The notes below the pieces were generated by a model, which worked only from the letters and a program-made list of their open reading frames with translations, ran no database searches and was not told the DNA's origin. Positions 1 through 64,000 of a DNA stretch of 64,000 nucleotides are shown here, piece by piece. The stretch lies in assembly GCF_001280565.1 (NCBI RefSeq), contig NZ_LGRO01000002.1, positions 310,001-374,000 on the forward strand, written 5' to 3'. This stretch comes from Sulfobacillus thermosulfidooxidans. GTDB taxonomy: Bacteria; Bacillota; Sulfobacillia; Sulfobacillales; Sulfobacillaceae. Positions within the stretch are counted from its first letter, which is position 1, and every line of letters starts with the position of its first letter. The position numbers and the translations under genes were made by a program.

Positions 1-427
1 ATCCGACAATCATGACGACGCCTAATGACGCGAGCACAACCGCGGTCATTTTTGCCCACGTCAGCGGTTCTTTCAATATTCCATAAGCAAAGATCACCAT
101 AAACGCCGGGGTAGCCGCGGTAATAATGGCTCCCCATTGCGCAGTCGAAAGAGCAGTTCCAAGAAATTGCGCCCAAATGGAAATGGTGTAACCAACCAAA
201 CCCAAAATGCCAACCAAAAACCAATCGCGACGTTCAAGGCGCCACGACACCCGCCATATTTTTCCCACTACGATAAGCGCGGCAATCCCCAAAACATAAC
301 GAAGCCATACTAACGGAACCGGAGGGATTCTGGTCAAGACGACTTTACTGACCACATACATGCCGCCCCAAATCGATGCCGCCATTGCCAAAAAGAGGTT
401 ACCCCAAAGTTTGCGTGACACGCTCAA
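1..427 (-). CDS. EamA/DMT-family transporter, partial
   Basis: This is the N-terminal part of a drug/metabolite-transporter (EamA) family membrane protein; the rest lies beyond the window edge. The frame reads from a TTG at 427 (SVSRKLWGNLFLAMAASIW..), preceded by a GAAGTGAGG ribosome-binding stretch. About 142 residues are visible, with at least four hydrophobic segments. The typical EamA pattern is present: an N-terminal helix with ASIWGGMYVVSK, then WLRY, and a later GAIITAATPAFMVIFAYGILKEPLTW segment. The substrate cannot be inferred; family members export amino acids or small metabolites. It runs in the same direction as pxpA, 153 bases downstream of it. Confidence 0.8.
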   Translation of the reverse strand, partial: MSVSRKLWGNLFLAMAASIWGGMYVVSKVVLTRIPPVPLVWLRYVLGIAALIVVGKIWRVSWRLERRDWFLVGILGLVGYTISIWAQFLGTALSTAQWGAIITAATPAFMVIFAYGILKEPLTWAKMTAVVLASLGVVMIVG

Positions 428-580
428 TGCCTCACTTCTTCATCTCCGTGATCAAACCCTGAGAGAATAATATTTCCAGCATTTTAGACCGCATCTGGTT
501 TTGGTGAAGAGATAATAGACGCATTCAACGACTGAGCATTCATTCTTGCGCACGTAAAACCAGGCGAATTTGTATCACAA

Positions 581-1348
581 TTAACGATCTAAGGAGCTTA
601 AAGGCGCAATGTGGACATTTTGACTTCTTAGAAAACTTGATAGACGCATGGCGATTTCATCGGCCCCCGGAGTATCCCCGTGGACACAAACGGTATCAAT
701 CTTCCGGGGCAGATGTTCACCAGAAATCGCCACAATTTCCTGGTGAGTAATCATATGCATGACGCGCTCGAGTACCTGATGAACATCATGAATGACCGCG
801 CCCGGCATGCTTCTCGGCACGAGTTGTCCATCGGCCTGATAGGCCCGGTCCGCGTACACTTCATAAGCCACGGTCAATCCCTTGGCTTGTGCCGCTTCCA
901 TTAACAACCCCCCATAGCTAATCACAATCAATTCGGGATTAAAGGCAGCAATTGCGTCAACAATGGCTTCAGCATAGACAGGATTGGTCATAGCCATATT
1001 GTTGAGTTGTCCATGGGGTTTCACATGTTGCAAAGGCCATTTTGCCTCAGCGGCAAAGGCTGATAACGCTCCGATTTGATACAAGACGTCACTCCGAATC
1101 TCTTCGTAAGACAGGAGCATATTACGCCGTCCGAAACCTACCAAATCCGGAAAGCTAGGATGAGCGCCCACGCGAACTTGGTGCTCTTTAGCCAACTGAA
1201 CCGTTTTCCTCATGACACGGGGATCACCAGCATGAAAGCCACAGGCAACATTGGCCGAAGAAATATAGGGCATAATGCGCGCATCATTTCCCATTGTATA
1301 AGCGCCAAAACTTTCGCCCATGTCGCAATTGATGTCAATGGTTAGCAT
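581..1348 (-). CDS. pxpA: 5-oxoprolinase subunit A (LamB/YcsF family)
   Basis: Recognised as PxpA (formerly YbgL/YcsF), the subunit that with PxpB and PxpC hydrolyses 5-oxoproline to glutamate using ATP. The N-terminus IDINCDMGESFG, the VACGFHAGDP segment and the VGAHPSFPD and VKPHGQLNN segments are diagnostic. A GTG at 1357 is in frame, but AAAGGAG runs straight into it. The ATG at 1348 lies eight bases after AGGAG and gives a normal 255-residue protein starting MLTIDINCDMG, so it is preferred. The gene begins five bases after the acetamidase gene stops, implying one transcript. pxpB and pxpC are not in the window, so the complete enzyme cannot be assumed. Confidence 0.9.
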   Translation of the reverse strand: MLTIDINCDMGESFGAYTMGNDARIMPYISSANVACGFHAGDPRVMRKTVQLAKEHQVRVGAHPSFPDLVGFGRRNMLLSYEEIRSDVLYQIGALSAFAAEAKWPLQHVKPHGQLNNMAMTNPVYAEAIVDAIAAFNPELIVISYGGLLMEAAQAKGLTVAYEVYADRAYQADGQLVPRSMPGAVIHDVHQVLERVMHMITHQEIVAISGEHLPRKIDTVCVHGDTPGADEIAMRLSSFLRSQNVHIAPLSSLDR

Positions 1349-1353
1349 CCCTT

Positions 1354-2388
1354 TCACTCCTTTGAGTCATGGTTAAACAGTTTTTTGGGTATCACCGCAT
1401 GAATCCCTTTAATCGAATTCACGACTTGCGTAATCTGAAAATCTCCGCCTGCGCTTAACAACGCATATCCCTGGGCTTCGTCTAAACCACGAGATTTTAA
1501 AAACCGTAATGATCGCTCCAAGGTGTCCGTCATGGCCTTATCCAGAGTTTCTCCAAATCCATGTACCATCCAAGCCTCCGCAGTTTCCAATACCGGTCCC
1601 GGAACCGCCCAATGGCGGTGAAGCGTAAGCTGAACCCGAACCGTCAAATGTCCTTCTATGGCCGTGCCAGATACTTCGCCATCCCCTTCTGCTAGATGGG
1701 TATCGCCCATAAATATCAGGGCCTCGGGTACTTGAACGGGATAATACATCGCTGTGCCCGGCATAAAATGGCGGTTATCAACATTGCCGCCGAACACTCC
1801 TGGAGGAATTGTAGACACCTTTCCTGGTATCTTGGGTGCTACGCCGCAAATCCCTAAATGGGGTCTTAATGGAATGCGGTAAGGCGTACACGGTAAACGC
1901 GTGACATCATCTGGAAAAATCAAATCGCCCTTGCGGCTATTTCGTTCGGAAGGCCAGGGATATTGAAACACAGGCATAGCCGCCTCACCGTCAATTTTGT
2001 AAATTGTGACATATTCTGAGGTTTTCAGAGGAGTTTCGCCCTGGTTATATAGCCATCCCCATTTAGCTGCCAAATTGGACCCATATGCCAAAGGATATTC
2101 AACACCTAAGAGACGACATTCGAGCGTATCACCAGGCATCGCTCCTTTGAGAGCGATGGGACCCGTAACAATATGGCCACCAGGGCCTCGCTCCTCGTAT
2201 TCCAGGGCTTCATATACAGCTAATGCGCTATCATTCATCATCAGATCCGGTGCATCTCCTGCGCGGTGACTCAAACATTCCACGCGCACCACGCTTCCCG
2301 ACTCCACGCGCAAAACCGGGTCGAGTTGATTATCAAAATATCCCCAATGACATGTATCCGGCCTAGCGCGCAACTCGTAGTCCAACAA
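1354..2388 (-). CDS. Acetamidase/formamidase family protein
   Basis: A 344-residue member of the FmdA_AmdA family of metal-dependent amidases that release ammonia from formamide or acetamide. Family hallmarks are the N-terminal region with the HWGYFDNQLDPVLRVESG segment, the central GHIVTGPIALKGAMPGDTLE loop, the GVFGGNVDNR motif, and the acidic MGDTHLAEGDGEVSGTAIE segment that carries metal ligands. Its 3' end is five bases from pxpA, so the pair may handle amide or lactam nitrogen together; that link is inference. The true substrate is unknown because the family is broad. Confidence 0.88.
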   Translation of the reverse strand: MLDYELRARPDTCHWGYFDNQLDPVLRVESGSVVRVECLSHRAGDAPDLMMNDSALAVYEALEYEERGPGGHIVTGPIALKGAMPGDTLECRLLGVEYPLAYGSNLAAKWGWLYNQGETPLKTSEYVTIYKIDGEAAMPVFQYPWPSERNSRKGDLIFPDDVTRLPCTPYRIPLRPHLGICGVAPKIPGKVSTIPPGVFGGNVDNRHFMPGTAMYYPVQVPEALIFMGDTHLAEGDGEVSGTAIEGHLTVRVQLTLHRHWAVPGPVLETAEAWMVHGFGETLDKAMTDTLERSLRFLKSRGLDEAQGYALLSAGGDFQITQVVNSIKGIHAVIPKKLFNHDSKE

Positions 2389-2612
2389 TTGACCGCTCCT
2401 TTGCCAAAAGCCTGATGGATGACTATGAGCATGTTCTCATTCAGCCATTCTTTTTTAGTATACAAATTTTGTTCCGCAGACAGCGAAAATCCATCCTCAC
2501 TCCCCGCAATTTATTCAGCCAACACGCGTTCCATAACCTTTCTATAACACGCTAAGCTTTACATGATCTCCATTGGTCCTGAAAAACTCCTGTAAAAAAT
2601 TTTCCCTAGGAA
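2389..2612. other. Short intergenic region
   Basis: AT-rich spacer between the amidase start and the end of the next minus-strand open frame. It presumably holds the amidase-pxpA promoter, but no convincing -35/-10 pair was recognised. Confidence 0.3.
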
Positions 2613-2966
2613 TCACATCATAAGAATGTTGACGCTGGATGCAGCTAAAGAAAGCGTCATCACCAAAAAATCCTGAAGATATTGTTGACACTGCTGCTCA
2701 TCATTCATTTCTTGAATTCTCTGCTCGATGAGGGGCCATTCAGACTGAAACCGCCCAAAAAATAATAGGGATTGGAGATCATATACGGCACCGCGATAGA
2801 TCTTTGCACGGGCTTTATAAACACACGGTCCGAATCCAAAGTCGTACCGAAGGCATTCCAGCGTTCGATGATAAGCTCCTTTGTAACAAACTCCGAGCAT
2901 CTTTTGGCATCGCCATAATGGATAGCTCAATGACCGCGGACTGGCAGGTCGGGCCTGACGGCGCAT
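2613..2966 (-). CDS. Small protein of unknown family, tandem copy 1
   Basis: An open frame of up to 117 residues with no recognised domain; the first ~20 residues may not be translated because no good ribosome-binding site precedes the ATG. Its central part (AVYDLQSLLFFGRF..PLIEQ..CQQYLQ) aligns without gaps to the neighbouring small frame at 3078-3317. Eleven of 42 residues are identical, including Y-x2-Q-x2-LF-x-G, PL and CQQ in register. That shared pattern is the main reason to call both coding. The C-terminus is mildly hydrophobic. Function unknown. Confidence 0.5.
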   Translation of the reverse strand: MRRQARPASPRSLSYPLWRCQKMLGVCYKGAYHRTLECLRYDFGFGPCVYKARAKIYRGAVYDLQSLLFFGRFQSEWPLIEQRIQEMNDEQQCQQYLQDFLVMTLSLAASSVNILMM

Positions 2967-3077
2967 TTTGGTAAAGTTATGAAGAAGGTCCCTTCAACCT
3001 GGCCCTAAGGACCAGGTCGGAAATAATTTTGCATTATCCTTGCAGTCATCTGGTCTTGATCAGCCGCCCACCATTCC

Positions 3078-3317
3078 CTATTCGCCAAAACTCCATCCAG
3101 ATCCCATATGGGAATGATGATCCAACTGTTCATATTGATATTTTTGCTGGCAAAGGGCCCGCCGAAGCAAAGAAGCCAAAAACGTGCTCATAAGAGGTCC
3201 GTTGGGATGCGGAAAACCTAAAAACAAACAAAATTGCGGCATATAATTTATCGCCAACATGTAAAGCGGCCTTTCCGGGCGGGAGGTGCTAATACATTGT
3301 CTAAACGGCATCGTCAT
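3078..3317 (-). CDS. Small protein of unknown family, tandem copy 2
   Basis: A 79-residue open frame whose middle (NYMPQFCLFLGF..GPLM..CQQKYQY) lines up residue for residue with the frame at 2613-2966. The start is uncertain: the ATG at 3317 lacks a good ribosome-binding site, although an AGAGGTG lies about 18 bases upstream. The C-terminus (QLDHHSHMGSGWSFGE) is not shared with the other copy. No known domain was recognised. It is probably a duplicate of its neighbour; function unknown. Confidence 0.45.
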   Translation of the reverse strand: MTMPFRQCISTSRPERPLYMLAINYMPQFCLFLGFPHPNGPLMSTFLASLLRRALCQQKYQYEQLDHHSHMGSGWSFGE

Positions 3318-3404
3318 GACAATATGACCGTCGCACCTCTTTCCATTCGTTAGACCGCTTTGTCATGGACAACGGCTCAGCGACCTAAGTCATGCTTACT
3401 GCTA

Positions 3405-3413
3405 TGGTATAAT
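3405..3413 (+). promoter_or_regulatory. Extended -10 promoter of small membrane protein gene
   Basis: TGGTATAAT, a consensus -10 hexamer with the TGn extension, lies about 60 bases before the ATG at 3476. The -35 region is weak, as is usual for extended -10 promoters. Confidence 0.5.
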
Positions 3414-3475
3414 AAAATAAAAGGGTATTTACTCATTGATGACGGTCCTGTTTTCCAAGAAAGAAGGGTAGTTTC

Positions 3476-3736
3476 ATGCGAAAAACTTTGGCATTAGTCG
3501 GCACTGTGGTTAATGTCTTCGCTCCCGGTATCGGATCCTTAATAATGGGTAAATTCGCGAGTGGCGCCATTCAATTAAGCCTGTTGTTGATAGTTTGGCT
3601 ATTAAAATTGGTTAGTTTCGGACTTCTTGGAGGACTGTTATGGCCTGTCACGGCGATAGTATGGTTGTGGGCCGTGGGCGGCGGCGTGCTCACCTATTTC
3701 TCCCTGCCAGATCATCATAAAGCCCTTAGACCCTAA
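3476..3736 (+). CDS. Small hydrophobic membrane protein (TM2-like)
   Basis: An 86-residue protein with three hydrophobic stretches (about residues 5-24, 30-52 and 54-75). The N-terminal segment VVNVFAPGIGSLIMGKFASGAIQL resembles the PGiGq..yG...G..q pattern of TM2-type membrane proteins, a weak match. An AAGAAGGG ribosome-binding site precedes the ATG, and an extended -10 promoter lies just upstream, so it is probably transcribed alone. Function unknown. Confidence 0.7.
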   Translation: MRKTLALVGTVVNVFAPGIGSLIMGKFASGAIQLSLLLIVWLLKLVSFGLLGGLLWPVTAIVWLWAVGGGVLTYFSLPDHHKALRP

Positions 3737-3892
3737 TTATCTTATTACCACTCTGACTATCAATGTTCCGGGATATTCCCTAAAAAATTTTATAAAAATT
3801 TAAGAACGATCGCATCCAAATCCTCCCATTCTCTCGTAACCCTTTTATGATGGATGATTATTAATTTTTCTGATTATTAGGGGGGATTTAGG

Positions 3893-5305
3893 ATGGTGAA
3901 TCGCTCTATGCGGATTGTCGCCGCGTCTGTCTTATCATTAGCGTTAGCAGGATGTGGAACCGTGGGTTCCTCTTTAGGTGCCCCTCATCATCCTGCCCCA
4001 CTTGCGACCGGTCCCAGCCAATGGACCTCGTTTGACTATAATCAACAGCATAATGCGGTATTTGACACGTCAAATAAATTGCTCAACAAAGGGGTTTCAT
4101 GGCAATTCCGCGAATTTGAAGGATTACCGAGCCTCTCATCACCTCCCGTCGATGAAAGCCTGTTAGGCCCCACCGGCGCGGCCATTGCGACCAATCACCA
4201 ATTTGGTGATCCGGTAGGTGCATCCTTTGTCGATGGCGTCGTCTACGCCGATACCAACACCCACTATGTATATGCGCTCAATGCATTAAATGGACACGTC
4301 TTATGGGACAACACCACGGTAAACGCTAATATGTCCAATCCCTTGATTGCTGATGGCGAAGTCCTTATTGGCATCGGAGATGCAGGTTTTCAATATGGAC
4401 AGTTGCCAGTGTATAAAGCGGGGAACCCTGTGATTCGCGGCTACAGTTTCTCAGGAGTTGAAGCTTTTAGTCAAAAAACTGGCAAGCCCTTATGGACTTT
4501 CCCAACATTAGGCGAAGTCATGCCGACCCCCGTAATTTATCATAATGCCATTTATTTTGCGACCGGAGGTGGGCATGTCTATGCTCTTAATGTGAAAACA
4601 GGCCAGGAATTGTGGAAGACTACGATCCATTCGTTCAATAACATGGATTCGCTCAACTGGTGGACAAATCCCCAAACTGGTCAAACTGAGATTTTGACAG
4701 GGGGTACCGATCCCGGATATCTTTATGCGATCTCCGCTAGCACTGGGAAAATTTTATGGCAGTTTGCTCCCAACAATCTCAGTGCCAATGGGCTTGGTGA
4801 AGCAACCCCAGCAGTTTCTCCTCATTTAGGTCTGGTGTTCGATGAAGGTGTTGTTAACCGCACGGCAACCCATGAAGAACAAAGCATTTTTGCCCTAAAT
4901 GCGGCCACTGGACAATTAGTCTGGCAAGACATTTTAGGTCCGGGCAAACCCACCCCACCGTTCAAGGGCAGTGCTGCACTCATGGAACACGCTGGGATTG
5001 TCTATAATCTCTCACCTGTCACCCATGATGAAGTCGCCATCAACGCCACAACCGGTCAGATCCTTTGGCAAACGCCTTTGCCTAAAGTTTCGCATGGAGC
5101 CGGGACGTATGTTGATGGTTATCTGATTGTGCCAAACGGGCCTTATTTGAGTGTCCTCAACGCCCTCACCGGGAAATTGCTCCGCAGTGTGAAAATCGGC
5201 GGCAGCTTCGGCGTTGTCGATCCAGTTGTTGTCGGCGGTACCGTCTTTGTCACCAACGGTTGGGGCTATGTGATTGCGGTACCTTTATCGCGCTTAATTC
5301 CCTAA
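3893..5305 (+). CDS. PQQ-binding-like beta-propeller lipoprotein
   Basis: A 470-residue exported lipoprotein. The signal peptide (MRIVAASVLSLALAGC) ends in a lipobox with the acylated cysteine near residue 20. The mature part carries about seven repeats of the form ALNA.TG..LW (GHVLW, GKPLW, GQELW, GKILW, GQLVW, GQILW, GKLL), the tryptophan-docking motif of PQQ-type propellers such as BamB and quinoprotein dehydrogenases. No dehydrogenase active-site residues were recognised, so it may be structural or a binding protein rather than an enzyme. The start ATG follows a GGGGGGA ribosome-binding site. A hairpin terminator follows. Confidence 0.85.
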   Translation: MVNRSMRIVAASVLSLALAGCGTVGSSLGAPHHPAPLATGPSQWTSFDYNQQHNAVFDTSNKLLNKGVSWQFREFEGLPSLSSPPVDESLLGPTGAAIATNHQFGDPVGASFVDGVVYADTNTHYVYALNALNGHVLWDNTTVNANMSNPLIADGEVLIGIGDAGFQYGQLPVYKAGNPVIRGYSFSGVEAFSQKTGKPLWTFPTLGEVMPTPVIYHNAIYFATGGGHVYALNVKTGQELWKTTIHSFNNMDSLNWWTNPQTGQTEILTGGTDPGYLYAISASTGKILWQFAPNNLSANGLGEATPAVSPHLGLVFDEGVVNRTATHEEQSIFALNAATGQLVWQDILGPGKPTPPFKGSAALMEHAGIVYNLSPVTHDEVAINATTGQILWQTPLPKVSHGAGTYVDGYLIVPNGPYLSVLNALTGKLLRSVKIGGSFGVVDPVVVGGTVFVTNGWGYVIAVPLSRLIP

Positions 5306-5333
5306 CTTTCGGCCCACCAAGTGAATTTTCCTG

Positions 5334-5360
5334 CCGCAGGCTATCGTCCTGCGGTTTCTT
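5334..5360 (+). terminator. Rho-independent terminator after the propeller lipoprotein
   Basis: CCGCAGG and CCTGCGG form a perfect 7-bp stem with a 7-base loop, followed by TTTCTT. It lies 28 bases after the stop codon. Confidence 0.7.
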
Positions 5361-5546
5361 GTTGTTGTCTTGCAGGAATTTTATCAATTTATGACGAATA
5401 ACCCGCAAGGTTGTTATCGGTTGCGTGTTGTTGACGGAAGAGAATAGGAAAAGAAATAATGGTATCATGAACTATGGCCAAATCGAAATAGATCCAGCGA
5501 GCTATGCGCAACCTTCTCGCTGTTTCTCGAGTGAGGAGTTAGTCTT

Positions 5547-6794
5547 ATGGAACGAATGCCGCGAACACGAATGGTGATTCTTGGAGGAGGGTTTGCTGGT
5601 CTTCGCATACTGTATCGTTTGCATAATGCTCTATATCATCATGCAGATATCACCTTGGTCGACTCCCGGGATTACACATTACAAAAACCTGGCATGCCCG
5701 ATGTCGCCTTAGTAGGGACGCCAGTTGATGTGTTTCGCCACAAATTGCAACCGATTGCGGACCGGGCTGGGGCTCGCTTTATTCAAGCCACCGCGCAATA
5801 TATTGATCCTGTAAAACAAACGGTAGCACTATCCAATGGCCAACAACTGCCATATGACTATCTCTTCATCACCACCGGCATTGTCAAAGATTATGACGCA
5901 ATCGAAGGGTATCGCCATTTTGGATATTCGGTCTGTGACGATATTGAGGCGCCGAGACTGCATGCTGCCCTACAAAAGTTTAAAGGAGGACCCATCGTTT
6001 TGGGTGCCGCCAAAACGGAATGGGGCCACAGTGTTCATGTTCCGCATTTAGACATCGCCTGCGAAGGGCCCATGGGAGAAGTCACATTTATGTTGGACCA
6101 TGACCTCAGGCGCGTAAACAAACGTCAAAAAAGCACGATTACCCTCTTTACTCCGGGTCACGAATTTCTTGAAGACGTGGGAACGACCGTCCACCATATT
6201 TTACGTGAACGCCTTAATACCCGGGGAGTCACTGTCTATCCCCGCAAAAACATTCAAGCTATTACTGAACATTCTGTTCAATTTTCGGATGGAACCGAAC
6301 TACCTAGTGCGTTGACCATTGTGATTCCTCCCTATGTAGGTCCAACCCTCATTAAATATTCAGGGTTAGGCGATGATAAGGGATTTGTGCCGACCGACTA
6401 TGCCATGCGCCATTTATCCTATCCCAATATTTTTGCCGCGGGCGATGTCAATGCTTTAACTTTGCCGAAACTGGGACATTTAGCGATTATTCAAGCAGAT
6501 ATTGCGGCAGCTACCGTCATCCGGGAACTCACCAATACCGGAGAGGTCCCCCTCTACAAACCGGAAGTCTTTTGTATTATGTACGAAGGCGGCAGTGAGG
6601 CGACGCTCATTTTATCCAATACCATGTATGGGGGAAAAACGGATATCGCCCTGCATGGAGTCAGCGCTCATCTAATGAAATGGTCATTTGACAGTTATTA
6701 TTTCTACTCACACGGGCACTTGCCTCCCGATTTAGTGCAAGCCGGCTTAGAATCAGTCCTCGGCCATGTCAATATCAAAGGCCGCAATTCGTAA
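5547..6794 (+). CDS. Sulfide:quinone oxidoreductase-like flavoprotein
   Basis: A 415-residue FAD-dependent oxidoreductase of the SQR/NDH-2 group. The N-terminal dinucleotide-binding loop is ILGGGFAGL (residues 11-19), the second FAD motif is NIFAAGDVNAL (~294-303), and ACEGPMGE (~171-178) matches the SQR CxGP signature. Cysteines at about 130, 172 and 343 sit close to the three redox-active cysteines of archaeal SQR, supporting sulfide oxidation with electrons passed to the membrane quinone. The C-terminal region (~370-405) is amphipathic and suits membrane docking. The gene appears monocistronic and converges on cydC. It could instead be a related flavoprotein of the same superfamily. Confidence 0.82.
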   Translation: MERMPRTRMVILGGGFAGLRILYRLHNALYHHADITLVDSRDYTLQKPGMPDVALVGTPVDVFRHKLQPIADRAGARFIQATAQYIDPVKQTVALSNGQQLPYDYLFITTGIVKDYDAIEGYRHFGYSVCDDIEAPRLHAALQKFKGGPIVLGAAKTEWGHSVHVPHLDIACEGPMGEVTFMLDHDLRRVNKRQKSTITLFTPGHEFLEDVGTTVHHILRERLNTRGVTVYPRKNIQAITEHSVQFSDGTELPSALTIVIPPYVGPTLIKYSGLGDDKGFVPTDYAMRHLSYPNIFAAGDVNALTLPKLGHLAIIQADIAAATVIRELTNTGEVPLYKPEVFCIMYEGGSEATLILSNTMYGGKTDIALHGVSAHLMKWSFDSYYFYSHGHLPPDLVQAGLESVLGHVNIKGRNS

Positions 6795-6831
6795 GACTCC
6801 CGTGCACCTGAGAGTTTAGACCTGTTCCATT

Positions 6832-8607
6832 CTAAATCGAGGCCACATGATCGGGCGTCTTGACGGCGCTCCATTCGACACTTTGCTCTTCAGCACTTAG
6901 CATGCGCGTAAATAGGCCATTTTTCTGTACCAACTCTTTGGCCGGACCCGCTTCAACAACGAGTCCATGAGAGAGAACAATCACACTGTCAAAGGCATCG
7001 AGATTCGATAAGCGGTGTGTAATCCATATCATCGTTTTTTGTGCAGCCCATTTGCGCAATGCTTGAATGATTTCCCGCTCGGTTAACGCATCGAGCCCTT
7101 CTGTGGCCTCATCCATGACCACAATCGGGGTATTTTGAAGAATCATGCGCGCAATAGCAATGCGCTTACGTTCTCCTCCCGATAATTGAGCGCCCTGGTC
7201 CCCAATCACCGTTTCTAGGCCTTTGGGCAGTATACCAACGAGTTCAGATAATTGTGCCATCTGCACAGCGGCCATCAATTGTGCTTCGGTGGCGTCAGGA
7301 TTGGCCAGGAGAAGATTTTGCCTTAACGTGGTGTTAAACAAATGAGGTTCTTGTTCCACCACAGAAACTAAATGAGCGAGATCCTGGGGATACACATCGT
7401 CCAGGTCTACTCCATTGATTAGCACATGCCCCTGTTGATAAGGCCATAATCCAGACACAATTCCCGCCACGGTAGTTTTTCCCGCGCCGCTAGGCCCAAC
7501 GATAGCCACATGAGTTCCCGCAGCAATAGCAAAGTGCATTCCGCGTAAAATCTCTGGACCGGTTTGCCCATAAGAAAAATGCACATCGTCAAACGCCACA
7601 GTTGGAGGATTCCCTCGATGAAGAATATCCTCAGCCCTTAGCGTCCCGGATTGAACCGGGACTCTTTTATCCACCAATTCATTAATGCGGGACGCGGCTT
7701 CAACCACTTGTCCGCGAAACTGAAAAGCCGCAGGAAGCGCGTTAACGGCTTCAAAGCTGGCTAAACTTAATAATACGACTACAGGTAAGAGAACCGGGGC
7801 CAAATGGTGCGTACTCACCAGGGCAATACCGATCACCAATATGACCCACATAGCCGCATTGTTCAATCCCTGCATCAGAGCCGCACCAATTCCGCTAATC
7901 CAATGCAAAAACATGCGTCGCTTCGTCCATTGGTGGATAGAGGTCTGCAATGTGTTAAGGTGATGAGCTTCCTGCCCCAATGCCAAAATATCCGTATTGC
8001 CGTTAATAATCTCCACCAGTTCCGTACTTAATGCCGCTCTGGCTCTGACCATGGCCCCACTGGTCCGGTTTGCTGTCCACTGTGTCACAAAGGGCACCAC
8101 GAAGCCACTAATCAGCAAAAAGAGCGCAAGAGCACTGGCTAGACGGTATCCAAAGACATCCATAAAAGCCACCGCCATCACAAATGTCAAGATGGCAATA
8201 ATGGGAGGAGAAAAAAGACCAAGATAGAGATTTTGGAGTACATCAATGTCCCCAACAACCCGGCTCAGCAAATCTCCGGAATGATACGACCCCAGTTTGC
8301 CTGGAATCAAAGGTTCTAGGTGCCGGTACACAAACACCCGTAGTTCTTTAAGAAGCTGAAAAGTGACGTCATGAGAAATATAACGTTCAAGATATCGAAA
8401 CACACCACGCGAAGTACCAAAAAACCGGACTCCCACAATCGGCACCCATAGCAGCAAAATGGTATAAGGATGTTGAGCAGCCTTAGCGATTAAATACGCC
8501 GAGGTGGACATGAGTCCCATATTGGCGCCCACTGTGAAGGTCCCCATCAAAAGCGCTAAAACCACCCACCATTTATAAGGTTTTAGCATGCTTAGATAGC
8601 GCTGCAT
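6832..8607 (-). CDS. cydC: Thiol reductant ABC exporter subunit CydC
   Basis: A 591-residue half-transporter with an N-terminal six-helix ABC exporter domain and a C-terminal ATPase: Walker A GPSGAGKTT, signature LSGGERKR, Walker B PIVVMDEATEGLD, and an H-loop in WITHRLSN. With CydD it exports cysteine/glutathione and is needed to assemble cytochrome bd. The ATG at 8607 follows CAGGAGGG at good spacing and overlaps the end of cydD by 35 bases, so translation is likely coupled. It is the last gene of cydABDC. Its assignment as CydC rather than CydD rests on order and length. Confidence 0.92.
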   Translation of the reverse strand: MQRYLSMLKPYKWWVVLALLMGTFTVGANMGLMSTSAYLIAKAAQHPYTILLLWVPIVGVRFFGTSRGVFRYLERYISHDVTFQLLKELRVFVYRHLEPLIPGKLGSYHSGDLLSRVVGDIDVLQNLYLGLFSPPIIAILTFVMAVAFMDVFGYRLASALALFLLISGFVVPFVTQWTANRTSGAMVRARAALSTELVEIINGNTDILALGQEAHHLNTLQTSIHQWTKRRMFLHWISGIGAALMQGLNNAAMWVILVIGIALVSTHHLAPVLLPVVVLLSLASFEAVNALPAAFQFRGQVVEAASRINELVDKRVPVQSGTLRAEDILHRGNPPTVAFDDVHFSYGQTGPEILRGMHFAIAAGTHVAIVGPSGAGKTTVAGIVSGLWPYQQGHVLINGVDLDDVYPQDLAHLVSVVEQEPHLFNTTLRQNLLLANPDATEAQLMAAVQMAQLSELVGILPKGLETVIGDQGAQLSGGERKRIAIARMILQNTPIVVMDEATEGLDALTEREIIQALRKWAAQKTMIWITHRLSNLDAFDSVIVLSHGLVVEAGPAKELVQKNGLFTRMLSAEEQSVEWSAVKTPDHVASI

Positions 8608-10339
8608 ATAATCCCTCCTGACCAGATGCCCGGTATGCTCGTGTCAACTCATGGTACAGCCCGTGGGACGTTTCGAGTTCTCGCAATGTGCCTTGTTGTA
8701 CCAATCGTCCCTGATTCATCACCCAAATCTTGTCAAGTCGTCTCGCCGTGGATAACCGGTGTGCCACAACCAAAGCCGTGCGATTTTCTAACAGTTTATC
8801 TAAGTACTGCCACAATACCGACTCGGTTTCAGGATCCAAATTGGCCGTCGGTTCATCCATTAGCACAATGGGCGCATCCTTTAAGAAAGCTCGTGCCATG
8901 GCTAAGCGCTGTTTTTGACCGCCGCTAAGTCCCCGTCCTTTTTCATCAAGATGCGTATCCATGCCATGGGGCAACATTTTCACAAATTCCATGGACCCGG
9001 ACATTTCTAACGCGCGTTCCAAGTCGTCTGTTGAGGCCTGAGGATTGGCCATCAACAAATTGTCGCGTAAGGTACCTGAAAAAATATAAGGGTTCTGTGT
9101 TAAAAAGCTCACCTGCTGACGCCACCACAATAAGTCAACATTTTGCAAGGAAACTGTCCCCAAGCGAATAGCACCTTGAGACGGTTGAGCAAAACCCATG
9201 ACCAGCGACAACAACGTACTTTTCCCCGCTCCACTAGGTCCAACAATCGCAATCCGTTCATGCGGGTGAACCACCGCACGAATATCTTCGATAGCTGATT
9301 GCTCCCGGTCTTCGTAGCGAAAAGATACCTGATCAAACACTAAAGGACGTTCGACATCCTCGAGCCGCACGGTTCCATGTGACTGCGCTAAAGGCGGAGC
9401 GTCCAAAATTTGAAAGATGCGCTTAGCCGCTTCCATACCATTTAACCCGTCATGGAAGCGGGTTCCCAACATGCGCCACGGTAAATAAAATTCGGGAACC
9501 AATACCAGCAAGAAAAATGAGGTTTGAAATGAAATTAGCCCAGGAATCAACCTCAGTCCAATACCCACAGCGACCATGGCCATACTTAAAGACGCGAGCA
9601 TTTCGAGTACCAGAGCAGACAAAAACGCAATACGCAGACTAGCCATCGTCGCCCGCCGAAATTCATCACTAGCACGCTCAATTCCTTGGGCTTGATGCCC
9701 ACTTTGGCCAAGTAACTTTAATGTGGTTAACCCTTGCAAAACATCCAAGAAATGGGCGCTTAGGCGGCTCAACATTTCCCATTGCTTTTGAGTCTTTGAT
9801 TCGGCCTGACGGCCGATCAGAATCATAAAAAATGGAATTAATGGGATGGTAACGAGCAAAATCACCCCTGTAATCCAATCTTTAATAAAGGCTTCAATTA
9901 AAATAATTGTGGGTACTAAAGCAGTAATTGCCACTTGAGGAATATAACGGGCTAAATAGGGTTCGAGATCCTCTACCCCTTTAATCACAGTATTGACGAG
10001 TTCCCCCGTTTGCTCCCGATTGACATATAAAGGCCCGGCATCTAAGATGCGCTGGCTTAATTGCAATCGTAACCGTGCCTGAATTTTTGTTGCTAAGCTG
10101 AGCGCTCCTGTCTCTCCAAAAAGAGTCAGGAGCGCTCTTGCGATAATGATGAACAGTAAACTCCATATCGTATGCTCAACGTGGACAAATCCCTGGTGAT
10201 CAAGATATACGCGGTTGACAATATCAGCAAGGTCATACGCTTGAAAGATAATCAAGATCCCGCTTAGCACGCCTTGAAGCACGACGAGACCCAGTAGCAT
10301 GCGAACGGATTTGACCTCTTTCAATAACCGCGGATTCAT
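8573..10339 (-). CDS. cydD: Thiol reductant ABC exporter subunit CydD
   Basis: A 588-residue ABC half-transporter and partner of CydC. It has a membrane domain (~15-310) and a nucleotide-binding domain with Walker A GPSGAGKST, signature LSGGQKQR, and Walker B PIVLMDEPTANLD. The ATG overlaps the cydB stop by one base. Export of thiol reductant keeps the periplasmic-side environment suitable for bd-oxidase heme assembly; that role is family knowledge from E. coli and Bacillus. Confidence 0.92.
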   Translation of the reverse strand: MNPRLLKEVKSVRMLLGLVVLQGVLSGILIIFQAYDLADIVNRVYLDHQGFVHVEHTIWSLLFIIIARALLTLFGETGALSLATKIQARLRLQLSQRILDAGPLYVNREQTGELVNTVIKGVEDLEPYLARYIPQVAITALVPTIILIEAFIKDWITGVILLVTIPLIPFFMILIGRQAESKTQKQWEMLSRLSAHFLDVLQGLTTLKLLGQSGHQAQGIERASDEFRRATMASLRIAFLSALVLEMLASLSMAMVAVGIGLRLIPGLISFQTSFFLLVLVPEFYLPWRMLGTRFHDGLNGMEAAKRIFQILDAPPLAQSHGTVRLEDVERPLVFDQVSFRYEDREQSAIEDIRAVVHPHERIAIVGPSGAGKSTLLSLVMGFAQPSQGAIRLGTVSLQNVDLLWWRQQVSFLTQNPYIFSGTLRDNLLMANPQASTDDLERALEMSGSMEFVKMLPHGMDTHLDEKGRGLSGGQKQRLAMARAFLKDAPIVLMDEPTANLDPETESVLWQYLDKLLENRTALVVAHRLSTARRLDKIWVMNQGRLVQQGTLRELETSHGLYHELTRAYRASGQEGLYAALSKHAKTL

Positions 10340-11349
10340 TAATACCCCAGCTCCTCGTCATTTACGGGCTTGCGGAATGTCCAATACAACCAGCTTTGAT
10401 AACCCAAAATGATGGGCAAAATGATTAAAGCTGTTACAGACATAATATCAAGAGTATAACTCGTCGACGATGCGTTATAAATCGTCAAACTCCATGCCGG
10501 ATTAAGACTCGAGACCATAACCCGGGGAAACAAAATCCGGAAAATGCTAAAGGTTGTGGAGGCAATGGAGACACTAAACAAGACCAGCGTCCACCCGTTT
10601 TTGGTTAAGTACGATGCGAATCGCGCCAGAACCAGTGCCAACACGGCCACTACTTGCAGAAGAATCGCAAGAGTATCCACATGTCCAGCAGAGCTCGGCA
10701 ACCGGTCCATCCATACAAACCAAATCACGAGTGCAATAAGTGCCGGCCACACCGTCCTTTGAGCCACCATTTTGCCATGCTTGCGAGAACGGCTATCCCC
10801 TTTAATAGCCAGGTAGGCTCCTCCTTGGGTTAAGAACAACAAGATAAAGGTTAATGCCGCCCATAAGCTAAATCCATTAAACAAGGTACCGAAATTGCCC
10901 ACATAAACCATGTGCCCGTTAATCGGAACCCCACGGACTAAATTGGCAAAGGCCATTCCCCATAAAATCGTCGTGAGCAAGGAACCAGAAAAAATGAGCC
11001 AGTCCCAGGTTGCCCGCCATTTCGGACTTTTGTCCTGACTGCGATATTCCAGTCCCACGCCCCGCACAATGAGGGCTAATAGAATGAGAATTAAGGCCAA
11101 ATAAAATCCGCTGAACATCGTTGCGTACCAATAAGGGAAGGCTGCAAATAACGCACCACCCGCGGCGACAAGCCAGACCTCATTAGCGGACCAAATAGGT
11201 CCTATGGCGTTTAAGGATGCTCGCCGTTCGAGATCCGTATGATTTAAGAATGGATGTAGCATTCCAACGCCGTAATCAAATCCTTCCAGAATGAAATATC
11301 CGGTAAAAAGTATACCCACCAACACAAACCATAATTCACGTAACCACAT
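10339..11349 (-). CDS. cydB: Cytochrome d ubiquinol oxidase subunit II
   Basis: A 336-residue polytopic membrane protein matching CydB at Bacillus-like length. The N-terminal segment FILEGFDYGVGMLHPFL with conserved acidic residues, and the GPIWSANEVWLVAAGGALFAAFP loop, are family hallmarks. CydB pairs with CydA to form the quinol oxidase that reduces oxygen to water without proton pumping. It lies 63 bases after cydA in one operon. Confidence 0.95.
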   Translation of the reverse strand: MWLRELWFVLVGILFTGYFILEGFDYGVGMLHPFLNHTDLERRASLNAIGPIWSANEVWLVAAGGALFAAFPYWYATMFSGFYLALILILLALIVRGVGLEYRSQDKSPKWRATWDWLIFSGSLLTTILWGMAFANLVRGVPINGHMVYVGNFGTLFNGFSLWAALTFILLFLTQGGAYLAIKGDSRSRKHGKMVAQRTVWPALIALVIWFVWMDRLPSSAGHVDTLAILLQVVAVLALVLARFASYLTKNGWTLVLFSVSIASTTFSIFRILFPRVMVSSLNPAWSLTIYNASSTSYTLDIMSVTALIILPIILGYQSWLYWTFRKPVNDEELGY

Positions 11350-11412
11350 GATCTCACCTTCTTTGTTGGCATGTTTTTTTGCTCAAGGAATCTTTAAGGA
11401 TAAGGGTGGGGT

Positions 11413-12825
11413 TTACCGTGCAACCCCACCGGTTCCAACAAATAGATCACTCGATTCGGTGGGTTTGTGCTGCAATTCCGGATCGGGATCAAGACCCTCT
11501 GCAATCGCTTTCTTCCACAAGTGAACAGCCGCATAAGCCATAGCACTGTAAAAGACTAAAAATCCGAGTAGAGACAACTCTATATCCAGCGCTGGCACTG
11601 AAGCCGTCGGAGAAACACCTTGCTCCGTTAACTGCAAACCATAGACAACCCATGGTTGACGTCCCACTTCAGTCATGATCCATCCTGCTGAATTCGCCAA
11701 ATATGGCAAGGCAATCGCCCACGTAAGAACTTTAAGAAACCATGTTTTTTGCGTAAAGCGATTTTTCTTCAACAAGTACAGCGCATAATAGGCTAGCGCG
11801 AGCATGGCGGTTCCCGCAAAAATCATGGTACGGAATGAATAGAACGTCACCGCGACCGGCGGGATATAATCTCCGGGACCGTATTGATGCACCATCTGGG
11901 CTTGCACTTGGTTGATACCTTCCACGGCACCGGAGAGCCGCTTATATGCTAAGATCGTCAACATTTCAGGAATTTGAATCTGAAATGGATCGGTGTGCTT
12001 CTTGGCATCAATGATGGCAACGACACTCCACGGAGCGTGCTGTGAACTCGTATTCCACAATGCTTCGGCAGCAGCCAGTTTCATTGGCTGAGCTTTCACC
12101 AGGTGTGCTGCTTGGGCATCACCAATCACGATGACCAAAACACTGGTAATCGCCGCAACAATTGTGGAAATCTTAAACGAGCGCGAAAAAGCTTCTACAT
12201 TTTTCTTCCGCCATATCTGGTAGGCACTAATTGATAGCATAAAGAAGGAACCTGTTAATATCGCGGCGATTTCCGTGTGCGGAAATTCCACCCATAATTG
12301 CGGATTGGTCAAAATATCGCCAAAGCTCGTCATGACGGCACGACCATCCCGAATCACATATCCCACAGGTTCTTGCATCCACGAGTTCGCGGTTAAAATC
12401 CAAAATGCTGACAAACTCGTCCCCAATGCGACTAACCAAATCGTGACGGCATGAGCTCGTGCGGATAAACGATCCCACCCAAAAGCCCAAGCTCCAATAA
12501 ACGTTGATTCCAAGAAAAAGGCTGCTAGCGCTTCAACGGCTAAGGGGGCACCAAAGACATCGCCAACGAACTTTGAATACGTCGCCCAGTCTAAACCAAA
12601 CTGGAATTCCTGCAATAATCCGGTAACAACTCCGACTGCGAAGTTAATGAGAAACAGATGTCCCCAAAATTTCGCCAAATCCCGATATACCTTATCTTTC
12701 GTCCGAACATATATCGTTTCTATAATGGCGATTAAAAAGGCCAATCCAATGGTGACCGGCACAAAGAAAAAGTGAAAGACTGTTGTTACTCCGAACTGCA
12801 ATTCGGCCCAACCTAATTGTGTCAT
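11413..12825 (-). CDS. cydA: Cytochrome bd ubiquinol oxidase subunit I
   Basis: A 470-residue catalytic subunit with about nine membrane helices that binds hemes b558, b595 and d. Expected ligands are visible: His18 in VFHFFFVP, the histidine in EFPHTEIAAI, and the methionine in GWIMTEVGRQPW, where GRQPW is the near-invariant quinol-loop signature. The length indicates the short Q-loop form found in Firmicutes rather than the longer E. coli form. It is the first gene of cydABDC. Its upstream region (12826-12960) contains an AT-rich, partly symmetric stretch, but no operator could be named with confidence. Confidence 0.95.
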   Translation of the reverse strand: MTQLGWAELQFGVTTVFHFFFVPVTIGLAFLIAIIETIYVRTKDKVYRDLAKFWGHLFLINFAVGVVTGLLQEFQFGLDWATYSKFVGDVFGAPLAVEALAAFFLESTFIGAWAFGWDRLSARAHAVTIWLVALGTSLSAFWILTANSWMQEPVGYVIRDGRAVMTSFGDILTNPQLWVEFPHTEIAAILTGSFFMLSISAYQIWRKKNVEAFSRSFKISTIVAAITSVLVIVIGDAQAAHLVKAQPMKLAAAEALWNTSSQHAPWSVVAIIDAKKHTDPFQIQIPEMLTILAYKRLSGAVEGINQVQAQMVHQYGPGDYIPPVAVTFYSFRTMIFAGTAMLALAYYALYLLKKNRFTQKTWFLKVLTWAIALPYLANSAGWIMTEVGRQPWVVYGLQLTEQGVSPTASVPALDIELSLLGFLVFYSAMAYAAVHLWKKAIAEGLDPDPELQHKPTESSDLFVGTGGVAR

Positions 12826-13069
12826 GCTTTCCCCTCCCCTGCACCAATGTTGGGCATTTCCTTAACATTCGTGCTGATAGGATTTAATTATCGCGAAATC
12901 GCTATTACAGGTATAACATAGATGTGCTTGAGGATTCAGAACCTATCGGTGCTAGGATGCATTCGATTTTTGCAGGGGAGGAATATACCACAGTTAGTCG
13001 TTGTGAGCTAATTCACAAAGCCCAATCCAGAAGGAGGAATATTCATCTCGGATTAGATCGATGGAACTA

Positions 13070-13972
13070 TTATGACACGTTTGGGCTCAAATTGACAACA
13101 TGCGAATTAAAACGGGCAATCACTGATAGAGCTCTGGGTTGCACCGAAAACCGGCAAGGAGTTTTTTTCCATACTTCTCCATCAATATCAATCGCCATGA
13201 TCGGTTCAGTCGTGACTAAAATGTCTTTTACAGCGCAATAATGCGCCGAGCGGTCACTAATTTGGCGCCCCACAAGAAGACGGCTTGCGACTTTAAATAA
13301 GGACCACCAATCTTGCCCTCCTAAACTAAATACATGCAATCGACCGTCCTGATAAGAAGCATGATCGAGCATGAATACAGGGCCTGCCAAATTGCGGCCT
13401 TTGGCTACAATCAATTGGCGAGTCCGAAAGACATCGACACGGTTCCAATATTCCATGCGCACCTGAAAAACCGGTGTTTGCATAATGGCTTTGCGCACGC
13501 CTTTGGGCCATGCCAACCACCCTAATCTGCGTTTCGATTCGGCTGTTAATAATTGAGTGAGACGTTCGCTAACTCCTAACGTGGCTGTATTTAAAAAGTA
13601 ACGTTGATCTGACCCGCTTTGTGCTAGACCCAGATCAATCGGCACCACTGGTCCATTAGCTAAAACCGGGATAAGTTGCGAGAGGGAATTGGGTAAGTTC
13701 AATCCCGAAAAGAAGGTATTGCCGGTTCCTAAAGGCAATACACCCATCACCACCGGCCGATGGGCCAAAATGTTTGCCGCTGCCGATTGAGTCCCATCAC
13801 CCCCTCCAATCAAAAAACGGGTAATTCCGGCCCGGTAATAGGATTCGATAGCTTCTCGAAACGCCTTTTCATCTTCTGGTAAGATGGCTTCCACCAAATT
13901 TAACGCATTAGCAAGCGCCTTCTTGACTTCGGTAAATCGCTCACGTCCGGTCCGGGAATGTGGGTTGACCAC
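13070..13972 (-). CDS. Diacylglycerol/lipid kinase family protein (DagK/YegS type)
   Basis: A soluble lipid kinase of about 300 residues. The nucleotide-binding GGGDGT motif (FLIGGGDGTQS) and the PLGTGNTF motif are diagnostic of the DAGK catalytic domain, and the C-terminal half carries the beta-sandwich with DIDGE. It probably phosphorylates diacylglycerol for phospholipid turnover. The GTG at 13972 (VNPHSRTG) cuts into the first beta-strand. In-frame residues PTALV continue upstream to a stop at 14021, but the only start-like codon there is an ATT at 14008, so the N-terminus is unsettled. It seems to be a single-gene unit. Confidence 0.88.
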   Translation of the reverse strand: MVNPHSRTGRERFTEVKKALANALNLVEAILPEDEKAFREAIESYYRAGITRFLIGGGDGTQSAAANILAHRPVVMGVLPLGTGNTFFSGLNLPNSLSQLIPVLANGPVVPIDLGLAQSGSDQRYFLNTATLGVSERLTQLLTAESKRRLGWLAWPKGVRKAIMQTPVFQVRMEYWNRVDVFRTRQLIVAKGRNLAGPVFMLDHASYQDGRLHVFSLGGQDWWSLFKVASRLLVGRQISDRSAHYCAVKDILVTTEPIMAIDIDGEVWKKTPCRFSVQPRALSVIARFNSHVVNLSPNVS

Positions 13973-14377
13973 AAGAGCCGTTGGCTCTTCCCGAAATGTC
14001 TGTCTAATGACGTCGACGGATCACACCACCTATCATCCTTGGCTTGTTGAATACTATATTAACCGGAAATGTTAATATTGGCGCAAATCACATGCCCATT
14101 TTGCTGGTTAACGGCCATTAGGCTGTCCGTCTTCCTTCCTCCTTACTCAAACGACTCAAAACCCGTTTCCGACGATTTTCTACCTGACAGACATTGGCGT
14201 ATGTTCATCGCCTTCGCCCATAAAATTGTGCCAATTTATGACTCCATATTATGACTCGGTAATAATTATCATATAATAGTAACGAAGAGGTGTGGATGCC
14301 GAAGACGAAACCTTACACGACTTTATGTTTTTTGTTAATTTTTTGTGTATAGTCGATACAAAACTAACAAATATTAT
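13973..14377. other. Intergenic region without recognised genes
   Basis: Divergent spacer between the lipid kinase and the HisA-like gene. A 61-codon plus-strand frame (14069-14254) has no ribosome-binding site or recognisable features. The part after ~14260 is very AT-rich and leads into the promoter at 14378. Confidence 0.4.
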
Positions 14378-14406
14378 TTGCATATTGCGTAGTTCTGACA
14401 TATATT
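14378..14406 (+). promoter_or_regulatory. Sigma-A type promoter of HisA-like gene
   Basis: TTGCAT (14378-14383) and TATATT (14401-14406) are separated by 17 bases. The site lies 41 bases before the preferred start codon, in an AT-rich tract. Confidence 0.55.
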
Positions 14407-14446
14407 AGATGTAACAGGAAAACTACTAATTCCGGAGGTGCGGAAA

Positions 14447-15160
14447 GTGTCAACTTCATCCCCATTCAATATCGTTCCGGTCATGCACATTTCTTCAGGC
14501 CGTGTTATCCGGTGGCAAGGCGACCACTTTATCCGCTGCCACGGAATCGAAGCCAATCCTTTATCTCTTGCCTTAAATTGGCTTCAACAAGGCGCCCACC
14601 AACTCCATGTCATCGACTTAGACGCCGCACAAAATCGTGCATCTGTTGTCCCAGCACTTCTGTTGGCACTGATGAATAAAAGCGCTCAGGTCTCAGTGGG
14701 CGGCGGCATTCACAAAGTCTGCACCGCCAAAGAACGTCTATCTTACGGAGCCTCACATATTGTGGTAGGGTCACTGTTGGCTGATCCTTTATTACTTCAC
14801 AAAGTTGTTCGGGCTGTCGGGGCACACCGGATCTGGGGCAGTATCCCAGTAGAAAATGGAATCGGTCTTGATCAACATATTATCCATGCCAAAGAGGCAG
14901 GACTGCACAATTTGGTTCTGGTTGCGCAAAGTCCATCTACAATGGCTGAGCCAGCCAATTTACGCCTCATTGAAAAACTTACCCAAGACGGTTTTAGTAT
15001 TTGGACCTCCGGCCAAATACACCACAGTCACGAGCTGGTGACGATGTATCAGGCGGGTGCTAAAGGCGCGCTTATTAGTCGTGCCCTTCATGATGGCACT
15101 TTAACCATGGATAGGATTGCCGAAGATATCCAGCGTGCCGGCGCCCATATGAGCGCTTAA
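14447..15160 (+). CDS. Divergent HisA-like TIM-barrel protein
   Basis: A 237-residue protein related to HisA/HisF (phosphoribosylformimino-AICAR isomerase family). The fold signature is clear: an N-terminal VPVM.ISSGRVIRWQGD strand, LHVIDLDAA, VSVGGGI (phosphate loop), GASHIVVGS, and a C-terminal GALISRALHDGTL. Both catalytic aspartates of HisA are replaced: the first is His14 (PVMHIS instead of PAIDL), and the second lies in SIPVENG, where Pro134 aligns with the aspartate. It stands alone, away from any his genes. It is therefore probably not an ordinary HisA; function unknown. GTG at 14438 overlaps GGAGGTG, so GTG at 14447 (8 bases after GGAGG) is preferred. Confidence 0.75.
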   Translation: MSTSSPFNIVPVMHISSGRVIRWQGDHFIRCHGIEANPLSLALNWLQQGAHQLHVIDLDAAQNRASVVPALLLALMNKSAQVSVGGGIHKVCTAKERLSYGASHIVVGSLLADPLLLHKVVRAVGAHRIWGSIPVENGIGLDQHIIHAKEAGLHNLVLVAQSPSTMAEPANLRLIEKLTQDGFSIWTSGQIHHSHELVTMYQAGAKGALISRALHDGTLTMDRIAEDIQRAGAHMSA

Positions 15161-15717
15161 TAGACCGCTGTGATTTCTTAATCCCAAGGGGAATTTCCAA
15201 GCCCACCCGCCATCATGAGTACAAATCCATGTGTTTGTCGCTCACTCGTCTCAAGCAAAATCAGAGTCCCCCTCTATCCTCCTTACCGACGGATTAGTAT
15301 CTCTCTTGTCACATTAAACAGGCAGGAATAAATCGCTATGTGCTGGACAAAGATGAGGACTCGAGAGCTCCGAGCTCCTTTCTGCATTCCTAGTCTCATT
15401 CTCTTATCGCCGCATAGCGTAAAATCCAAAAGTCACGCGGCTAATCGTGTGTTCAGCTCCGTCTTAAAATACAATAGGTTCTTTCCTGGACTAATCATCA
15501 CCGGGTATTGCAGGACTGGGTATCGAATAAAGCCACTTACCGGGTTTTCTCGTGCGCATCATCACAAATGACTGAGATTGACGATGATCCCAATACCTAT
15601 TTTGCGGTACCATAGAGGTTGATGATTGAGAAAGTACCTCAGTTGATTTGGGCACTAATATTCTACCGGCCGTATGATTCCCGGGATGAATAGTCCAGAA
15701 GAGAGAAGGAATTGTTT
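15161..15717. other. Intergenic region without recognised genes
   Basis: About 550 bases upstream of folE. A 77-codon frame at 15338-15571 has no ribosome-binding site and unlikely composition. No clear terminator, riboswitch or repeat was recognised. Confidence 0.4.
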
Positions 15718-16377
15718 ATGTCGCAATCTTTGCGTTCGAAAAAAGCTACGTCAAAATCAGGAGATGGTGTAATCGCTGTGACTCCGCCAGAGATTGTTAA
15801 AGAATCCGATGCGCCCCTGGTGGATCATGAAAAAATCGAACAAGCTGTTCGTATGATACTCGAAGCCATTGGGGAAGATCCAGACCGGGAAGGACTACAA
15901 GACACCCCTGCTCGCGTCGCCAGGATGTATGAAGAAATTTTTTCAGGACTTCACCGTGATCCTTCCGAAGTCTTATCAGCCCGTTTTCATGTGGATCACA
16001 ATGAAGTGGTATTAGTCAAAGATATTCCGTTTTATTCGGCTTGCGAACACCATCTTTTGCCCTTTTTTGGCCAGGCACACGTGGCATATCTCCCCCGCCA
16101 CGGCGTGGTAACCGGTTTATCAAAACTGGCTAGATTGGTTGATTTAGTCGCCAAGCGACCGCAAATTCAAGAACGGATGACCAATATTATTGCGGATACC
16201 CTAGAAAACGATCTTGATGCGGCCGGAGTTATGGTGATCATTGAGGCTGAACATTTATGTATGACCATGCGGGGCATCAAGAAACCGGGAAGCAAAACAG
16301 TGACCATTGCATCGCGCGGAGCATATGAAGATCCCGACCGCCAACAAGAAATCTTGCGGATGTTAAAACTGGGATAA
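15718..16377 (+). CDS. folE: GTP cyclohydrolase I
   Basis: A 219-residue type I GTP cyclohydrolase, which converts GTP to dihydroneopterin triphosphate in the first step of tetrahydrofolate synthesis. Zinc ligands are visible in the [10 protein letters not shown] segment and in [11 protein letters not shown]. The substrate-binding [11 protein letters not shown] helix and the RPQIQERMT segment are conserved. The first ~35 residues are a variable extension. A TTG at 15712 is in frame, but ATG 15718 has AGAAGGA at 7-base spacing and is preferred. It is followed by a long hairpin and then ppc. Confidence 0.95.
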
Positions 16378-16379
16378 GT

Positions 16380-16431
16380 ACTTGGACCAGCCCACAGCCA
16401 AGAAAGAATTGAAGCATGCGCTGGTCCAAGT
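16380..16431 (+). repeat. Long-stem inverted repeat between folE and ppc
   Basis: ACTTGGACCAGC (16380-16391) and GCTGGTCCAAGT (16420-16431) form a perfect 12-bp stem around a 28-base loop. The stem starts three bases after the folE stop. No T-run follows, so it is not a classical terminator; it may be an mRNA-stabilising or regulatory hairpin. Confidence 0.6.
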
Positions 16432-16517
16432 TCCTAACAAGGATATACCGCAATTTTATGTTATATTTATTCATTATTATGCATCATTTATTCGCTGAAG
16501 GGATGTGATGAACGGTC

Positions 16518-19136
16518 ATGCCGATCTCAAGATCTTCTCATGCGCCCGACTGGCAAAGTACCGTTCAAATGCTTTGGGAGATTTTGCACCAAGTCGTCCA
16601 CGAAGAAGAAAGTACTCCGGTTGTTCAAAAAGCTCAGGAATCTTACGTATTTGCTGATCGCTTACGCATCGAACAAGTTCCCTACCACCTGCGAGGAAAT
16701 ATTGATGCCCAAAGTGATTCCCATGCGTTAGAGCTTTTAGATCATACAATTCGCCTGCTTACTGAACAGATCCGGTTGCAAAACTTAACCGAAGATCTGC
16801 ATCGGATTAACTTAGTTGAAAAGGGAAGGCGATCACAAATTCGGCCTTTGCGCGGTTCCATTCGCGAATTAGCGGACGTGTTCCACCCTGAACACGCAAG
16901 CAGTTATCCCGAACGCGTCGAAGGCCGGCTCGTTCTCACCTCACATCCAACGGAAAGCACCCGGCGTACGATTCTCCAACACCTGCGCAAAATCGCAGAC
17001 TTACTCGAACAGCCAGGGTTTGATGCCTCCGATCCTCAATGGCATCATAATCTGAAAGAATTGTTGCGCGTTTTATGGCGGACACCCAATCAACGGGTAG
17101 CGCGCCCTACCGTAATGGATGAAGTAGAACTCGGTCTTTATTACATTCGCCAATCGCTGTTCCAAGCCTTACCCGCGGTTTATGATGATTTGGATGCTGC
17201 TTTAGGCCACCATACGCCGGTGTCCTGGGCCATTGATTCATGGATTGGCGGAGACCGGGATGGCCATCCCTTCGTCGACGTGGCTGTCACACAAAAAACT
17301 TTGCAGCGGCATCAAGAAGTCGCTATCCAGCTCTATTTACAGTCTCTGGATGAATTGGAACGCACATTAACAGCAGAGCCCCGTTATATTCATCATCTTG
17401 ATTTGCTAGAACGCTGGCTAATGGCCCAAGGCCGTCTCTTTTTAGACCGTGCCGAAGATTTAAGACAGCACTACCCGCAAGAACCCTTACGTCAAATGAT
17501 TGGTCTCATTGCAGAAAAACTCAAGGTGACCTTAACTCACCGCTTAGGCGGATATGTCTCAACTGAGAGTTTTCTTCAAGATGTTCGCCAATTAGCTGCC
17601 CATTGGGATCCCGATCCCCTGCGGTGGCCTCGTGAACTCCGGATTTTACTTCGTCAAATCGAGATTTTTGGATTACATCTGGCAGCTTTGGATATCCGAC
17701 AACATAGCCGGGTGCATACACAAGCCATGGCAGACATTTTGGGTGCAGAATATTGGGAGTGGTCTGATGATGAGCGAATTCAGGCTATCCACAATGCTTG
17801 GGTCAATCATCCTCCCTTTGTCCCCCAAAGTCCCGTAACCCAAGACTTAAAGGACGTTCTCGATTTAATCGCGCATTACCAACGAGTTTCTGGTCAAGAC
17901 GGTATCCGCAACTACCTGGTCAGTATGGCTCACCGGGCCAGCGATCTCTTGGCCGTGCTATTTCTTATTCACATCACAGACCCTCAGGTATCTGTCAATA
18001 TTATTCCAGTGGTTGAGACCTTAGATGACTTGCAACATGCCCGAGCGATGATGGACAAGGTCAATCATGATACCCTGTGGCAAGAGCACATTGCCCGACG
18101 GAACGGATACCAAGAAGTCATGTTAGGGTATTCGGACAGTACGAAAGATGCCGGGAGCTTAACTGCATCATGGGCGATTTTTCGCGCCCAATTGGACCTT
18201 ACGGAATGGGCTCAAGAAAAGCAATTACGGATGGGATTTTTTCACGGGCGCGGAGGCGCTCTTGGTCGAGGTGGAGGGCCTACGTCCTACGCCATTACGG
18301 GACAGCCCAGTGCCAGTGTCAAAAGCTTTTTACGCATTACCCAGCAGGGAGAAGTGTTATCCCAAAAATTTTTGTTGCCCAAAATTGCGTACCGAAGTCT
18401 TGAACTGATGATGGTATCGCATGCTCGTGCTGTGATGTTTCCCAGCCCTGATCCGGACGAGGGTACGCGAAGGGACATGGATGCTTTAGCTGAAATTGCC
18501 TTCCAACATTACCGCCAATTAATTAATCGTCCTGATTTTTGGGAGTACTTTTTGGCTGTTACCCCCATTCGCGAAATGAGCGCTCTCAACTGGGGTTCAC
18601 GCCCATCATGGCGCGAGCAATTCCGTTGGGAAGATTTACGGGCCATCCCCTGGGTCTTCTCGTGGACACAAAACCGGATGTTATTACCCGGATGGTATGG
18701 TGCAGGGCATGCTTTAGATACATTTCTCAAAAACGGCAAAACCCGTCTTTTACAGGAATGGTATCAAACCTGGCCGTTTTGGACCACGAACATGCATAAT
18801 TTGGAGCTTGCCCTGGTGAAATCCGATATGCACGTGGCCATTGCATACCATGACCTCGTACCTAGGGAGCTCACAGCTCAATTTTGGCCCCTTATCCAAG
18901 ATGACTACAACCGCTTACATGACGCCTTATTAACGATTACCGGTCATTCCCAGCTTCTGGATGACCAGCCCCGGCTTCAAGAAGTAATTCGGTGGCGAAA
19001 TCCTCATGTCGATCCGTTAAACTATCTTCAAATTGAACTGTTGGCACGCTACCGGGAAAAAAACGACGACATCCTTCTTCCTCTCATCGCTAAAACGATG
19101 GAAGGTATCGCATTAGGAATGCGCAACACCGGATGA
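16518..19136 (+). CDS. ppc: Phosphoenolpyruvate carboxylase
   Basis: An 872-residue bacterial-type PEP carboxylase that adds bicarbonate to PEP to form oxaloacetate, the main anaplerotic step. Catalytic signatures are the LTSHPTEST segment (active-site His ~138), GGDRDGHP, and the glycine-rich FFHGRGGALGRGGGP loop; QPSASVKS and the C-terminal RNTG are also typical. An ATG upstream at 16503 is immediately followed by stops, so 16518 is the start. With PPDK elsewhere in the window it gives a pyruvate-PEP-oxaloacetate route. Confidence 0.97.
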   Translation: MPISRSSHAPDWQSTVQMLWEILHQVVHEEESTPVVQKAQESYVFADRLRIEQVPYHLRGNIDAQSDSHALELLDHTIRLLTEQIRLQNLTEDLHRINLVEKGRRSQIRPLRGSIRELADVFHPEHASSYPERVEGRLVLTSHPTESTRRTILQHLRKIADLLEQPGFDASDPQWHHNLKELLRVLWRTPNQRVARPTVMDEVELGLYYIRQSLFQALPAVYDDLDAALGHHTPVSWAIDSWIGGDRDGHPFVDVAVTQKTLQRHQEVAIQLYLQSLDELERTLTAEPRYIHHLDLLERWLMAQGRLFLDRAEDLRQHYPQEPLRQMIGLIAEKLKVTLTHRLGGYVSTESFLQDVRQLAAHWDPDPLRWPRELRILLRQIEIFGLHLAALDIRQHSRVHTQAMADILGAEYWEWSDDERIQAIHNAWVNHPPFVPQSPVTQDLKDVLDLIAHYQRVSGQDGIRNYLVSMAHRASDLLAVLFLIHITDPQVSVNIIPVVETLDDLQHARAMMDKVNHDTLWQEHIARRNGYQEVMLGYSDSTKDAGSLTASWAIFRAQLDLTEWAQEKQLRMGFFHGRGGALGRGGGPTSYAITGQPSASVKSFLRITQQGEVLSQKFLLPKIAYRSLELMMVSHARAVMFPSPDPDEGTRRDMDALAEIAFQHYRQLINRPDFWEYFLAVTPIREMSALNWGSRPSWREQFRWEDLRAIPWVFSWTQNRMLLPGWYGAGHALDTFLKNGKTRLLQEWYQTWPFWTTNMHNLELALVKSDMHVAIAYHDLVPRELTAQFWPLIQDDYNRLHDALLTITGHSQLLDDQPRLQEVIRWRNPHVDPLNYLQIELLARYREKNDDILLPLIAKTMEGIALGMRNTG

Positions 19137-19144
19137 TGAAATGG

Positions 19145-19167
19145 GCGAACGGGAATACCCCGTTCGC
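19145..19167 (+). terminator. Hairpin directly after ppc
   Basis: GCGAACGGG and CCCGTTCGC pair as a 9-bp stem with a 5-base loop, starting eight bases after the ppc stop. The following sequence is not T-rich, so termination is only suggested. Confidence 0.4.
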
Positions 19168-19399
19168 GTCCTCTGGTGGTTTGTCTTTAAACGTAATCCG
19201 CAAGAAAACAATAGATTATGCAGAGGATCCTGCTCGCAAAGGCCTGGGTTCCCTGTATAGGGAAAGCAGAACGTTTTCCGCATTTTCCAAGCTATTCTTC
19301 CGTTATGGACAGATCACTTAAGCAGATTGAGCTGTTCCCCAGAAAAACCTGATATAAAAAGCATGAGCGTAATGAAGGTTATTCAAATGGGCGCCATAA

Positions 19400-19625
19400 A
19401 CCTCCTCAACAAAGGAATGCATGGGGCGATTTACATGGGGGAGTGCTCGGTACCCCGTCGTGTTCCCCTCCGGGGAACACGACGGCGTAGGAGCGGCTGA
19501 ACCCCGCCGATGTGGCTAGTGGGATAAATGGTGGCGCGTCCGGAGGAATACTCCCAGGGTCTCACGCCCCCTCGATCCAGCCAGAAAGGTGCCCCCAGAA
19601 TCTCCATCATTTAGAGCGAAGAGGT
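19400..19625. other. GC-rich palindromic intergenic segment
   Basis: This stretch between ppc and the TPR gene is clearly richer in G+C than its surroundings and has no intact gene. It includes a perfect 14-bp palindrome at 19455-19485 and several shorter inverted stretches. A remnant of a mobile element, for example an IS200/IS605-type right end, is possible; no transposase coding was recognised. Confidence 0.35.
19455..19485. repeat. Perfect 14-bp inverted repeat
   Basis: CCGTCGTGTTCCCC and GGGGAACACGACGG are separated by only TCC, so this would form a very stable hairpin in RNA or single-stranded DNA. It is not next to a gene end and has no T-run. Confidence 0.8.
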
Positions 19626-19629
19626 TTAA

Positions 19630-20118
19630 TCAAGCCCGGTCGTTAAAATGTTGGCTGTAATACCGCAAAGTTGCCCGATATGGATCTAGGTCTTTAAAAG
19701 CGGGCTCATTGACAATTAACGTCCACAATAAGCGAAAAGCACTGCCCCGGTCATCGTCATTCCATAACGTTAACGCATAGAAGAGATCAAGGGTCACATC
19801 ATGGGGAAATTCTTGCCGTGCCTGTTCTAACCATAGACGCGCGTCATAAATTTGGCCAGCAAGACGTAAATCATTGGCCAAAGCAATGATAATGCGCCGT
19901 TTCAAGACTTTAGGCGGATCATGCTCAAGGGCCTCGCGATAGAGGCGAACCGCATCTGTTATCCTATTCAGCTCATCTAAAATCATGCCCATTTCCAGTT
20001 CCAGGTATGGATTGTCAGGTTCTTGCTCCATCCATTGGGCCAGTTGTTCCCGGGCTTCTTCAAACTTGTGATGATTTTTTAAATGACGAATTAACGTCAA
20101 ATCTGGTTCCGTTGGCAT
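19630..20118 (-). CDS. Tetratricopeptide-repeat protein
   Basis: A 162-residue soluble protein made of about three to four TPR-like helical pairs (FEEAREQLAQWMEQEPDNPYLELEMGMILDELNRITDAVRLYREALEHDP is the best-formed). TPR proteins are scaffolds for protein contacts; no partner can be inferred. It is transcribed alone, divergently from the DsrE-like gene. Confidence 0.75.
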   Translation of the reverse strand: MPTEPDLTLIRHLKNHHKFEEAREQLAQWMEQEPDNPYLELEMGMILDELNRITDAVRLYREALEHDPPKVLKRRIIIALANDLRLAGQIYDARLWLEQARQEFPHDVTLDLFYALTLWNDDDRGSAFRLLWTLIVNEPAFKDLDPYRATLRYYSQHFNDRA

Positions 20119-20214
20119 TAGGCGTCCTCATTTCACCATTTGTGGTAAATTCTATGATCTTCACTATATCATGGTTCGCAATTCGATGTAGCCTCTGGCG
20201 AACTTCGGCCTGGA

Positions 20215-20243
20215 TTGGTCGAAGATGGTTCTCGTGGTATGCT
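20215..20243 (+). promoter_or_regulatory. Predicted promoter of DsrE-like gene
   Basis: TTGGTC (20215-20220), a 17-base spacer, then TATGCT (20238-20243) preceded by TGG as an extended -10. It would give a leader of about 120 bases containing the short open frame at 20330. Confidence 0.4.
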
Positions 20244-20329
20244 GGATAGCATGGGGTTCAGTTTGCAGCGCCAGGATGGCCGGCAGTACACCCAATGATG
20301 GGCTATGGCTAAAGAAAGGAGGGAGCGGC

Positions 20330-20377
20330 ATGGGGACTCCGCCGTTGAGGAGGCGTCTCCACGCCGCTGAGATATGA
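20330..20377 (+). CDS. Possible 15-residue leader peptide
   Basis: A short frame starting at ATG 20330, preceded by AGGAGGG at 6-base spacing, encodes MGTPPLRRRLHAAEI and stops in TGA at 20375. The stop overlaps the ATG (20374) of the DsrE-like gene in the ATGA arrangement. The downstream gene has no well-placed ribosome-binding site of its own, so translational coupling is likely. The leader RNA can fold with GGCGT/ACGCC and other stems around its GAGGAGG. Confidence 0.45.
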   Translation: MGTPPLRRRLHAAEI

Positions 20378-20724
20378 TGGATTTCGATTCAGGAGTGGTT
20401 TTTCACGTCAATGACGCCTCTTCCCAAAAGCAGCGTGCCGCTTTAAAAAATATTTCCAATTTGCTAGCCGAAATGCCTGAAATTCCGGTGGAATTGGTTG
20501 TACAAGGTGACGCCATCAATTTGGTTGTTTCGAACGAGACGGCACTCGCACAAGAACTCGCTGCATTGCAACAACAAGGCGTTGTGATTGCCGTGTGTCA
20601 CAATACTATGAAAGCTAAAGGCGTCACAGAAGCTGACTTATTGCCGGGAATGACAATCGTGCCTTCGGCCGTCGGCGAATTGGTGCGCCGGCAACGCCAA
20701 GGATTAGCGTATATTAAACCCTAA
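20374..20724 (+). CDS. DsrE/F-like family protein
   Basis: A 116-residue protein of the DsrE-like alpha/beta fold (FHVNDAS..., VELVVQGDAINLVV, GVVIAVCHNTMKAKGV, IVPSAVGELVRRQRQGLAYIKP). A single cysteine at the conserved position in VCHNTM matches the family's reactive cysteine, and relatives work in sulfur relay or sulfur trafficking. The sulfur-oxidising context suggests such a role, but it is not proven. Its start overlaps the stop of a possible leader peptide, and a strong terminator follows. Confidence 0.75.
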   Translation: MMDFDSGVVFHVNDASSQKQRAALKNISNLLAEMPEIPVELVVQGDAINLVVSNETALAQELAALQQQGVVIAVCHNTMKAKGVTEADLLPGMTIVPSAVGELVRRQRQGLAYIKP

Positions 20725-20759
20725 GCCCAAATACTTAAAACTCTCGAAAACTTAGTAAA

Positions 20760-20796
20760 CCCCTTGGAGACCTTTCGGTTCCTCTCCAGGGGTTTT
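20760..20796 (+). terminator. Rho-independent terminator after DsrE-like gene
   Basis: CCCC-TT-GGAGA pairs with TCTCC-A-GGGG around a 12-base loop and is followed by TTTT. Confidence 0.75.
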
Positions 20797-20943
20797 CGAA
20801 TCTTAAGGTAAAAATCACCCGATTGGGTCTTCTCATCACACCATCTGCATAGGATATAGCAAAGGTTTCACGTAACCGAGATGGATCGATTCCTATCAAT
20901 CCCAGCAATCCTGCCACTTTTATCAATGAAGGAGGACAAGGTT

Positions 20944-21207
20944 ATGACGTGGAAAGAAGCGCTCCAAGAAGCGGTAGAAGAACGCGATCTCGCCGAACAT
21001 GCATTTATCCATGCCTCCACTGAATATTGTGATTATCACATCTACCGGCTTCAAGCCGCCGAAGAAAAAGTGCGCTTGGTTATACGTCAAGCTCGCGCTG
21101 CCATGGGTTATGGGACCAAGAAGCTTAGTGCGCCTTTGGTACCGCAACTCCATGCACACTCAGAAACTCATTTTACCGGTTACGACCGGTTGACCGAAGA
21201 CGAATAA
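20944..21207 (+). CDS. DUF2508/YaaL-like small protein
   Basis: An 87-residue acidic helical protein resembling DUF2508 (YaaL), with the pattern W..AL..A..ER..AE..F..AS.EYCDYHIYRLQAAEEKVRLVIRQAR. The start ATG 20944 has AAGGAGG at 8-base spacing; an in-frame ATG at 20881 is less likely. Its 3' end overlaps the asnB 3' end by 28 bases on the other strand. Function unknown across the family. Confidence 0.65.
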   Translation: MTWKEALQEAVEERDLAEHAFIHASTEYCDYHIYRLQAAEEKVRLVIRQARAAMGYGTKKLSAPLVPQLHAHSETHFTGYDRLTEDE

Positions 21208-23078
21208 CCGCGGCGCTGGGCAGCCCGAACTTTAGCCTGCATTTCTTCCGCCCACAGTTCCAGCATGAGTAACGAATAGATTTGTCGAGCCGTGGTACCG
21301 TGGCCAGGCCCCATATCCGCCAACAATCGGTGAACCTCGGCAATATTTAGCCATTCTTGTGTCAAAGCCGAATCGCTTGTTAGAGTATCCCAGGCTATAT
21401 CATGCAACGGCCCAGCTAAAAGATCTGTAAGCGGTGTCGGAAAGCCTTGTTTCGGCCTGCGCACAATTTCAGGTGGCAAAACCCGTTTCGCTACTTCCCG
21501 TAATACCCTCTTGTCTTCTTTCCCAGATCGGCGAAGAGCTAAGGGTAAACGCAGAGCTAAGTCGACCACTTCATGATCACAAAACGGCACCCGAATTTCC
21601 AGATTATAGTGCATGCCAATACGGTCCGCTTTAAGCAGCACATCATCAGGCAAAAACCATTGCACATCAAACCCTTGCATGGCCTGGAGTTCGGGAAGAT
21701 TGGCATGAGTCATCCAATATTCGGCAACAGCCCCTGGTCTATCGGGTTGAACCCACTCGGGCTTCAAAATACGCTGTTGTTCTTCCGGGTTAAAGGTGAA
21801 CCCGACGCCACGGTACCGTTCGCTAATAGGGATGGCCGCACGTCGAAAAGCATTAGAGCCTGGCCAATTTTGCTGGATCCATAGGTTTCTAGCCCATGCC
21901 GGCACTTTTCGCAGCCAGGAGAGGCTGTGAACCTCGCCATATCCCGCATACCCGGCGAAAATTTCATCTGCGCCTTCACCCGAGATCATCACCGTTTCTT
22001 GCTCGGCAGCAGCTTTGGCCACCCCGTCAAGCGGCAAGACGGTCGGATCGGCCATCGGCTCATCTAACACGTATGCTAGTTCCCGGACACGCTCAGGAGT
22101 AATGGCTAAATCCACATCAACTCGGTGCAGCGCAATGCCGTAGGTTTTGGCGACTTTCTCAGCCCAGGCAAATTCGTCGTACCCTGGGTATTTCGCGGGA
22201 AATGTGGCCGACCATGCCTCCAACGGTCGTTCTAGTGTCCCAGCAGCAATGGCTGTCAATACACTCGAATCTAATCCTCCAGACAAAAACACTCCTAATG
22301 GCACATCCGAAGCTAAATGGCCGCGCACGACGTCGACCAATAAGCCGTGTAGGCGATCGGCCCAATAAGTCATTTGCATTGTGGAATCGGGCTCGGTGAT
22401 CGATGGCTGCCAATATAACCAGCGTTGCCGGCGGCCATCAGCATGAATCACCATGACTTCACCTGGTCGTAATTTCGTCACGTTTTTCACAAGCGTGTGA
22501 GGTGCAGGAACAAAGCGGTGTGCGAGATAACTGGACAGCATCTTCGGATCAACATCAAAGCGAAAGCCCTTTAAATTCATAAAGGACTTCAATTCCGAAG
22601 AAAAAGCCAACATCTCGCCATTTTCGTACAGGTATAAAGGCTTTTGACCGACGCGGTCCCGGGCAAGAATGAGCCGGTGAGTTTTCCTATCCCAAAGGGC
22701 AATAGCATACATGCCCGAAAGGCGGTCCAAAAAGTTCATGCCAAATTCTTCATATAAGTGGACTAGCACTTCTCCATCCGCCTGACTATTCAGGTGATGA
22801 CCCATGGACTCAACTAATATTTTCAAATCGGGATAATTGTAAAGTTCCCCATTATAGACTGCTACAACTTTGCCGTCTTCTGAATAATAGGGCTGTTTGC
22901 CATGGAGAACATCGATTACAGCCAACCGACGCATGCCAAAACCCATATTGCGATCGGTAAAGCGTCCCTCATCATCAGGACCGCGGTGGATCATCGCATT
23001 TAACATGCCTGTCAAGTCGCTGGCTTGTACCGGACGTTCTCGATGCCATATCCCTGCTATTCCGCAGATTGCAACCAC
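21180..23078 (-). CDS. asnB: Asparagine synthase (glutamine-hydrolysing)
   Basis: About 630 residues with an N-terminal class II glutamine amidotransferase domain (CGIAGIW, NGELYNY, SGMYAIALWD) and a C-terminal synthetase domain with the PP-loop LSGGLDSS. It makes asparagine from aspartate, glutamine and ATP, or acts in glycan/peptide modification as some paralogues do. The catalytic cysteine must be the N-terminal residue after Met removal. The GTG at 23078 would place it fifth. Only an ATC codon (23067-23069), with AGGTGG five bases before it, puts the cysteine at position 2, so the true start is unusual or the sequence has an error. Confidence 0.9.
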   Translation of the reverse strand: MVAICGIAGIWHRERPVQASDLTGMLNAMIHRGPDDEGRFTDRNMGFGMRRLAVIDVLHGKQPYYSEDGKVVAVYNGELYNYPDLKILVESMGHHLNSQADGEVLVHLYEEFGMNFLDRLSGMYAIALWDRKTHRLILARDRVGQKPLYLYENGEMLAFSSELKSFMNLKGFRFDVDPKMLSSYLAHRFVPAPHTLVKNVTKLRPGEVMVIHADGRRQRWLYWQPSITEPDSTMQMTYWADRLHGLLVDVVRGHLASDVPLGVFLSGGLDSSVLTAIAAGTLERPLEAWSATFPAKYPGYDEFAWAEKVAKTYGIALHRVDVDLAITPERVRELAYVLDEPMADPTVLPLDGVAKAAAEQETVMISGEGADEIFAGYAGYGEVHSLSWLRKVPAWARNLWIQQNWPGSNAFRRAAIPISERYRGVGFTFNPEEQQRILKPEWVQPDRPGAVAEYWMTHANLPELQAMQGFDVQWFLPDDVLLKADRIGMHYNLEIRVPFCDHEVVDLALRLPLALRRSGKEDKRVLREVAKRVLPPEIVRRPKQGFPTPLTDLLAGPLHDIAWDTLTSDSALTQEWLNIAEVHRLLADMGPGHGTTARQIYSLLMLELWAEEMQAKVRAAQRRGYSSSVNRS

Positions 23079-23098
23079 CTCATTTCAAAGTTGCGTCG

Positions 23099-23104
23099 AT
23101 TATA
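23099..23104 (-). promoter_or_regulatory. -10 element upstream of asnB
   Basis: A consensus TATAAT lies on the minus strand about 20-30 bases before the asnB start; the -35 region is poorly conserved. It implies a very short leader. Confidence 0.45.
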
Positions 23105-23300
23105 CGTCACCGACACCAAAAGCCGGTGAATCTATTGTGAGAGATTCTCATCTACTCCCATGACCGGTCGTTTAAATCAATACTTCCCTATGATACTCAA
23201 CTTCCGGAGGATTGGAAAGTTGACACGGTTCGCATTATCTGCTACAAATCGTCAGCATTTGACATCGGTGTTCACGTTCGAGACGAACACGGCATATAAG

Positions 23301-23325
23301 AAAAGACCGCCTGAGGCGGTCTTTT
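23301..23325 (-). terminator. Terminator of the dnaG-rpoD operon
   Basis: GACCGCC-TGA-GGCGGTC, a perfect 7-bp stem with a 3-base loop, is flanked by AAAA and TTTT, so it can work in both directions. It lies six bases past the rpoD stop. Confidence 0.85.
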
Positions 23326-23330
23326 GGGAG

Positions 23331-24440
23331 TTAATCCAAGTAGTCTTTGAGTTTTTTGCTCCGGGTAGGATGACGCAATTTCCTCAAGGCTTTGGCTTCG
23401 ATTTGACGGATTCGTTCGCGCGTCACCCCGAAAACCTGACCCACTTCTTCCAATGTACGGGCGCGGCCATCATTGAGACCAAAACGTAAACGCAAAACCT
23501 TTTCCTCACGGTTGGTCAACGTGTCTAAAACCTCTTCCAACTGTTCTTTTAACAGTTGGTAGCCTGCAGCCTCCGCGGGGGCAGGAGCATCCTCATCCTC
23601 GATGAAGTCGCCCAAATGAGAATCCTCTTCTTCTCCGATAGGAGTTTCAAGTGACACGGGCTCTTGCGCTACTTTCAAAATTTCCCGCACCCGCTCTTCC
23701 GTGATGCCCATCTCTTTGGCAATTTCTTCTGGTGTCGGATCACGGCCTAATTCCTGTAACAATTGGCGTTGGACACGAATCAGTTTATTTATCGTTTCCA
23801 CCATATGCACGGGAATCCGGATAGTCCGTGCCTGATCAGCAATGGCCCGGGTAATGGCTTGCCGTATCCACCATGTCGCATACGTGCTGAACTTATATCC
23901 CTTGCGGTAATCAAATTTCTCGACCGCTTTAATGAGTCCTAGATTCCCTTCTTGAATCAAATCTAGGAACAGCATCCCACGACCGACATACCGTTTGGCG
24001 ATAGAGACAACGAGCCGTAAGTTGGCTTCAGCCAATTTACGTTTGGCTTCCTCATCTCCCTGTTCAATACGTTTCGCTAATTCCACTTCTTCTTCGGCTG
24101 TTAATAAGGGAACACGGCCAATTTCCTTCAAATACATCCTGACCGGATCATCAATGGCCACCCCATCCGGTACACTTAAATCCCGACCAATATCTTCTGC
24201 TTCTTCAACATCGACTTCATCCGGCTCTGGCTCTTGTTCATCCGCTACCTGTTCTCCAACCAACTCAATTCCTAACTCGCCAAACATCTCATATATGCTG
24301 TCAATCTGGTCGGGAGGAAGGTCAACAGACTGCAGAGTGTCCACAATTTCACCATAAGACAACTTACCCCGCTCTTGACCACGGCGAATCAGGGATTTGA
24401 CCTCATCAATTTGTCCCACAGATTTCTTTCCCTGAGCCAT
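23331..24440 (-). CDS. rpoD: RNA polymerase primary sigma factor (sigma A)
   Basis: A 369-residue sigma-70 group 1 factor. Region 1.2 ([29 protein letters not shown]), region 2 ([58 protein letters not shown]), region 3 and region 4 ([30 protein letters not shown]) are complete. Length fits the short Firmicutes form. GGAGGGATAAC precedes the ATG, which follows the dnaG stop by one base, the usual dnaG-rpoD arrangement. Confidence 0.98.
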
Positions 24441-24441
24441 G

Positions 24442-26232
24442 TTATCCCTCCTTTCCTATGCGAACAGCATCCCATGGCGCAGATGTTCTCGTCATCTGAT
24501 CCTGAGCCAAGCGGCTCTGCAACGCCTGAATTTCCCGTATCAATTCAGGCGAATCCTCGCCTTGTTTCAGCCGCGCTATGAGTGATTGCCACCGAGCATT
24601 ATCCCGTTGCCGCACAATGGCCTGCATGACATCTTCAAACACACGCGGCCCTCCATCCGGACCATCATACGCAAGTGCCTCCAACACGAGGCGACGGACC
24701 TGCGTTTGCATCCCGTCAATCTGACTGGTTAACTCTGATAGAGATTTACCCTGTTCCAGGTTATCTAAAACCCCAGTCAGATCATGTTCCAAAATCCATT
24801 CTGGCAAGGTTTCCCGTACCTTTCCCACATATTCTGGATGCCGAACTAATAAGGCCAGTAAATAGACATCATACGATGGTCTTTTGACCTTTGAAACGAT
24901 TCTCTCCATATTATGCCTATTTTTCGGCGATATATGCCCATTTCCTTGCTTCAACCCAAAACTCTGTGCTAAAATACTTTGATCAACTTGCAGTTTTCTC
25001 GCCATCAATTCGAGATAGCCTGCTTTCTCAATGGGGTTGCTCAAAGCATTCCAAAAAGGCTTCAGCACTTCCACCAACTCAGCCTTTCCTCGGGCAGACT
25101 GTCTAGGAGAGTCGGCCAAACGTTCTTCCAATATCGCCTCAAAATAGGGTATGCGACGTTCCACACTTTCGGCTAGAGCTGACAAACCCTTTTCCCTCAA
25201 AAATTCATCCGGATCTTTACCACTATTCAACGTGACACGATTTACCTGGACGCCTTCTTCGGAAAGAATCATAAATGCCCGTCGCATAGCTTCTTCTCCG
25301 GCTTGATCCCGGTCATACAGCAAGTCCACTTCCTTGCTATAACGGGCTAATGCCCGCGCATGCTCTTTACTCAATGCCGTTCCCAAACTTGCCACAGCTT
25401 GTCCTAATCCAGCCTCGTGACATGCTATGACATCGAAATACCCCTCAACCAATAAGGGCCGCCGACCTTGACGCCAAAATTTCCGTGCCAAATGTTCTCC
25501 ATAGAGTACCGTACTTTTATGAAATAACGGCGTGTCAGGTGAATTAAGATATTTCGGTTCTTGCTCCGGCTCAATTGAACGGCCTCCAAATGCAATAAGT
25601 TGACCCCGGTGATTCCAAATAGGAAACATGATACGATGACGCCATCGATCATAAATGCCCTGACCTTCCTGTCGGGAGACGGCAACCCCCGCTTCGAGCA
25701 TTTCAGCATCGGTAATACCATGTTTCGATAAGAACTGTGTAAGAGCGTTCCATGACTTGGGAGCATAGCCCAATTCAAATCGTTTTCGCGCTGCTTCACT
25801 GACTTGACGAGATGCCAAATATCCTAAAAAAATCTCAACATATTGGTTAGCGCTGATTTGAAAAAATTCCTGAGTCCACTCCATCACGGCCTGTAGTCGA
25901 CTAAAGTGACGTGTCACTTCCGTGTTCTCAGACTTTTGAGGTCGGGGTATACCCACTTCGGTAGCAAGCATGTCCACCGCCTCATTAAAACTTAAGCCAT
26001 CATGCTCCATCAAAAACGTGTAGACAGTGCCTCCCGTGTGACAGCCGAAACAATAAAATAATTGCTGCTGGGGATCCACACTAAACGACGGCGTTTTTTC
26101 CTGATGAAACGGACACAATCCCCAAAAATTTTTGCCTTTCTGCTTTAGACTGACATAACGTCCTATGACGTCAACAATATCAGCAGCTTCTCTCACTGCG
26201 TTGACCCAGGCCTCGTATGTGGAATCAAGCAT
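24442..26232 (-). CDS. dnaG: DNA primase
   Basis: A 596-residue primase that makes RNA primers for DNA replication. It has an N-terminal CHC2 zinc finger ([10 protein letters not shown] .. CFGCHTGG), a catalytic TOPRIM domain ([28 protein letters not shown]) and a C-terminal helicase-binding part. A GGAG lies nine bases before the ATG. It is cotranscribed with rpoD. Confidence 0.97.
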
Positions 26233-26391
26233 CAGGAATCACTCCAGTCCATGAGGAAAAATTCGCCGCCAATGCAAATATTCCTGCTTATTTTTTCGCA
26301 ATGACGAGAAATGAAGAAAAAAAATCCCCAGCCACACGGACGGGTTCGTAAATGATCATTATTCACAATCATTATATTTACCATTATTATA

Positions 26392-26424
26392 GCACAGGAT
26401 GCAAGAGTTTCTTGCATCCTGTGC
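26392..26424 (-). terminator. Strong hairpin terminator after ppdK
   Basis: GCACAGGATGCAAGA and TCTTGCATCCTGTGC form a perfect 15-bp stem with a 3-base loop, 30 bases past the ppdK stop. On the minus strand it is followed by TATAATAAT, a weak U-tract. It separates the ppdK unit from dnaG. Confidence 0.75.
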
Positions 26425-26453
26425 TTATTGTCTACCTTCGTCTTAACACCCGA

Positions 26454-29087
26454 TTATGGGTGCCGCAAATTGGCTTGCGCTGCTGCCAAACGTGCAATCG
26501 GCACACGGTATGGTGAAGCACTCACATAATTGAGACCGGCCAGATGGCAAAATTCGATAGAGGAGGGATCGCCTCCGTGTTCTCCACAAATCCCCACTTT
26601 GAGATCAGGTCGCGTCTGACGGCCATCGGCTACAGCAATCTTAATTAGCCGTCCTACACCCTCCCGATCTAGCACCATAAAAGGGTTGTCAGGCAGAATT
26701 TTTTCCGCAAGATAATGGGGCAAGAACTTGCTCTCGGCATCATCCCGGCTAAAGCCAAAGGTCGTTTGCGTTAAGTCATTGGTTCCAAATGAGAAGAATT
26801 CAGCCTCTTCAGCAATGCTGCCCGCCGTTAACGCGGCACGGGGAATTTCAATCATCGTACCAATCTTGTACGGGAGAGCGATGTTTTCGGCTTCTTGCGT
26901 CCGGGCATTAACGTCCGCAATCAATTCTTTCATCTTGGTAAACTCCGCTAAGGTGCCAACCAGTGGAATCATGACTTCCACGACTGGGTGATAGCCCTCA
27001 CGAAGGAGTTGGGCCTGGGCTTGGAAAATCGCTTGGGCCTGCATCGCGTAAATTTCCGGATACACGATGCCAAGACGCACGCCACGAAAACCGAGCATCG
27101 GGTTAAATTCAAAGAGGGTCCTGGCTCGCCGCAAAATCGCTTCTAATCGCACAACATCATCTGTACGCTGCTCTTGGCGCGCTAGGGCCAGTTCTTTTTC
27201 GGTGTCGGGGATGTTCGGCAAGAATTCATGCAGGGGCGGATCCAGCAAACGAATAGTGACAGGATACCCATCCATTGCCTTGAGAATCCCGTAAAAGTCG
27301 CTTTGTTGCATCGGCAGTAATTCGTTCAACGCTTTTTGACGTTCTTCGAGTGTCTCCGCCAAAATCATTTTTTGCATGACCGGCAAGCGGTCTTGCCCCA
27401 TAAACATGTGTTCAGTTCGGCACAATCCTACCCCTTGGGCACCAAAATCCCGAGCAATTTGTGCATCTTCAGGCGTATCGGCATTCGCTTCAACGCCTAA
27501 ACGTTTCATGTCATCGGCCCACTGTAGTAGCGTCGTAAAATCTTCTGACAAGCCCGGATCCACGGTGGGAACGACTCCCAAGACCACGCGGCCTGTCCCT
27601 CCATCAATGGTAATCACATCATTGTGCGAGACCTTAACGTCACCGACGTAAAAGACCTCTTCTTCGAGATTAATTCGTACCGCCTCACAGCCCGTAACCG
27701 CTGGTTTGCCCATGCCTCGGGCCACAATGGCTGCATGTGAAGTCATGCCGCCGCGGCTAGTCAAGACCCCTTGGGCCGCCACAATTCCATGAATATCATC
27801 CGGTGTGGTTTCAGGACGCACTAATATCACGGCTTCACCTTGATTACCTCGCGCCTCAGCTTCATCCGCGTTAAATACCACTTTGCCGGAAGCAGCTCCT
27901 GGTGAAGCAGGTAATCCTTGTGCGAGGACATCCAATTTGGCTGAGGGATCAATTTGCCGGTATAACAACCGCGCTACTTGATCCGGGTCTTGCCGTAAAA
28001 TAGCCTCTTCGCGGGTAATAATTCCTTCCCGTACCAAGTCCACGGCAATTTTTACCGCAGCCCGGGCCGTGCGTTTTCCGGTCCGTGTCTGCAATAAATA
28101 GAGTTTCTCACGTTCCACAGTAAATTCGATGTCTTGCATGTCCCGGTAATGTTTTTCAAGTAGGGCACAAACCTCGGTAATTTCTTGAAACGTCTTGGGC
28201 ATTTCCTGTGCCATCTCTTGAATCGGCTTCGGCGTGCGAATGCCGGCGACCACATCTTCCCCTTGAGCATTCGTCAAGTATTCCCCATACATACCGGGTT
28301 CTCCCGTATTCGGATTTCTTGTAAATAATACCCCGGTCGCCGAAGTCGGACCCATATTTCCGAAGACCATGGACTGTACATTGACAGCCGTTCCGAGCGT
28401 CTCAGGAATTTTGTTTAACCGTCTGTAAACAATGGCACGCGGATTTTTCCACGAGTCGAAAACCGCCTTAATCGCCATCTCGAGCTGTTCCCTGGCATTT
28501 TCCGGAAATTCTCGCCCGGTAACTTCACGCACTAATTCTTTATAACGTGTAATCAGGATTTCGAGATAGGATTCGTTCAAGTCCGGATCCAAGGTCACAC
28601 CGGCTTCATCTTTGACCTCTTGCAGGATGTGCTCAAACCGGTGATGCTCCATATGCATGACCACATTGCCAAACATTTGAATAAATCGGCGGTAACTATC
28701 TAGCGCAAACCGGCGATTTTGCGTTAACCGTGCCAATCCCTCGGTAGTCTGAGTATTGAGACCCAAGTTCAGCACAGTATCCATCATGCCAGGCATAGAT
28801 ATGGGAGCTCCTGACCGGACCGAAACCAACAGTGGTTTGTCAGGATCTCCCAGTGTTCGGGATAATTTCTGTTCCAACAACCGCAGGTTCTCCCAAACCT
28901 CATCCATCATGCCTTCGGGAAACTGTCCTAACTCCTGGTAAAGATTACATGCCTCTGTCGTAATCGTAAACCCGGGAGGGACCGGTAATCCTATGTAACT
29001 CATTTCTGCTAAACCGGCGCCTTTTCCTCCCAATAAGTCACGCTGATTGGCCCGTCCTTGTTCGAACGGAAACACATACCGAGACAT
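26454..29087 (-). CDS. ppdK: Pyruvate, phosphate dikinase
   Basis: An 877-residue PPDK interconverting pyruvate, ATP and phosphate with PEP, AMP and pyrophosphate. It has the N-terminal ATP-grasp domain (GGKGAGLAEM), the swivelling phosphohistidine domain (GGMTSHAAIVARGMGKPAVTG, catalytic His and regulatory Thr) and the C-terminal PEP-binding barrel ending in VGICGEHGGDPSS. It sits directly downstream of its own regulator gene, whose last codons carry the GGAGG ribosome-binding site. Together with ppc it directs carbon toward oxaloacetate or gluconeogenesis. Confidence 0.97.
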   Translation of the reverse strand: MSRYVFPFEQGRANQRDLLGGKGAGLAEMSYIGLPVPPGFTITTEACNLYQELGQFPEGMMDEVWENLRLLEQKLSRTLGDPDKPLLVSVRSGAPISMPGMMDTVLNLGLNTQTTEGLARLTQNRRFALDSYRRFIQMFGNVVMHMEHHRFEHILQEVKDEAGVTLDPDLNESYLEILITRYKELVREVTGREFPENAREQLEMAIKAVFDSWKNPRAIVYRRLNKIPETLGTAVNVQSMVFGNMGPTSATGVLFTRNPNTGEPGMYGEYLTNAQGEDVVAGIRTPKPIQEMAQEMPKTFQEITEVCALLEKHYRDMQDIEFTVEREKLYLLQTRTGKRTARAAVKIAVDLVREGIITREEAILRQDPDQVARLLYRQIDPSAKLDVLAQGLPASPGAASGKVVFNADEAEARGNQGEAVILVRPETTPDDIHGIVAAQGVLTSRGGMTSHAAIVARGMGKPAVTGCEAVRINLEEEVFYVGDVKVSHNDVITIDGGTGRVVLGVVPTVDPGLSEDFTTLLQWADDMKRLGVEANADTPEDAQIARDFGAQGVGLCRTEHMFMGQDRLPVMQKMILAETLEERQKALNELLPMQQSDFYGILKAMDGYPVTIRLLDPPLHEFLPNIPDTEKELALARQEQRTDDVVRLEAILRRARTLFEFNPMLGFRGVRLGIVYPEIYAMQAQAIFQAQAQLLREGYHPVVEVMIPLVGTLAEFTKMKELIADVNARTQEAENIALPYKIGTMIEIPRAALTAGSIAEEAEFFSFGTNDLTQTTFGFSRDDAESKFLPHYLAEKILPDNPFMVLDREGVGRLIKIAVADGRQTRPDLKVGICGEHGGDPSSIEFCHLAGLNYVSASPYRVPIARLAAAQANLRHP

Positions 29088-29089
29088 TT

Positions 29090-29902
29090 CTAGTGGTGTC
29101 CTCCTTGTCTGATCTCTAATACTCTTGTCGCCGTTTCTTCAACGGCATGATTACTAACATCAACCACCGGGCATTTTAACCGATTGAAGATGTCCCACGC
29201 ATAGTCTAATTCTGCCACAATTCGTTCCATTGTGGCATATTGTGCTGACGATCCTAATCCTAAAGATTTTAGTCGTTGCCGTCTAATGCTCATTAATAAC
29301 TCGGCGTCAATCACTAAACCGATACTTTTGTTTCGGCCCTCTTGAAAAACCTCTTGCGGAACCGGCACTTCGGGTACCAGCGGCACATTGGCAACTTTCA
29401 GGCGATGATTTGCCAAATATAAGCTGACAGGAGTTTTGCTGGTGCGGGAAACGCCTAACAACACAATATCGGCCTCACGGATGCCCCGGGGATCTTTGCC
29501 GTCATCATACTTCACCGCAAATTCGATGGCTTCGACCCGATCAAAATATTCGCGGTCAAGCCGGTGTGAAAGGCCAGGAACCAGCTGAGGTTTCAGTCCC
29601 AGCGTGTCCTCCAAAGCTTGAATTACGGGCCCCATGACATCGACGGTGCGAATGCCAAGTTCTTCCGCACGCCGTTTTAAATACGCACTTAAATCGGGGC
29701 GCACAATTGTATAAATCACGATGGCTGTCTCGCCTGCTGCCCGTTCCAAGACGGCATCGATACCACGACAATCCGACACATTGGACAGCCGTTCAATACG
29801 AATTTCAGCTTGATCGAACTGAATTGCCGCTCCGTGGGCAACGCGTTCAGCAGTTTCGCCCAAGGAGTCGGAGACAATATAGATTCTTCCACGATGGGCC
29901 AT
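29090..29902 (-). CDS. PPDK regulatory protein (bifunctional kinase/pyrophosphorylase)
   Basis: A 270-residue DUF299/PPSR family protein that inactivates PPDK by ADP-dependent threonine phosphorylation and reactivates it by phosphorolysis. Typical features are the N-terminal IYIVSDSLGETAERVA and the P-loop-like LLGVSRTSKTPVSLYLA. Adjacency to ppdK on the same strand, three bases apart, makes PPDK rather than PEP synthase the likely target. The Bacillus homologue is called YqfL. Confidence 0.93.
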   Translation of the reverse strand: MAHRGRIYIVSDSLGETAERVAHGAAIQFDQAEIRIERLSNVSDCRGIDAVLERAAGETAIVIYTIVRPDLSAYLKRRAEELGIRTVDVMGPVIQALEDTLGLKPQLVPGLSHRLDREYFDRVEAIEFAVKYDDGKDPRGIREADIVLLGVSRTSKTPVSLYLANHRLKVANVPLVPEVPVPQEVFQEGRNKSIGLVIDAELLMSIRRQRLKSLGLGSSAQYATMERIVAELDYAWDIFNRLKCPVVDVSNHAVEETATRVLEIRQGGHH

Positions 29903-29912
29903 ATTTTTCCTC

Positions 29913-31970
29913 CTAAACTGACAGTTGCCTCAGGTCGAAGAATCGATTATAAGCTTCCCGGGCGTACGCCAACAATGATGTCCGACGCATCCTCACAGCA
30001 GGATCCGGATCATTGATCAAGACGGCATCAAATAAGGCATCCACAGCTTTAGACAAATCTTGAATAGCAATCCACCATTCATCCATGGACCCGCTATGGT
30101 TTAACGCATTGTGGGCCGCCTCCCATACTGTTTGTTCAATGGGCAATTCCCATTCAGGTATCATTTCGGGCACACGGGCATCTTTAATGACCCGGTCAAT
30201 ACGCTTGAAAGACAAAGCCACGGCTTCCCAATTTGGATCCTTAATGATTGTGGTCAGGAAATCTAATCGTTCCTGGTAGGTGTACCAGGGCAAAGATACC
30301 GATAAAATCGCGTGGGCTGTCTGTTCGGGTATCTGATGAACCTCATCTAAATAATGTTCCAATCGCGCTATGGCCAAGTCATATGATTCATCTACGGCCA
30401 TCTGATCCACCGCTAATATCTGCCCTGCCAAAGCAAATAAATCATAGGCCGGATATTGCCAAATAGCCGATTCAGCTAAAATGCGCCCAATAGCCAACGC
30501 CGCCCGGCGTAAGCCAAAAGGATCTTCCGAACCCGTCGGTTTTAACCCGTGGGCAGCTCCCTCCAAAACGGTATCCAAACGATCTAACAACACAAGAATT
30601 TGACCCATCGGAGATCTAGGAATATGATCGCCTTGAAAACCCGGGTGATATTGTTCTCCAATGGCGGTGGCCACATCGTCCGCTAATCCCTCATGACGGG
30701 CATAAATTTCCCCCATAATGCCTTGCAGTTCCGGAAATTCTTGCACGACTTGCGTTAACAAATCTGCCTTATACAACTCGATGACCGCATTAAAATGGTC
30801 TTGTTGTGTTTTATTCAAAGGCCATCGGTCCCGAGTTGCCTCAAAAAGGGCGTGTACTCTTTGAATCTTGTCCCCATACGTTCCTAATTTGGCATGGAAG
30901 ATGACACGGTCCAGCTGAGGACGACGCTCATTCAAAGAATGCTGAAGATCTACTCGGTAAAAATATAAGGCATCGGAAAGACGGGCTCGGAGGACTTTTT
31001 CGTTTCCATGTCGCACCGAATCCAAATCTGTGCCAATTCCATTGCGCACTCCAACAAAATAAGGCAACAAGGTGCCCTGCTCGCTCCATACGGGAAAATA
31101 CCGTTGATGGACACGCATCGACGTAACCACAATAGGCGCAGGAACTTCTAGAAAGGCCTCATCAAAATGTCCGAGAAAGGGCGTGGGCCATTCCACAAGC
31201 TCTGTCACCTCTTCCAACAGGTCTTCATCACGGTCAATATGTCCCTTGACACTTTCAGCCAAATCATTGGCTTCATTTTCGATCACTTGTTTACGGCGGT
31301 CGGCATCTAACATGACCAGGCCCCGTGCCAGAGCTTGTTCGTAGGAGGCAATACCGTGAATCGCCAGCGAACCCGGATGGTCAGTGCGGTTTCCATAGGT
31401 TTTCGGTTCTCCTATCACTCCAGCAATCGTGACGGGCACAAAAGTGTCATCAATCCATAAACTACACCATCTAACCGGGCGGATAAAACGATAGTCATCG
31501 CTGCCCCAGCGCATGCTACGCGGCAAAGGAATCCGGGAAAAGGCTTTTTCCACCGCAGGTGCCAACAACTCTTCCAATGGGCGAATAGGTTGGTCAATGT
31601 CCACACAGACATAGACCTTATCGCCCTCTGTCATCGTCTCCACCTCACCGGGGGACACACCTACACGCCGGCAAAATCCTAGCAAAGCTGGCGTGGGTAT
31701 ATTGTCCTTATAGGCACTCGTTAACAAAGGACCGCGAATTCTTTCCCGTAATGGATCTTGTTCCTTGCGTGCCTGGGCCATGACCACTAAACGTCTTGGC
31801 GTCGCCAACGCTTGCACATTGCGTACAACAATCCGCTGTGCTTGTAATTCTTCGACAATCAGGTTGCCAAAATTGGTGACAATATCTCGCAAATATTGGC
31901 TAGGAATTTCTTCGACGCCGACTTCCACGAAAACCTGGCGCATATCTGGAGAAATGTCGTAATCAATCAT
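29913..31970 (-). CDS. glyS: Glycyl-tRNA synthetase beta subunit
   Basis: A 685-residue beta chain of the heterotetrameric bacterial glycyl-tRNA synthetase, responsible for tRNA recognition. N-terminal [21 protein letters not shown] and the internal [12 protein letters not shown] segments are typical, and a C-terminal anticodon-binding DALR-like region is present. The ATG at 31970 has GGAGG ten bases upstream and overlaps the glyQ stop. Confidence 0.96.
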
Positions 31971-32839
31971 GACAAGGCTTCCTCCTTTGCTGCCTGGTTT
32001 TGGATCTGGTCTAAATATTTTTGTGCGGCGATGCGTGCCAAAGCTCGCATGCGTCCGAGATAGGCTTGCCGTTCAGTCACCGAAATGGCTCCTAGCGCAT
32101 CTAACGTATTGAAAACATGGGAACATTTGATCAAATATTCGTATCCCGGCCTGACGAGCCCTTGTTCCAACAGGCGTTTAGCTTCGGACTCATATAAGTC
32201 AAACAATTGAAATAAGACCGGGGCAGAAGCATGTTCAAAACTATAGGATGCTTGTTCCCATTCCACCCGGCGAAATAAGCTATCGTAACTCACACCCGGA
32301 GCCCAATCAATTGACCAAATTTCATCCACACCAACCAAATAACTCACGATACGCTCTAATCCATACGTTAATTCAGCAGAAACCGGTCGACATTCTTGTC
32401 CACCCATTTGCTGAAAATAAGTAAATTGACTAATTTCCATCCCATCGAGCCAGACTTCCCATCCTAGGCCCCATGCTCCAAGACTGGGTGCTTCCCAATT
32501 GTCTTCGACAAAGCGAATGTCGTGTTGCCGCCGGTCTAAGCCTAAATGCTCTAAACTCCCAAGATAAAGTTCAATGACGTCATCCGGAGCCGGCTTTAGT
32601 AATACCTGAAATTGATGATGTTGGTAAACGCGATTAGGATTCTCCCCATAGCGTCCATCGACCGGACGTCTGGATGGCTGAACGTAGGCCACTCGCCAGG
32701 GATCAGGCCCTAGCGCCCGAAAAAATGTTAACGGGTTCATCGTTCCTGCCCCCATTTCAATATCATAGGGCTCAGCAATCATGCACCCGTGATCTTTCCA
32801 ATAAGTTTTCAGGGCCATCACAATATCTTGTAGGGTCAA
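31967..32839 (-). CDS. glyQ: Glycyl-tRNA synthetase alpha subunit
   Basis: A 290-residue catalytic alpha chain that activates glycine. Conserved segments are [52 protein letters not shown], and the [27 protein letters not shown] motif. The start is a TTG overlapping the recO stop (TTGA), which matches the family N-terminus; translation is probably coupled. Confidence 0.96.
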
Positions 32840-33627
32840 CGTGGCTTATTCCTCTCTTTCTCTACCATATTCTCGACTTCACGCACGAATTGCAAAGAGC
32901 GTGGCATCTGGCCAATATGACTCTCGACATATCGGCCAAAAACAGTAAAGAGCTGCTCAGCAATGAGTCCCTTGGCATCATAATTCCCAATTTTGCTAAC
33001 GTCCAGTGTCATCCACTGCTGCCATGTACGCAATGTGCCAACAGAAATTTCCATTCCATAATGATTATTCTCCCGATGAGGGGCAGGGATATGTTCATGG
33101 CAATAGAGCACATCATTCTCCCAATCCACAACAACGGTGGGAGAAACAGGACGCCTATGGCAAACCTCGCATGTATCCCATTTCGGCGCATATCCCGCCA
33201 ATTTAAGCAAGTGCCAACCCGCAGTTAAGGCAATACTTAAGGATCCCGGAGTCACGCTGAGCCGTTCCCATGCCGCAATAAGCCACGGCACAACAGCGGG
33301 GTTTGCGTCACGTTCTTGAAACATTTCATCGACGAAATCTGCTAAAAACATGGCCCAGCTTAATTTATCTAAATCTTTTTGCAACCCCGGAAAACCATCC
33401 ACCAAGTCCACGGCGGTTAAGGTATCTAAATTAGAACGCCCATGATAAACTTGACACACGACATAGGACAAAGGATAAATCCCCGCCAAGCGACTTTTAG
33501 GTCGTCTGGCCCCTTTTGCCACCGCGCCAATTTTTCCCGATTTGATGCCATATAGGGTTAAAAGCAGATCAGCTTCACGGTAGGGCCTAGATTTTAAGAT
33601 TACCATGTGGTCTTGATATTGCGCCAT
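32836..33627 (-). CDS. recO: DNA repair protein RecO
   Basis: A 263-residue recombination mediator. An N-terminal OB fold ([41 protein letters not shown]) is followed by a helical domain with zinc-binding cysteines in CEVCHRR and CHEH. It loads RecA on SSB-coated DNA with RecF/RecR. The frame is open to 33654, but ATG 33627 has GTGGAG seven bases upstream and follows the era stop by one base, so that start is used. Confidence 0.92.
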
Positions 33628-33628
33628 A

Positions 33629-34519
33629 TCATGACTCCACTTTGGGATAACCAAAACGAGTCAACCATGCATCCTGATCCCGCCAGTGGCCCCGGACTTT
33701 CACCCAGAGGTCTAAGTATACCTGTTTATTGTAATATTCTTCCAAATCCTTCCGGGCAAGTTGCCCAATTTGTTTCAGCATCTGCCCATGGTTGCCAATA
33801 ATAATGGCTTTCTGACTGTCTCGTTCCACATAGATCGCGGCGCGAATATACATCAAATGATCGGAGCGGGGTTGTCTTTCTTCAATGGTCACGGCCACAG
33901 AATGCGGGACTTCATCACGTGTTTGTTCCAGAATCTTTTCACGGATGACTTCTGAAACATAAAAATCTTCGGTTTGATCGGTCACCATGTCTTCGGGAAA
34001 ATAAGGCATCCCTTCGGGCAACAGCTGCCACAATGTATCCATGAGGGGTTGTAAGCCCGACTCTAACTGGGCAGACACAACGAAATGATGACGGTACGGT
34101 GCCAATTCCAAATAGGGATCTAACCGGCCCGTTGTGTTAGCGACAAGATCGCTCTTATTTCCAATGAGGACCGCCATTTGACCCGATTGACGAATCGTTC
34201 GTGCAATCTGCAGATCTTCATCCCGTGGAGGTTTGGAGATATCCACCACATGAGCGATAATGTCAACTTCCCGCAATGCTCGCATCACTGTAGCGACCAT
34301 GCGCTCATCCAGTTTATGCTTAGGACGCAGAACACCTGGGGTATCCACAAATACGATTTGACCCTGGGCATCGTGCAAAACCCCCTGAATACGGTTGCGT
34401 GTCGTCTGGGGTTTGGGGGTGGTAATAGCGATTTTCCGACCCAACAATGCATTCAGTAAGGTCGATTTGCCTACATTGGGACGTCCCACCAGCGCAACAA
34501 ATCCTGATTTATATGCCAT
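33629..34519 (-). CDS. era: GTPase Era
   Basis: A 296-residue essential GTPase that binds 16S rRNA and helps 30S assembly. It has G1 GRPNVGKST, the G2 region with TTRNRI, G3 DTPG, G4 NKSD, and a C-terminal KH domain (VAVTIEER..., KAIIIGNHGQMLKQIG). GGAG lies before the ATG. It belongs to the conserved cdd-era-recO order. Confidence 0.97.
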   Translation of the reverse strand: MAYKSGFVALVGRPNVGKSTLLNALLGRKIAITTPKPQTTRNRIQGVLHDAQGQIVFVDTPGVLRPKHKLDERMVATVMRALREVDIIAHVVDISKPPRDEDLQIARTIRQSGQMAVLIGNKSDLVANTTGRLDPYLELAPYRHHFVVSAQLESGLQPLMDTLWQLLPEGMPYFPEDMVTDQTEDFYVSEVIREKILEQTRDEVPHSVAVTIEERQPRSDHLMYIRAAIYVERDSQKAIIIGNHGQMLKQIGQLARKDLEEYYNKQVYLDLWVKVRGHWRDQDAWLTRFGYPKVES

Positions 34520-34534
34520 ACTTTCGCTCCTTGC

Positions 34535-34939
34535 TTATTCCAGAGAAGACGGATTGAGTTGAAAACTTTCGGGCAATAATTCATGTAACCAAAAATGCTT
34601 GATGTCTTGGCCATCACCATAAGAGACATACACATGCAGATCACCAAACTCGCTAAGAACTTGCCGACATCCCCCGCAGGGCATCGCCAAGCTCTTATCC
34701 CCAACGATAAAGATAGCATCAAATAGACGTGAGCCTGATGACACTGCAGACGCTACAGCCGCTCGTTCCGCACATAAACTCAAAGGATAGCTTGCGTTTT
34801 CAACATTGCAACCAATAAAGATTTGCCCGTCACGACTCAACAAGGCCGCCCCCACTGGAAAATGGGAGTAAGGTACATAGGCATGATGACGCACTGCAAT
34901 CGCCTTTTCACGAAGAACGTCTGGTGATATTGTCGACAC
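34535..34939 (-). CDS. cdd: Cytidine deaminase
   Basis: A 134-residue homotetrameric-type cytidine deaminase in pyrimidine salvage. The zinc/active site is CNVENASYPLSLCAERAA together with PCGGCRQVL. The frame opens at 34978 inside the preceding gene's end, but GTG 34939 (VSTISPDVLREKA), with a GGAG..GGTGG stretch before it, gives the normal family N-terminus. Confidence 0.93.
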   Translation of the reverse strand: MSTISPDVLREKAIAVRHHAYVPYSHFPVGAALLSRDGQIFIGCNVENASYPLSLCAERAAVASAVSSGSRLFDAIFIVGDKSLAMPCGGCRQVLSEFGDLHVYVSYGDGQDIKHFWLHELLPESFQLNPSSLE

Positions 34940-34964
34940 CTGACCACCGTCTCCTTTACGCCAT

Positions 34965-36242
34965 TCAGTCATCCTCATCGTTGGTTTGCTCGGGCTTTTG
35001 CGCTTTGATAATCACGCGTGCAACGCGCCGGCCAACAACTTTGGAAACCGTAAACTCAAGATTATCCCACCGGACGATCTCTCCTTCCACAGGAGCTCGC
35101 CCCAACAAGTGCAAAATTAATCCCCCCACCGTATCAAAATCTTCATGCGGCAAGTCTACATCTAAAATATCATTTACTTCTTCCAATTGAACCATGCCTG
35201 CCACGTCAATGACTCCATCGTCTAGCTGACGTATTGGTTGATCTTCCTGGTCGTATTCATCTTGGATCTCACCGACAATTTCTTCGAGCAAATCTTCAAT
35301 AGTTACAATACCGGCGGTTCCACCATATTCATCCAGTACGACAGCAATCTGGGTTCTTTGACGCCTAAAATCTGCCAGCAATTCATCCACTTTTTTGGTT
35401 TCAGGAATATATAACACAGGGCGAGCCAATTCTCCAATCGGCGTTTGGGGATCGCGTTCTTTTAAATAAGCCAAAATATCTCGGGCATAAATAACCCCTA
35501 CGACATCATCAATTGTTTTTCGAAACACAGGAAGACGGGAATGGCCCCAATGTATGACCGCATCCCACGCTTCCCGCAGAGGTGCCGTGTCGGGCAACGC
35601 ATTCACGTCAATTCGTGGCACCATCACTTCTCGCGCCACTGTCTCACCTAAATCAAAGATGCCCTGAATCATTTGTCTTTCGTCAGCTTCTAATAAACCT
35701 TCTTCTTCGCCTACTTCGACCATGCTCCGGATTTCCTCTTCAGTCAAAAGACGGCCTCCTTCAGCGCGAGCGCCAAACAGACGAATAATGCCCACCCCAA
35801 ACCAGGTGAGCACACGCACGACCGGATAGAATATTCGGGCCGAGGCTTCAAGGAAAAAGGCAAAACGCAATGCCACACGTTCGGAATTATGTGCTGCATA
35901 GGTCTTAGGAATAATTTCTGCCACTAACAAAATGAATAACGTCATCACTACGGTGGCAATGGCAATTCCATTGCTGCCAAAATAATAGATAAATACACCG
36001 GTGGCAATTGTCGATGCCATGATATTGGTTAAATTGTTGCCGAACAACACCGTTCCTAGTAACCTATTGGGTTGTTCTACTAAGCGCTCTAGCCAACGTC
36101 CCTGTTTATGCCCTTCCTCGACGAGATTGCGGACTTTTCCCCGCGATAAGGACATCATCGCGGTTTCCGTCATCGAGTACATTGCCGAGAGGCCCACAAG
36201 AACAATTAGTACTACTATCGGGCCCCACCGTATAGCTCTCAC
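34965..36242 (-). CDS. Hemolysin C/CorC-type membrane protein with CBS domains
   Basis: A 425-residue protein with an N-terminal DUF21/CNNM membrane domain (four helices up to ~residue 165), two CBS domains (VMVPRIDVNALPDTAPLREAW and PVLYIPETKKVDELLADFRRQRTQIAVVLDEYGGTAGIVTIEDLLEEIVGEI) and a C-terminal CorC_HlyC domain. The family is linked to magnesium or cobalt efflux. The GTG start has AAGGA nine bases upstream. The 3' end overlaps the open frame into cdd. Confidence 0.9.
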   Translation of the reverse strand: MRAIRWGPIVVLIVLVGLSAMYSMTETAMMSLSRGKVRNLVEEGHKQGRWLERLVEQPNRLLGTVLFGNNLTNIMASTIATGVFIYYFGSNGIAIATVVMTLFILLVAEIIPKTYAAHNSERVALRFAFFLEASARIFYPVVRVLTWFGVGIIRLFGARAEGGRLLTEEEIRSMVEVGEEEGLLEADERQMIQGIFDLGETVAREVMVPRIDVNALPDTAPLREAWDAVIHWGHSRLPVFRKTIDDVVGVIYARDILAYLKERDPQTPIGELARPVLYIPETKKVDELLADFRRQRTQIAVVLDEYGGTAGIVTIEDLLEEIVGEIQDEYDQEDQPIRQLDDGVIDVAGMVQLEEVNDILDVDLPHEDFDTVGGLILHLLGRAPVEGEIVRWDNLEFTVSKVVGRRVARVIIKAQKPEQTNDEDD

Positions 36243-36281
36243 CGGTTTTTGTCCTTCCCCTTTCGCCGTCCCGGTCAGTTT

Positions 36282-36779
36282 TCAATGATCTTGCGATGTC
36301 GGGTGACCATGCCAAGTACGAGGCAGCCAAATAACCATCAACAGAATTCCCACCAGTACTAGCAACAATAAAATGGTTACCCCCCGCTCATTGTTCCATC
36401 GTACCATAAATTCCTCGCCAAATGACGGCAACCGTGGCACGAAAACCCATAAACCCAACAAGGCGGCTCCGATGGCGGCTAGTAGGACGGCGCCAGCTGC
36501 AACATCCTTCGCCGTCTGGGCTAAGGGATGAATTTCTGGACTCGCCAAATCCACCACGGCTTCTACCGCTGTATTCAACATTTCGGCTACCATCACCACC
36601 ATAATGGCAGCTAATACCACAATAAACTCGCGTTTAGGCAAATTCAGTATCCATCCCAAAATCATCACAAATGCGGCAGTAAAAAAATGTAAGCGTAAAT
36701 TCCTTTGTGTGACGAACGCATAACGCAAGCCTGAAAACGCGTACCGAAAAGATTCTTGAAGGTTTTCAGCGCGTTTCAC
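36282..36779 (-). CDS. dgkA: Diacylglycerol/undecaprenol kinase
   Basis: A 165-residue integral membrane kinase of the DgkA type; Gram-positive members phosphorylate undecaprenol for cell-wall lipid carrier recycling. The EMLNTAVEAVVDL helix and AKDVAAGAVLL are the catalytic signatures. After the usual three helices it has an extra C-terminal hydrophobic segment (~133-152), longer than the ~120-residue norm. The GTG start overlaps the ybeY 3' end by 14 bases. Confidence 0.88.
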   Translation of the reverse strand: MKRAENLQESFRYAFSGLRYAFVTQRNLRLHFFTAAFVMILGWILNLPKREFIVVLAAIMVVMVAEMLNTAVEAVVDLASPEIHPLAQTAKDVAAGAVLLAAIGAALLGLWVFVPRLPSFGEEFMVRWNNERGVTILLLLVLVGILLMVIWLPRTWHGHPTSQDH

Positions 36780-37215
36780 GACTTAGGCCGATGCCTCCTA
36801 AAATCTCTTCCGTTTTGGCCATCATTCGCTGCTCCTCGTCGGGTGTCTCATGATCCCAGCCCAGCAAATGCAAGATGCCATGCACTGTTAAGAATCCCAG
36901 TTCCCGCTCAAAACTATGCCCATATTCGAGAGCTTGTTGGCGCGTCCGGTCCAACGAAATCACAATATCTCCTAAAACAGGATCGTCAAACGCGTCCTCT
37001 CCTTCTCGTTGACTAAAGGACAAGACATCCGTCGGACGATCCACACCCCGATACGTGCGGTTCAACTCGTGAATTGTCGAATCATCCGTCAGAACAATAC
37101 TGAGCTCGGCGTCCTCAAGCCCGCCTAGATTATCGAGAGCTGCGATGGCTACCCGTCGAACGGTCTCCTCCAATTCGGCGGATGAACCGGGAGGACTTTC
37201 CACCCATATGTCCAT
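36766..37215 (-). CDS. ybeY: Endoribonuclease YbeY (rRNA maturation factor)
   Basis: A 149-residue metalloprotein for 16S rRNA processing and quality control. The zinc-binding HGILHLLGWDHETPDEE motif (HxxxHxxxxxH) and LNRTYRGVDRPTDVLSF are diagnostic. AGAGGAG lies eight bases before the ATG. The first 86 bases overlap the 3' end of pgpH in another frame, unusually long for this cluster. Confidence 0.95.
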   Translation of the reverse strand: MDIWVESPPGSSAELEETVRRVAIAALDNLGGLEDAELSIVLTDDSTIHELNRTYRGVDRPTDVLSFSQREGEDAFDDPVLGDIVISLDRTRQQALEYGHSFERELGFLTVHGILHLLGWDHETPDEEQRMMAKTEEILGGIGLSRETR

Positions 37216-39337
37216 GACTATGACTCCTCTCCATTTCCTTTAAAACTTTTTCAGGATATTCAATGCGCTGGTGAAATACGCCCGTTAACACCCGCACGAA
37301 TGTGCGCGCGATAATGTCCAACTCTTTCAGTGTAAGATTGGATTCGTCCAGTTGGCCATCCTCCAAACGGTCTTTAATAATTTTACGTACCACTTGTTCT
37401 ATAGCTTGCGGTGTCGGCTGCTTCAAAGTCCGGCTGGTGGCTTCAGAGGCATCCGCTAGCATGACAATGGCTGTTTCTTTACTTTGCGGCCTTGGTCCAT
37501 CATAACGGTAATCCTCTTCCAACACACCTTCTCCCGTATCCGCCTGTAACGCCTTATGGTAGAAAAAGCTAATCAATGTGGTCCCGTGATGTTCCCGGAT
37601 AAAGTTAATAATGGCGTCGGGAATATGATATTGGCGCGCTAATTCAATCCCATCGCGAACATGGGAGGAGATGATAAGCGCCGATAAAGCTGGCGCTAAT
37701 TTGTCGTGGGGATTATCCGCACCAAATTGGTTGTCCACAAAGAAATAAGGGCGCTTTGACTTACCGATATCATGGTAGTAGGCTCCCACCCGTGCCAATA
37801 GGGAATTGCCGCCTACCGCTTCCGTGGCTTGCTCCGCTAAATTTCCCACCATAATACTATGATGATAGGTACCGGGCGCTTCTACGAGCAACTTTCGTAA
37901 TAAGGGCTGGTTAGGATTACTCAACTCAATCAGCTTCATCGAGGTGATGATACCAAACGGCCCTTCCAGAAATGGAATGGAGCCCATGGCCAAAATTGCC
38001 GCCAACACACCGTCTAAGAGTCCCCATAGCAACGTTTCCCATGTGGGTGTTTGGGCAATTCCCGCACCTTCCATAATGTCAAGCCCCAATAAAGTCATCA
38101 AATTGACAATCCCAACGAGCAGCCCGGCCCGGATAATGTCATAACGTTGGGATAGGCGGCTCACACCGAAAACTCCAGCGAGCCCGCCAAAGAACGATAC
38201 CAGGGCCACATTGAGATCCGCCCCGGTCAATGTGGCCATTCCCAACGCCAAAACTCCAGCCATGACCATCCCAAGTCCGGAATCCACAAGAGCCGTCACC
38301 ATGATTGCTGCGGTTGGCACCACCAGATAATTTAAAGCCGGCAATCCTTTCATGACATCCGCAGCGATCAAGGACGCCGTGAAAATAATGCCGGTAATGA
38401 TTGTCGACGGCAGCGAATTTAACAGCGGACGTTTTAAAAACCACAGGTACCCACTCAATAAAGCCACGAGTACCAATGATACAAGTGCCGAACCAACAAC
38501 AGGAGCCGGATTAAAGCCTTGGTCCAATAAGCCGAGTTCCTGTAACACTTTGATATCAGCGGGAGTCACAACCTGACCGGCTTGTAAAACTTGCTCGCCT
38601 TTTAAGATTTTGACAATGGGCACGCGCGCCATCGCGGCCTCTTTTTTGGCCTGGGTATCTTGGACATTCAAAAAGGTATTCGGAACGATGAGACTTTTTG
38701 TAAAGTCTGCCAAAAACAAACGAAGACCTGGTTGAGACTCTTCTTGGGATGCAAGCTGAGTAGAAAAGCCTTTGGCTTCTGCCAGACCGACTTGATTATT
38801 TCTAACCCCGTTGCCGTTACCCATTACAGACGACACAATAACCAGGGCATCTTGTTGAAGTTGAGAGAGGCTTGAGGGTGATAGACTCAACACTTCCCCC
38901 CAAACACTATTAGGTAATCCTACGGGAATTGCCTGAGCCACTGTTTGTTCCCGCAAGGACAAGGGAGCCGCTTGGTCGAGAGACAGAGACAAAATCAGCG
39001 AAAAATCCTTTCGAATAGTATTTTCCTGATTTTTCAAGACCTGATTATTGGTGGTGTACACATTCGGAACGGATTTAGCCGCTTGTTCTCTCGCTTTAGC
39101 CGTCGCTCCCCAATCGACCACACCATAAGGGGCCACTATCGTTCGAGGGGCTAAATCCCCAACCGACACATCAATGCGTTGCGCAAATAAAGTGGCGGTA
39201 AACACTATCGTCGTCAACAGCCAGACACTTAATGCCACAACCAGCTGTTGCCAATGTAAGGACCATGGTTCTTTTAAATCCCACTTCAGTGTGCGAACAT
39301 GTGAAAGCCACTTTCCCACATTACGTTTTGTGGTCAT
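37130..39337 (-). CDS. pgpH: 7TM-HD family c-di-AMP phosphodiesterase (PgpH type)
   Basis: A 735-residue membrane protein with an N-terminal helix, an extracytoplasmic 7TMR-HD domain, seven membrane helices (~290-470) and a C-terminal cytoplasmic HD domain (HSIMVGNLAEQ .. YYHDIGKSKRPYFF). Homologues in Listeria degrade c-di-AMP. The frame is open from 39382, but ATG 39337 (MTTKRNVGK) has AAGGAG nine bases upstream. The C-terminus ends in a basic, Ser/Arg-rich tail that overlaps ybeY. Confidence 0.92.
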   Translation of the reverse strand: MTTKRNVGKWLSHVRTLKWDLKEPWSLHWQQLVVALSVWLLTTIVFTATLFAQRIDVSVGDLAPRTIVAPYGVVDWGATAKAREQAAKSVPNVYTTNNQVLKNQENTIRKDFSLILSLSLDQAAPLSLREQTVAQAIPVGLPNSVWGEVLSLSPSSLSQLQQDALVIVSSVMGNGNGVRNNQVGLAEAKGFSTQLASQEESQPGLRLFLADFTKSLIVPNTFLNVQDTQAKKEAAMARVPIVKILKGEQVLQAGQVVTPADIKVLQELGLLDQGFNPAPVVGSALVSLVLVALLSGYLWFLKRPLLNSLPSTIITGIIFTASLIAADVMKGLPALNYLVVPTAAIMVTALVDSGLGMVMAGVLALGMATLTGADLNVALVSFFGGLAGVFGVSRLSQRYDIIRAGLLVGIVNLMTLLGLDIMEGAGIAQTPTWETLLWGLLDGVLAAILAMGSIPFLEGPFGIITSMKLIELSNPNQPLLRKLLVEAPGTYHHSIMVGNLAEQATEAVGGNSLLARVGAYYHDIGKSKRPYFFVDNQFGADNPHDKLAPALSALIISSHVRDGIELARQYHIPDAIINFIREHHGTTLISFFYHKALQADTGEGVLEEDYRYDGPRPQSKETAIVMLADASEATSRTLKQPTPQAIEQVVRKIIKDRLEDGQLDESNLTLKELDIIARTFVRVLTGVFHQRIEYPEKVLKEMERSHSHGHMGGKSSRFIRRIGGDRSTGSHRSSR

Positions 39338-40304
39338 GATTATTGGCTCCTTGCTCTCCTTCAAACCGTTGATAGGCCGCAATGATTTCCCCTACTAAGG
39401 GATGACGGACAACATCACGCTTACCCAGATGTATCGTGCGAATACCCGGAATACCCTCCAAAATCCGTTCCGCTTCATAAAGTCCTGATCGTTCACCGCG
39501 TGCCAAGTCCACCTGAGTCGCGTCTCCCGTCACGACCATTTTGGAACCATAACCAAGACGGGTTAAAAACATCTTCATTTGTTCGTACGTAGTATTTTGC
39601 GCTTCATCGAGGATGATGAAGCTCGAATTTAACGTTCTTCCGCGCATATAAGCTAGTGGCGCTACTTCAATGTGTCCCCGCTCCCGATAACGTTCAACCG
39701 CTTCTTGTCCGAGAAATTCGAAGAGCGCATCATATAGTGGCCGCAAATATGGATCTACTTTGTCTTCCAATGCTCCGGGCAAAAAGCCTAATTTTTCTCC
39801 TGCTTCTACTGCTGGGCGGGTCAAAATAATCCGCTCAACCTCATGCGTTTTTAACGCTTGAACTGCCATCGCCATAGCTAAATAAGTTTTCCCTGTACCT
39901 GCAGGACCGATCCCAAACACCAGGGTGTTTTGCCGAATCGCTTCAATATACACTTGCTGCCCAACAGTCTTCGGGCGGATTATCCGCCCTCCGGTTGTGG
40001 TATAGACAGATTCTGTCAACAAGTGCAGGAATTCATTTTGTGTGCCTTCCTGCACGGCCGTTACCGCTGCATCGACCGTATCGAGCCGGATAGGTTGGCC
40101 CGCATATGCCCACTGTGCCAGTAAATCCAAAACTTGGCGAGCTAATGCTTGGTCTTGATCTGGACCTTGGATCGCAATGACATTCCCACGGGCTGTAAGC
40201 TTCACATGCAGCGTATTTTCAATATGCTTCAAATGTTCATCTCCGCGACCAACCAGTGTCGTCACGGCATTATTGTCAGTAATAACCCACTGAGAAAGTG
40301 GCAA
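39321..40304 (-). CDS. phoH: PhoH family ATPase
   Basis: A PhoH-like P-loop ATPase of about 327 residues (also called YbeZ), usually next to ybeY and linked to RNA metabolism. Walker A is GPAGTGKTYLAM, Walker B is FIILDEAQNTT; an N-terminal KH-like part (LVGRGDEHLKHIENTLHVKLTARGN) precedes it. A TTG at 40304 lies six bases after AAAAGGGGG and is preferred to the in-frame TTG at 40337. Confidence 0.92.
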   Translation of the reverse strand: MPLSQWVITDNNAVTTLVGRGDEHLKHIENTLHVKLTARGNVIAIQGPDQDQALARQVLDLLAQWAYAGQPIRLDTVDAAVTAVQEGTQNEFLHLLTESVYTTTGGRIIRPKTVGQQVYIEAIRQNTLVFGIGPAGTGKTYLAMAMAVQALKTHEVERIILTRPAVEAGEKLGFLPGALEDKVDPYLRPLYDALFEFLGQEAVERYRERGHIEVAPLAYMRGRTLNSSFIILDEAQNTTYEQMKMFLTRLGYGSKMVVTGDATQVDLARGERSGLYEAERILEGIPGIRTIHLGKRDVVRHPLVGEIIAAYQRFEGEQGANNHDHKT

Positions 40305-40343
40305 TGGCGTCCCCCTTTTTCTGCTTAGATTACCCAATGTCCA

Positions 40344-41546
40344 TCAATTGGTCACGGGCACTGCAATATTTTGATTCACGACCCAAATCAATTGTACCGA
40401 CACGCTATGATTTGACCAATGAATAATCCGACGTTCCCGAACCTTGGTTCCCCCATGCACCATGTTGTGCATACGACGTGATACGCGATCGATGGCTCGC
40501 GATAAAGCTTGTTTTCTCGATAACATAACACGTCGCCTTTGTAATTCATTATATACGATTTTGACTGTCTCTACTGGCAAGTTGACATCTTGCCAGCGCC
40601 ATGGCTCCACAAATTTGTGGGTTTTGTAGGAACGAAAGGGAATGCTTCCATATCCCTGTAAGAGCACAGGAGCATTGTCGCCAATTTGGATAAAAGTTTG
40701 TGTAAAAGTATGTCCTGAGGGAACCCATTCATCAAACTGGTATGGCTGGACCACCGTCGCTTTATAACGCACATCGGCATATACTTCTCCCTGCGCAGGA
40801 GTTTGCACCGCATCCGTAAGAGGTTTGGTAGCCCCTTCAGGTTGTAATGGCACCGGAGCACTAACCGCTCCCGAAATGAGGGTTTGGCCTTTTTTGACCA
40901 CTTCGCCAGGACTGACTTCAGGATCGCCCATATAAACCAAAACACTGGTCACGGTCCCACTATGTTTGGCAATCATTTTATGCGGGAGTTTGTTTGAGGG
41001 TTTGGTGATTAAGGGTACAACTTGTACCGTCAACAATACACCGTGCAGAGACAATCCAATAAAGGCATACTGCGGTAAAATCCGTTGCATAATTAGGCGA
41101 GACTTACTCAAATTAATCGCCCGACGGGGCGTGCCGACATGAATACCTGCCGCCTTTGCCGCCGCGATCAACTGAATTTTGGCTGTTGGCGTGAGGTTGG
41201 TGGCCGGTACGTTAATAATCCAAATCCGGCTAGTTATTACAACAATTAAAGCCACGGCGGTTAAGGCGCCCACTCCAAGAAACGGGCGCGCAATAAATTG
41301 CCGCCATTTAAAAGGCAGCCCCCCACGCCGACCAAAATGAAGGTGATAATGTTTGCCCCGAAGGATCTGGCGCAATATGGGTAAACAGCTCAGTGGTGCA
41401 ATGAAGCGGTAGCCTTTAGACGTGTTCTTAACAGCCCACAAGCGTTGTCCCGACAAGGCCAATTGGCTGATGATTTCTTCAGGATACCGCCCCACAAGAG
41501 TCACTTCAACCCACCCGAAGAATAACCGGTATAAGAAGTCGATCAC
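40344..41546 (-). CDS. yqfD: Sporulation protein YqfD
   Basis: A 400-residue YqfD-family membrane protein needed for sporulation in Bacillus relatives. It has a cytoplasmic N-terminal part, one membrane helix (~90-112, VGALTAVALIVVITSRIWIINV), then an external domain with RAINLSKSRLIMQRILPQYAFIGLSLHGVLLTVQV and a long C-terminal region. GTG start with AGGAGGGG. It overlaps the yqfC stop by four bases. Confidence 0.9.
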   Translation of the reverse strand: MIDFLYRLFFGWVEVTLVGRYPEEIISQLALSGQRLWAVKNTSKGYRFIAPLSCLPILRQILRGKHYHLHFGRRGGLPFKWRQFIARPFLGVGALTAVALIVVITSRIWIINVPATNLTPTAKIQLIAAAKAAGIHVGTPRRAINLSKSRLIMQRILPQYAFIGLSLHGVLLTVQVVPLITKPSNKLPHKMIAKHSGTVTSVLVYMGDPEVSPGEVVKKGQTLISGAVSAPVPLQPEGATKPLTDAVQTPAQGEVYADVRYKATVVQPYQFDEWVPSGHTFTQTFIQIGDNAPVLLQGYGSIPFRSYKTHKFVEPWRWQDVNLPVETVKIVYNELQRRRVMLSRKQALSRAIDRVSRRMHNMVHGGTKVRERRIIHWSNHSVSVQLIWVVNQNIAVPVTN

Positions 41547-41824
41547 CGTTGCCCCTCCTGAAAGACCAAAGAGTGAACTTGACCCGTAACCAGAATTTCG
41601 CCCCGGTCAATCCATCCAATGACCAAGTCTTTTCCTCGCACGACGAGATAGCCTTCTGCCAAGCGCAAGACAATATGTTCTGGCCCATATTTTTGAAGAC
41701 CCCGATGATTCTCCACGCGGAACTGGAGGTGTCCTACCACTTCAATACGAGGAACATTCACCAACACTTCAGGTGGGATTTCTAGCCATTGTGCCACCCG
41801 AGTGAGATTCTTTCCTCTTTTCAT
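41543..41824 (-). CDS. yqfC: YabP/YqfC family sporulation protein
   Basis: A 93-residue YqfC-like protein with the compact beta-rich YabP fold (PRIEVVGHLQFRVENHRGLQKYGPEHIVLRLAEGYLVVRGKDLVIGWIDRGEILVTGQV). The start at ATG 41824 follows GGGAGGA at 6-base spacing; the upstream 17 codons of open frame are unlikely to be translated. It heads the long conserved cluster and supports an endospore-forming host. Confidence 0.9.
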   Translation of the reverse strand: MKRGKNLTRVAQWLEIPPEVLVNVPRIEVVGHLQFRVENHRGLQKYGPEHIVLRLAEGYLVVRGKDLVIGWIDRGEILVTGQVHSLVFQEGQR

Positions 41825-42029
41825 TCGGATTCCTCCCCCGTCCATCCTCTGGTTCATGGTATGCTTGGCTTTCATAGGCCATGATGAAAGAAATGTTCGG
41901 AACGAGCAGGAATCTTTGATAAAACCGCGTATAACTCAAATAAAGCGCATAATTACGAGCATGAAAATGCATGAAAAATTAGCCTATTTGTCAATGTCAA
42001 TTGCCAGATAGCACGAATTGAGTGGGAAA

Positions 42030-42872
42030 ATGAAAGAGGCACTGCAGTATATACCCCTAAGGCCCGACGAATTGTCTTCGTCATGGACAGTCATACACGT
42101 TTTAAAAATCACCACGACCCGGTCTTGCTGGATGCAGTGTCGGTTCTGTGATTTTAGCCATTTTGTCCCCTTGGTGGGAACTCATCCGGTCAAACCCTTA
42201 GCCTTGTTAAATCTTGTGCAAACAGACCCGCGATTAGATCGCCCCTATGATCTCATCAAAATTCGGGGAGGCTTAAGCTTTTTTGAGCCGTGGAGTTACT
42301 TCCGCACGGCCATTCGCCACATTCATACGCGTAATCCAGCACCCATCCAGGCTTTTTCCGCGGTAGAACTGATGCATTTTCACCGTGTAGAAAAAAAGCC
42401 GTTTCAAGAACTGCTGGAAGAACTACGATGGGCCGGGGCATCGAGCTTGGGCCCGGGGGGGAGTGAGTTACTCTTCGATGAGTGGCGCCAAGATGTGGCA
42501 CCACTCCGTCTTAGCGCAAAAGAGTGGCTTCGCATTCACCAACTCGCCGAAACCTGTGGTCTCCAATCCCGCGCGAGTATTATGGTATTTCCCGGCATAA
42601 CAGGTCGGCATATTCACGCTCATCTTGCGATTCTCAAAGAACTTCGGGGATTATCGGTCATAGAGATCAAACCATTTCGCCCAGCACCTCTTTACACCGT
42701 GGACTCTCCCCATGCCCTAGATCTTTTAGCCGTAATACAACTGATTCGCCAACAATTGCCGCATGTACTGCTTGAAATCAATATTGACCATGTTTCTCAT
42801 GACATGCGCGATCTACTGCGAGGGCACGGGGTATCGCGCGCATTAGTGACGCAGGAGGAAATGGACGCATGA
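42030..42872 (+). CDS. Shortened MqnE-like radical SAM protein
   Basis: A 280-residue radical SAM protein with the cluster motif CWMQCRFC (CxxxCxxC). The body follows aminofutalosine synthase (MqnE) closely: IKIRGGLSFFEPWSYFRTAIRHIHTRNPAPIQAFSAVELMHFHR, then ELRWAGASSLGPGGSELLFDEWRQDVAPLRLSAKEWLRIHQLA. It is ~90 residues shorter than MqnE, lacks the C-terminal DDLDGTVVEE-type region, and has GGLSFFEP where MqnE has GGLHPE/D. It is therefore probably a paralogue with another role. The start is uncertain: TTG 42018 and ATG 42030 are in frame, both with weak ribosome-binding sites. Its stop overlaps the next gene's ATG. Confidence 0.75.
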   Translation: MKEALQYIPLRPDELSSSWTVIHVLKITTTRSCWMQCRFCDFSHFVPLVGTHPVKPLALLNLVQTDPRLDRPYDLIKIRGGLSFFEPWSYFRTAIRHIHTRNPAPIQAFSAVELMHFHRVEKKPFQELLEELRWAGASSLGPGGSELLFDEWRQDVAPLRLSAKEWLRIHQLAETCGLQSRASIMVFPGITGRHIHAHLAILKELRGLSVIEIKPFRPAPLYTVDSPHALDLLAVIQLIRQQLPHVLLEINIDHVSHDMRDLLRGHGVSRALVTQEEMDA

Positions 42873-43540
42873 CGAACGATATTCTGTGGGTTCCTTGGTT
42901 ACAAGTTCCCCGCTTGCAATATCCAGCCTACGAAACCCGTATGGTTCAACTCTTTCTCAAAGGCCATCTGCAACGGGCGCATGTCCTTTGGAGTTCAAAA
43001 ACCTACGAACCGCTCCCGTCCTTTTCCCTTTTGCATCCCAAGACGGGAATGTTATGGCATGTTCGTTACGATCTGATGACGAATACCGAGCCCATTTTGG
43101 AGTTTAATGGACCTATAGAAATGGCGATAACCCTTGATCATATTCCCTTCGATCTTCTCAAAACGTTATCCGAAACCTCACGGCTAACCCGCATCATTCT
43201 CTATAGGCCCCAGCGACAGGATTTGCTCCATGTTATCCGAAGCATCGAACAAGTTTTGAGTGTGCTCTCTGGGATTCCATTATGGTTAGACCAAGTCACC
43301 GCAGGATGGGAAGCGCTAGCCTATTTACTGGCGGTGTTTCCAGAACTCCAGCCCTTTAATGTTCAAGACCAGGAGTTAGATCAGCTCTTAATCATCGCTC
43401 AAAAATTAAACCGCCGTGTGTTTTTGTCTGACTTCAGTGGTCGGGCACCGATTTTGGTTCCCTATCTCCCTGCCTTTCCCACCGATAACGAATCTCTTTG
43501 GAATATGGACAAGCTTCCCATATATCCCGGATATCTGTAA
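42869..43540 (+). CDS. Unknown protein coupled to the MqnE-like radical SAM gene
   Basis: A 223-residue protein without recognised domain, signal peptide or membrane helix, and with no cysteines. It has repeated Leu/Pro/Trp-rich segments (ILWVPWLQVPRLQYPAYETRMVQLFLKGHLQRAHVLW; PLWLDQVTAGWEALAYLLAVFPELQPF). The ATG overlaps the radical SAM stop (ATGA), and AGGAGG lies ten bases upstream, so the two are cotranslated. A partner or modifying-enzyme role in the same pathway is inferred only from this linkage. Confidence 0.65.
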   Translation: MTNDILWVPWLQVPRLQYPAYETRMVQLFLKGHLQRAHVLWSSKTYEPLPSFSLLHPKTGMLWHVRYDLMTNTEPILEFNGPIEMAITLDHIPFDLLKTLSETSRLTRIILYRPQRQDLLHVIRSIEQVLSVLSGIPLWLDQVTAGWEALAYLLAVFPELQPFNVQDQELDQLLIIAQKLNRRVFLSDFSGRAPILVPYLPAFPTDNESLWNMDKLPIYPGYL

Positions 43541-43572
43541 TACACTAGGGCGGATAATCTCTCTTCTGCATC

Positions 43573-44607
43573 CTAAGTGTTCCATGGCTCTACACCTCGC
43601 GGAAAAGCGTTGGGTGGAGCTGTAACATGAAATGCTGAACCAAAACGATCCGCCCGCGCATTAAACCACAGACCTTGACTAGGACCATCTAAAATAATGA
43701 CCCAGGAAGAACTCAAGACGGATGTGACCGTCGTCTGTAAAGGTTGCGGCCATTTCACCAAACCTTTGTCAGAAAACGTTACGCCGGTGATGGGAATGAG
43801 TCCCTTAAGAGTAAGTCCATACACCGGATGAGAGGGGATCACTTCAATCACAGCGTCTTGGACGGAAGAAAAAACATGGAGGTGAGGGTATCCCAAATGG
43901 GTCAATGGTAAAATAACCACGCCAAATTTGCGCAATCCTTCCGTAATAGGCAAGTACATATCCGTAGAACCGACAGCTATCGATCCTTGGGGAACATGAG
44001 GCACAGTCCATTGCTGAATTATTCCTCGGGAATACCCCCATAAGATCACCTGGGCTTTATTCGGCCACACGCGAAGAATTACCATCTGATCCCGATGGGC
44101 GGGGTATAACGTAGTGATGGCCAAGGGTCCACGCAATTCGTGAACAAAATGTCCGTGACGCAGGCAATATAAATCAACATGCTGACCGTCTATTCTTTCC
44201 ACAATAGCCCACAAACGACCCGAAATGTAATCGACGGACAAGATTGTGCTATGGGATGGAGCCTTCCAAATGAGGTGGGCATGACCCCGCGGAGTCAACT
44301 GGTATAAAGACGATCCCGTCGTGACCCACAGGAAGCGACCGTGGCTGGCCATAATTTGTGATTGTGCCACCAAACCTAAGGATCCCAAATTGAGAAGATG
44401 ACCTTGAGGCTGTCCCTGGGCCGTGTACCGCCCCACCAAGAGTTTTTCAGTTCCGGCAGCTGAAGTGCGGGCAAAAGCGATAGCCATATCAGGGGGAGAA
44501 CTATTCGCGCCACAACCACTAATTCCGAGTCCCATAAAAATAACAAAAACAGCGACCCACTTTCTCCACCACAAGCACGGGCGAGAAAATGGGCGCTGGT
44601 TATGCAT
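43573..44607 (-). CDS. Exported lipoprotein, probable beta-propeller
   Basis: A 344-residue protein with a signal peptide (WVAVFVIFMGLGISGC) ending in a lipobox cysteine near residue 32. The mature part is beta-rich with repeated segments such as LLNLGSLGLVAQSQIMASHGRFLWVTTGSSLYQL and ITTLYPAHRDQMVILRVW, suggesting a propeller fold, though no standard repeat was identified. It is transcribed downstream of yqeY. Function unknown. Confidence 0.7.
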   Translation of the reverse strand: MHNQRPFSRPCLWWRKWVAVFVIFMGLGISGCGANSSPPDMAIAFARTSAAGTEKLLVGRYTAQGQPQGHLLNLGSLGLVAQSQIMASHGRFLWVTTGSSLYQLTPRGHAHLIWKAPSHSTILSVDYISGRLWAIVERIDGQHVDLYCLRHGHFVHELRGPLAITTLYPAHRDQMVILRVWPNKAQVILWGYSRGIIQQWTVPHVPQGSIAVGSTDMYLPITEGLRKFGVVILPLTHLGYPHLHVFSSVQDAVIEVIPSHPVYGLTLKGLIPITGVTFSDKGLVKWPQPLQTTVTSVLSSSWVIILDGPSQGLWFNARADRFGSAFHVTAPPNAFPRGVEPWNT

Positions 44608-44614
44608 AGCCCTC

Positions 44615-45064
44615 TTAACGGCTCAAACGGGCTTTCACGAGTTCCGCTACGTGTCGGCCCTCAGCCCGACCCCGAACCTGAGGATTGACGATCGCCATAA
44701 CTTTGCCCATATCTTTCGGCGAGGTCGCTCCAGAGGCCGTGATTGCAGCGTCAATGATCTGCGCTAATTCGTCTTCGGATAAAGGTGCTGGCAGGTATGA
44801 CGAGAGAATCTCAATTTCTTTGAGATTTTTCTCCACCAAATCTTGCCTTCCGGCTTTTTCAAATTCGCTATTGGCATCTTTGCGTTCTTTAATTTCTTTG
44901 ACGATCACCTGAAGAATTCCTTCGTCATCCAAGGTCGTTCGCTCAGATCGCGTTTCTTGTGCGAGGATGCCGGCTTTTATCGCCCGGATCACCGACAAGC
45001 GGGCTTGGTCTTTAGCCCGCATCGCCGATTTAAGGTCCTCATTCAATTGTTCTCGGAGAGACAA
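44615..45064 (-). CDS. yqeY: GatB/YqeY domain protein
   Basis: A 149-residue YqeY-family protein, homologous to the C-terminal tRNA-binding domain of amidotransferase GatB (LREQLNEDLKSAMRAKDQARLSVIRAIKAGI, SYLPAPLSEDEL, GKVMAIVNPQVRGRAEGRHVAELVKARL). Its precise role is unknown, but conserved linkage to rpsU is typical. Confidence 0.93.
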   Translation of the reverse strand: MSLREQLNEDLKSAMRAKDQARLSVIRAIKAGILAQETRSERTTLDDEGILQVIVKEIKERKDANSEFEKAGRQDLVEKNLKEIEILSSYLPAPLSEDELAQIIDAAITASGATSPKDMGKVMAIVNPQVRGRAEGRHVAELVKARLSR

Positions 45065-45092
45065 GGGAGAACCCCCTTAGAAACCATATTTA

Positions 45093-45269
45093 TTATTTCG
45101 CACGCTTCTTCCGTGCGGCCTCGGATTTCTTTTTCCGGCGCACACTCGGCTTTTCATAATGTTCGTGCCTGCGAGCTTCCGCAAGGACTCCCGCCTTTTG
45201 GATTTGTCTCTTAAAACGCCGCAGCGCGCTATCCAAGCTTTCGTTTTTACCGACTTTAACCTCTGACAT
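45093..45269 (-). CDS. rpsU: 30S ribosomal protein S21
   Basis: A 58-residue basic protein starting [27 protein letters not shown], then the [19 protein letters not shown] tail, which is unmistakable S21. The ATG follows GGAGGG at normal spacing. It takes part in initiation on the 30S subunit. It lies 28 bases upstream of yqeY, as in other Firmicutes. It is shorter than many gene-finder cut-offs and so easily missed. Confidence 0.95.
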
Positions 45270-45370
45270 AGTTCTCCCTCCCCTCCACCCGAACGGGTCG
45301 GGGTACGCTTCTCTTTATTATATGTGTCGGGGGAAAAGTGTGTCAAATTTCCTATGTCAAACGTTAAAGA

Positions 45371-45520
45371 TTACCATGGCCGATATAGATGCCCGTATTT
45401 GGATAAACATTCTTTGCACAAGGTGCTTTCCAAAAAACCGGTGGACATAGAGGTCGCCTCTCGTTTGACCACCGGTTTATGACAGATATCACAAAACTTT
45501 AGTTCTACGACTTTGCCCAT
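45371..45520 (-). CDS. Small zinc-ribbon protein
   Basis: A 49-residue protein with two CxxC knuckles (FCDICHKPV and LCKECLSKYG), consistent with one structural zinc. ATG 45520 follows AGGAGG, giving MGKVVELKFCDIC; the upstream open frame to 45586 is not needed. It sits between rsmE and rpsU. Role unknown, possibly nucleic-acid or ribosome associated. Confidence 0.8.
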   Translation of the reverse strand: MGKVVELKFCDICHKPVVKREATSMSTGFLESTLCKECLSKYGHLYRPW

Positions 45521-45637
45521 CGTCTCGACCTCCTGCCCATAGGATGGCCGAAACATTGCCGTTAAAACCCTAGAAATCGTCACCAAATTTGCGCACTAGC
45601 ACCCCAGTTTTCAAATCTCACAGTGTAAACTAACGCG

Positions 45638-46369
45638 TTAGGTTTGACCCTGAGCAAAGTAATGGGAGGACATCCACGCCCTCAATAACGCCGCAGCAAA
45701 AACGCCGGCGTTTTCAGCCCGGTATACATAAGGGCCTAATGATACGGCGTCAAATCCGTTGTTGATTAATCCGTCCCGCTCTTGTGGTGTTAACCCTCCT
45801 TCGGGACCTACAACGAGAAGACAAGCGGATAAAGGTGACATCGAGTGCTCCATCAGCCAATCCCACAGATTTTTCCCTTGGACGTCTAATACCAGTTTGT
45901 GCGCGACATTTAAATCCCTCATCTCCGCCAGCGTCGTCAACGGAAAAATTTCCGGAACACGGCTCCGGTGCGCTTGTTCAGTGGCCTCTTTGGCCACTTT
46001 ATGCCACCGGTTCCACTTGCTGGGCGAAATTTCGCGTACAATTGTGCGTTCTGTCAGGAGCGGATAGAACCCCGCAATACCGGCCTCAGTGCCTTTTTCG
46101 ATGATATCGCTAAATAAATCTTTTTTAATCATGGATTGCGCCAAGTAAAGTGAAACATCCTCAGAAACTTCACGGGCACTGAAGCATTCGAGCACCTGAC
46201 TATCTTGAGTCATTGCACACTCAAAAATCGCTTGCCCGCTTACCAAGGCTTCGATTTTCTCCCCAGGACGAACCCGCATGACATGAACAAGATAGTGACT
46301 TTGTTCTGCTGTTAAAACGATTCTGTTGTCGGGGGCTATTTGCTCACTTGTCACCACAATGCGTATCAT
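45638..46369 (-). CDS. rsmE: 16S rRNA m3U1498 methyltransferase
   Basis: A 243-residue SPOUT-class methyltransferase. It has an N-terminal PUA-like part (SEQIAPDNRIVLTAEQSHYLVHVMRVRPGEKIEAL) and the knotted SAM site LLVVGPEGGLTPQE..., SLGPYVYRAENAGVFAAALL. The open frame extends to 46564, but ATG 46369 overlaps the prmA stop in an ATGA pair and gives the family N-terminus MIRIVV. Confidence 0.93.
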   Translation of the reverse strand: MIRIVVTSEQIAPDNRIVLTAEQSHYLVHVMRVRPGEKIEALVSGQAIFECAMTQDSQVLECFSAREVSEDVSLYLAQSMIKKDLFSDIIEKGTEAGIAGFYPLLTERTIVREISPSKWNRWHKVAKEATEQAHRSRVPEIFPLTTLAEMRDLNVAHKLVLDVQGKNLWDWLMEHSMSPLSACLLVVGPEGGLTPQERDGLINNGFDAVSLGPYVYRAENAGVFAAALLRAWMSSHYFAQGQT

Positions 46370-47271
46370 GGGGTCGCCACCATCATCGCCCAGCCGTCTC
46401 GTTCTACCATCTTGGTAATGTGTCCGCCATAAGATTCCACGACGCGGATAATCTCTTCCCGTCTTTCCCACAAAATACCCGATAATATCGCTTGACTTCC
46501 TGGATGCAAATGTTGAATTAATGAAGGCCATTCGGGAATGATAATATCTGCAATTAAATTGCATAAGGCCAAATCAAAAACCTGATCGTGAGGAACGTCC
46601 TTCAAGGTCCCTAAAAGTGTGTGGATTTTCAAATGATTGAGGGCAATATTCGACTCCAAGGCCCGAAAAGCCACCGGATCGGGTTCCACAGCCCAAATTT
46701 CATGCGCGTGCATTTTTCCGGCTATTATGGCGAGAATACCAGATCCCGCTCCTAAGTCTAAAACCCGCAAGCGGTTAGGATCTATTTCTATGATTTCGTT
46801 TAAGCACATCAGTGTTGTTGGATGTGTCCCTGTACCAAAAGCCATTGCCGGATCCAAAATAATCCGGTGATCATCATCAATTCCATCCACATCCTGCCAT
46901 GCAGGGACTACGACATAGTTATCCTTCAAATAAATCGGGTGGTAGTATTGTTTCCAGTTGTTAGCCCAGTCTTCTGTACGGATCCGCTCAAGTGTCATGT
47001 CCCAACCGTGTTGTTTAGCCAAATGTTCCAATTCCACGCGAATATTGTCAAATCCCGGTTCATCAGGAAAATATCCACGAACAAACGGCCTCCCTGGAAT
47101 TAAAGGAATATCCGTAAAAGGAGCTTGTGCGGGCTTTCCATCTTCCCATTCAATCCCACTGAGGCCAAAATCTAATAACAGTTGGGCTGCCCATTCCACA
47201 TCATCCGCGGACACAAAACATGTTACCGCCATATAGTCAGGAGATACCGATGAATTACCGACCCAGGGCAT
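46366..47271 (-). CDS. prmA: Ribosomal protein L11 methyltransferase
   Basis: A protein of about 301 residues that trimethylates L11. The SAM-binding motif is [14 protein letters not shown] and the post-motif is [13 protein letters not shown]; the N-terminal domain has the usual alpha/beta segment. The first ATG (47271) is inside the dnaJ 3' end with GAAGG six bases upstream; ATG 47232 ([11 protein letters not shown]) is an alternative without a good site. Confidence 0.93.
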
Positions 47272-48373
47272 CTTTTACCTTCTTGAATATGCTCTTGTCT
47301 TCATGCGCAACATCTTCTTTGCGCATTTCAGCCCACATATGCAATAATTCCCGTTCTTTATGCGTTAAAGACGTCGGTACCATCACTTTAACTTTGACAT
47401 TCAACGAACCGCGAATATTGGCATTTCCCAGTCTTGGCAATCCTTGCCGCGACAGCTTAAAGACCGTTCCCGTTTGGGTCCCTCCCGGAATGTGCAAAGT
47501 TTCTTCGCCGTCCAACGTTTTAATTTTCACATCCGCGCCTAACGCCGCTTGCGCAAAAGTAATCGGTTCTTCGACCCAAATGTCATCGCCATCACGGGTA
47601 AATCGTTCATGTTCTTTCACGTGGACAAACACAATTAAATCTCCCGGCGGTCCTCCATGCTGTCCAGCTCCCCCTTCACCAGCCACGCGTAGGCGCGTGC
47701 CCTCGTCTACGCCTGCGGGAATAGTAACACTTAAACTTTTTTCGGCACGGACTTGACCGCGACCGTGACATTCTTTACACGGCACCGGAATAATCCGTCC
47801 ACTGCCATGACATTTTGGACAAGTTTCCACCTGGCGAATCCGTCCTAAGAAACTTTCTCGGATCCGTTCGACTTGCCCATTACCATGACAAGTGGGGCAC
47901 ATTTCGAGGCGTGTCCCCGGTTCCGCCTGGTTACCGTGACATCTCGGGCAGATTTCATCCCGTTTCACCCGAATAGTTTGCATGCTCCCGGTGAGCACTT
48001 CCTCTAGTGTTAAGGTTAAATCGTACCGTAAATCGGGGCCTTTAATAGGCCCACTACGACGTCCTTGTGAGGAACCATTGCCAAAGAAAATATCAAAAAT
48101 GTCACCAAATCCACCAAAGCCGAAATCTTGGCCAAAGGGATTGCCCATTTGCGGGCCATCGGCGCCAAATTGATCATATCGTGCGCGTTTTTCGGGGTCC
48201 TGTAACACTTGATACGCTTCATTGATTTCTTTAAATCGCTCTTCCGCCGTCTTATCTCCGGGATTGGCATCGGGGTGATACTTGGCGGCCAGGCGTCGAA
48301 AAGCACGCTTGATTTCGTCAGGACTCGCATTGCGGCTAACACCCAACACTTCATAATAATCGCGCTTTGCCAT
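47255..48373 (-). CDS. dnaJ: Chaperone DnaJ
   Basis: A complete 372-residue type I J-protein. The J domain ([35 protein letters not shown]) has HPD, followed by a Gly/Phe region, four zinc-binding CxxCxG repeats ([32 protein letters not shown]) and the C-terminal substrate domains. It stimulates DnaK ATPase and delivers clients. It follows grpE directly, without the usual dnaK between them. Confidence 0.97.
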
Positions 48374-48420
48374 TCGCTAAATTCCCTCCTCTTCTCTGCC
48401 TCAATGCCAGTCACAAGACT

Positions 48421-49056
48421 TCATGATGCCGATTCCGTTTCCGATTTTTGGGGTTCTGATGTGCCCTGCCCCGTGGATACCTTCACCAAGCTGGCACGCA
48501 AGACACGGTCTTTCCATTGAAATCCCTTTAATAATTCCTCAATAATGGTTCCTTCTGGCTCATCACTGTCGACCCGTTGGACCGCTTCATGCAGCCTCGG
48601 ATCGAAGATGGTCCCCACTGTCGGAATCGGGGTCACCCCAAATTTGGTTAAGACATCGTTAAAGCCTTTCAGAGTCATTTCGACTCCCATGCGCCACGCT
48701 TTGGCTTCATCGGTGTCCGGCATATATTTCAACGCCCTCTCTAAATTGTCATACACGGGCAGAAAATCTCCCAAAATCGCGCCAGTTACATAACCGCGGA
48801 GCTCTTCACGTTCCCGGTCTACGCGACGCCTATAGTTATCAAAATCTGCTTGAAGGCGCACAAGCTGGTCATAACGGTCCTGCGCTACCTGTTCCCAATT
48901 GGTTTCATTGTCATTAGCAGCGGCTTCTTGGCCTTCGGCCTCACCTTGCGCATCCACCTGCTCTTGACCTTCGTCAACTAGCGATTCGGTGCCTTGTTGC
49001 TCTTCATCATATGGTTCCGCATCTGTATGCGCTTTCTTGTCGCGCTCGTCCGCCAT
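48421..49056 (-). CDS. grpE: Nucleotide exchange factor GrpE
   Basis: A 211-residue exchange factor for DnaK. An acidic, low-complexity N-terminus (~1-55, rich in Glu/Gln) precedes the coiled coil and beta-wing core (RYDQLVRLQADFDNYRRRVDREREE, FLPVYDNLERAL, PTVGTIFDPRLHEAVQRVDSDEPEGTIIEELLKGFQWKDRVLRASLVKVS). AGGGAGG precedes the ATG. It is controlled by HrcA/CIRCE upstream of hrcA. Confidence 0.96.
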   Translation of the reverse strand: MADERDKKAHTDAEPYDEEQQGTESLVDEGQEQVDAQGEAEGQEAAANDNETNWEQVAQDRYDQLVRLQADFDNYRRRVDREREELRGYVTGAILGDFLPVYDNLERALKYMPDTDEAKAWRMGVEMTLKGFNDVLTKFGVTPIPTVGTIFDPRLHEAVQRVDSDEPEGTIIEELLKGFQWKDRVLRASLVKVSTGQGTSEPQKSETESAS

Positions 49057-49150
49057 TAAAAAATCCTCCCTATTTCACGAAGCTCGTGTTGAGATTTCGA
49101 TCTCATCTTATCTTAGCATTCCTTATTTTTAATACGGCTGGGGCTTTTCA

Positions 49151-50164
49151 TTACGCCCATTTCAGAGCCTGAGACAGTTCGTCCGAAACCACTTCCAAAA
49201 CTGTCATCACATAAGCATATTGCATCCGTCTAGGACCGACAACCATGACACGCCCCACCACGGTCTGCCCTACACGGTAGGACGCGGTAACCACACTGCA
49301 ATCCTGAATGTCTTCAATGGACGTTTCTGAGCCAATCAATGCCATAACCCCGTCGGCAGGGTGCGAATGGACAATTTGTTCGACAGCTTTATCTTGCTCC
49401 AAAAACCCTAAGACTCTGCGTACTTTGTTAATATCATTAAACTCCGGATAATTGAGGATGGTTAAGGGACCCGCTACCGTCATCCGTTCTTCGTCAGAGC
49501 CCTCGGTCAAAAACCACCCCAGTACGGTTTGCCATAATGCAGCATGTTCAAAAAGGCTCGTGGATAACGGATCTAATATATAATTTTGTAAATCGCGCAT
49601 CGAAACCCCCGCGAATTGACGCGAGAAATCTTGCGCGAGGGCATTTAACTGGGACAAACTCAATTCTTTGGGAATCGATACCGTCTTATTTTGTGTAAAT
49701 CCATCAGCTGTGCGAATAATTAATAGGGCACTATCTTCTCCCACGCCCACAAAATGCAGTGCGGAAAAAATTCCTTGTTCCCATGAGGGAGCGAGGACAA
49801 TAGAAGGATAGCCCGTAATATCACTAACTAACTTGGCTGTTTGGTGAATAAACCACTCCAGCTCTCGCACGCGTGACTGGTACGTGGACCGGATGCGCTC
49901 CAGCAACTCATGGCCAATTGGCGCTTTGGACATTAATTCATCGACATAAAAACGGTAGCCCTTATCCGAGGGTACTCGGCCCGCTGATGTATGCGGCTGT
50001 TCCAGAAAACCCCATTCTTCCAAATCTGCCATTTCATTGCGAATCGTCGCAGGACTAATGCCCAAATTATATTTTTTTGCTAAAGTGCGAGAACCCACAG
50101 GCTCTGCGGAATTAATGTAGTCTTCCGTCAAAGCTTGCAAAATGGTTCGTTTCCGTGTATCCAC
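49151..50164 (-). CDS. hrcA: Heat-inducible transcription repressor HrcA
   Basis: A 337-residue repressor with an N-terminal winged helix (AEPVGSRTLAKKYNLGISPATIRNEMADLEEWGFLEQPHTSAGRVPSDKGYRFYVDELM) and a C-terminal GAF-like inserted dimerisation region. It binds CIRCE and is kept active by GroEL. GTG 50173 overlaps AGGAGGTG; GTG 50164, eight bases after AGGAGG, is preferred. A perfect CIRCE lies just upstream, so it is self-regulated. Confidence 0.96.
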   Translation of the reverse strand: MDTRKRTILQALTEDYINSAEPVGSRTLAKKYNLGISPATIRNEMADLEEWGFLEQPHTSAGRVPSDKGYRFYVDELMSKAPIGHELLERIRSTYQSRVRELEWFIHQTAKLVSDITGYPSIVLAPSWEQGIFSALHFVGVGEDSALLIIRTADGFTQNKTVSIPKELSLSQLNALAQDFSRQFAGVSMRDLQNYILDPLSTSLFEHAALWQTVLGWFLTEGSDEERMTVAGPLTILNYPEFNDINKVRRVLGFLEQDKAVEQIVHSHPADGVMALIGSETSIEDIQDCSVVTASYRVGQTVVGRVMVVGPRRMQYAYVMTVLEVVSDELSQALKWA

Positions 50165-50185
50165 CCCAGTCACCTCCTGCCCGTG

Positions 50186-50212
50186 TTAGCACTCTCGTAT
50201 GCCGAGTGCTAA
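50186..50212 (-). promoter_or_regulatory. CIRCE operator
   Basis: TTAGCACTC-N9-GAGTGCTAA, a perfect match to the CIRCE consensus bound by HrcA. It is placed between the -10 element and the hrcA start, 22 bases before the codon. Confidence 0.97.
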
Positions 50213-50227
50213 TATACCCTATTAGGT

Positions 50228-50257
50228 AAAATAGCCTGGGATTCACATCACTGTCAA
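50228..50257 (-). promoter_or_regulatory. Promoter of hrcA-grpE-dnaJ operon
   Basis: On the minus strand a consensus TTGACA (50257-50252) and TATTTT (50233-50228) are separated by 18 bases. The -35 overlaps the stop codon of hemW, and the CIRCE operator follows immediately downstream. Confidence 0.75.
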
Positions 50258-51423
50258 GCATATTGACCCGTCCCCACAAATTCCCGAAACACATAGTTAG
50301 CCATATCACGCCCGCGTGCACTCAGGCGGATCCGGTCTTTTTCCCGTTCAATAAGACCTTGGTTATGAAGGCGACGAAATATAGAACCTAAAAGTCCTTC
50401 GGGATTCACCCCGAATCTGCGATAGAACCGGCTACGCGAAAATCCGGCCTCTTCTCGCAGGCCTAACCATACATATTCTCGCATTTCCTCATCGCGATCC
50501 AACCATTCCTCTCCCGCCTTGACGTTTTCCCCAGCCTCTATCGCTTCCATATATCGTCTGATGCCGCGAATATTCCACCATCGGCGTCCGTGCCAATATC
50601 CATGGGCACCAGCACCTAACGCCAAATAAGGATTCATAGTCCAATATAAGCGGTTATGCCGCGAATGTTTTCCCGGAAGACAATAGTTCGATATTTCATA
50701 AGCTACAAATCCTGCCTGGAGTAATGTCATGCGCCCCATATCGGCCATATCGGCAGTCCGATCAGTAGGAGGTAAGGACAAGATACCCCTTTTTAACTGC
50801 GTGGCAAGAGGTGTGCCTTCCTCAATTTGTAATTGATATAAGGACAAGTGATCCGGTTTTAGCGCCAATACTGCTTCCAGAGATTCTTGCCATTCGGCTA
50901 AAGTCTGTTGCGGCAACCCATAAATTAAATCACAATTCACATTCTCAAACCCCGCCTCACGCGCAGCTTCCATAGCGCGCGCAGCGTCTTCCACGGTATG
51001 AATCCGGTTCAGCTGTTGCAGATGATGATTTTGCCATGCCTGCACACCGAGTGACAGGCGATTGACGCCCGCCTCACGATACTGGCGTAATCGTTTGACA
51101 TTAATAGTTCCGGGATTCGCCTCCATGGTGATCTCTACAGATTGCCAGTTATGGGAAAACCGCGTGCCTATGGCCTCAAGAAGGCTAGCAATCAATGCTG
51201 GTTCTAACAACGATGGGGTGCCTCCACCTAAAAAGATGGAGACGAGATTTCCGGCAGGTATTTCCAATTGCTGATTCCACTCTTTTATTAACGCACTGAC
51301 ATAGCGCCGGTAATCGTCTTCACCCATTCCCGTAATGGTATTAAAGTCGCAATACGTACAACGTGCCTGACAAAACGGAATGTGAATATATAATCCCCAA
51401 TCAGATAAGGCCGGATCCATCAT
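50254..51423 (-). CDS. hemW: Heme chaperone HemW (radical SAM)
   Basis: A 389-residue HemW/HemN-like protein. The radical SAM cluster motif is [10 protein letters not shown], followed by [18 protein letters not shown] and [14 protein letters not shown], with a HemN C-terminal domain. Unlike HemN, HemW binds and transfers heme rather than oxidising coproporphyrinogen. The start overlaps the lepA stop by four bases. The lepA-hemW-hrcA order is common in Firmicutes. Confidence 0.94.
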
Positions 51424-53219
51424 TTATTATCGTCCACTCGTAAAATGGCCATAAATGCTTCCTGAGGAATCTCCACATTTCCCACTGCCTTCATTCGTTT
51501 TTTCCCTTCTTTTTGTTTCTCAAGGAGTTTCCGTTTCCGGGTAATGTCACCGCCGTAACATTTAGCTAACACGTCTTTACGCATCGCTTTAACCGTTTCC
51601 CGGGCAATAACCCGTCCGCCAATTGCCGCTTGCAACGGCACCTCAAACAACTGACGCGGAATCAGATCGCGGAGTTTTTCCACCAGTGTTCGTCCCCGGT
51701 AATAAGCCTTGTCCCGGTGTACAATCATGGAAAAGGCATCCACAACTTCCCCATTGATGAGAATGTCAAGACGCACCAAATCCGATGGAGCAAAGCCGCT
51801 CCACTGGTAATCGAAAGAAGCATACCCTCGGGTCCGAGATTTCAACTGATCAAAGAAATCGAACATGATTTCTCCTAAAGGCAGCGAGTAGGACAACATG
51901 GCTCTTTGGCTATCAATATAGGAAAGATCTTTATAAATACCACGGCGTTCCTGAGCCAATTCCATAACCGCACCAATATATTCACTGGGTGTAATAATAC
52001 TGGCACTCACCATCGGCTCCCGGATTTCCTCAATATCTCCAGCCGGCGGCATGAGTGCTGGATTATCGACTCGAATTTCTTCTCCCGTAACAAGCCTCAC
52101 TTGATACACCACGTTGGGAGCGGTGGTAATCAGGGATAAATTGTACTCACGTTCCAACCGTTCTTGAATGACGTCTAAGTGTAACAGGCCAAGAAATCCT
52201 GCCCGAAAGCCAAAGCCGAGGGCGGCCGAGGTTTCTGGTTCAAATGTTAACGAGGCATCATTGAGTTGCAGTTTTTCCAAAGCTTCTCTAAGCCGCCCAT
52301 AATCACTGGTGTCAACGGGATATAAGCCTGAAAACACCATCGGCTGTGCCGGACGATATCCGGGCAGCGCCTCTTTGGCTGGATTGTCAGCAAGTGTGAC
52401 GGTATCCCCAACTCGAGTATCTTGAACCGTTTTGATTGATGCGGCGAAAAATCCAACCTCTCCTGTCGACAAGGACGAAACGCTTGTGGGATGAGGACGA
52501 AACACTCCAATTTCCGTCACTTCAAAGGAGGCGCCGGTTGCCATAAATTGAATCTTATCTCCAACATGCAGCGCCCCATCAACAACCCGAATATACACCA
52601 AGACGCCTTTATAACTATCAAAGCGTGAGTCAAAAATTAGAGCTCTTAATGGCGCATGCTGATTGCCTTGCGGAGGCGGAATGCGGGAGACGATAGCCGC
52701 CAGCGTCTCATCAATACCGATGCCTTGTTTGGCCGAAACCAAGATGGCTTCGGTTCCGTCTAAACCGATTTCGATTAATTCTTCTTGGACGCGCTCGGGA
52801 TTGGCGTTAGGCAAATCAATTTTATTAATAATAGGAATAACGGTCAGATCATGTTCTAAGGCCAAATACAAATTAGCCAATGTTTGGGCCTCAACGCCTT
52901 GTGCCGCGTCAATTACTAATAAAGCACCTTCACATGCTTGCAATGCGCGCGACACTTCATAGGTAAAATCAACATGGCCCGGGGTATCAATTAAATTGAG
53001 TTCGTAACGTTGCCCTTGATTTTCATATTCCAAACGCACCGCTTGCGCTTTGATGGTAATCCCGCGCTCGCGTTCTAGATCCATTGAATCCAACACTTGT
53101 GGAGCCATCTCACGCGCCGTTAACGTTCCCGTTCGTTCAATGAGACGGTCCGCCAAAGTACTTTTGCCATGATCAATATGGGCGATAATTGAGAAGTTCC
53201 GAATTTCCGATTGGTTCAC
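51420..53219 (-). CDS. lepA: Elongation factor 4
   Basis: A 599-residue translational GTPase that back-translocates or assists ribosome biogenesis. It has G1 [17 protein letters not shown]3 DTPGHVDF, G4 NKIDLP, and the EF4-specific C-terminus ([22 protein letters not shown]). The open frame reaches 53240, but GTG 53219 ([12 protein letters not shown]) has GGAGGG seven bases upstream. Confidence 0.97.
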
Positions 53220-53292
53220 GTTTGCCCTCCAGCATCCCAATTCCTATCCTATCTATTTTACTGGTTTGCTATGTCAATGAAAAGAAAGAGAA

Positions 53293-53333
53293 GGCCGATG
53301 GTTCCTGTCATCTGTCACGGGGAACCACCGGCC
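53293..53333 (-). terminator. Terminator after the 132-residue anchored protein gene
   Basis: GGCCG-a-TGGTTCC pairs with GGAACCA-c-CGGCC (12 pairs, one mismatch) around a 15-base loop. On the minus strand it is followed by a T-rich run (CTCTTTCTTTTC); a T5 on the other side could make it bidirectional. Confidence 0.65.
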
Positions 53334-53373
53334 AGGTTTTTGTGTTGTTTGTCTGTGTTGTTTGTCTAATGAA

Positions 53374-53772
53374 TTAGGCTACAGGCAAGAATTTCACACT
53401 TTGTGGTTCCATCTGCCCATTATGATATCCATCATTACGTTCAGGGGGAGCCTTCATTAACCTGACACTAAAGGTGCCATTGTCGTCACTGTCAAAGTCC
53501 CCTAAATTCACCCAATGCGCGCTTGGTGTCTCCCGGACGCTGACATAGGTATTGTGATTCGCATGAAAGACATCATATTGAGCAGTCCCATTACCGGGCG
53601 GCACTAAAACTTCCACATCATATTTTGAAGCCGCTCCAATTTCCGGATTTAAAAATGATTGGTCATAACGCCTGGCTAATCCGCGGACGCGAACAGCATC
53701 GGTAAGAAAAAATGATCCGACAATTACCACAAGTCCGCCTGCTACCCATAAAACCTTAGCGGCTTTCGTCAT
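53374..53772 (-). CDS. Membrane-anchored protein of unknown function
   Basis: A 132-residue protein with one N-terminal membrane segment or uncleaved signal (VLWVAGGLVVIVGSFFLTDAV, ~8-28) and a beta-rich external domain (KYDVEVLVPPGNGTAQYDVFHANHNTYVSVRETPSAHWVNLGDFDSDDNGTFSVRLMKAPPE). No lipobox and no known domain were recognised. GGAGGG precedes the ATG. Function unknown. Confidence 0.7.
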   Translation of the reverse strand: MTKAAKVLWVAGGLVVIVGSFFLTDAVRVRGLARRYDQSFLNPEIGAASKYDVEVLVPPGNGTAQYDVFHANHNTYVSVRETPSAHWVNLGDFDSDDNGTFSVRLMKAPPERNDGYHNGQMEPQSVKFLPVA

Positions 53773-53919
53773 AAATTACCCTCCTTTATTTAGTATTAGT
53801 TCATTATAATTGTCTGGATTCAAATTTCGGCAATCACTCATTTGAACCAACCCTGTCACCCGTTCAAGATTAAATCCATTGAACTGCATACGAAAAATAT
53901 TATCCGCAAAATTTAACTG

Positions 53920-53949
53920 TTGCAAAACTCAGCCGTCTCATCGTATAAT
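53920..53949 (+). promoter_or_regulatory. Promoter of metal-transporter-like gene
   Basis: TTGCAA (53920-53925), an 18-base spacer, then a perfect TATAAT (53944-53949). A palindrome starts four bases after the -10. Confidence 0.7.
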
Positions 53950-53953
53950 GCAG

Positions 53954-53970
53954 ATGCAAATAATTTGCAT
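53954..53970 (+). promoter_or_regulatory. Fur-family-like operator palindrome
   Basis: ATGCAAAT-A-ATTTGCAT, a perfect 8-1-8 palindrome that covers the likely transcription start. Its core TGCAAAT-N-ATTTGCA has the 7-1-7 layout with AAT-N-ATT seen in Fur, Zur and PerR boxes, but with different outer bases. Binding would block the promoter at 53920-53949. Confidence 0.6.
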
Positions 53971-53988
53971 TTAAAGAAGGGATGGCCC

Positions 53989-54873
53989 ATGATTAATCTC
54001 TGGAACCCTCATGCTATTGGGCTCAGCATCGGCTTGATTCTGTTAACGGCAGTGCTATTAGGCATGGTTCATGGAATTACACCCGATGAACATACCTGGC
54101 CTATTACGTTTAGTTATGCCATTGGCAGTTATAGCAGCCGTGGAGGAATGAAAGCAGGATTTTTGTTTTCCCTCGCCTTCACGTTTCAGCGCGCCATCGC
54201 TTCCGAGTTGGCATTTCTCGCTCTCGCCCGGTTTCTTTTTCATGGTTCCTGGGAGTATATCGTATACAGCATTGTGGGAATCGTTATGGTCGGATCAGGA
54301 GCTTATATTTTAAAATGGAATCGTCATTTTCATTTCTTCCACTTTGCCGATCATTTGCCGAGTCCTGATTCCCAAGATCCGCGACCCATTCCCATGTACA
54401 TGCCTTTGGTCCATGGTTTTATTGCGGGATGGGGGACTGGCGCTTTTGCCCTCATCGTCTACACCGTGCTCGCCCCGGCTATGCATCACTGGTATTTGGC
54501 GTTTTTACCCGGTTTATTCTTCGGGTTAGGCACGATGCTTATGCAAATTCTTTTAGGATCGATGGTCGGTTTATGGATGGAAAAGCGTCACTTAAGTGAA
54601 GAAGATAAAAGCTATGTTGCCCGGAAAGTGAGTGGCCGTACTCTATTATATGGAGGATTGGCCTTTATTGCCGCGGGATTTTTGGGGATCGCATTTCCGG
54701 TTATTGGCAGTTGGCAAATCACAACAGGAATTAAAGTGCATAATCTCGATCATTTGGGCATTGGCTTCGTTCTGGCCGTAATCGTCTTATTCTCAGTGGC
54801 CTGGATTTCCTTCATTAAAAGCCTTCACGAAATCAACAAGTCGAAACTCCCGCCCTCCCGGGAAGTTGGATAA
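53989..54873 (+). CDS. Multi-helix membrane protein resembling Ni/Co (NicO/NiCoT-type) transporters
   Basis: A 294-residue protein with about seven hydrophobic segments. The first helix ends in LLGMVHGITPDEHTWPITF, which resembles the HX4DH metal-selectivity motif of nickel/cobalt permeases. A His-rich cytoplasmic or external loop follows (RHFHFFHFADH). Substrate inference is therefore a divalent metal, supported by the Fur-like operator, but unproven. The open frame extends back to 53920, but ATG 53989 has GAAGGGA upstream and avoids crossing the promoter and operator. Confidence 0.72.
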   Translation: MINLWNPHAIGLSIGLILLTAVLLGMVHGITPDEHTWPITFSYAIGSYSSRGGMKAGFLFSLAFTFQRAIASELAFLALARFLFHGSWEYIVYSIVGIVMVGSGAYILKWNRHFHFFHFADHLPSPDSQDPRPIPMYMPLVHGFIAGWGTGAFALIVYTVLAPAMHHWYLAFLPGLFFGLGTMLMQILLGSMVGLWMEKRHLSEEDKSYVARKVSGRTLLYGGLAFIAAGFLGIAFPVIGSWQITTGIKVHNLDHLGIGFVLAVIVLFSVAWISFIKSLHEINKSKLPPSREVG

Positions 54874-54959
54874 TCCAGCCTCCCGGATAGTGACAACCTC
54901 TTGTTTAGGGATCGATAACATTTCGTGGGGAGTTTCAATTTTGCACTATTTATCAGTGC

Positions 54960-55394
54960 TTAGGTAGCATTCGACCGTTTTTCGGCCTTTGGCTGTACAC
55001 TCATGGCAAACATGAGATTCATAATCCCCATGAGCAAATTAAGTTCCATATCATGCGGTTCTTTGAAACCCAGCGTCAAAAAGAATACCGTATTTAAAAT
55101 AAATAAAATAAATGGGGATATGCGCCCTCCACGGGCCAATACTAATAGCCCACCTCCAAAGATTTCTAGCACCCCGACAGCATAACCAAAAATCACGACA
55201 TGGGGAAAAATGTACGTGCGAATGATCGGCGCCAAGGGCGTCGTCGGCAACGCTTGTGTGACGCGCGGAATCAACCACACACTAGTTGGGGTATACATTT
55301 TAAAAATACCCCGCCAAAGAAAATATAAGCCGTCAACAATGCGTAAGACTGTTATCCAGCGCATGTCAATAATCTGATAGCGATTCATGCCCAT
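54960..55394 (-). CDS. DoxX-family membrane protein
   Basis: A 144-residue protein with four hydrophobic segments (~15-28, 65-90, 92-112, 117-132) and the DoxX pattern LRIVDGLYFLWRGIFKM and IFGYAVGVLEIFGGGLLVL. DoxD relatives form part of thiosulfate:quinone oxidoreductase in acidophiles, while many DoxX proteins have no assigned role. No DoxA partner is adjacent. It is divergent from the diiron protein gene. Confidence 0.75.
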   Translation of the reverse strand: MGMNRYQIIDMRWITVLRIVDGLYFLWRGIFKMYTPTSVWLIPRVTQALPTTPLAPIIRTYIFPHVVIFGYAVGVLEIFGGGLLVLARGGRISPFILFILNTVFFLTLGFKEPHDMELNLLMGIMNLMFAMSVQPKAEKRSNAT

Positions 55395-55561
55395 GCCTCC
55401 TCGACATCCCTTGACTGCATCTTATCGCACTGTACGATCTATAGAGCACTTTTGCATAAAAATAGGCCAAACAGACTACGCACTTAGCGACTTTCGGCCC
55501 AAGACAGCTTTTACCCCGGCCGCCATACTAGGGCTATGTCTAACCAAAGGAGTGGATAGGT

Positions 55562-56314
55562 GTGATACGGGTGAATCCCGAATTGACCGATGAGCAACTT
55601 TTACGGCTCTTTGATAAGGGAACCCTGGGACAATGGACACCAGATGCCATCGATTGGGGGGATATGGAACGTATTTCACCAGAACAGCGGCATGCCATTG
55701 CGCAAATCTTAACGCCTGTCTACCTTGGCGAACAAACGGCAATGTTTGGAGTGAGCGCCGTTCTCCCGGACATGTTAGGCCATGGGCATCATGAAGAAGC
55801 CCTATATCTAAGCAGTATGGGCTTAGATGAGGCTCGGCATTTCCGCAATTTACACAAGCTCTACCGCATATTCCAAGAAGAACCCGCATCGCGTCATCGC
55901 ATTCCGGAAATGTTTCGGTATCACGCGCGTTTGCTCAGTCACAAAGATTCCACTGAATGGATTTGGGGAATTTTAATCAGCGACCTGTTCGCCAAGCATT
56001 TTTATGGCGGGCTCTATTCACGTTTCCCCGATACGTTAGTGGGCCGGTTAGCACGCCGCACCTTGCGGGATGAAGCCCGTCATCAAGCATTTTCGGAGCG
56101 TTATTTGGAAAAACGACTCCCCACCATGGATGAGGATAAGAAAGGGCAGTTGTTTATTCTGCGCGATGATTTGTTTCGAATCATGGAGGCCATTGGTGAA
56201 CGCCTCAAAGATCCCATGCTAACCTTGGCTTGGGAACCGTCAACGTTCTTAGAAGAACTGTTCGAAGACACCGAGCGTTGGGTTAACCGTCTTTACATAG
56301 CTCAACCGTCGTAA
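55562..56314 (+). CDS. Ferritin-like diiron protein
   Basis: A 250-residue helical protein with a carboxylate-bridged diiron site pattern: Glu57 (LGEQTAM), E90-A-R-H93 (GLDEARHF), probably Asp141 (ISDLFAKHF), and E171-A-R-H174 (RDEARHQAF). This matches the ribonucleotide reductase R2/AurF-like oxidase superfamily, with Asp in place of the usual third-helix Glu. Activity could be an oxygenase or oxidase; the substrate is unknown. The GTG start has AAAGGAG nine bases upstream. A strong terminator follows. Confidence 0.75.
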   Translation: MIRVNPELTDEQLLRLFDKGTLGQWTPDAIDWGDMERISPEQRHAIAQILTPVYLGEQTAMFGVSAVLPDMLGHGHHEEALYLSSMGLDEARHFRNLHKLYRIFQEEPASRHRIPEMFRYHARLLSHKDSTEWIWGILISDLFAKHFYGGLYSRFPDTLVGRLARRTLRDEARHQAFSERYLEKRLPTMDEDKKGQLFILRDDLFRIMEAIGERLKDPMLTLAWEPSTFLEELFEDTERWVNRLYIAQPS

Positions 56315-56321
56315 AGCCCTG

Positions 56322-56352
56322 TTCCCGCCGCATATATGCGGTGGGAATTTTT
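56322..56352 (+). terminator. Rho-independent terminator after the diiron protein gene
   Basis: TTCCCGCCGCA and TGCGGTGGGAA form an 11-bp stem (one G-T pair) with a TATA loop, followed by TTTTT. Confidence 0.9.
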
Positions 56353-57048
56353 CCTCTATAATCCCCTTTCAAGAATCAGACAGTGTCTGGGCATCTGCGC
56401 CGCTTTGCGGATTTCATATAGTTCAACATTAAGGCAGAATTGGGCCAAATACTAATCCCACTCAACAAGGTCAAGAATGTCCCAGTTAGCGGATGAAAAA
56501 ACTCCATATGGTAAAAATTCCCATAGAACGAGACCGTGCCTTTATAAAGTCAGTCAGATACGTGAAGTCGAGTCCGAACTCGTTAGAGAGATGCCATTTC
56601 CACCGTATTAACCATCCTTCTGGGACCGGTAAGCCAAAAGTGTTCCATCCATTCCAATGCTGCAGTGACATCGTGATGTCGCAATGCCTGCGCCGGCTTC
56701 CCATAACAACGCGGCCAAGAATGAGAAGATGCTCCTTGCACGCATATACTCACAAGCACTAAGCACTCTATTCGTTGGGCAGAGTGATATATCGAAAAAA
56801 GGATTGAGCGATGTTAAAGTGAGATAGCAGTCGAGTACAAAAAACCGGGATCAGAAGATTTAGCGGAATCGTAGAGCATATGGACATCCCAGCCCATAAG
56901 TCGTCGGGCAATGGCTATAGCGCCAACATCATAATTGTTATCGAACATTTAGCAAATTTTCGGGATGGACTCCATATGCGATAATGCCCGATGATGCGAT
57001 ATGAAGTGGACCATGGTGTGCATCATGATGAGGAGGGAAGTAGAGTAC
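56353..57048. other. Intergenic region without recognised genes
   Basis: About 690 bases. Two overlapping frames (56486-56704 minus, 56493-56762 plus) lack ribosome-binding sites and recognisable domains. No repeats or RNA genes were noticed; the segment may contain gene debris. Confidence 0.4.
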
Positions 57049-57765
57049 ATGTCTCGTCCTAAGGCCATCTTGTTTGATTTGGATAATACCTTATATGATT
57101 TTACCGCGACTTGGACTCAAGCCACCTATCCCCTGGTCCATGACCTCTTACAGACTCACGGCAAACAGGATATTCCGTTGCCCGAATTATGGGGAATTTT
57201 TGAACGCATCAACCGCGTGATTTTCTCCCATGTCGATCATGGCCATCTTCCCGGCCGTTTAGGCCGGCAATTACGGTGGGAACTCCTGGGCGCCGTGCTT
57301 AATATTCCCCTTGATGCTGATGAGATGAACTTGCGTCACCTTGACGCCATGATGTTTTGCGTCCCCTTTGAAGATACCTTTTCAGTCATATCCACCTTGG
57401 CCCAGTCCTATCCGCTCGGCATTGTTACCAATGGGCCCGAGGATCTGTTAAACCGGCGGCTTAAAGCCATAGGCCTCGACTTGTATTTTCCCGACCAGTG
57501 CCGCATTTCCGCCGAGCGTGCCGGATTCTTCAAACCGCATCCCGCCATATTTCAAACGGCCTTAAGCACGTTAGCGGTAGCACCTCAAGACGCCTTATAT
57601 ATTGGGGATTATTGGGAATACGACGTGTTAGGGGCGTACAATGCGCACATTCCTTGTCTATGGTTTAATCCCTACCACCGTCCTTGTCCCGCCCCAGGCA
57701 TAATATTACAAGAAATTTATACGCTCTCCGATCTCCTACATAGTCTGTGGATTCCCTTGCCATAA
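57049..57765 (+). CDS. HAD-family hydrolase
   Basis: A 238-residue haloacid dehalogenase-superfamily phosphatase. Motif I is ILFDLDNTLYDF (nucleophile Asp10, Asp12), motif II is GIVTNGPED, motif III Lys lies in FFKPHPAIF, and motif IV is YIGDYWEYDVLGA. It is YjjG/pyrimidine-nucleotidase-like in outline; the substrate is unknown. The frame is open from 57001, but ATG 57049 (MSRPKAILFDLD) fits the family; AGGAGG lies 12 bases upstream, rather far. The 3' end overlaps the next minus-strand gene by 49 bases. Confidence 0.85.
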   Translation: MSRPKAILFDLDNTLYDFTATWTQATYPLVHDLLQTHGKQDIPLPELWGIFERINRVIFSHVDHGHLPGRLGRQLRWELLGAVLNIPLDADEMNLRHLDAMMFCVPFEDTFSVISTLAQSYPLGIVTNGPEDLLNRRLKAIGLDLYFPDQCRISAERAGFFKPHPAIFQTALSTLAVAPQDALYIGDYWEYDVLGAYNAHIPCLWFNPYHRPCPAPGIILQEIYTLSDLLHSLWIPLP

Positions 57766-57950
57766 GAGGAATTGACAACAATCCAAATCAAAAAGGCGTA
57801 CGTCACAAGGGCCATGATGATATGAGAAAAAATCAACCCTTGGGGTACTTGGCGTCTTCCCAGCACAATCCAGAAAAAAATGATGCCGCCTAAAATCGCG
57901 ACAATCAACAAACTAAAATATCCGTAAAACACAAAGGGATCATATATCAT
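57717..57950 (-). CDS. Small two-helix membrane protein
   Basis: A 77-residue protein with two hydrophobic helices (YGYFSLLIVAILGGIIFFWIVLG and IFSHIIMALVTYAFLIWIVVNS) joined by a short basic loop (RRQVPQG). The ATG at 57950 has GAGGAG seven bases upstream; GTG 57965 in the same frame overlaps that site. Function unknown. Its tail overlaps the HAD gene on the opposite strand. Confidence 0.65.
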   Translation of the reverse strand: MIYDPFVFYGYFSLLIVAILGGIIFFWIVLGRRQVPQGLIFSHIIMALVTYAFLIWIVVNSSYGKGIHRLCRRSESV

Positions 57951-57965
57951 CAACATTCTCCTCAC

Positions 57966-58238
57966 ACAAACGATGACAAACCAAGGAATTTTCCGGCATC
58001 AAGGGACAATTCGAAGTCAAGATTGTTCGTCTCCATTACGGTTGATGATAGCGGCGGCGCAATTCTTGATGTCTTCTATCATTACTCCATGGAGAGTTCG
58101 ATGGATGCACAGACAGGTCTTGGTTTTTGCCAAGAATATCCGGATAACGACGCAGTCCACAGGATAAAGGTCACTATCGCTAAAAGACATGCGTAACCAG
58201 CCACTTGGATGGTAATCGCCGGTTTTGGCGGTTATGGC
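57966..58238. other. Spacer before the insertion-sequence zone
   Basis: Upstream of the small membrane protein gene and outside the left end of the IS256-type element. No gene or clear signal was recognised. Confidence 0.35.
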
Positions 58239-58271
58239 CTAAAATTGCTGTAAAAAGCATTGAGCTTTCGT

Positions 58272-59153
58272 CTACGTAATCATCTGCTCGTTTTCATCAT
58301 TTTCTGCAACTTTTGGTGGATATTCTTTCCTTAGCACCTGAATGGTTGCCCATTCATCCGCATTCATTCCCACAACCCGCCCATGGTGTGTGGCTCGAAT
58401 GACAGTGCCGAAGATGAGCTTTCACGCACTCTTTTCCCTCCAAAATCGCGGAAGGATTTTAGTCCGGCGGCGTTCTTCCTCAAAACAGCGTTCGATACGA
58501 TGCGTTGTCCGCACAATGATCCGATGTCGGACAGGGACTTTGCAATGCACGAGCAAAGCCTCGTGGTCTTCTGCCAGCGATTTGGCGGCGTGGGGAAGTT
58601 CTTGCGTTAAGCGCTTTTGTACTCGATGAGAGGCTTCCAATCCTGCTGCATCATCCACCGCGTCACGGATCGTATAGAGTAGCTGTTTCACGTCGCCCTG
58701 AAAGGCTTCAGGCACTCGACTCAGCACATTGCGGGTTTTATGCGCCCCACACCGAATGCGTATCGCATTCGGCCATTGCCGTTCAATCGCCTTAATCACC
58801 CCTGGAGCGCCGTCGGAGGTAACCGTTAAGGGCGGTTCCAATCCCCGCCGCACTCAATCCCGCAAAAAGTCGCGCCAGGCTTCAAAGCTTTCGGCTTGAC
58901 CCACACTCAAACTCAGCAAGACTTTCTGCCCATTTGGCTAAAACCGCTTCATCGGGGGATCCAGAGCGACGCATCGATTCGTACACAGCATCGAGAAATC
59001 AATAGAGAATGGGAATATGCGCAAGCGATCGGCGTTGAAAAGCTTCGTATTCAGACCACAAGGCATCGGTGACTTCACTGATCGCGGTGCGACTCCATAA
59101 GCGCTCTCCTCTTAAGCCCCCAAATGCTTCTAGACATCCCGGACGTCATGCGA
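58272..59153 (-). pseudogene. IS256-family transposase, C-terminal part (broken)
   Basis: Reads as EAFGGLRGERLWSRTAISEVTDALWSEYEAF.., then FLDAVYESMRR (first catalytic Asp), PNGQKVLLSLSVGQAESFEAWRDFLRD, VTSDGAPGVIKAIERQWP (second Asp), CGAHKTRNVL, RTTHRIERCFEEERRRTKILPRFWREKSA, and KLIFGTVIRA, ending at a TAG at 58272. Stops at 58999-59001, 58854-58856 and 58422-58424 (all TGA) and at least two frameshifts interrupt it. The matching N-terminal part lies beyond the IS3 insertion at 60664-61141. Confidence 0.85.
59149..59153. repeat. Target-site duplication, left copy (TGCGA)
   Basis: TGCGA directly flanks the left end of the IS3 element and is repeated at 60664-60668. Confidence 0.7.
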
Positions 59154-59222
59154 TACAATCCCCCATAGTTACCATCGCGGAAAATTTTGGCATCATTTAC
59201 CTGAGGAAAGGATGGGGATGAC

Positions 59223-59531
59223 ATGAGTGAGTCGAAAACGATTACACCCGAATTGAAAGCCCAGTGCATTCAAGAAGCGCTAGACATCCAGAATGCCGCG
59301 GCGGTGGCGCGTCGGCATGGACTCCCGATTCGGCTGGTACAAAAATGGGTGCAGACCGCGACCCAGCGCGGGACCCCAGAGGAAGCGCGGGCCTTAAAGA
59401 AAGCGCTCCAACAAGCCACCACGGAAAATCACCAATTGAAGCAACTCTTAGGCGAAAAAGATTTAGAAATTGCTATTTTGCAGGATCTTCTAAAAAAAGC
59501 CCCCCGGGCCTCTCTGACCGATGTGAAGTAG
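59223..59531 (+). CDS. IS3-family transposase OrfA
   Basis: A 102-residue DNA-binding protein with a helix-turn-helix (LKAQCIQEALDIQNAAAVARRHGLPIRLVQKWVQ) and a C-terminal leucine-zipper-like helix (LKKALQQATTENHQLKQLLGEKDLEIAILQDLL). Near the end, the run AAAAAAAG (59492-59499) is a -1 slippery site; a shift there joins it to the OrfB frame to give OrfAB transposase, as is known for IS3. Confidence 0.88.
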   Translation: MSESKTITPELKAQCIQEALDIQNAAAVARRHGLPIRLVQKWVQTATQRGTPEEARALKKALQQATTENHQLKQLLGEKDLEIAILQDLLKKAPRASLTDVK

Positions 59532-60471
59532 CTCACCGGTGGATTCGACGAGGATACCCTGCCACCCGCGTCTGTCCGTGGGCTGGAGTGGCCCGGGCGA
59601 CGTATTATGCCTGGCGAGCGCGATTACAGCGTCCGGCGTCATGGACGCCGAAACGGGGAGGAGGTCGACCCCGTCGGGGCTATGTGTGGACATCGAGCGG
59701 CGCCAAAGTGGCCGAAGGACAAGTCCTGGAATGGCTCAGTGAGTTTATTACCGCCGGCGAGGGACAATGTTATGGCTATCGCAAATTGACCACATGGCTC
59801 CGTCGGGAGCACGACCTGATCATCAATAAAAAGACGGTCTATCGCCTCTTGCGAGCCGCTGATCTCTTGCAGGGACAACGCTTGCGGTCGCCCGAAAACC
59901 GGCCGCCTCGCGTCATCGCTGCCAATCGCGTGGTCACGGGCCCCAATCAACTGTGGGAAATGGATTTGAAATACGGATACATCGCGGGCGAAGATCGCTT
60001 TTTTACCTCTGTAGCGTCATTGATGTCTTTGATCGGTCTATCCTCAGCTATCATATTGGATCTCACTGTACCGCTGTTCAGGCGTACCGCGCCTTGCAAG
60101 GCGCGGTACGAAACCGTCAAGCGGATTGGGGGAAGACGGTCCCGGTCATTCGGACCGACAATGGGCCCCAATTTGTGGCCCAAGTGTGGGCCACGGGATG
60201 TCAGGCCTTAGGGATGCAGCATGAACGCATTCCCGTGGCCACTCCGAATAAGAATGCACACATCGAATCGTGGCACAGTGTGCTCGAAGCCGAATGCTGG
60301 CGAAATCAGGTATTTCAGACAGGGGTCGAGGCGTATACGGTAACGACCGAGTGGATCCGGTTTTACAATGAGCGCCGCTTGCATGGGAGTTTGCATGATT
60401 GGGCTCCGGCTCAATATTATGCCCAATACCGCATGGGCACCGCGCCGACGATTCGGGCCGTGCGTTGTTAG
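59500..60471 (+). pseudogene. IS3-family transposase OrfB, frameshifted
   Basis: The integrase-core part. The first frame reads VAHRWIRRGYPATRVCPWAGVARATYYAW..CYGYRKLTTWLRREHDLIINKKTVYRLLRA..NQLWEMDLKYGYIAGEDRFF; the next frame continues YLCSVIDVFDRSILSYHIGSH..IRTDNGPQFVAQVW..HIESWHSVLEAE..RRLHGSLHDWAPAQYYA. All three catalytic acidic residues (DLKYGY, TDNGPQF, ESWH) are present, but the frames join only by a -1 shift at TTTTTT (59999-60004). One missing T would explain it; slippage on TTTTTTA is the alternative. Confidence 0.8.
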
Positions 60472-60663
60472 AGCTCCTGCGCTCTTGTCGACGCATTATG
60501 GCCCGGAGGGCCGAGGGTCCCAAGCGCTGCGAAGCAGCGGCATAGCGGACTCTGGACGCCCGGCCGCTCCGGGCAGTATCCTCCGCGTCGCGAGCGCAGG
60601 AAGCTCCCCGCCCCCATGCTAATGGAAATATATTCCATCTCATCGTTATTGTGAGGGATCCCA

Positions 60664-60668
60664 TGCGA
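60664..60668. repeat. Target-site duplication, right copy (TGCGA)
   Basis: Second copy of the 5-bp TGCGA flanking the IS3 element. Confidence 0.7.
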
Positions 60669-61141
60669 TCAGACGATTTGTCTAGATATTAGGGGTTAAA
60701 CCGCTCTCCTGTTGACGTGGTCAAAGCCGCCTCGATGTCGCGCGTGGACAAACCCCGGGCAGTCCATCTCCACAGCCAGGCGGTCCACGGTTGGGGTTTC
60801 CGTTAACCCCTCTTGGATGGCGGAATGAAAGGGTTCTGGAGTATTCCGGACTGGGGGGACTGCGACGGAAATCTCCCCTTCTGCTGTTTTTATCCGGTGT
60901 GTCCGATAACCATTGCGGTATCCTTGGGCGCCATGGCGCCCATCCCGTTCATCATGCCCGCGTCCTAAGACATCGGTGACTTCTTGTTCTCATAATGCTT
61001 GCACCAGTCGTTGGGCCCCTCATCGTAATAGCTCGCGCGTCACATCTGTTGCATCCGGTGTCAGGCCCTCCGTAAGGAGTTGATGAATGGCTTCTTGAAT
61101 TCGTTGTGATGGGGGTATTCTAGACAGAGAGAGTTTGAGCC
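60664..61141 (-). pseudogene. IS256-family transposase, N-terminal part (broken)
   Basis: Reads from ~61141 as LKLSLSRIPPSQRIQEAIHQLLTEGLTPDATDVTRELLR, GAQRLVQAL, EQEVTDVLGRGHDERDGRHGAQGYRNGYRTHRIKTAEGEISVAVPPVRNTPEPF.., then after a frameshift TARGLSTRDIEAALTTSTGERFN. The EVTDVLGR..GYRNGY pattern is typical of IS256 transposases. TGA codons at 61020-61022 and 60990-60992 and the frameshift disrupt it. Confidence 0.8.
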
Positions 61142-61151
61142 TCCTTAATAG

Positions 61152-61631
61152 GATGTTTCGTCACGGACTATTGTCGCTCAAGCCCTCGCAATTTTACAGC
61201 AGTTTTTAGACATCACCCGTCATGACACTATGTGTCGCTTCAGGACCCCGAGCGGGGAGCAATTCATGGCCATTGGCCGGTGGCGTGGCCACTGTGCCCA
61301 GTGGCTCGCGACGGTGACCGATTAGGCGCGCCCGCGGCACCTCTTGTTGGTGACTCGTCACGGGGCGTATCGAACGACCCCGAGCTTAGGGAAACAGATT
61401 GCCCAACACATTCCGACGATCGCGGTGAATTGAGCTGGAGTGGACCGAGCATTGGCGCAGGGGCCCGCGCCACCGCGCCTGCCGCACCGCCCCCAGCAAA
61501 TGAGGTGGGCGGAAAGCGCCTACGACCGGATGGAATAGGCCACGAATCCGGCATATGAGGATTCTCCAGAGCGTACCGTGCTTGTTCGGACAGCGGAGAT
61601 CTTAACGAGATGGCAAGGCATCCCCCCTTCG
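61152..61631 (+). pseudogene. Unrecognised degenerate reading frame
   Basis: One GC-rich plus-strand frame stays open except for stops at 61323 (TAG), 61431 (TGA) and 61536 (TAG). Between them it reads like protein: VAQALAILQQFLDITRHDTMCRFRTPSGEQFMAIGRWRGHCAQWLATVTD, then ARPRHLLLVTRHGAYRTTPSLGKQIAQHIPTIAVN. The first ~20 codons overlap the IS256 end. It is probably the remains of another transposon gene, but the family was not recognised. Confidence 0.35.
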
Positions 61632-61651
61632 TAACCCAACCCATCGCCGAC

Positions 61652-61682
61652 AAAATCCCCAGGGGCCATCCCTGGGGATTTT
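61652..61682. terminator. Bidirectional hairpin terminator
   Basis: AAAATCCCCAGGG and CCCTGGGGATTTT form a perfect 13-bp stem with a GCCAT loop, with A-run and T-run flanks, so it could stop transcription from either side within the insertion-sequence zone. Confidence 0.75.
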
Positions 61683-61696
61683 GATTTGCTTTGCTG

Positions 61697-61769
61697 TTGA
61701 GGAATTTACCCTGCCGTTTTTGGGGAATTAGCGCTGGCGTTTCTAGGGAATTTACCCTGCCGTTTTTGG
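61697..61769. repeat. Short-repeat array, left (IS21-type end, inverted)
   Basis: GGAATTTACCCTGCCGTTTT plus TGG occurs identically at 61701-61723 and 61747-61769, with a degenerate copy between. The complement (AAAACG..GGGTAAATTCC) matches the unit of the array at 62418-62532, in opposite orientation. It is probably the terminal binding-site array of another IS21-like copy. Confidence 0.65.
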
Positions 61770-61817
61770 CCTGTTTGAATCTCCTCTTCCGCACGTGATG
61801 GGTGAAAGCCGTGGAAT

Positions 61818-62390
61818 TTATCCCGAGGGTCTAGGGGGCACCTGCGTGTAAATCGTATCCGTAAAACCCAATGCGGCCAAAATGGCCGCCACCGACTGGG
61901 TATGAACCGCCGGGACAAAGAGTTGACGGGTCTGGGCATCCAGCGGCACGACAATCAGTCCGCGCAGATGATGTAACACCTCCTGCCCGGTAGGCCGCGC
62001 CAACAGACCGCGAGTCGGCGTGGGAAGGGGCGGGGCCTGCCGGGCCCGACGTTCGATGAGACTGAGCACCAACGCGGCGAGCAAGAGCACATAACCTAAG
62101 GCTTCTACCCGTTCCGGCTTTTGCACATAGAGCGCATCCACAAAGGCCGGGTCTTTTACAAAGCGAAAACGGTGTTCGATGACCGTTTGGCCTTTGTATT
62201 CTTCGAGCAATCGGCGGGCATCAAAGGAGGAGGCCGGCAGATTGGTGATTAAGACAAACGTCGCCGCCCGGTCCTGTGCCGCCTGCACGCGTTGCGCATC
62301 GACTGCCCCAATGGTGGGATGGACCCGGTATACTGTGGTGGTAGCCGGTTCGGGGGCATCGTGGCGGGGACGCCCGCGGGTTGTCAACGA
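61818..62390 (-). pseudogene. IS1634-type transposase, C-terminal fragment
   Basis: About 190 residues: VYRVHPTIGAVDAQRVQAAQDRAATFVLITNLPASSFDARRLLEEYKGQTVIEHRFRFVKDPAFVDALYVQKPERVEALGYVLLLAALVLSLIERRAR, the C-terminal catalytic part of IS1634/DUF4277 transposases. The N-terminal half is missing, cut where the IS21-type repeats begin. The open frame continues to 62477 only by reading through those repeats. Confidence 0.75.
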
Positions 62391-62417
62391 CAGGTTTAAA
62401 ATCCCCAATAAGGACAA

Positions 62418-62532
62418 TTCAATTTCCCCAAAAACGACAGTTGAATTTCCCCAAAACGCCAACGCAATTTCCCGCAAAACGGTAGGGTAAATTCCTCAAA
62501 AACGACCGTTGAATTTCCTCATAATCGACAGG
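62418..62532 (+). repeat. Five tandem 21-24-bp repeats at the IS21 left end
   Basis: Units start at 62418, 62441, 62465, 62488 and 62509, with consensus TGAATTTCCCCAAAACGAC. IS21-family ends carry multiple copies of a short transposase-binding repeat, which explains the array. Confidence 0.7.
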
Positions 62533-62604
62533 ATTATCGGGATGTTATGAGGAACGTATCAAAGGGCCTGTCCCTAGGGCGGGCACTATCCGAATACCGA
62601 GGCG

Positions 62605-63861
62605 ATGCGAGACATGGCGTATTATCTATCCCCCGAGGAGTGTCGCAGGATCATGATGATGCACGAACAGAAGCAGACGATTACGGCGATTCAAGCGGCC
62701 ACCGGTCGCGATCGCAAAACCATTCGTAAAGTGGTCACCGACCAAAAACACGGGCACGACCTGACCCGTCGTACCCGTGAGAGTAAACTCGATCCATACA
62801 AAGAGTATATCGAAGAACGGTGGAACCAGGGGTGTCAGAATGCCGTTGTTCTCTGGGAAGAGGCCCGTGCCCACGGTTACACGGGCAGTCTGAGTTTGAT
62901 CAAACAGCTGGTGCAACCGCTGCGTCCGCAGCGGGGTGTTGAACCGGCTCAACGCTATGAAACGGATCCCGGGGATCAAGCACAATGCGATTGGGCCGAC
63001 TTCGGGGCGTTGGTGTATCCGGACCAACGGCGAAAACTCTACATTTTTATTTATACCATGAGTTTTTCGCGGCGTATGTATGGCGAATTTGTGCACGATC
63101 AGCGCCAAACCACCTTGTTTCGCTGCCTCGAGAACGCGTTTGCGTATTTTGGCTGTGTCCCCACGACGATTTTATCAGATAACATGAAACCGATGGTCAT
63201 TGACCATCCGCGCGGGGGAGAGATCGTCTGGAACCCCCGATTCACGGCTTTTGCCGAATTTCATGGTTTTGGACCGAAAGCCGCCCGGCCTTATCGGGCA
63301 AAAACCAAGGGAAAAGTCGAACGCAGTGTGTTATATGTTCGCCAAAATTTCTGGCCGCGGATCCCTGAGGTCATCACCCTCAAGGAATTAAATGTCCGTG
63401 TCATGGTCTGGGCCCAGGAACGTGATCTGCGCATTCATGGCACCACGTTCGAGCGCCCGACAGATCGCTGGGAGGCCGACGTGGCGGGAGCCCAGCCGTA
63501 TGACCTGACGCGGCTGTGGGCCTTCGGCGAACAGTTTCCCCGTAAAGTGACGCGCGATGCGTTTGTGCACTGGCAAGGGCATCGTTTTGCGGTACCGTGG
63601 ACGGCGGCGGGAACGATGGTGTACGTCAGGCGCTACTCCGAGACCGGTATCGTGATTGGGCAAGAGACGCAAGAGCTCACGCGGTATGCGATTCCCTCGC
63701 GCCCGCATCAGATCGTCGGCACGGAGACATGGCACCAAGACGCCCCACCCGAACGCATTCCGGGTCAACCGATTGCTCGGCGTCGTACGTTACGGACACC
63801 CGAGGAGGATTTGCCCACGATCCGTTCATTAGCCGACTATGCGGAGGTGGTCCCGCAATGA
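62605..63861 (+). CDS. istA: IS21-family transposase IstA
   Basis: A 418-residue transposase with an N-terminal helix-turn-helix (ITAIQAATGRDRKTIRKVV), an integrase-core domain (QCDWADFGALVY with the first Asp, TTILSDNMKPMVI with the second, and GKVERSV with the Glu) and a C-terminal beta-barrel-like part. It appears intact. ATG 62614 is an alternative start. The stop overlaps the istB ATG (ATGA). Confidence 0.92.
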   Translation: MRDMAYYLSPEECRRIMMMHEQKQTITAIQAATGRDRKTIRKVVTDQKHGHDLTRRTRESKLDPYKEYIEERWNQGCQNAVVLWEEARAHGYTGSLSLIKQLVQPLRPQRGVEPAQRYETDPGDQAQCDWADFGALVYPDQRRKLYIFIYTMSFSRRMYGEFVHDQRQTTLFRCLENAFAYFGCVPTTILSDNMKPMVIDHPRGGEIVWNPRFTAFAEFHGFGPKAARPYRAKTKGKVERSVLYVRQNFWPRIPEVITLKELNVRVMVWAQERDLRIHGTTFERPTDRWEADVAGAQPYDLTRLWAFGEQFPRKVTRDAFVHWQGHRFAVPWTAAGTMVYVRRYSETGIVIGQETQELTRYAIPSRPHQIVGTETWHQDAPPERIPGQPIARRRTLRTPEEDLPTIRSLADYAEVVPQ

Positions 63862-64000
63862 CCCGATCGACCCTGACGGTTCCGGTCGATCCTTGCGATG
63901 ACTTGGCCGCCCTCTGCGAACGCCTGAAACTTCCGGAAGTGGGCCGCCTCGCGGCTGCCCGCGCCCAGCAGGCCGCGGCAGAACAGTGGACGTATTCCCA
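63858..64000 (+). CDS. istB: IS21-family helper ATPase IstB, partial
   Basis: The first 47 residues (MTRSTLTVPVDPCDDLAALCERLKLPEVGRLAAARAQQAAAEQWTYS) match the N-terminus of IstB, before the AAA+ ATPase core, which is outside the window. The start overlaps the istA stop by four bases, as is standard in IS21. Confidence 0.85.
   Translation, partial: MTRSTLTVPVDPCDDLAALCERLKLPEVGRLAAARAQQAAAEQWTYS

Follow-up and report, generated by a model that had tools for sequence, protein, structure and literature searches.

The window analysed here, a 64,000-nt stretch of the Sulfobacillus thermosulfidooxidans genome, contains a pair of genes, a radical SAM gene (gene 1) and a partner gene (gene 2), that overlap in an ATGA start/stop as described in the initial annotation. 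For gene 1, the ATG at position 42030 is the likelier start (280 aa), and the TTG at 42018 is a possible one. A sequence resembling a ribosome-binding site, GGAGG, lies just 5′ of gene 2 inside the end of gene 1. Of 27 genomes, 24 retain the 4-base overlap, mostly together with a GGAGG-like site within the end of gene 1. Both genes are under purifying selection, with dN/dS ratios (taken from the computed dN and dS) of 0.08–0.17 for gene 1 and 0.14–0.20 for gene 2. Thus, the existence of 30 orthologous pairs, the conserved overlap and the purifying selection show that the pair is no product of chance but a genuine unit, which is coupled in translation and subject to selection. A promoter and terminator scan revealed nothing informative, and a literature search found no description of the two-gene unit.

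Features of the two-gene unit in the window (positions count from the first nucleotide of the window).
Feature	Coordinates	Strand	Basis and description
Radical SAM gene (gene 1)	42018..42872	+	ORF; MqnC/MqnE/CofH-related, own clade
CxxxCxxC cluster motif CWMQCRFC in gene 1	42126..42149	+	Sequence, alignment
RGGLSFFEPW segment in gene 1, in place of MqnE/MqnC GGLHP	42264..42293	+	Alignment with MqnE/MqnC
Partner gene (gene 2), 223 aa, without known family	42869..43540	+	ORF, null searches, AF2 model
ATGA start/stop overlap of genes 1 and 2	42869..42872	+	Sequence

Conservation analysis of 34 Sulfobacillaceae genomes identified orthologues of gene 1 in 30 and those of gene 2 in the same 30, i.e., the two genes are present or absent jointly across all 34, and the partner always accompanies the enzyme. 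Two of the four genomes that lack the pair are only 61–63 percent complete, and the other two make up one genus (g216); in one genome of this genus, G306, a LysR-type gene occupies the place between yqfC and yqeY. Within the phylum (299 genomes), gene 2 is confined to Sulfobacillaceae, and the relatives of gene 1 elsewhere in the phylum and class are longer proteins of the MqnC/MqnE type that score about 70–130 bits. A scan of one genome per species (84,980 species), with a single sequence as query, returned only eight loci of the Sulfobacillus group, and the pair was seen in no genome examined outside Sulfobacillaceae. All copies lie at one syntenic site within a conserved neighbourhood that runs from yqfF, phoH, yqfD and yqfC to yqeY and prmA, so that the shared occurrence reflects vertical inheritance rather than a series of independent events. 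Since synteny extends over the entire block, adjacency to the sporulation genes yqfC and yqfD was rejected as a functional clue.

Further open reading frames were observed in this neighbourhood. Convergent to the unit, the window encodes a putative lipoprotein without known family (43573–44607, − strand), which is conserved in most Sulfobacillaceae and, like the pair, absent from the G306 locus. Between rsmE and yqeY (45371–45586, − strand), a short protein is encoded that contains two CxxC pairs (CDIC..CKEC) and is closely matched by a protein of G306 (L138), a distant genome. In genome G314 (L115), an additional ORF of ∼129 aa separates the two genes of the pair.

Among the NCBIfam profiles, the gene 1 protein matches best to MqnC (TIGR03699; 97.1 bits at a cut-off of 428.1, residues 27–209), followed by MqnE (TIGR03700; 91.3 bits, cut-off 434.55) and CofH (TIGR03551; 65.7 bits, cut-off 374.1), and the matches span ∼180 residues; the Pfam Radical_SAM match (E 2.8e-4) stays under the gathering score. 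Its AF2 model (pLDDT 81.6, pTM 0.83) is most similar to MqnE (6xig; Z 21.3 over 259 residues), and PylB, BioB, HydG, HydE and ThiH follow at Z ∼16. With a CxxxCxxC motif in a beta-alpha barrel, the protein belongs to the radical SAM superfamily. The initial annotation had described it as retaining this motif and most of the MqnE body but lacking the C-terminal region. The motif is indeed present and the C-terminal loss was confirmed, everything past MqnE residue 330 being missing, but the N-terminal region is missing too, and the barrel is complete in the model. All 30 relatives are equally short, with 264–283 aa in the matched part.

In the alignment of the 30 orthologues, the cluster cysteines are invariant throughout, as are F40, G82, L83, S111, E114, G144, G145, R161 and D259 (residue 1 being the Lys encoded at 42027). 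The segment RGGLSFFEP aligns with the GGLHP of MqnE and MqnC. The replacement of GGLHP(E/D) by SFFEP noted in the initial annotation therefore holds for the window but not for the family, in which SFFEP is limited to close relatives: the family form is RGGLSxxEP, of which only G-L, plus P nearly always, is kept family-wide. On the strand before this segment, 27 of the 30 members carry a Lys at the position occupied by His in MqnE and by Met in MqnC. From this Lys and from RGGLSxxEP in place of GGLHP, we infer that the substrate pocket is likely to differ from that of MqnE and MqnC.

Phylogenetic trees place the gene 1 family in one clade (support 99–100) outside MqnE, MqnC and CofH and nested in none of them; the MqnC clade has a support of 99 and includes no member of the gene 1 family. 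Long-branch attraction affected a tree that included CofG and outgroups, and the tree was rebuilt without them. For the gene 1 clade, the AU test rejects neither a grouping with MqnC (p 0.51) nor one with CofH (p 0.52), and a grouping with MqnE has a support of 92, short of the mark. Since the tree is compatible with more than one sister group of the clade, the proposed derivation from menaquinone synthesis is one possible origin of the family.

The genomic context speaks against the pathways in which the related enzymes act. No MqnA/MqnD (PF02621) was detected in any of the 34 Sulfobacillaceae genomes and no MqnE over the cut-off in 8 genomes of the window's genus, and a futalosine pathway was accordingly rejected for gene 1. 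CofE, the F420 ligase, is over the cut-off in 0 of the 34 genomes, which likewise eliminates the F420 pathway. MenB, on the other hand, is over the cut-off in 31 of the 34, and in the window's own genome a manual reading of the proteins placed it in an operon of menF, menD, menH, menB, menE and menA (L144:6707–13987). By these men genes, Sulfobacillaceae make menaquinone via the classical route. Menaquinone synthesis has been reported for all Sulfobacillus genomes examined (PMC4378227). The classical men genes, the absence of MqnA/MqnD and the lack of any CofE over the cut-off thus exclude the gene 1 enzyme from both futalosine and F420 synthesis. In other families of the class (G336, G371, G387, G425–G427, G432), between one and four long proteins of the MqnC/MqnE type are present, and the futalosine route therefore probably does occur within the class, alongside the classical one used by Sulfobacillaceae.

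In agreement with the initial annotation, the partner has no recognisable domain: searches of Pfam, NCBIfam and the PDB with gene 2 gave no match beyond chance, and no family was reached with a profile built from 28 relatives or with these relatives taken singly. In the AF2 model (pLDDT 79.9, pTM 0.74), strands and helices alternate as in TIM barrels and the tail is disordered, and the product is thus predicted to adopt a TIM-barrel-like fold. VIA-align ranks MqnE first for this model (Z 12.1) and HMG-CoA lyase next (10.4). We do not claim the partner as a duplicated, cluster-less MqnE, as the hhalign probability is 3 percent against the gene 1 family and 1 percent against MqnE/MqnC. Against E. 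coli ThiG alone, hhalign gave 0.2 percent, and none of these profile comparisons reached significance; ThiG is missing among the best 50 VIA-align rows, which is no evidence of a difference. The conserved residues of the partner, H38, S51, R108, R113, D141, G146, R182 and D188, point to a ligand site. Four of them, R113, D141, R182 and D188, lie near predicted strand ends in the model, which suggests that the partner has its own active or ligand-binding site.

Directly 3′ of the pair, 17 of the 30 genomes, from several genera, carry a third gene of ∼200–230 aa (L012:9521–10117, L118 and 15 other loci; one cluster of relatives), which is missing in the window's own genus. Its product matches Pfam Rhodanese over the gathering score and looks like two rhodanese domains in tandem. 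An alignment of the 17 proteins shows no catalytic Cys in either active loop, and judging from these sequences the protein probably binds rather than transfers sulfur.

Our tentative explanation, and the one we favour, is a two-component radical SAM enzyme that would hand its product to a barrel partner, by analogy with ThiH and ThiG. Following the motif, the gene 1 protein would be catalytic: it would bind a [4Fe-4S] cluster via the three Cys of CxxxCxxC and cleave SAM to a 5′-deoxyadenosyl radical, which would act on a small molecule inside the complete but bare (beta-alpha)8 barrel. The partner, made by coupled translation, would most likely receive the reactive product, in a role like that of ThiG towards ThiH. 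In several other genera, the Cys-less tandem rhodanese protein would join the pair, probably as a binding or scaffold protein. We infer the complex of the two proteins, the hand-over and the scaffold role of the rhodanese-like protein from this combination of features. Several points count against this explanation: the 30 pair-bearing genomes are non-independent, hhalign gave no sequence relation between the partner and E. coli ThiG, and the window's own genus is without the rhodanese-like gene.

The main rival to a hand-over is a purely structural partner, which would replace the trimmed N- and C-terminal parts of the enzyme so that the pair forms one enzyme with one active site. The shortness of the enzyme at both ends in all 30 relatives, the strict pairing and the conserved overlap would fit such a subunit, but the conserved polar residues of the partner (R113, D141, R182 and D188), with the site that they suggest, make it a somewhat less likely alternative. 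Less probable still, the two genes could be functionally unrelated and held together only by local synteny, as the conservation of the entire neighbourhood from yqfF to prmA might indicate; against this, the overlap is kept despite a deep divergence of the pair (20–30 percent identity), and both genes are jointly absent in g216, with the LysR-type gene of G306 in their place.

We consider it improbable that the partner is a degenerate enolase-superfamily enzyme that perhaps stands in for MenC. Foldseek ranks enolase-superfamily barrels first for the gene 2 model (best E 0.008, probability 0.94), with muconate cycloisomerase and relatives including o-succinylbenzoate synthase at the top. D141, with G-W after it, is reminiscent of the D-x-N..GW strand, with which hhalign aligns it in MenC-type proteins of E. 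coli. Moreover, the men operon of the window's own genome is without menC. A motif search over ∼0.8 Mb of this genome found no enolase-type gene, although one may well lie elsewhere in it. However, the hhalign probability is 1 percent and not significant, and of the enolase features D141 and D188 are kept, whereas D167 and the Lys are not and there is no KxK; at 223 aa the protein is also short, and genus g216 has MenB without the pair. A genuine MqnE or MqnC of the menaquinone pathway, the closest described families by profile and fold, can practically be dismissed, with scores below a quarter of the cut-offs, a separate clade and classical men genes, and is largely refuted by the absence of MqnA/MqnD.

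The pair is a new subfamily of a known kind of enzyme together with a new partner family, so far found only in Sulfobacillaceae. MqnC, MqnE and CofH build aromatic cofactors by unusual carbon–carbon bond chemistry. Beside these three, the gene 1 family might represent a fourth functional branch in the acidophilic Sulfobacillaceae, in which the enzyme and its private barrel partner, joined in several genera by a Cys-less rhodanese scaffold, would make a cofactor or metabolite not described before, a proposal that we make with more reserve than that of the hand-over. As Sulfobacillaceae are without the known pathways that use such enzymes, the unit probably makes an as yet unidentified product, and the conservation of a distinct subfamily where both pathways are missing points to a reaction not described so far. 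The new radical SAM pathway suggested by the initial annotation is plausible, and its origin in menaquinone synthesis is a possibility.

Compared with known systems, the gene 1 protein shares with MqnE (TIGR03700; PDB 6xig/6xi9) the barrel fold, the CxxxCxxC motif and motifs of the FSxxE and PGGxE type, but differs in its score (91 of 434 bits), in lacking both terminal regions, in the RGGLSxxEP segment and the Lys in place of His, and in a genome without futalosine genes. MqnC is the best profile (97 bits), but its cut-off is 428, it forms a separate clade with a support of 99, and its pathway genes are missing. CofH belongs to the same radical SAM branch (66 bits) but has a cut-off of 374, lies in a separate clade and is not accompanied by any CofE over the cut-off in the 34 genomes. 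In contrast to ThiH-ThiG, the partner showed no sequence link to ThiG in the hhalign comparison with the E. coli protein, the unit is without a ThiS-like gene, and the rhodanese-like third protein of relatives is without a catalytic Cys. Dehydroglycine, the ThiH product, is proposed to reach ThiG by leaving ThiH at the bottom of the barrel, which a C-terminal stretch of ThiH can cover or uncover (PMC9046217); the covering stretch is missing in the gene 1 protein. Nevertheless, the unit resembles ThiH-ThiG in combining a radical SAM barrel enzyme with a TIM-barrel protein, here a predicted one, and product hand-over is a known principle, for whose study in radical SAM enzymes a bare barrel with a private partner would provide a compact system.
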